24,478 nucleotides of DNA. Origin: a virus. Below, one piece after another: positions 1 through 24,478 of this stretch (within the stretch, counting starts at the first letter, position 1; each line of letters begins with the position of its first letter). Made by a program: the position numbers and the translations under genes. The notes under the pieces are model-generated. The model searched no databases. It was not told the DNA's origin and saw only the letters and a program-made list of their open reading frames with translations. Where the stretch lies: positions 1-24,478 of IMG/VR virus record IMGVR_UViG_3300007539_000215; one strand, 5' to 3'.

Positions 1-185
1 AAAATACCAACATCAATTGCATTGGTGAAGTATAATGCTGGTTGTGCAGCACTACCATCGCTCATACTAAATGCACCAGACCCAACAGAGGTCTGAACTG
101 TGAAAAGGTCTTGAGCGATCAGATTTATTTTTTGCCTTTGAATTTCAAAGGTATCTGTTCTAGCAACGGATCTAAGAATTGCCAT
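1..185 (-). CDS. Fibre-like virion structural protein, N-terminal fragment
   Basis: The gene starts at the ATG at 185-183 and stays open to the left edge, so only about 61 N-terminal residues are visible. The translation begins [20 protein letters not shown] and continues through a Ser/Gly-rich stretch ([20 protein letters not shown]). I recognise this start, from memory, as that of large fibre-like or structural proteins encoded after the DUF4815 gene in cyanomyoviruses. The first 25 residues look amphipathic and may attach the protein to the baseplate. It overlaps the end of the 68-aa gene by 14 bases, so translation is probably coupled. No good Shine-Dalgarno sequence precedes the ATG; a late-like box lies 54 bases upstream, inside the 68-aa gene. 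The reading frame is clear, but fibre rather than another virion role is an inference because the body of the protein is outside the window. Confidence 0.75.
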
Positions 186-378
186 TTTTAATTAACTCGT
201 GCAGTAGTGCCTTGATTTCAGAGATTTCTTCCTTCAAGTTATTTATGTCATCTATAGCAGTGGTAAGGTTTTGCGATTTTCTTCTCGCTTCAATAGCGGA
301 ACTATCATTGTTAATGATAGCCCCTGTTCTCATATCTCTTACCAGTCCATCATGACCTTGTACTTTTGCAAAATCCAT
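172..378 (-). CDS. Small conserved phage protein with C-terminal coiled coil (68 aa)
   Basis: This 68-residue protein has an N-terminal segment with the pattern [20 protein letters not shown] and a C-terminal half (about residues 38-65) with heptad-like hydrophobic spacing ([20 protein letters not shown]), which predicts a short coiled coil. The 'GL-VRD-TGAI-N' start resembles small uncharacterised proteins I associate with structural clusters of T4-like cyanophages; I know of no assigned function. Its ATG shares one base with the TAA of the 2695-aa gene (TAATG), a typical termination-reinitiation arrangement, and its own end overlaps the fibre-like gene by 14 bases. Placement between two virion genes and the coiled coil suggest a small structural adaptor or a chaperone for the fibre-like protein. 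That role is inference; the gene call itself is well supported by the tight packing on both sides. Confidence 0.75.
240..247 (-). promoter_or_regulatory. Possible internal late promoter box (CATAAATA)
   Basis: The minus strand reads CATAAATA here, a full match to the T4-type late box NATAAATA, inside the 68-aa gene and 54 bases upstream of the fibre-like gene's ATG. The position suits an extra late start for that gene. It also simply encodes residues D-I-N-N, so chance is possible. Confidence 0.35.
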
Positions 379-3300
379 TAGAATGATGCAACTGCACGAA
401 TGTCTTGAATCTTAGGTACGAAAGCAGGATCAACTCCTTTCATAACAATCTTAACAGCGAAGGAAGAAAACTCTGGTAAATCAGAAACGCTGTACTTCAA
501 GTCTTGGTAAGAAGATTGTTTTTCAACAACTCCTGAAATAGTATTCTCACTAGATGCAATTTCTAATGTATCTGGTTGTCCAGATTCATTGAAATATACC
601 CAATCAATATCATTGAAATTCTCTTGACTTGAGGCTTTCTTGAACTTATAGAGAACCTGTACGTTTTGAATTTCTTTGACATTAGCAGTCAAATGTACAT
701 CAATCGCAGTTGCTGGACTGTTGATAGTAATTTCTTTTGTGACATACTTAGAAACAGAAGAACTATTCTTAGAAGTATTTTCTGAAACAAAATCAATTCC
801 GTTTGTATAATCAATCGATCCAATCTCTAAGAAATTCTTCTCATCATCTGGTTGAGTTGGATACTTGACAAAATCACCTACTCTGAAAATATCTGAGAGT
901 TGTGCAGTTGTATCAGCATTTCTATTGAATAGAACATTATCAATGATTCTTCCAGTGTAATCATCATTGATTGGTCTGATATCAGTTCTCAGTGTCAACT
1001 CCTGTGTCAGACTATTCCAGATTACAGATTTACCTGAAATTGTATTGTCGTAAGTTTCTAAGAGAACCGATGGATTTCTTGCTACAATTGTTGCTGAGTC
1101 TGCGATATCAAAGAACACTTGAACTGGGTTGGAATCAACACTAACGTTAGTTAGCGAAGAATTTTCTCCCAACGAAACTAGTTCTCCTCTTTCAAATGTC
1201 TGAGATGTCTTGACTCTTACATAAGCAACGTTTCCATCCATGCGAGCAATGACACCGCTGGTTTTGGATGTTTGACCTACGATTGTTTGGTTTGCAACAA
1301 TTTCAGTTCCCGCATTTCCAGTTAGTTCTAATTGATACAATGGATAGAACTTGATTACTTGATCTCTTCTTCCAAATCTCTTTTCAGATCCAGATGCATT
1401 TTCAATTCTGTTGCTTACTGTTTTAATAGTAGCACTTGACAAGTCAATAACAGGAGACAAGTAAGAAACTGATGATTCCAAAGTCATCTTATATGTAAGA
1501 GACCTTGTTAAATCATTTAGAGTCTCGTTAATATCGGATGCAATTACTTTCTGATTAGTAAAGTAATGTGGTTCATTTAAGAAAGTTTTTTCGTAGTCAG
1601 ATTGAGAATATGAATTATAATTTGTAGTGGAAGAGTCAACAGGAATAACGTTAGTGGTTTTTACAAAAGAATCTAATTTTGTACCAGTAAACGTTAGGTA
1701 ATGAATTTGTGGATATAGAACTTCATACTTTCTATTGTAAGAAGCATAAACTTTGCTTCCACCACCAATAGAATTACCTGATGCCTGGGATGGAGACTTA
1801 ATTGTATAAGTATCAATACCAGAATTGGAAATTTCAAATAGTGTGCTATTTAAAATTGATGATGTAACACCACCAGTTTCGACTGCCGTTCTATAGAAGA
1901 CATAAGATTTTCCAGTGTCTTCGAAACCATTATCTCTGTGAGATACTCTGAGGACAGAATTATTATTCTTAAACAAGAGAGAACTTGCATTTGAACTAGA
2001 ACTTGCGTTTGTTTCAAATGGATTTACATCGAGTAGTTCATAACCAAGACTTTCATTCTTGAGTAACAACTCTGCTGGTTTAGAAATATTGAATTCTGCA
2101 CGATATAGAGTAAACTTAAGATCTTCGAAGATATCTTCTGTCCAACTTTCTGTGTTCTGAGATCTGTAAACAGAACCTAGAGATGGTTGTGTAGTAATTA
2201 CTGTACTGGTAGAAACATCTACTTCACCTAGTCTGGATACCCACATAGCATAGTCAGTCGAATCTGTCTCTACAACCAGAGCATATTCAGTATCATTTTG
2301 TAGATATACTGGATAATCAAATCCAAAGTGAGTTGGTGTTGTGGACGCTGTAACTTCGCCCTCATCGACCGCTACACCCATTCTAACCGCTGGGGTATCA
2401 ATCTGTATGAAAGTCTGTAGTTCGCATCCTCCAGCGCCATTTCCGACGCCTTTGACAACCACTGAGGGAGCTTCTGTATATCCGAAACCAGAAAGGGAAA
2501 CTTCAGTGTTATAAATTTTGCCATTCGAAACCTCAATCGTAGCTGTGGCAGTTGCACCACCAGGAAGTTGAGGACTCTCAATAGTCAGAATCGCACTATC
2601 ATAATTTTGACCAGGATTAACTACTCTGATGTCTGATAGTTTTCCACTATCTTTAGCAATAGTTACAGAAAGATTTGTATTGTTTAGAGCATTGGTTCTT
2701 GTTAGATTTGGAATGATCAAATCTTCATTTTGAATGAATGATTTTCCATTGTGATTGCTCAGTACAAATTTATATACTTGCTCATTTGTGAGGAAATATT
2801 CTCCTGATGAAGATGCGACAAGTTCTACACCATTCTTATCAAAAATTTGCAAGATAGGTCCAGAAGCAGCAGATGAAGCACCTGTAACTTTCTCTCCTTT
2901 CAAGACAGTTACATTTCCACTTGCATAACATCTTAGGAATGTATTTGGTGAAAGAACTTTTTCTGTTCCTGGAACAATGTTCTTTGCAGGTTTTTCTGCA
3001 TCAACATTAGTAATGTAAGTCTTGATTGGTATATTTGTACTCTTCTTGTTGAAGAAGAGATCCAATCCAGTTACAAATACTCCACCATCAAAGTTTTCAA
3101 TTTTAAATGTCTGTGCTAAAGGATTTGGTCTTACAGGATTGTCTGTATTGCTTTCAATTAGTTGTACACCTTCATTGGACTTGAAGTATGATGGTCTTGT
3201 TGAAATAATACTCGATGGATTCTCAGGAAGAAGACCAGTTGCATAGTATTTTACTTCTGCATAGGTATCAACATTATCTTTAGGTTCATTGGAAGAACTT

Positions 3301-6300
3301 GAGGTAAATCTGAATGTTAGAATTCCAGATGTCAGAGAAATCTCTTCTCCACCATCATCATATGCAACTGTATTGACATCTCCAGTCCAAGTTGTATTTT
3401 CGATTGGAGGATATCCAGCAGGAACAAGAATGATTCCACTGGCATTTCCATACTCGTCTGTTGTAATAGTTCCATTAAAAGCAGATAGAGAGTTACCAGC
3501 AGTTCCAGTAAATCTTAAGTCTGGGTTTACCCAACGTGATACATCTCTTCCTTCCAAGAATGCATAGATTCTTGTGTTGGGTTTCATTCTTCTAATTACA
3601 TACTTGACAGGTACGCTTCTAGCAAAGAATGACAATGATGTAGAGACTAGATTTTCTCCAATACTCTTTGTTTGAATTCCTTTACCAATTTCATTATTCT
3701 TTGGACTAATATTAGAAGAACTGCCTACAGAAGCACTTGCTACAGAAGTCTTTGCTTGCTGAGAATTATTTTCTCCTAGCGAATTGATAGAAGTGAACGT
3801 TGAAGAAGTTCCTACCCAGTTGACTACAAATGAGTTATACAAACTAGAGAAACTTTCTTTCACATTTTCTTTTGCTAAGAAAATTTTAAATAGATCTGTA
3901 TTAGTATCTACTACTAATGGAGATTCTGATTGATCATACCAATGATCAATTGAAGGAGAAATTTCTCCATCTCCAACGTATTGAAGAACAACAAATGGAT
4001 TTGGATTTAACGTTTTGGAAGCAAAGTTATTTTGAATAAAAGATTGATGTGTATATGGTAAAGTGATGATGTCACCACTTCTTTGATAACCAGATACTGC
4101 TCTTTGATCCTGCCTTACATTTACTTCTTTTAGTGCGATAGAATCTTCTTTTGCTTGAGGTCTTAGAACAGATTGTTGACTGTCAATACCACACTTATAA
4201 TCTAGCGATTGTAAATCGCCAATTCTATGTGCTTCGAAGTTATCAACAAAGAATCCACTCTTAAATCTATCGAGACCAATGGTATCTTTTACCTGCATGT
4301 TGAGAGCTTGCTGCTCTAGGATGCTCAGAGTGGTGTAATACTCAAGGCGCTCAATGCGCTTCTCAAGCTTACCAATGTCTCTCATTGTATACCTGCGATT
4401 ATCAACAGGAGTAATTCTTACGTCCTTACTAGTCTTTGTGAATGCAGGAATGTATGCATAGAATAGAGGAACTGCATCATCAATTGGATCTGGTTTTGTT
4501 GGATTGAGAGAAGAATTGCCTTCCTTGACAATAAAGTTTCCTCTCTTATCTAAGAACACCCCATCAATTCTGTCTAGGTACTGAACTTGACTGAACGAGA
4601 ACGTATACTCCAAGTTAATATCAGAAGCTGGTGTGCTAGCAATAACAGATCCAGAACCAGAGAAAGATCCTTCAGTAACTTCTAAAGATGCTTTATTCAA
4701 ATATCCAGGAACAATTGCACTAGTGTCTACCTTGGGTCTAAAGTCAATAACATTCTTAAGTTCTACATTGCCTAGAACTGAAGAATTGAAAGATGGAATT
4801 TCATCTTCTGAAACACCAGCCTCATGTAAGTAACTATCAATAGTACAGAAGTCTCCTTGCGATTGCTCAAAATAATCAAACGCAAGTAGCAACTGACCAA
4901 CTGCTGGTTCAAATCCAGGTTTCAAAACAATTCTAGAAACATCGTAGATTGTATCTCTTTGACCATCATCAAAAGTATATCTATTTGTTACGTCTGTTCC
5001 TGAAATGAGATTTCCAGCAGTATCAACTTGAGGTGGTTGTGAGGAAGTACCTTCATAAATGTATCTTAGTTTGTATACATCAGAGTATGAGAAAGTTTCA
5101 ACTGAATTTGCGTCATAGTCAGTTCCTCTGAATGGAATGACACGATCGCCAGCAGAAGCAACTACAATCCTTCTATTCTTGACGGATGTTTTTAGTCTTG
5201 GTTTTGCATTTGATACTTCCAAAGTTGCTGTTAGTTTTAACTTGGGGAAAGTACCATTGGTTGGGATTGTACCAAAGTAAGTTGGTGGAAGTTCTAGACT
5301 AATACTACCAGAAGTGAGACCACTAGCATTATCAGTAGATGAACTAATAATTACATTATCAGAGGGGACATAAACAATGTCTCCCTCTGCAATATTGGCA
5401 GCATCTCCTGGATCGAGAACTGTAATGATATAATTCTCTTCAGAGAATCTGGCAAATCTTTGTGTACCAAATGGTAATTGTGCAGCAAATGAAATAACAC
5501 CACCGCCAGTGGACGCTGTTGTTACAAAATCTCTTCTGAAGTAGTATTTAATTTTTGTATCATCTCCTCCTGCAGAAATCTTAGCAACCTGCTTTGTTCC
5601 TGTTGGGAATAATAATGTACCCGAATTCGTATTAGCTACTTTTGGTCTCAAACGAACAATACTTGTATTTGAAACTGTGCCAGGAAGAGCAACATCTAAG
5701 TAAATTCTTGTCTTAGATGATCCTGATGGAACAGTAGCATATTGAACAATTGCACGTACAAGATTATTTTCATCATCAGAGAATTGAATTAAATCTCCTT
5801 GTTGTAAAATAACAGATGCATCTGCACTAAAACTGGTGGATTCTACAAAATTCGAACCCTTAGATCCAAAGAAAGTAAAGCTTGTGACAGAAGATAGTTC
5901 TGAATATTGTTGATTATCAACTACAACATCTGCTGAGAAGATGTTTGCATTTCCAGATCCATATTGACATCCAATAGATTTTACATTCTGTGGAGTGTAT
6001 GTAGTAACCGAATTTCTTACTAGAACAGGAACAACCGCTGCAGCATTTGTGCTGTCTCCATTTACTGTTACTGCTGGTGGTTGTGAGTATTCTACATTTA
6101 CAAAATTTCTATTTACAATTCTTACTGAGTAGATTTCTCCAGTTGTAGTTTTCTCAATTAAAATTTTAGAGCTATCATATTCTAGACCATTAACTAGAAG
6201 TGTAGAATTGTCAGCATATCCTTGTCCCCTTGCTTGGACAACAAAATGGGAAATAGTATTATCCTTTGCAATCTTAACTATGTTGCCATCTTCATCTCTA

Positions 6301-8465
6301 ATTGTTTCTCCAGACTGGAATTTTCCAGAAAGAGTTTTAACAAAAAGAATTCTCGATGTAGAATAGTTTCCTGCAGAGGTTCCCTCTACAACTCCATAAG
6401 CAGCACTAGATACTCCAAATACATATTTACCTTCATCAAAAGCGTCGGTTCCAGTTGGAGCTGTTTCTAAAATAAGCTTTGTGAAGAATGAGGGATCGAA
6501 GTATGAGAATCCAAAAATGGTATTATATGCAGAAAGACCATTTCCTAGACGACCTCTGGACAGAATAACATCTGAGTCAGAATTAAATCCAGATCCTCTC
6601 TTCTCTAGATAAAAATTACTTGGTTTTGCTTTTCCAATTACAGGAGTGATTGTATCGCTATAATCAACAATTTCTCCCCACTCATCTTGACCAGTAATAG
6701 CAGATGCTTCTGTTAAGAATAACTTTCTCTTGTAATTAGCGTCTCCAAGATCGTATTCTAAAAGAACTCTTTCTACATCTGATTTTGGACCTACGACAGT
6801 TGCTTCAACAAACTGAACACCTTCTGCAGGATTGATGATTGGTTTGTTTGTTTTAGCAAACGCCAACATTGTAACTGATCCAATTGAAGTTGCTACACCC
6901 TCAGCATCTCTTCCTTTAACAAAATAGAGAGTTCTAAATGTTGTTTTTAATGTAGCATCATTTAGAGCACCAATTACTTTATCTGGATCCGTATTTGTTA
7001 CTCTAATAGAAATGGTTTTAATTCCATCATCAACACTGAATACATGCCCTCTTCTATCAGTAGTTTGTCTATGGTCAAGAGTGCTTTCAGTATCACTTAA
7101 TCCAATAGATCCATCATTGAAAGTGGAATATAAAAATACATCTGGGTATGCAGTTAGATCTGATCCTTCTTTGTTTAGGGGAACACTACCAAAAACATTT
7201 GTTACTCTATAAGTAGGAAGTCCTTTTGTTTTGAGAGTAACATTATCAGAAGAGGTGCTTTCTCTAGCTTTGTTTATTTCAAGATACTTAGTTTCTTTGT
7301 TGACAATTTCATATCCTTTAATATATGCTTTACCAGGACCAATGCTGGCAATCATTTTTTGGGATGCTTCTGATAATGTCAATCCATTGTATAGATTTGA
7401 AGTATCGGCACTATAAATTCCTTTGTTTCCATCTTTCTGTGCCCATTCTCTAATATCAACGGAGAAGTTATCTACAACATAGTCACCACTTTCGTCAAAT
7501 GTTCTTCTAGCAAGAGTTTGCTCAAGAACACTGAAATCTGTAGACGAAATTTTTCTTTTAACAACTCCACTTGAAACTGTCAGCAACTGAATAAAGTTCT
7601 TATCAGTAATTGCATTCAGTGCAAACTCTTTTAGTTCTAGGCTAATTTTTAATCTATGTGCTCCTGGAGCAGTATAGTTGGAAGATCCAATAGCATTGTC
7701 ATATAAACTAGCATCTTCTTCTGGAGTTACAATAGTCTCCTTGATTGTAAAACCAACTTTTGCCGATGGTTTGTTATAGTATTCTTCAATGACTAGTAGT
7801 TCTTCATCATTTCTTACAAAATAACCATTGACAAAGTAAATTCCTTCCTCTACTTTTACAGCAGAACCAAATCCCATAGCAGGACTTTCAAGAGAAGATA
7901 CTTCTCCCGTGTCTGGATTTGTTACTTCAATGCTGGTTGGAAGAACACTTCCATCTGTTCCTACTACAAGAAGTGGAGTGTTAACACCATCTACAACTTC
8001 TAATGTTTCGCCCTGACGGAAAGTTGGTTCTGTGTTGGAATTACCACTATTAATATAACTTACAAATACAGTATCTGCATTATTTTCAGTTGCTAGTCTA
8101 GTTGCCAATACTTTAGCAATAACACCAGATGTCAAACCAATTAATTGTTGACCAATTAACTGACTAATATCATATTTTCTGTAAACAATATCATTGCCTT
8201 CGGAAATAGCAACTTCCGAAACTGAAGACAATTTAACATAGTCTAGTTTTGTGTTGAGACCAACCTCTCCAGGAACAACTAATTCTCCCTGTTTAAATGC
8301 GTACTTTCCAAAAGATTCAATCTGATTCTGAAGAATGGATTGAACTTGTGTTAATTCTCTACCTTGGATTGAGTACCCAGGACGGAAAAGAATTTTATAA
8401 AAATTCTTATTCGCGTCAAAGTCCTCATAGTAAGGATTTACATTAAGGTTAGTCTTCTGTGGCAT
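378..8465 (-). CDS. Giant DUF4815-type virion structural protein (2695 aa)
   Basis: This is a very large late structural protein, probably in the outer baseplate or fibre-attachment region. The N-terminus (MPQKTNLNVNPYYEDFDANK, then FRPGYSIQGRELTQVQSILQ within the first ~50 residues) is the characteristic start of DUF4815-type phage proteins. A second landmark typical of such proteins lies at about residues 1358-1420: a coiled coil (IGKLEKRIERLEYYTTLSIL) followed by GLDRFKSGFFVDNFEAH. A third, around residues 1770-1820, reads PLAQTFKIENFDGGVFVTGL, and a fourth, around 2055-2125, contains YAMWVSRLGEVDVS and EDLKFTLYRAEF. The end (VPKIQDIRAVASF) is also familiar from this group. Between these are Gly/Tyr beta repeats (near residues 748, 1953 and 1997) and 'G-VTG-SSAASG' modules. 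Its place after gp8 is where T4 has gp9/gp10/gp11, but I see no clear similarity to those. The ATG is set by a GGAG four bases upstream. It begins a new late transcript after the gp8 terminator. Confidence 0.9.
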   Translation of the reverse strand: MPQKTNLNVNPYYEDFDANKNFYKILFRPGYSIQGRELTQVQSILQNQIESFGKYAFKQGELVVPGEVGLNTKLDYVKLSSVSEVAISEGNDIVYRKYDISQLIGQQLIGLTSGVIAKVLATRLATENNADTVFVSYINSGNSNTEPTFRQGETLEVVDGVNTPLLVVGTDGSVLPTSIEVTNPDTGEVSSLESPAMGFGSAVKVEEGIYFVNGYFVRNDEELLVIEEYYNKPSAKVGFTIKETIVTPEEDASLYDNAIGSSNYTAPGAHRLKISLELKEFALNAITDKNFIQLLTVSSGVVKRKISSTDFSVLEQTLARRTFDESGDYVVDNFSVDIREWAQKDGNKGIYSADTSNLYNGLTLSEASQKMIASIGPGKAYIKGYEIVNKETKYLEINKARESTSSDNVTLKTKGLPTYRVTNVFGSVPLNKEGSDLTAYPDVFLYSTFNDGSIGLSDTESTLDHRQTTDRRGHVFSVDDGIKTISIRVTNTDPDKVIGALNDATLKTTFRTLYFVKGRDAEGVATSIGSVTMLAFAKTNKPIINPAEGVQFVEATVVGPKSDVERVLLEYDLGDANYKRKLFLTEASAITGQDEWGEIVDYSDTITPVIGKAKPSNFYLEKRGSGFNSDSDVILSRGRLGNGLSAYNTIFGFSYFDPSFFTKLILETAPTGTDAFDEGKYVFGVSSAAYGVVEGTSAGNYSTSRILFVKTLSGKFQSGETIRDEDGNIVKIAKDNTISHFVVQARGQGYADNSTLLVNGLEYDSSKILIEKTTTGEIYSVRIVNRNFVNVEYSQPPAVTVNGDSTNAAAVVPVLVRNSVTTYTPQNVKSIGCQYGSGNANIFSADVVVDNQQYSELSSVTSFTFFGSKGSNFVESTSFSADASVILQQGDLIQFSDDENNLVRAIVQYATVPSGSSKTRIYLDVALPGTVSNTSIVRLRPKVANTNSGTLLFPTGTKQVAKISAGGDDTKIKYYFRRDFVTTASTGGGVISFAAQLPFGTQRFARFSEENYIITVLDPGDAANIAEGDIVYVPSDNVIISSSTDNASGLTSGSISLELPPTYFGTIPTNGTFPKLKLTATLEVSNAKPRLKTSVKNRRIVVASAGDRVIPFRGTDYDANSVETFSYSDVYKLRYIYEGTSSQPPQVDTAGNLISGTDVTNRYTFDDGQRDTIYDVSRIVLKPGFEPAVGQLLLAFDYFEQSQGDFCTIDSYLHEAGVSEDEIPSFNSSVLGNVELKNVIDFRPKVDTSAIVPGYLNKASLEVTEGSFSGSGSVIASTPASDINLEYTFSFSQVQYLDRIDGVFLDKRGNFIVKEGNSSLNPTKPDPIDDAVPLFYAYIPAFTKTSKDVRITPVDNRRYTMRDIGKLEKRIERLEYYTTLSILEQQALNMQVKDTIGLDRFKSGFFVDNFEAHRIGDLQSLDYKCGIDSQQSVLRPQAKEDSIALKEVNVRQDQRAVSGYQRSGDIITLPYTHQSFIQNNFASKTLNPNPFVVLQYVGDGEISPSIDHWYDQSESPLVVDTNTDLFKIFLAKENVKESFSSLYNSFVVNWVGTSSTFTSINSLGENNSQQAKTSVASASVGSSSNISPKNNEIGKGIQTKSIGENLVSTSLSFFARSVPVKYVIRRMKPNTRIYAFLEGRDVSRWVNPDLRFTGTAGNSLSAFNGTITTDEYGNASGIILVPAGYPPIENTTWTGDVNTVAYDDGGEEISLTSGILTFRFTSSSSNEPKDNVDTYAEVKYYATGLLPENPSSIISTRPSYFKSNEGVQLIESNTDNPVRPNPLAQTFKIENFDGGVFVTGLDLFFNKKSTNIPIKTYITNVDAEKPAKNIVPGTEKVLSPNTFLRCYASGNVTVLKGEKVTGASSAASGPILQIFDKNGVELVASSSGEYFLTNEQVYKFVLSNHNGKSFIQNEDLIIPNLTRTNALNNTNLSVTIAKDSGKLSDIRVVNPGQNYDSAILTIESPQLPGGATATATIEVSNGKIYNTEVSLSGFGYTEAPSVVVKGVGNGAGGCELQTFIQIDTPAVRMGVAVDEGEVTASTTPTHFGFDYPVYLQNDTEYALVVETDSTDYAMWVSRLGEVDVSTSTVITTQPSLGSVYRSQNTESWTEDIFEDLKFTLYRAEFNISKPAELLLKNESLGYELLDVNPFETNASSSSNASSLLFKNNNSVLRVSHRDNGFEDTGKSYVFYRTAVETGGVTSSILNSTLFEISNSGIDTYTIKSPSQASGNSIGGGSKVYASYNRKYEVLYPQIHYLTFTGTKLDSFVKTTNVIPVDSSTTNYNSYSQSDYEKTFLNEPHYFTNQKVIASDINETLNDLTRSLTYKMTLESSVSYLSPVIDLSSATIKTVSNRIENASGSEKRFGRRDQVIKFYPLYQLELTGNAGTEIVANQTIVGQTSKTSGVIARMDGNVAYVRVKTSQTFERGELVSLGENSSLTNVSVDSNPVQVFFDIADSATIVARNPSVLLETYDNTISGKSVIWNSLTQELTLRTDIRPINDDYTGRIIDNVLFNRNADTTAQLSDIFRVGDFVKYPTQPDDEKNFLEIGSIDYTNGIDFVSENTSKNSSSVSKYVTKEITINSPATAIDVHLTANVKEIQNVQVLYKFKKASSQENFNDIDWVYFNESGQPDTLEIASSENTISGVVEKQSSYQDLKYSVSDLPEFSSFAVKIVMKGVDPAFVPKIQDIRAVASF

Positions 8466-8469
8466 TGTA

Positions 8470-8473
8470 CTCC
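8470..8473 (-). promoter_or_regulatory. Strong ribosome binding site of the 2695-aa gene
   Basis: The minus strand reads GGCGGAGTACAATG, placing GGAG four bases before the ATG at 8465. It fixes the start and is one of the few canonical Shine-Dalgarno sequences in the window. Confidence 0.7.
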
Positions 8474-8498
8474 GCCAAACACTAGCATCTTGTCCCTA

Positions 8499-8506
8499 GT
8501 ATTTAG
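8499..8506 (-). promoter_or_regulatory. Late-type promoter box (CTAAATAC) for the 2695-aa gene
   Basis: The minus strand reads CTAAATAC, a one-base variant of the T4-type late box, about 34 bases upstream of the ATG at 8465. It lies only seven bases beyond the U-tract of the gp8 terminator, the place where a new promoter would be needed. The spacing gives a short leader containing the GGAG site. No host-type -35/-10 pair is evident. Confidence 0.55.
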
Positions 8507-8513
8507 TAGAGAT

Positions 8514-8540
8514 AAAAAAAATCCCCCGATCTCTCGGGGG
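8514..8540 (-). terminator. Rho-independent terminator after gp8
   Basis: On the minus strand a perfect 7-bp G/C-rich stem (CCCCCGA / TCGGGGG, 8534-8540 with 8523-8529) encloses a GAGA tetraloop of the stable GNRA type and is followed by eight T residues (8521-8514). It sits 22 bases after the gp8 stop codon and separates gp8 from the following giant gene. Confidence 0.93.
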
Positions 8541-8562
8541 ACTTAATAATATTAATTCTAAA

Positions 8563-10377
8563 TCAGAATTCGATGACTAGTTTGATATCTTCAATCTGGT
8601 CAGGAGCACGAGTAATTAGACGACGATTCTCGATGTAAATTACTTCTCCAGAGTTATTTTCAACTTCTGGTGTTGCAAGACCAGCAGCAAATGTTGAACC
8701 TAGAAGTGCGCCAGCATATCCAGTATCAACGTTTCCTGATGCAGCAGAAGATTCTCCAGTAACGGCGTTAGAACCATTGCTTTCAAATGCTCTTACCACA
8801 CCTTGATCGGTGTGTGCATCATTAGTTTGGATGTACTTAAGAACACCATCGGTTGTTGAACCGCTATCTAGAGTCCATGAAACAACTGTGCCATAAGCAG
8901 TACCACCAGATACTGTTTGTACAATTTTTTCATCAACGTTATAATCAGCAGAAGCACCAGTAATCTTAAGTGCTTTTAAACCAGATAGTGTATCAGCGAC
9001 TGCATAGGTCGTAGTTCCCCAAGCATAAGGATCCGCAATAATGCCAATACGACGGAAGTCGTTATCTACAGGGAAGTCTCCTTGTCCCTCTGCATATGTA
9101 AGACGGATGTTGGTCATCACACGCTTACCATTTAGTTCTGTCTCATGATCAGAACCATGACCACCTGAAGGAGGCATTACAATTTCCAGTGCGCCAACTG
9201 CATTAGCAGGAGTTGAGACTCCTGTAGTCAATGATTGATTGCTATAAAGGTTTCCGTTGGTAAGAAGAACATTTGCATATGTGTAATCTTGACCACGGCT
9301 AACTACAGATGCTGATGTAATAGTTCCAGAACCATTGGTTACTAGTTCTACCACACCACCAGTGCCATCACCCTTAACAGCAGCATAAAGTGTCTGTGAA
9401 GCAGGAAGAAGACTACCACCATCCTCGACTAGAACAACGTCCAGAGAACCAGCAACTGCTTGACCTTCTACTGTTTGACGTGATGTGTTTGATGGAAGAA
9501 CGATTGGCATGAAGTCTGAAGAAAGGAACTTCAGAACATCATCAGTTGGGATGGTGTACATATACTTCCAGATGTAACCAGCACCAGACTGCTCAGTAAA
9601 GATGCCTGTTGCAGCATCCCATCCAGCACCACCTACTTGTGGTTCAACTGTTGCGTTTTGTCCAGTAGCATTACCAGGACCTTCGCCATTATAGAGACAC
9701 TTGAAAACCTCATATGCTGAGTTCATTACATAGAACTTCGCATCCGAAATGTTCGTTGCTCCAGTTGCAGTTTGCTTACCAATTTGACCACCGCTACCAG
9801 GAGTAGCAGAGTAGTCTGGTTTCCACATATCATACTTGGGGTTAGCAGATAGATCCCAGTTATAACGACGAATGACTGTTCTAGCATATGCGCTTGTGAT
9901 ACGCTTTGCAGCAATCAATTCGTCATAAAGAGAAATCTTTTCTCTCTGGTTATCTAGTGGAAGAGGGGGAATATCCTCAGTAGCGTAACGATATACACCC
10001 GACTTAGCAGTAGCACCTGTGTCAGAACCACCAGAACCACCAGTTCTGCACTTAAGGTCACTACCTAGTGGAGGAGCAGAGTTGGTTCCATTGCTGCCAA
10101 AAACGTCGGTAAGAAGAAGGGCACTATCATAAACAGCAGCAATTGTGGCACGGAAAGGAGTTGAAGCATAAGTTCCAGTATAAACTTCGTTACCAACCGT
10201 AAAAGCAGTAGCGTTTTGTCCGTAAACCTCTAGATATGCTCTCCATGGTTGTGGACGACCAACGAAGAAATACATTCTAGAGCGTTCATCACTCGTATCA
10301 CTTGGACCCTCTTCAAGGGATTCTAGGAATTGCTTCGCGTTAAAAATACGAAACTTATCAGAAATAATAGCAGCCAT
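8563..10377 (-). CDS. 8: Baseplate wedge protein gp8 (604 aa)
   Basis: This protein is recognised as the cyanophage form of T4 gp8, a dimeric baseplate wedge component that binds the periphery of the gp6/gp7/gp10 complex. The N-terminus (MAAIISDKFRIFNAKQFLES), MYFFVGRPQPWRAYLEVYG (about residues 35-53), GVYRYATEDIPPLPLDNQRE (about 125-145) and ITSAYARTVIRRYNWD (about 160-175) are the features I associate with this family. At 604 residues it is much longer than T4 gp8 (334), as is usual in cyanophages; the extra length includes a Gly-rich linker near residue 110, a beta repeat near 365 (VVSRGQDYTYANVLL) and a 'VTGESSAASG' module near 540. The start is supported by the family N-terminus, although no Shine-Dalgarno sequence precedes it; the leader is CA-rich and should be unstructured. 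It is preceded by three overlapping or adjacent late boxes and followed by a strong terminator, so it should be a single-gene unit. Sampled DNA is richer in G+C (48-52% in two 60-base rows) than in neighbouring gp7 (30-42%). Confidence 0.93.
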   Translation of the reverse strand: MAAIISDKFRIFNAKQFLESLEEGPSDTSDERSRMYFFVGRPQPWRAYLEVYGQNATAFTVGNEVYTGTYASTPFRATIAAVYDSALLLTDVFGSNGTNSAPPLGSDLKCRTGGSGGSDTGATAKSGVYRYATEDIPPLPLDNQREKISLYDELIAAKRITSAYARTVIRRYNWDLSANPKYDMWKPDYSATPGSGGQIGKQTATGATNISDAKFYVMNSAYEVFKCLYNGEGPGNATGQNATVEPQVGGAGWDAATGIFTEQSGAGYIWKYMYTIPTDDVLKFLSSDFMPIVLPSNTSRQTVEGQAVAGSLDVVLVEDGGSLLPASQTLYAAVKGDGTGGVVELVTNGSGTITSASVVSRGQDYTYANVLLTNGNLYSNQSLTTGVSTPANAVGALEIVMPPSGGHGSDHETELNGKRVMTNIRLTYAEGQGDFPVDNDFRRIGIIADPYAWGTTTYAVADTLSGLKALKITGASADYNVDEKIVQTVSGGTAYGTVVSWTLDSGSTTDGVLKYIQTNDAHTDQGVVRAFESNGSNAVTGESSAASGNVDTGYAGALLGSTFAAGLATPEVENNSGEVIYIENRRLITRAPDQIEDIKLVIEF

Positions 10378-10414
10378 GGGTTTCTTGTTCCGACGTTGTT
10401 GTTTGTGCCTGAGT

Positions 10415-10440
10415 TATTTATATTTATAGCAATATTTATG
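10415..10440 (-). promoter_or_regulatory. Cluster of three late promoter boxes upstream of gp8
   Basis: On the minus strand there are three exact NATAAATA matches: CATAAATA (10440-10433), TATAAATA (10428-10421) and TATAAATA (10422-10415). The last two overlap by two bases. TATAAATA is the canonical T4 late box recognised by gp55-type sigma factors. The first box contains the TAA stop codon of the gp7-like gene. The nearest box is about 38 bases from the gp8 ATG, giving a leader of roughly 30 bases. Confidence 0.85.
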
Positions 10441-13400
10441 ATATTGCAAATGGGACTAACTCGTGTCCGATTGCGATGGTATTTGGACCTCTTGTTAAAG
10501 TGCATCCTGTAAATGAGGTTTGTGTTTTTCCAGTATATTGGATAACAGCACCTGCACTAGTAAACAAATGTCCTTCTGTTGGGAAATAAGTAGTATCCTG
10601 TGCGTTAATGGTCGCTCCAATAGTTCCTGTTGAAGAACTAATGGTGACGGGATTCTGACTTGAAGGATTGACTAGATTGAAGAGATCTCCAGTTTTTGTG
10701 TAACTGGAATGTTTTCTATCGCTAAAGTCTCCAATTGTTAGAGTTGCAAAATAGACATCCATTTGCTCAATTGTGTATTCGGATACATCTGCATATCCAC
10801 CATCATATCCAAGATCAAACGTTCCAATTGTTGGACCTAGTTTAGCAACACTTAATGCACTAGAAATAAATTTACTATACAATCCTTCAACTTTATTTCT
10901 AAATTTGATGGTAGTACCATCTCTCTTATCAACAACAAACTCGATAAGTGTTACGGATCCAGTTCTGGTAGGAATTGGATTTGGAATAATAAAATCTTCA
11001 ACAAAGTAATCTACACCACCACTATTAGGTGGCATTAGAGTTACTTCGAGAACTCTTTGTGGATCTAAAGCAGTTGGAGAAACAATTTGATTATATCTTA
11101 AAGTTTCTGATGTATTTGAAACAAATCCCCCTTGTACTGTTGCAATCTGAGATTCAGACTCAACAGCAACAACACCACCGAACGCAACAGATACTGGATC
11201 AGGAATCTGTCTCAGATAAGCTCCAGCAGCCCAAAACTGAGGAATTGTGCCATTTTGACCTCTTTCGATATACAAGAAACGATCACTAAACTTAAGTGAA
11301 TACTTAATAACTTCGTTTCCAATCAACAAGTAACCAGTATTTTTGAATTTGCTTGTATCTGCAATATAAAGGATGGTATCCAATGGATCCAAATCCACTT
11401 GTAGATAAGCAGCAACCTCATAGAAGTTGATGTTAGACAACGCATCATTAGGAATTAGGTTCTGCAGAGTTGTTGTAATTTGTCTATTAGCAGAAACTAG
11501 AGTATTTGATACAATACCTTCAATAGTACATGTTACATAAGTTGGTTCGGAGAATACATCGATTAATTCAACATCTTCCGCAAAAGTGTTATATGTTGTT
11601 ACACGCTTTACATCAATATCATTAATTGTATTTTGCCTTTCTAATTGTAGCTCAATTTGAATTTCTCTATCACTAGCATATTGTGCCGAAATAATAGAAG
11701 ATTCGATAACAACTTCAGACAATCCAGCATCACTAATCAAATCAATAGTTGCGGAAACAACCATGTTGAATCCATTGACATATGGATTAACACCAATATT
11801 AACTAGTGATACACCGATATCTCTTTCTGTTAAGATATCATATCTTCGTGAAACAACAATTTTTGGTTCCTGTGTATATCCAGATCCAGCATCGACTAAA
11901 TCAACACTGATAACCTGACCCTTATGCACTAAAACATTCGCACGAGCTCCACCTCCATTTCCATCTCGTGGAATAAAATTCAATACAGGTGGGGTAAAAT
12001 ACTGATATGCAGTCGGTTGAGTGATTGGGTCATAACTGCGCTGGTTCCATTCAAGTCTTTCAATTTTTCCAGTTGGAATTTTATTACCATTTGCGTCTTT
12101 TAGAAATTCACCCGTGTTTTGATCAACCTGATATTCTAAAATAGCAACAACGGAGAGACCTTCACCTCTAGTAACACCAGTATAAGTTTCAACTTCTACG
12201 GCACCATAGATATCATCTGTTAACTGTTCTCCAGATCTTCCATCTTTACTTGTTACATCAATTGGTAAAAGTTTAATGGATCTAAATTTATCCTCACCTT
12301 CTACACGAATTTTATCTCCATTTGCCAGTGATACAAATGGGTTTCTATACGCTTTTCCGTAAGAAGTTCCAGACCAAAGAGCAGTTTCGTCGGAAAGAAT
12401 TTTTCTTCCCACATCATCCGTTCTATAAGTTAAAGTTGCACTGGAAATATCAGATTGTGGAATCGTATATGAGATGTTATAGAATCCTTTAACTGCAAAA
12501 ATAAGATCTAAAGTATTATCGATTTCTGCATTCTGACCTTTGATAGTAAATTTAATATTTGATCCATTTCTTACAGGCGATCTTAGTTCTCCAATAATAT
12601 TGTATGTTCCGTCTGCTTTTAATTGTAGGATATCAATTGGCAAACCAATCTTTTCTCCCATCCAGCTATAAGAAGTTAGATTATTGATAGATGATGATGA
12701 TGATGCGGTTAGATCCAAAGTTCCACGAGCAAAATACTTATCTGGAGCAAAATCGTAAATATTAAGAATCTGTCCGACATCTCTACCATAAAGATAACGA
12801 ATATCGATATTCATTTCTTTCTGGATAGGAACATTAAAGTAAATATTAGGTCCAGATATTGTATAAGAATAGTCTTTACGCTGTAAAATACCATCTAAGA
12901 AAACATAAACATTATCTTCTGCTTCAATATTTTGAACTGTGTTGTCTTGAACATCTAGAATTAAGAATGGACCATTTCTGACACCATCTACTAATTCATA
13001 ATCAATAGTCAATCTCTTGTAGTTTCCTACACCAATACCGAATACTTTTTCTACAGCAGTTGGTTCTCCAATTGTTTTTGCACCAAGATCTTGATCCCAA
13101 ATAGGAGCAACATCAAATTTCAAAACATTAGGAATTGTAGTTCTATCAATAAAGTATGAATCAAATAATGGGTATGATTCTGTAAACTTAGGTCTTTGTA
13201 AGACAGCATTCAGTGTCAGGAATAGATTCTCGTCCTTTTCTGTATTAACTGGATTTCCATCTTCCCAGTAAAGTTCGAATTGTTTTGTTTCACCATCAAT
13301 ATAATCAGGAAGGGTTTGTTCTACCAGATTGGAATTTAGTAGATCATCCATATTATTGTATAGTGAATCTACAGAAGAAACTACATCTGAACATTCTTGT

Positions 13401-16400
13401 CCAATCAATAAAGGATCGCCAATAATATTGTAATTAGAATAAGTTGGAGTTTGTGACCAATATCCAGACTTGTTTTCGTTATTTTGTACAACTTCGATTA
13501 GTCCCTTTCCTTCGGTTAAAATTGTATTAACAATATCATTAAAGGTGTTTAAAGTAGATTCTACTTCAGCACAAACTGGGAAGATATTATCCACCAAAAC
13601 ATTTGGATCACTGATAGGACTAATGTTTGTGTAAGTTCCGTTTGGCAATGAATTTCTCATTGCAGCAACCATTAAGTTCTTGGCATATTCATAAGTTGCT
13701 AAAGTCTCTGTAAGTTCATTATCAATGAAACCTAATTGATTGCCAATATAATAAAGTTGTGCAAATTCAACTACTTTTGCATTTCCGCCAAAACGGAGGT
13801 GATATACATAAGCATCAATTAAATAACCAAGATCTCTCTGACACTTTGTTTGAATTGCATATGTTCCACCAGCAGCAAATTGATCTGCTGCAAAAGAAAT
13901 ACTGGTGACAGTATATGAATAACTTCCTTCATTTTTTATTCTGACACTAGTGATTCTTCCTTCAGAGTCAGTAGTTGTTTCTGCATCTGGAATAAATTGT
14001 CCAGCACCAGAAACCGATAGAGTTGGAACAGGGTTCTTAATATATCCATAACCACCATCTACAATATCAAAGGTGGTGAATCTCTTGATTAAACAAGTTG
14101 CATCTAATGTTGTATCTGGATTTCCCCCAATTCCTCTAATATAAACTACCTCTCCTCCAGGTACGAATCCACTTCCTCCTTCCGTAATCCATACCGAAGA
14201 AATTCTCTTGCCCAAAACAATCTCAGCAGTTGCTGAAGTGCCAGATGCTGGTGGAGCAATGCTAATATATTTGTTTGAGAAGGATTCTTGCTCTACTTGC
14301 TGTCCATTAATAGTGACAAATCTATTTCCAATTGTATAACCACTAATGGTAATACTTGTAACAACATCTCCTGTGAGAACAGCAGTTGCTTCTAATCCAT
14401 ACATATCTCCACCCAAAGTCACCTCTGGTGCAGAAGTATATCCAGATCCACCATCTGTAATATTAATAGATTTAATGTATCCATTAATTTCCAAATCAGC
14501 AGAAAGTTCTGTAGCAAATCCTACTTGATTGGAAGGACTTACAATTGTGTTTTCTGAAGGGAAAACATATAGAGTTGGTGATTCTTCATAACCATCACCA
14601 GCATCTAAAATATCAACACCACCAGGATCCATAGTTCTCAATGTGTTGACATTGATTACTGCACTTTGTCTAGTTGCGTTTGGATCTTCCCAATTTAGTC
14701 CTGGGTAGTTTGCTTTCGCCCACCCGATAGATTCTTCTTGAATATATGCTTTGTTTACATTAATCAAATTAGATGCATCGTAATATGTTCCACTATTGAT
14801 TCCACTTAAGTAGAAAGTTGCCTGGTCAGATCCAGAGAATGAAGGGGGAGTTGTTACGATATCTCCTGGTTCTACAATAAATGTATCTCCTGGTTGTACG
14901 GCTGCTGTGCTGGTTGGGATAGTGGTATTACCAGATGTGCTTCCTGATATGAACGTGGTTCCAGCTGGCGCTCCGCCACCACCACCAGAGTTTGCTAATG
15001 CAAAATTAGAAAGAGTTACTTGAGTAGAACTGTCGATTGATACAATTCTAGTTCCTTCTGGATATGCTCTACCAGAACTTACATACATTCCAACAGCAAT
15101 ATTTTCAGTATCACTTACATTCATTGTAAATGATCCTTGAATATAAGTTACACCAGTATCAATGTAATCCCAGTTCCTAATTGCTAGTTTTGCAAGTCTT
15201 GCAGCATATGCAAAAATGCCGAGGGATTCTGCTCTGTAATTTCTAATGTATAGGTAGTCAGTTCCAGATTCAAATAGAGAAATGTAATTGGTAGTTTTTA
15301 CGTTACCACCAAATCTAATATCATGCTGAATTGCATCTAAAATAGAACGAATATTATCTTGATAATCGTCTTTCTTTGTGCTCCAATCTAGATTTGGATA
15401 ATTTGCAATACCATATCCAATTGCTTCTTCAATAATAAATTCAACGTTTCTTTCAATTTGATTGGCAGCATCAATCCATCTTCCATTTCTCTGGAAGATG
15501 TTTCTAATTTTTCTAAGGTACTTATTATTATATTGATCATCCTTAAATGCAAAATACTTTCCATATAAGGTCACACCACCATATGTTGATGTTTCACCTC
15601 CTTCGCCAGTTAATTTAGATCCAGGACCCAATGGTGGAGCAGAGAATATAATTTTATCTTGATTAATTGTATATGCTGCTCCAGGTTCTTGAAGGACACC
15701 ATCTAAAGTAAGAATTAGATTTTTGTCCTTAGATGGGAAGAATGCAAAATCTTTATCATCTCTAAGTTGGAATGTTGTAGATCCTTGTAATTTTCCATCA
15801 GTATCATAGTATCCGTCAAATGGATTCTTAAACCACCATGGTCTGCCATCAGCAATAGTAGCATCATAGAATCCAGGAGTCATATTATAAATTCTGAATT
15901 CAAATGCCCTAACTTCATTAAAGTTAAACTCACTAGTAGCAGCTGTTCCTACACCTTTTCTAATTCTTTGATTTTCTACTCTTTGAATAGACTGAGTAAT
16001 AACCTTAGTAGTGTTTTCAACTGTAATTCTGTTTTTGTCTGGATCCCATAATTGAATAACACTGAAATGAGAAGTCTTTGGTGCTTCAGTGGGCATTTCT
16101 GCTGCAGCATCAACTTCAATATCAACTTGACCAAACAATTTAAATCCAGCTGGGTGTGTAGTTGATTTAATCAACTCTCTCCATTGATCAATTGGAGTCT
16201 TAGACTTTACAACATACGAATAATCTTGATAGAAGAAACTATCTGTAATCTTTTGATTGGATACACCAAGTTTTCCTCTATCCGAAGTATAATAACCTAG
16301 GTTATCATAAAAACTTCTAATGTCGGAATTAAAACCTGTTACAAAGATAGAAGAGACAATACCATTTACTGGATTTAAAGCAGATTGAATTTGAACATTC

Positions 16401-19400
16401 TCTCTGAGAATACCTTGAACTTTTTCTAATTTTAAAATATTAGACCCAAATCTCCATTCGGAAACAACACCTCTTGAGACTTCGATATTGTTTATTTTTT
16501 GTATTACTACTTCGCCCTTTTTAAAATTGCCATTGTAATCTTTTAGAGCAATAGCATAATTTGATTTAAACTCTGATAATACAGTTCTATCAGAATGGAA
16601 AGAAGCTCCGTTGTTGCTAATAGTTACACTCTTAGGAACTCCAATAGTTTCACTCAAAGCGTAAGCTTCAACTTCCCCTTCTACAATTTTAATAGTTGGT
16701 GCATAGGTATATCCTTTACCACGAGAAACTACATTAATTGCAAAAAGTTCTCCTTCTCTAACAATAGCATCAAAAGTAGCATCAGAACCATCGGCATCAA
16801 TAATAACAATTTTTGGATTTACATAATTTGATCCTTTATTGTCAATTCTTACTCCATTAATTGTTTTCGTTGCTTCATCAAATAAAACATTAGCAGATGC
16901 TCTGAAATTTTCATTTGGATCAACACCAACAATAACGGGGACTTTTTTGTAATTTAATCCAAGATTTACAATCCTAGCAGTATTAATTTCTCCAACTGCA
17001 AATTGTCCAGTGGTGGTATATGTAATATCACCAGATCCATCCCATAGAGGTTCTTTTGTAAGATCATATACAAATCTGGTTGGAGTTACATATGATACTT
17101 TTTTTGAACCTTGTAGAGGATCTGTAACGATTTTAAAGTATGATCCATCAGACTCTACAACATTCTTCTTATCAAAATAATAGAAATTAGCAAAATCTGT
17201 TCCTCTCTTTGTTTGATAATCATTGTCAGATAGTCTTGATCCAAATCCAAATTTTAAGTCAGTGAAAGAACCCAAATTGCCAGGAAGTACCGCAGATTCT
17301 TTCTTTTCTACTGTAATAAGATTATAATTCCTACTAGGACTTACATCAAAATATGTTCCAGTCAAGGATGAGTGTGATGTATCAAAAACGTACTTATAGT
17401 ATTCCTGAAGATCAATATTTGGATTTGGAGTAAAGGTTACGTTGTCTTCAGAGAATTCGAATTTATACGTTACTTCTTCAGCAGACTTAACAGAAACCAA
17501 TCTTGCTGGTGTGCTGCTATCAAAGAAACTAGAACTCAACTTTAAACTATTTGCATTTGTATTAAGAGTTGAGTAATCATAGACAACTACAACTTTTTGA
17601 GTATCTGGATCATACGATTGAATATATCCAGAACGCAATCCAGAGAATATTTGATAGTTTTGATCAAAGTTATATTGTGGTTTATAAAGAACAACTTCCT
17701 GTCCGTTATAGTGATCACTATCCTGTGTTCCTTCTTTTGCTCTCTCAACAAATAAGGTATTACCAGAAATAGAAGCAATTTTTAAAATTTCATTTCCAAC
17801 TTGAATCAAATCATTGAAAGCGAATGAACTTGCATTTTCCACAACTAAAGAAGTTGAACCAGCAGCAAAACCCACATGGTCAACATATATTGCCAGTCTT
17901 TGTGTGCTTGTAGACGCACCGCTTCTTACTAGACTTTCGTCATCTACACCCAAGTAATCTGCTTTCTTATATCCTGTTCCCCCAGTCTCTAAAGTTACAG
18001 AAGAAATAACTCCAGAATCAGAAACTACAATAAGAGCAGTAGCACCAGTACCAGAACCACCTGTTAGTGGAACGTTCGAATAAGTTCCTGGTGTGTAATC
18101 TGCACCACCATTTAAAATTTGATATCTTCCAATACCAGTGAAATCAATAGTAGTGCTTGCTTTTGGTGGTAATAGAACTGCTTCTTGATATAGTCTCTTG
18201 CGTAGATAATAAGTTTTTGTTTTGATAGTGTCGTCTGGATTTATGCTAATATCAACGCTATCGCCAATTCCAAGACCATGTTCATCCAAAGTTTCAATCA
18301 ACACAACACTTTGGTTTACATCAAATGGTTCTAAGTTATCACTGAGAGACGTTAGACGTACAATTTTTGTTCCTGAAGTATTGAACAAATTACTTGATTG
18401 TATAAAGTAATTATCATCAACAATCCATGTTCCTTCTGTAACTTTAATCTGAACAATGTTCTGAGAGACAGTTCCTTCCAATACTTCTGCTTTTGCGATT
18501 GGAAGGTTAATACCATCCGTCAAAGATAAAATAGCACCTTTTGTATATGAACTTCTTTGATCAAGTAAAACAGAGAAAGTTTTAATATCTGCAGAAAAAG
18601 TTCCTGTATTATCAAAAGTTCCTACAACATCTTTAAGAACAATCAAACTATCATTTCTAACAGTTCCAACAATAGTACCAGAAGCACTGGATGATGGTTG
18701 CCTTAGAATATCATCTGCAAAAAGATATGCACTCTGAATTGTTTGAAGTTTTACTACTTTGCTCTCTTTTGATTCTAAGTAATTTACATCTCTTCCTTTC
18801 ACCGAAGAAATAATAGCTTCTACTTCAGATCCTTCTGTTCCAACATTGCTAAAATAGAAATTTGAATTGACTGAAAAGTTATTGGAAGATGAAACAATCT
18901 CAATCTCGTCAACATTTCCAGAATTTACTTCTGAGATAAAAGCAGAAACTCCACCACCATTACCTTGCATTCCAGGAACAAAATATTTTTTAGAGTTCTT
19001 TGGAATATCATTTTGATTGATATCTGAGTTATAATTACTATCTACTGGAAGTGAATAGAAATTTTCTCCAATAATATATGGATACTTTGGAACTTGATTA
19101 CTATCAATTGTCAAAAAGTAAGCATATGTTCCTTTCGGAAAGTCTGGAGTAACACAGTATCTTCCATTATTTTGATCAAGAGTTCCAGATTTGTGTGTAT
19201 AAGTATAATCATTTACAAATGATCCAAGTGGATACTTACTTGTAGATGGACCATTAGAACGACTTCCATTTAAAGAATAACTAGAAGTCATTCTGATAAT
19301 TGAAGACTGAGGATCTAATGGATCGCTATATGCAAATGGTCCATAGATTGGATTGCCATCATAAGCGAATCCCAAAATTGGCGAATGAACTTTGGTTGCT

Positions 19401-21655
19401 GGTTCTGAACCAGAATTGTTGATATTATCTCCAACTGCAATTCTTAGTGCTTTTGGGTTGGCAACATATCCATATCCATATTCCAATACTTTATTGAAGT
19501 TTTGGAATACATAACCATTTTCAGTATCTAGATCACTTTCTAGTTTTTTGAATCTGTTAAAGTTCCATTCTTTTAATAGAGGTGTTGCTGTTGCATCTTG
19601 ACCAACAGCAACAATATCAACAACTACAGTATTTTGATTGTAGAAATTTCCCTCATCGAGTTTTACAAATCCAGTAATTTCCCCATCAGTATTAATTGTT
19701 GCTTCGTAATTAGCAAATCTGCCTTTTCCTGCAGTATCTCTAATTCTAACAATTGGTGGTGACGAATAATATTCTCCAGGATTATCAATAATCAAACTAG
19801 TTACTTTACCACCAGTAACGATTGCTCTTACTTCAGCTCTTCTACCTGACGTAATTGTAATCTCGGGAGTAACAGGGAAAATATCGTTAGTATCTACTAC
19901 AATACGTTCTACTACTTGTCCAGAAAGAATTGCTCGAGCTTTGTTTGGGACTTGATCAATAAGAACAAAAGGTGCATTAGCATATCCCCTTCCTTGAGTA
20001 TTAATTCTAATTTCTTCTAGTTTACCAAAACGAATGCTTTCTTCATCTTTGTAACTATAAATGGGTACACCATTTACTAGAATACCAGTATCTCTTTTTG
20101 GAGTTTTGTATACTTCGGTAGTTCTTGTTGCGTTCTTTCTGATGATTCTTAGAATTTTTTGATCAAACAGAGTTTGATTTACTGTCGATCCATCTAAAAT
20201 TTTATGTGATGGAAAACTAGAACTTGTGATATAATAATATTGATCGTCTTCAAAAATAGACGATACATCTGTAGATACTTGATCTAACGAAGACTGCAAT
20301 GCAGGTAGTGTTGGAATATTTACGGAAGTGCCTTGATCAAATAACCATCTAGATTGATTTGTTTCAACGTTAATGATCTTAGGATCAGCAGTTATAAATC
20401 CTGATTGTGTGATTTCAATTCTATCGCCAGGACTTGCATATGGTTGTGCATTTTCTGGTGATAAATTGTATACGATGCCAAATGTAATAAGTTCTACATC
20501 GGATCCAGAAATTTTTACTGGTTTGTATACCGACGTACCTTCTGGATGTAAAACAGCACCAGATGGATTTCTATCTTTGATGATGAATTGAGTTACATTT
20601 TTATCATCAAACGTAATATTCTCCTGTCCAATCAGAACAGAACCTGTTTTGGTCCATCCAATGGTTGAAGATACATTAATTCTATCTCCAGTAGAAGCAG
20701 TTCCAGAAAGTGGTTTTTCTAATTTTGTTTTTGTAGAGATTGCAAATTCGCCATTGACTGTCTCTGTAGCGAGAGCAATATTCCAAATTTCTTCATTATC
20801 AATAGTTCCAGATGAAAAAACATTATCAACAGTAGCATCTGCATATGCATATTCATCTGTTGGCAACTGGACAATCTTTTTTCCAATTAAATCTCTTGGA
20901 TCACCAGATACAACTTTTACTTTTAAAGCATAAATGTTTACCCAATCTGAATTTGACGATTTATATGTAAAATCTCTTGGTTTGTATACTTCTGGTTTAT
21001 TTTCAGTATCCTTTGCGACAATTGTGTTGAAAATAAACTTAATAGAACTAGAAGTTCCTTTTGCTTTATAAAACTTCTGAATGTTCTTGATAAGAGTTCT
21101 TTTGTCAACATCTCCCTTTAGATACTTCTCTGGGAAAGATCCTAAGTATTGTTCTTCGAAATTTTTGACAAATGCATACAGGAAAAGATTACTTACATTG
21201 TATACAGCTTGTCCAGCATTGTGTGGTGATGCATCTGTGCTGACAAAATTGCTGCTGTTATAAAGATCACCTAAAGTTGTATTGCCACTAACACCTCTAG
21301 AGCACTCTCTTAACTCTGTGTCAGTTCTGGTTGCATAAAAAATAATCTCATTATCAATTCTTACATAACCATTCTTATTTGGAAACGATCTTGCATCTTG
21401 CAATACAATCGTTGTATCACTATCAGTGATTGTTGTGCTCAATACATCATTTTGCTTTAAGATGCCTTTCTCATAATAGTCAATATCCAAATATTTCTGG
21501 ATATTACTAAGGATGTCCAAAGTGCCACCTTGAACTTCCTGTGCTTCATAATACTTCTGTACAAACTTACTAAACAGTTCGTATTCGGAAGAAATGAATT
21601 CGGGAAGCTGTGTCTCGATCAGAGTGGAAATTCTCTTAGTCTTTACAGCAGGCAT
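10436..21655 (-). CDS. 7: Giant gp7-like baseplate wedge protein (3739 aa)
   Basis: It lies between gp6 and gp8, the position of T4 gene 7, whose product (1032 aa) joins gp6 in the wedge. This protein is about 3.6 times longer. Two parts recall T4 gp7: residues ~185-225 (KFYKAKGTSSSIKFIFNTIV) and ~1825-1850 (QWRELIKSTTHPAGFKLFGQ). The first follows an N-terminal helical region (LIETQLPEFISSEYELFSKF). Other visible parts are: a YHYH-type domain (~755-865; GFAYDGNPIYGPFAYSD and TPDFPKGTYAYFLTID); Gly-Tyr beta repeats in clusters (~553-625, ~1185-1225, ~1560-1690, ~2350-2580, ~3260); a duplicated helical module with RFGGN (~2045-2160 and ~2290-2670); three 'LDGVLQ' modules (~1985, ~2815, ~2920); and five 'IG-E-I' modules (~80, ~320, ~1265, ~3420, C-terminus). 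A Gly-rich linker (NSGGGGGAPAG) lies near ~2220. The ATG is four bases after the gp6 stop, with GAG of the last gp6 codon serving as a weak ribosome site. The gp7 assignment rests on position and remembered motifs; the reading frame is unambiguous. Confidence 0.85.
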   Translation of the reverse strand: MPAVKTKRISTLIETQLPEFISSEYELFSKFVQKYYEAQEVQGGTLDILSNIQKYLDIDYYEKGILKQNDVLSTTITDSDTTIVLQDARSFPNKNGYVRIDNEIIFYATRTDTELRECSRGVSGNTTLGDLYNSSNFVSTDASPHNAGQAVYNVSNLFLYAFVKNFEEQYLGSFPEKYLKGDVDKRTLIKNIQKFYKAKGTSSSIKFIFNTIVAKDTENKPEVYKPRDFTYKSSNSDWVNIYALKVKVVSGDPRDLIGKKIVQLPTDEYAYADATVDNVFSSGTIDNEEIWNIALATETVNGEFAISTKTKLEKPLSGTASTGDRINVSSTIGWTKTGSVLIGQENITFDDKNVTQFIIKDRNPSGAVLHPEGTSVYKPVKISGSDVELITFGIVYNLSPENAQPYASPGDRIEITQSGFITADPKIINVETNQSRWLFDQGTSVNIPTLPALQSSLDQVSTDVSSIFEDDQYYYITSSSFPSHKILDGSTVNQTLFDQKILRIIRKNATRTTEVYKTPKRDTGILVNGVPIYSYKDEESIRFGKLEEIRINTQGRGYANAPFVLIDQVPNKARAILSGQVVERIVVDTNDIFPVTPEITITSGRRAEVRAIVTGGKVTSLIIDNPGEYYSSPPIVRIRDTAGKGRFANYEATINTDGEITGFVKLDEGNFYNQNTVVVDIVAVGQDATATPLLKEWNFNRFKKLESDLDTENGYVFQNFNKVLEYGYGYVANPKALRIAVGDNINNSGSEPATKVHSPILGFAYDGNPIYGPFAYSDPLDPQSSIIRMTSSYSLNGSRSNGPSTSKYPLGSFVNDYTYTHKSGTLDQNNGRYCVTPDFPKGTYAYFLTIDSNQVPKYPYIIGENFYSLPVDSNYNSDINQNDIPKNSKKYFVPGMQGNGGGVSAFISEVNSGNVDEIEIVSSSNNFSVNSNFYFSNVGTEGSEVEAIISSVKGRDVNYLESKESKVVKLQTIQSAYLFADDILRQPSSSASGTIVGTVRNDSLIVLKDVVGTFDNTGTFSADIKTFSVLLDQRSSYTKGAILSLTDGINLPIAKAEVLEGTVSQNIVQIKVTEGTWIVDDNYFIQSSNLFNTSGTKIVRLTSLSDNLEPFDVNQSVVLIETLDEHGLGIGDSVDISINPDDTIKTKTYYLRKRLYQEAVLLPPKASTTIDFTGIGRYQILNGGADYTPGTYSNVPLTGGSGTGATALIVVSDSGVISSVTLETGGTGYKKADYLGVDDESLVRSGASTSTQRLAIYVDHVGFAAGSTSLVVENASSFAFNDLIQVGNEILKIASISGNTLFVERAKEGTQDSDHYNGQEVVLYKPQYNFDQNYQIFSGLRSGYIQSYDPDTQKVVVVYDYSTLNTNANSLKLSSSFFDSSTPARLVSVKSAEEVTYKFEFSEDNVTFTPNPNIDLQEYYKYVFDTSHSSLTGTYFDVSPSRNYNLITVEKKESAVLPGNLGSFTDLKFGFGSRLSDNDYQTKRGTDFANFYYFDKKNVVESDGSYFKIVTDPLQGSKKVSYVTPTRFVYDLTKEPLWDGSGDITYTTTGQFAVGEINTARIVNLGLNYKKVPVIVGVDPNENFRASANVLFDEATKTINGVRIDNKGSNYVNPKIVIIDADGSDATFDAIVREGELFAINVVSRGKGYTYAPTIKIVEGEVEAYALSETIGVPKSVTISNNGASFHSDRTVLSEFKSNYAIALKDYNGNFKKGEVVIQKINNIEVSRGVVSEWRFGSNILKLEKVQGILRENVQIQSALNPVNGIVSSIFVTGFNSDIRSFYDNLGYYTSDRGKLGVSNQKITDSFFYQDYSYVVKSKTPIDQWRELIKSTTHPAGFKLFGQVDIEVDAAAEMPTEAPKTSHFSVIQLWDPDKNRITVENTTKVITQSIQRVENQRIRKGVGTAATSEFNFNEVRAFEFRIYNMTPGFYDATIADGRPWWFKNPFDGYYDTDGKLQGSTTFQLRDDKDFAFFPSKDKNLILTLDGVLQEPGAAYTINQDKIIFSAPPLGPGSKLTGEGGETSTYGGVTLYGKYFAFKDDQYNNKYLRKIRNIFQRNGRWIDAANQIERNVEFIIEEAIGYGIANYPNLDWSTKKDDYQDNIRSILDAIQHDIRFGGNVKTTNYISLFESGTDYLYIRNYRAESLGIFAYAARLAKLAIRNWDYIDTGVTYIQGSFTMNVSDTENIAVGMYVSSGRAYPEGTRIVSIDSSTQVTLSNFALANSGGGGGAPAGTTFISGSTSGNTTIPTSTAAVQPGDTFIVEPGDIVTTPPSFSGSDQATFYLSGINSGTYYDASNLINVNKAYIQEESIGWAKANYPGLNWEDPNATRQSAVINVNTLRTMDPGGVDILDAGDGYEESPTLYVFPSENTIVSPSNQVGFATELSADLEINGYIKSINITDGGSGYTSAPEVTLGGDMYGLEATAVLTGDVVTSITISGYTIGNRFVTINGQQVEQESFSNKYISIAPPASGTSATAEIVLGKRISSVWITEGGSGFVPGGEVVYIRGIGGNPDTTLDATCLIKRFTTFDIVDGGYGYIKNPVPTLSVSGAGQFIPDAETTTDSEGRITSVRIKNEGSYSYTVTSISFAADQFAAGGTYAIQTKCQRDLGYLIDAYVYHLRFGGNAKVVEFAQLYYIGNQLGFIDNELTETLATYEYAKNLMVAAMRNSLPNGTYTNISPISDPNVLVDNIFPVCAEVESTLNTFNDIVNTILTEGKGLIEVVQNNENKSGYWSQTPTYSNYNIIGDPLLIGQECSDVVSSVDSLYNNMDDLLNSNLVEQTLPDYIDGETKQFELYWEDGNPVNTEKDENLFLTLNAVLQRPKFTESYPLFDSYFIDRTTIPNVLKFDVAPIWDQDLGAKTIGEPTAVEKVFGIGVGNYKRLTIDYELVDGVRNGPFLILDVQDNTVQNIEAEDNVYVFLDGILQRKDYSYTISGPNIYFNVPIQKEMNIDIRYLYGRDVGQILNIYDFAPDKYFARGTLDLTASSSSSINNLTSYSWMGEKIGLPIDILQLKADGTYNIIGELRSPVRNGSNIKFTIKGQNAEIDNTLDLIFAVKGFYNISYTIPQSDISSATLTYRTDDVGRKILSDETALWSGTSYGKAYRNPFVSLANGDKIRVEGEDKFRSIKLLPIDVTSKDGRSGEQLTDDIYGAVEVETYTGVTRGEGLSVVAILEYQVDQNTGEFLKDANGNKIPTGKIERLEWNQRSYDPITQPTAYQYFTPPVLNFIPRDGNGGGARANVLVHKGQVISVDLVDAGSGYTQEPKIVVSRRYDILTERDIGVSLVNIGVNPYVNGFNMVVSATIDLISDAGLSEVVIESSIISAQYASDREIQIELQLERQNTINDIDVKRVTTYNTFAEDVELIDVFSEPTYVTCTIEGIVSNTLVSANRQITTTLQNLIPNDALSNINFYEVAAYLQVDLDPLDTILYIADTSKFKNTGYLLIGNEVIKYSLKFSDRFLYIERGQNGTIPQFWAAGAYLRQIPDPVSVAFGGVVAVESESQIATVQGGFVSNTSETLRYNQIVSPTALDPQRVLEVTLMPPNSGGVDYFVEDFIIPNPIPTRTGSVTLIEFVVDKRDGTTIKFRNKVEGLYSKFISSALSVAKLGPTIGTFDLGYDGGYADVSEYTIEQMDVYFATLTIGDFSDRKHSSYTKTGDLFNLVNPSSQNPVTISSSTGTIGATINAQDTTYFPTEGHLFTSAGAVIQYTGKTQTSFTGCTLTRGPNTIAIGHELVPFAIS
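13650..14790 (-). repeat. Second helical module of gp7-like protein, split by beta-repeat array
   Basis: This part of the gp7-like gene encodes a second copy of a helical module. Its first half (AYIQEESIGWAKANYPGLNW, about 14690-14760) and second half (CQRDLGYLIDAYVYHLRFGG, about 13780-13850) match consecutive parts of copy 1 but are separated here by roughly 280 residues. That insert carries five Gly-Tyr beta repeats. The reading frame is open throughout. Confidence 0.7.
13905..14620 (-). repeat. Array of five Gly-Tyr beta repeats in gp7-like protein
   Basis: Five related motifs occur in order: DAGDGYEESPTLYV, TDGGSGYTSAPEVTL, TEGGSGFVPGGEVVY, VDGGYGYIKNPVPTL and NEGSYSYTVTSI. Each is preceded by a short strand of the type 'G-I-S-I-I'. 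Spacing is roughly 40-80 residues. This fits a run of small beta domains. Confidence 0.75.
15176..15533 (-). repeat. First helical module of gp7-like protein
   Basis: About 118 residues predicted helical, beginning NKYLRKIRNIFQRNGRWIDA, with EEAIGYGIANYPNLDW, DAIQHDIRFGGNVK and a final AYAARLAKLAIRN. The EE-IG--ANYP-L-W and DA----RFGGN-K patterns recur in the split copy at 13650-14790. I recall comparable GGN-containing modules in other marine phage structural proteins. Confidence 0.7.
16575..16972 (-). repeat. Cluster of four Gly-Tyr beta repeats in gp7-like protein
   Basis: Four motifs follow each other: NLGLNYKKVPVIVG, NKGSNYVNPKIVI, SRGKGYTYAPTIKI and the degenerate NNGASFHSDRT. The third is nearly identical to a motif in gp8 (VVSRGQDYTYANVLL). 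Confidence 0.7.
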
Positions 21656-21659
21656 TTAC

Positions 21660-23456
21660 TTACTCTTTGTATGCAGTGAATGAGGAATTAGCAACGTCAA
21701 CATCAAGATAGACCTCGCGGAGTGCCTTGATATCATTTGAAAGTGGTTTTACTCTAACGGAGATGCGATTGTCAAAGAAACTACCTTTGATGATAGTTAA
21801 ATTATACATTCTAAGTTCGCCTTTTACATAATCAATATCGCCAACTTCGCTGTCAAGAACAACCTTTTCACTTGTTACGCTATCTAGTCTATATAGGACA
21901 ATTTTGCCATCCCTATCTTCAAGGTAGACATCAAAATTGGGATACTCGGTTACTCTAAATCCAGTCGTAGAAAGCACTGGATCGTCACAATCAACATCAA
22001 AAGCATTCTGGTAACAAATCTCATAGTAGAAGGTTGAATTAAGTTGAGGATAAAAATCCTTCCTCATCATTACCGATGTCAAGTTAGAATTGATGCTTCT
22101 ATCTGCATCATCAATCACACCGACAAGTTTACTATATCTAAACTTACCATTAAATTTTTCTGTGTTAGAATTATCAAGATAATTTTGAACAGCACCAATT
22201 ACTTTATCTCTAATCTCAGTTTGTGTCTGATCTGTCTTGTTTCTGTCATAAAAGATTTTACTTGTCATCTCAACATATAAAACAGATGGGTCAACAATGA
22301 CTGGTTCTACAGAAGCAACGACATATTTTTCTAATTCTTCAACAATTTGAGATTTTGTAAAAGATGTCAAGAAAGCGGCGTCGGTTGGTTTTAATACAAT
22401 GAATACCTTTCCATACGCTGGTGGGTCCTGCTCTTCGCCTCCAAAGATGATAATGTCACTGGTGGCAGGATATACCCTACGAACGATTGCATCATAGTCC
22501 TGGGCGGTCACAGCGCGGTCCTGTGTGCCATATGCTTTGGGTGCGTTCTTCTTAATGTTTCTTGTCGATTCAATATCTTCACCACCAGAAGAAGGGGTGA
22601 CAGAGTTGATTGTAACAGCAACAGCATTTGGTGATACACCAAATGGATTTTCTAGAACACCAGAAAATACAAAACTCTTAACACCATTGGAAACAGGTCC
22701 ACTTGTAGTTAGATAAGAAACCTCAATAATTGCACCGTTAGGAAGTTTCTGTCCAAGAACACCATCTCCAAAAATTAATTCATATCTCTGATCTTCAATC
22801 TCTTCTAAGAAGAAGACTTTTGAAGTGCTATCAATACCAATGATATTTTCTGCCAATAGGTATGGTTCGTTGAAGGTTCCACCTGTTGGATATACCTTAA
22901 CTAAAATCGTATTAGTATCAATGTTTGTATTATCAAGTACGAACTTTTGACTTAATAATGATGAGTTGACTGTAAAAGTGTTTACTAATCTTGTTCCCTC
23001 TCTTAGTGGAACATCGGTAAAAGTTGCCTTGTTATTGGAAACTTGTGCTTTTACATCATTTTGTGTTATGTATTGATAAATTGTGTTGTCATAATTTGCA
23101 ATAAATCCAGTACCCTTTTTAAGGAGCAATTCTGTATCGGTCGTTGGATTTGCATAAGTGACAGTAAAGGTGACATATGCTGTTGGCGAAGTGATACTCT
23201 TCGGTCTGTATCCTAATTGCTTCGCTAACGCTACTATATTGTCCCTCAAGGTCGCTGAATCAATGAATAGTTCATTGACCACCATGTTGGTGTTAAACGC
23301 CGTGTAGTAGGTGTTATAGGCGAGTGTGTCGATTAGGGTTGATAATACCGACCCCTCGAAATCATAATCAGTAAAGTCAGATTGTGCTCTAAGATATTCT
23401 TTTAGAGCAGCTTTGATGTCTTCAAAGTCTAAGTTAGCAACTTGAGTATAAGGCAT
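21660..23456 (-). CDS. 6: Baseplate wedge protein gp6 (598 aa)
   Basis: This is recognised as T4-type gp6, the protein that dimerises to form the continuous inner ring of the baseplate together with gp25, gp53 and gp7. The N-terminal ~90 residues are helical (FEDIKAALKEYLRAQSDFTD, then LIDTLAYNTYYTAFNTNMVV and LAKQLGYRPKS), a pattern typical of gp6/baseplate-J proteins. The central conserved baseplate-J-like region is at about residues 289-370, including KAYGTQDRAVTAQDYDAIVR. The length is close to T4 gp6 (660 aa). The ATG shares one base with the gp25 stop (TAATG), and the gp7 ATG follows four bases after its TAA, so gp25-gp6-gp7 are probably translated in a coupled way. No sign of damage is visible. 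Confidence 0.95.
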   Translation of the reverse strand: MPYTQVANLDFEDIKAALKEYLRAQSDFTDYDFEGSVLSTLIDTLAYNTYYTAFNTNMVVNELFIDSATLRDNIVALAKQLGYRPKSITSPTAYVTFTVTYANPTTDTELLLKKGTGFIANYDNTIYQYITQNDVKAQVSNNKATFTDVPLREGTRLVNTFTVNSSLLSQKFVLDNTNIDTNTILVKVYPTGGTFNEPYLLAENIIGIDSTSKVFFLEEIEDQRYELIFGDGVLGQKLPNGAIIEVSYLTTSGPVSNGVKSFVFSGVLENPFGVSPNAVAVTINSVTPSSGGEDIESTRNIKKNAPKAYGTQDRAVTAQDYDAIVRRVYPATSDIIIFGGEEQDPPAYGKVFIVLKPTDAAFLTSFTKSQIVEELEKYVVASVEPVIVDPSVLYVEMTSKIFYDRNKTDQTQTEIRDKVIGAVQNYLDNSNTEKFNGKFRYSKLVGVIDDADRSINSNLTSVMMRKDFYPQLNSTFYYEICYQNAFDVDCDDPVLSTTGFRVTEYPNFDVYLEDRDGKIVLYRLDSVTSEKVVLDSEVGDIDYVKGELRMYNLTIIKGSFFDNRISVRVKPLSNDIKALREVYLDVDVANSSFTAYKE

Positions 23457-23848
23457 TATCGTGTACGCTCTAAGAAGAATTCTACAGTTACTGGTGCGTC
23501 GTCTCTACCAACAATTGTGTATGAAAGTTCAACTTGATAACCATTATTCATGTATTCAGGAACACAACGAACACTATCAACTCTAATTCTTGGTTCGTAC
23601 CTTCTCAAAACTCTAATAACTTCCGATCTCACAAGACCAGAAGATGCATAATCAAGTGGTTCAAATAAGGTCTTTGTAAGATCAGAACCAAGATCAGGTT
23701 GAAATGGTCTCTCTCCCTTCTTAGTAAGAAGCAAATTTGAAATAGATTGTACAATAGCTGCATTATCTTTCACTGCGATTAAATCATCAGTGACAGGATG
23801 CTTCTTAAAAGTAACACTCAAATCTTTGAATGTCTGAAATTCAGGCAT
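23456..23848 (-). CDS. 25: Baseplate wedge protein gp25, lysozyme-like fold family (130 aa)
   Basis: This is recognised as a GPW/gp25 family member. The length matches T4 gp25 (132 aa). Visible family marks are the DNAAIVQSISNLLLTKKGER block (about residues 28-47), the conserved RPFQPDLGSDL stretch (about 47-57), FEPLD (about 62-66) and the RRYEPRI motif near residue 88, which includes the EPR signature found across contractile-tail sheath initiators. In T4 the protein sits at the inner baseplate and starts sheath assembly. In T4 itself gene 25 lies away from gene 6; here they adjoin with a TAATG overlap, as I recall for cyanophages. The gene is preceded by a late box ending 25 bases before the ATG, and its short leader has no recognisable Shine-Dalgarno sequence. 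Confidence 0.96.
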   Translation of the reverse strand: MPEFQTFKDLSVTFKKHPVTDDLIAVKDNAAIVQSISNLLLTKKGERPFQPDLGSDLTKTLFEPLDYASSGLVRSEVIRVLRRYEPRIRVDSVRCVPEYMNNGYQVELSYTIVGRDDAPVTVEFFLERTR

Positions 23849-23872
23849 TGAGACACAGCAGTAGGCTGTTTC

Positions 23873-23880
23873 TATTTATT
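23873..23880 (-). promoter_or_regulatory. Late promoter box (AATAAATA) for gp25-gp6-gp7
   Basis: An exact NATAAATA match lies 24 bases upstream of the gp25 ATG. Its first A is also the last base of the TGA stop of the 71-aa gene. The position predicts a leader of under 20 bases. It is the only late box I found ahead of the gp25-gp6-gp7 unit. Confidence 0.8.
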
Positions 23881-24095
23881 CACTCGTGCCAACGCTCAAC
23901 AAAATCGTCAAATCCTCCCGCGCCTCCACAAGGGCGTTCTAGGCGGTCTTCTGGAAGAGGGTATAGTTCTTCCTTCATCTTTGATCTACGACGCTTTGCA
24001 GCGGCATCTAGAAGGCGATCACTGTCTGTTTCGGTGATCAATGTCATACCTTCTTCAATAAACTCTTCACTTTTATCTACTGGAAATAGTCCCAT
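23880..24095 (-). CDS. Small uncharacterised phage protein (71 aa)
   Basis: I do not know a function for this protein. Its sequence has an acidic N-terminal half (DKSEEFIEEG, TETDSDRLLD), a central basic helix (AAAKRRRSKMKEEL, about residues 31-44), and a tail with PCGGAGGFDDFVERWHE. No signal peptide or membrane segment is visible. It lies immediately before gp25, and its TGA stop overlaps the gp25 late box. Its ribosome site (AGAGAGG, eight bases before the ATG) is contained in the 3' arm of a 12-bp hairpin, so translation may be regulated. The gene is supported by the clean promoter/stop arrangement, the ribosome site and the absence of another gene here. A role in baseplate or tail assembly is only suggested by location. 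Confidence 0.75.
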   Translation of the reverse strand: MGLFPVDKSEEFIEEGMTLITETDSDRLLDAAAKRRRSKMKEELYPLPEDRLERPCGGAGGFDDFVERWHE

Positions 24096-24097
24096 TG

Positions 24098-24141
24098 AAA
24101 AAACCTCTCTAAAGTCTGTTTCCAGAACTTTTAGAGAGGTT
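24098..24141 (-). terminator. Terminator-like hairpin overlapping the RBS of the 71-aa gene
   Basis: A perfect 12-bp inverted repeat (AACCTCTCTAAA at 24130-24141 and TTTAGAGAGGTT at 24102-24113 on the minus strand) has a 16-base loop and runs straight into six T residues (24103-24098), which overlap the last two stem bases. That is a rho-independent terminator shape. The 3' arm also holds the AGAGAGG ribosome site of the 71-aa gene, whose ATG is only two bases past the U-tract. It could terminate upstream transcripts, hide the ribosome site, or both. Confidence 0.75.
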
Positions 24142-24155
24142 GCTATCTCTTCTGA

Positions 24156-24163
24156 TATTTATC
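24156..24163 (-). promoter_or_regulatory. Late promoter box (GATAAATA) before the 71-aa gene
   Basis: An exact NATAAATA match contains the TAA stop of the 48-aa gene. A transcript from it would start near 24150, just upstream of the hairpin at 24141-24098, so the hairpin would form the 5' leader of the late message. Confidence 0.65.
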
Positions 24164-24305
24164 GTCCCTGACCGCGATAACGCTTTTTAGCGCAATTGCG
24201 ACTGGTAGCAGAATATTTCGTGTTCTTGCTGCATCCTTGTCGCGTGGTTTTGGGTTTTGACTCAATGATCTTCTTACCGCTAAGACCAACTTTTGCTCGT
24301 GCCAT
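24159..24305 (-). CDS. Small, highly basic uncharacterised protein (48 aa)
   Basis: The protein reads from the ATG at 24305-24303 (MARAKVGLSGKKIIESKPKT at the start, AKKRYRGQGR at the end) to a TAA at 24161-24159. It has 15 Lys/Arg and a single acidic residue, so it should bind nucleic acid or an acidic surface. Cys25 and Cys38 are the only cysteines. I recall similar short 'GLSGKK...KKRYRGQG' proteins in cyanomyovirus genomes, without a known role. It is not a recognisable ribosomal or histone-like protein. It follows the PAAR-like gene by 35 bases. That gap carries an extended -10 promoter rather than a late box, and there is no clear Shine-Dalgarno sequence. Its stop codon is embedded in the next late promoter. 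Confidence 0.7.
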   Translation of the reverse strand: MARAKVGLSGKKIIESKPKTTRQGCSKNTKYSATSRNCAKKRYRGQGR

Positions 24306-24329
24306 AGTTTAAAAATGATTGACTCTAAT

Positions 24330-24338
24330 ATTATAGCA
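24330..24338 (-). promoter_or_regulatory. Extended -10 host-type promoter (TGCTATAAT)
   Basis: The minus strand reads TGCTATAAT, a perfect extended -10 element for a sigma-70-type polymerase, 24 bases upstream of the 48-aa gene's ATG. No TTGACA-like -35 is seen at the usual distance, which extended -10 promoters can do without. It suggests expression before the late phase. Confidence 0.5.
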
Positions 24339-24340
24339 TA

Positions 24341-24478
24341 TTATTCTGCTGGTGTGGGAGGTGGTGTCGCTCCTCCATCAGATCCTGCAATCCATGTAGC
24401 AATACTTGAATTGCTTACAAATACGTTTCTACTGCCTTGCATTACCATTGAACCATGCTGCGTTTTACTTAAAAACTT
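24341..24478 (-). CDS. C-terminal fragment of a probable PAAR-type spike-tip protein
   Basis: The frame is open from the right edge to the TAA at 24343-24341, giving 45 residues with no start needed inside the window. The stretch QHGSMVMQGSRNVFVSNSSI looks like one PAAR repeat ('HG---GS--VFVN'), followed by a Gly/Pro-rich tail (GSDGGATPPPTPAE). PAAR proteins cap the central spike of contractile tails; T4 has one (gp5.4) just upstream of gene 6, which agrees with the location here. Two internal ATGs could start a ~35-aa protein instead, but this is less likely. Homology is judged from one short repeat, so confidence is moderate. Confidence 0.55.
   Translation of the reverse strand, partial: KFLSKTQHGSMVMQGSRNVFVSNSSIATWIAGSDGGATPPPTPAE

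Follow-up and report, generated by a model that had tools for sequence, protein, structure and literature searches.

The closest described functional neighbours of the leader analysed here come from T4: the gene 32 pseudoknot, the locks of genes e and soc, and the split ribosome site of gene 25 (PMC3014915, PMC535899). The T-even gene 32 leader has a compact H-type pseudoknot before its ribosome site, which is unstructured and rich in A+U. Repression over that site is nucleated by the pseudoknot, and a 2010 review considered this operator possibly the sole viral pseudoknot in translational autoregulation (PMC3014915). Genes e, soc, 49 and I-TevI have a late promoter box near a hairpin that hides the Shine-Dalgarno sequence, and their late transcripts omit the 5' arm of that hairpin. 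The structured initiation region of T4 gene 25 lies between the Shine-Dalgarno and the AUG of gene 25 itself, where it enhances initiation. Riboswitches of the preQ1-I type offer a further parallel, being very small H-type pseudoknots with an A-rich linker just before the expression platform. For cyanophages, the little RNA control that is known consists largely of predicted elements near the metabolic genes wcaG, manA, PhotoRC-II and glnA, and the CfrI antisense RNA; in the passages compared, two accounts of other cyanophage RNAs (PMC2864571, PMC9964418) place none at the gp25/gp6 leader locus.

The window, that is, the whole stretch of DNA analysed, is a 24,478-nt fragment of a T4-like cyanophage (IMGVR_UViG_3300007539_000215) whose closest isolates, S-RSM4, S-WAM2, S-B43 and S-H9-1, all belong to the Kyanoviridae. 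Its leader before a small gene, gp25 and gp6 resembles each of these systems in part. Like the gene 32 operator, it holds a probable compact H-type pseudoknot upstream of a ribosome site, but gene and sequence are different (the leader is that of small gene-gp25-gp6, not gene 32), and the ribosome site lies in a second hairpin that would compete for a pseudoknot strand. It shares with genes e, soc, 49 and I-TevI a late box near a Shine-Dalgarno-hiding hairpin; unlike theirs, its predicted late transcripts contain the 5' arm, and an alternative fold exists. As at T4 gene 25, RNA structure occupies an initiation region in the gene 25 neighbourhood, but in this leader the structure takes in the Shine-Dalgarno and stands before the small gene that lies upstream of gp25. 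The likeness to preQ1-I type riboswitches is that of a small H-type pseudoknot with an A-rich linker, in an unrelated gene context. A conserved core and two platform types are observed among the leaders.

The leader and its genes

The features to which the text refers are as follows.

24478-24341, minus strand: PAAR-like end
24305-24159, minus strand: 48-aa basic protein (PHROG 516)
24163-24156, minus strand: late promoter box GATAAATA, matching the cyanophage consensus NATAAATA
24150-24147, minus strand: 5' strand of stem S1 (AGAG), starting at the predicted late transcript start; pairs with 24138-24135, with two-sided changes among relatives
24146-24139, minus strand: near-invariant loop AUAGCAAC, identified by conservation; L1 is A, and the pseudoknot strand is UAG(C)AAC with C24142 as a variable bulge
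24138-24135, minus strand: 3' strand of S1 (CUCU), in the window's clade also part of the competing hairpin's 5' arm
24134-24129, minus strand: A-rich linker CUAAAA (pseudoknot loop L3); the linker ends in AAAA in 268 of 268 unique elements and is 76% A
24128-24123, minus strand: tail GUUCUG with the invariant GUUCY, pseudoknot strand S2' and 5' strand of the downstream hairpin; complements loop 24145-24139 and anchors hairpin P3
24141-24098, minus strand: reported hairpin, from its fold the closed form hiding the ribosome site, with U6 (clade-specific, terminator-like version)
24110-24104, minus strand: Shine-Dalgarno region AGAGAGG in the hairpin's 3' arm, 8 nt before the ATG at 24095
24095-23880, minus strand: gene for a 71-aa protein, first behind the element (PHROG 1414/12480, unknown function)
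23848-23456, minus strand: gp25 baseplate wedge gene (PHROG 261, E 3e-54)
23456-21660, minus strand: gp6 baseplate wedge gene (annotated homologues, in the same place in S-RSM4 and S-WAM2)

The initial annotation had described a hairpin with a 12-bp stem, AGAGAGG in its 3' arm, six U residues and an ATG two bases further on, and folding bears this out. The minus-strand sequence of 24141-24098, AACCUCUCUAAAAGUUCUGGAAACAGACUUUAGAGAGGUUUUUU, folds into a stem of 12 uninterrupted pairs (24141-24130 with 24113-24102) with a free energy of -20.4 kcal/mol (z -4.29; none of 200 dinucleotide shuffles was equally stable), the 101-nt leader as a whole has a z of -3.16, and the stem is followed by six U, then CA, then the ATG at 24095. 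The hairpin is real, but two details depart from the description: the 16-base loop closes further as CUG-GAAA-CAG, and the first two U pair with AA at the foot of the stem. A terminator scan with a loop limit of 8 did not list it.

The loop of this hairpin is not conserved across relatives; what is conserved lies in and upstream of the 5' arm, namely AUAGNAAC (24146-24139) and GUUCY (24128-24124). The stem is kept in the window's clade, as GAGAGG or GGGAGG, but elsewhere it is rebuilt or weak, as in S-RSM4 and S-B43, even though the 71-aa protein is 95-100% identical there. Compensatory changes, proposed as something to seek among relatives, are present.

Beyond gp6 the minus strand carries two very long frames, 21655-10436 (3739 aa) and 8465-378 (2695 aa), of which the former stands where S-RSM4 and S-WAM2 have giant structural proteins, and a strong terminator-like hairpin (8544-8519, minus strand; 11 pairs, loop of 4, T5) lies between a 604-aa frame and the 2695-aa frame.

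A conserved single-locus element

As judged by sequence comparison, the reported hairpin belongs to a larger conserved element (24150-24096, minus strand), of which it forms the 3' part. In the leaders of 71-aa relatives the motif starts before the hairpin and runs RGRG-AUAGCAAC-CYC, a linker ending in AAAA, GUUCU and a variable ribosome-site region. The full order is late box, S1 (4-6 bp) with loop AUAGNAAC, A-rich linker, GUUCY, P3 with the Shine-Dalgarno, and start codon.

The element occurs in hundreds of T4-like cyanophage contigs, marine and freshwater, with a single strong copy per genome. Viral contigs scanned with two exact patterns (GGGATAGCAACCCC and GAGATAGCAACCTC), independently of gene content, gave 240 sites, with AAAGTT next in 214. 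Adding all other loci brought the motif count to 287, and in 281 of these occurrences gp25 or gp6 lies downstream; of the remaining six, four fall at contig ends. Searched with a covariance model, 12 of 15 whole cyanophage genomes have one strong copy each (E 3e-9 or better); the model found no element in S-PM2, S-RIM32 and S-H9-2, where the small gene is kept and is overlapped by the upstream gene. When loci were collected through gp25 with the motif unused, the element was present in 67 of 80 loci for a freshwater-type query and, as the strict pattern, in 20 of 76 for a marine query (Acionnavirus gp25), the latter also including diverged versions (e.g. L574-L578, L594, L598, L599, L601); gp25-anchored loci with a different layout upstream of gp25 have no element. 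Two diverged elements (L612 and L613; L613:1265-1290) keep S1 and the loop (GGGAUAGCAACCC) and have lost GUUCY, and are possibly decaying copies. Four loci with no element (L700, L665, L728, L730) have ordinary terminator-like T-run hairpins just upstream of gp25, e.g. GTGTCTCGAAAGAGGCACTTTTTT.

The small genes behind the element have a common PVD[RK]...LIT-type N-terminus or are apparently shortened forms; in L096, L117, L133, L136, L142 and L202 the N-terminal half (PVD...LIT) is gone, a C-terminal half like LREIANDDLxPKKHDF is kept and the element still stands in front. A search for an RNA-binding family in the 71-aa product found none. The whole element is absent from nine loci with a close 71-aa relative (L008, L011, L017, L021, L027, L043, L063, L066, L083), where the difference from S-B43 and S-RSM4 types resembles a clean insertion or deletion of about 45 nt; since these loci keep the gene, the element is not required for it to persist.

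A multi-copy regulon was rejected, second matches per genome being near chance level, as was a host origin: 194 cyanobacterial genomes gave three weak matches (best E 7e-4), in which the loop-tail motif was not found. A loose pattern run over bacterial genomes gave chance-like matches among the matches listed.

Stem S1, probable pseudoknot and ribosome-site hairpin

Comparison of leaders shows a stem, S1, forming around loop AUAGNAAC. Its three loop-adjacent pairs are complementary in all 86 unique motif-independent leaders (a filter removed any leader with under three pairs, though every motif-independent leader had at least three), and the letters vary: position 2 is G-C in 44, A-U in 41 and C-G in one, position 4 is A-U in 45, G-C in 23, U-A in three and C-G in one, and one locus (L689) has a wholly different stem, GUGCG/CGCAC. 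An alignment of 44 rows has two-sided changes at four of the six S1 pairs, and none of 500 shuffles or of the slid registers reaches the covariation score that it gives for the structure as a whole. In a 164-row gp25 tree, independent pairs at position 4, which no query fixed, agree by 8.8 to 0.3 for A/U (median p 0.008) and by 6.5 to 0.3 for C/G (median p 0.03); at position 2, fixed by the exact patterns in part of the data, agreement is 10 to 0.

The loop probably pairs with GUUCY as an H-type pseudoknot, on the evidence of conserved complementarity and bulge variants, with strict covariation weak. With one base bulged out, loop UAG(N)AAC complements GUUCUR, and 99.2% of cells pair in the 44-row alignment. 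The bulge may be C, A, U or G, or be deleted (AUAGAAC with GUUCUA), both strands being retained throughout; covariation in S2 is thin because most of its pairs never vary. A single lineage found by gp25 alone (L576-L578) exchanges A-U for G-C (AUGGAAC with GUUCCG), and its P3 changes in step, from CAGGAG to CGGAGG. A scan fixing both exchanged letters (loop position 12, tail position 37) returned 18 contigs, 17 of them with the motif before gp25, and a control scan found A12 opposite C37 in 70 contigs, with gp25 or gp6 downstream in 67. The exchange was withdrawn as proof of the pseudoknot, since the first scan had fixed both letters and the control recovered so many A.C combinations, which indicate that outer pair 12-37 is dispensable and tolerated as A.C. 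Where tail GUUCC meets loop A12 (L775-L842), the bulge is U in 42 of 70 contigs, far more commonly than with GUUCU. The span from loop to tail rises with S1 length (rho 0.65, a figure inflated by related rows), and such growth, together with the A-rich linker, fits the expectation for a loop crossing the S1 groove.

The same comparisons show a second hairpin, P3, built from the GUUCY strand and carrying or abutting the Shine-Dalgarno. Stems anchored at the C of GUUCY average 6.1 pairs, against 2.7 after shuffling, and the 36 distinct stems of at least five pairs are all built on this strand; because they mostly end between CAG and GAG, the Shine-Dalgarno would lie at or in the P3 foot. The marine clade of the window has, in place of P3, the longer reported hairpin, which uses the S1 3' strand, the linker and GUUCU. 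The idea that leader structure can lock the ribosome site is supported. Predicted Shine-Dalgarno pairing did not rise above a shuffled-spacer control, and selection for such pairing as such was rejected on that ground.

The cyanophage late box has the consensus NATAAATA (PMC2984593), and the proposal that the box at 24163-24156 puts the structure at the start of a predicted late message is supported. A TAAATA box lies within 30 nt before the loop in 72 of the 86 motif-independent leaders and ends 5-6 nt before the first S1 base in 52 of them. Since T4 late promoters start transcription about one helical turn downstream of the box (PMC2988020), S1 would begin at about +1 (about 24150 in the window). 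Many freshwater contigs have no late box, with the element directly behind the upstream gene.

Comparison with known RNA families

Rfam 15 gave no gathering-level match in ten element-bearing loci, and relaxed thresholds yielded nothing relevant and no PreQ1 match, with the sole exception of sub-threshold GP20-b (RF03003). This family scores 10-18 bits (best 17.8) against a gathering cut-off of 36.2, which was passed in none of 35 contigs and none of 15 isolates; it matches at E up to 1 in 13 of the 35 contigs, and in all 13 the match is the element. GP20-b (GGuG-AagGCaAC-CaCC-UAAAAAAG) and the element (GGAG-AUAGCAAC-CUCC-UUUAUAAAAG) are alike in one hairpin, its loop and an A-rich 3' linker, but GP20-b has another 5' hairpin, ends GCgUA and has no GUUCY; it is best described as a sub-threshold look-alike. 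We also take AGCAACCU (24144-24137) to resemble the T4 gp43 SELEX loop, a likeness set aside because its C position varies freely in the element. The family is absent from Rfam and, on comparison with open-licence papers, is apparently a new one of a known kind. It is a real, conserved leader RNA found at a single locus.

A proposed two-state leader and its rivals

We lean slightly towards a leader RNA with two states, carried by the late mRNA of the small gene-gp25-gp6 baseplate operon, and see the reported hairpin as its closed half. GUUCY can pair with either the loop or the ribosome-site hairpin but cannot fully serve both, and the 3' strand of S1 is likewise shared in the window's clade; it is because these strands have alternative partners that two folds would compete. 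With the pseudoknot formed the ribosome site would be open, with the hairpin formed it would be closed. How much baseplate wedge is made, or when, would then depend on a pseudoknot-binding factor or on the order in which the RNA folds as it is transcribed. The inferred switch would act on translation and sit at the predicted 5' end of the late message, with folds that exclude one another in vivo and switch in this direction. The closed hairpin in the window is far more stable than S1 alone (-20.4 against -3.6), and because thermodynamics favour the closed form there, and Shine-Dalgarno pairing does not exceed its control, folding during transcription or a bound factor would be needed to reach the open state. 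Counting against a switch, a P3 that starts one base later could form alongside the S2 core (GUUC), and the nine loci noted above have the same 71-aa protein without the element. The leader switch suggested by the initial annotation is in part supported, the piece it lacked being the alternative partner: stem S1 with the probable pseudoknot.

The main rivals to the switch are a protein operator and a constitutive 5'-end structure. In the operator reading, which we hold tentatively, the pseudoknot would be the binding site of the small gene's own product or of a phage regulator (gp32 and gp43 are examples), and this binding would repress the operon by autoregulation: the element travels with the small-gene family, loop and tail are near-invariant beyond what pairing alone needs, and T4 has precedents in the gp32 pseudoknot and the gp43 hairpin (PMC3014915), but the small gene persists in S-PM2, S-RIM32 and S-H9-2, which have no element, and no RNA-binding family was found for its protein. 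Operator binding is also a possible trigger for the switch. Rather unlikely is a structure that never switches, in which a pseudoknot formed by the opening nucleotides of the late mRNA and stacked on P3 guards the mRNA from 5'-end-dependent decay and presents the ribosome site; here S2 would use GUUC and P3 start one base later, both coexisting with GGAG at the P3 foot. The start of S1 at about the predicted +1 in most leaders fits this, as do the P3 stems, most of which enclose just the first AG of AGGAG and leave GAG after the stem, and the dispensability of pair 12-37, expected if position 37 belongs to P3. It sits badly with the many freshwater contigs in which the element follows the upstream gene with no late box, and with the long hairpin of the window's clade, which must break S1.

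An intrinsic terminator or attenuator just before the start codon, as first suggested, has the stem and U run of that form in the window (-20.4 kcal/mol, a 12-bp stem then U6), and hairpins of the U-tract class average -15.0 kcal/mol against -7.6. Only the window's clade has the tract, however (25 of 283 unique leaders); the remaining leaders keep the rest of the element, and the tract can equally serve as spacer between Shine-Dalgarno and ATG. Because the U6 shape is clade-specific, termination does not hold as a general idea, and a plain terminator, in our view improbable, was rejected; the terminator form looks like a clade-specific alternative output. On the two-state reading, closing may also stop transcription in the window's clade, since the closed hairpin there has absorbed the S1 3' strand and has the U tract. 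A timing lock of the T4 gene e type, opened by late transcripts that start inside the hairpin, is suggested by a late box beside a hairpin that sequesters the ribosome binding site, as in T4 (PMC3014915). It is very improbable and was rejected on promoter geometry: the box (24163-24156) lies upstream of the whole hairpin, which begins at 24141, so the transcript start is not inside the 5' arm and late mRNAs keep every hairpin strand.

Significance

An undescribed ligand- or protein-sensing pseudoknot switch, placed where the late message begins and gating production of the baseplate wedge through translational and terminator-type platforms according to clade, is a conceivable, if doubtful, form of the two-state leader; that such a sensing switch is common to many T4-like cyanophages, in the sea and in fresh water, we regard with equal reserve. 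The element itself is short and single-copy. T4-like cyanophages are very abundant in the ocean and their RNA control is little known; if core structural genes are widely preceded by such a leader RNA, virion assembly would have a general point of control there.
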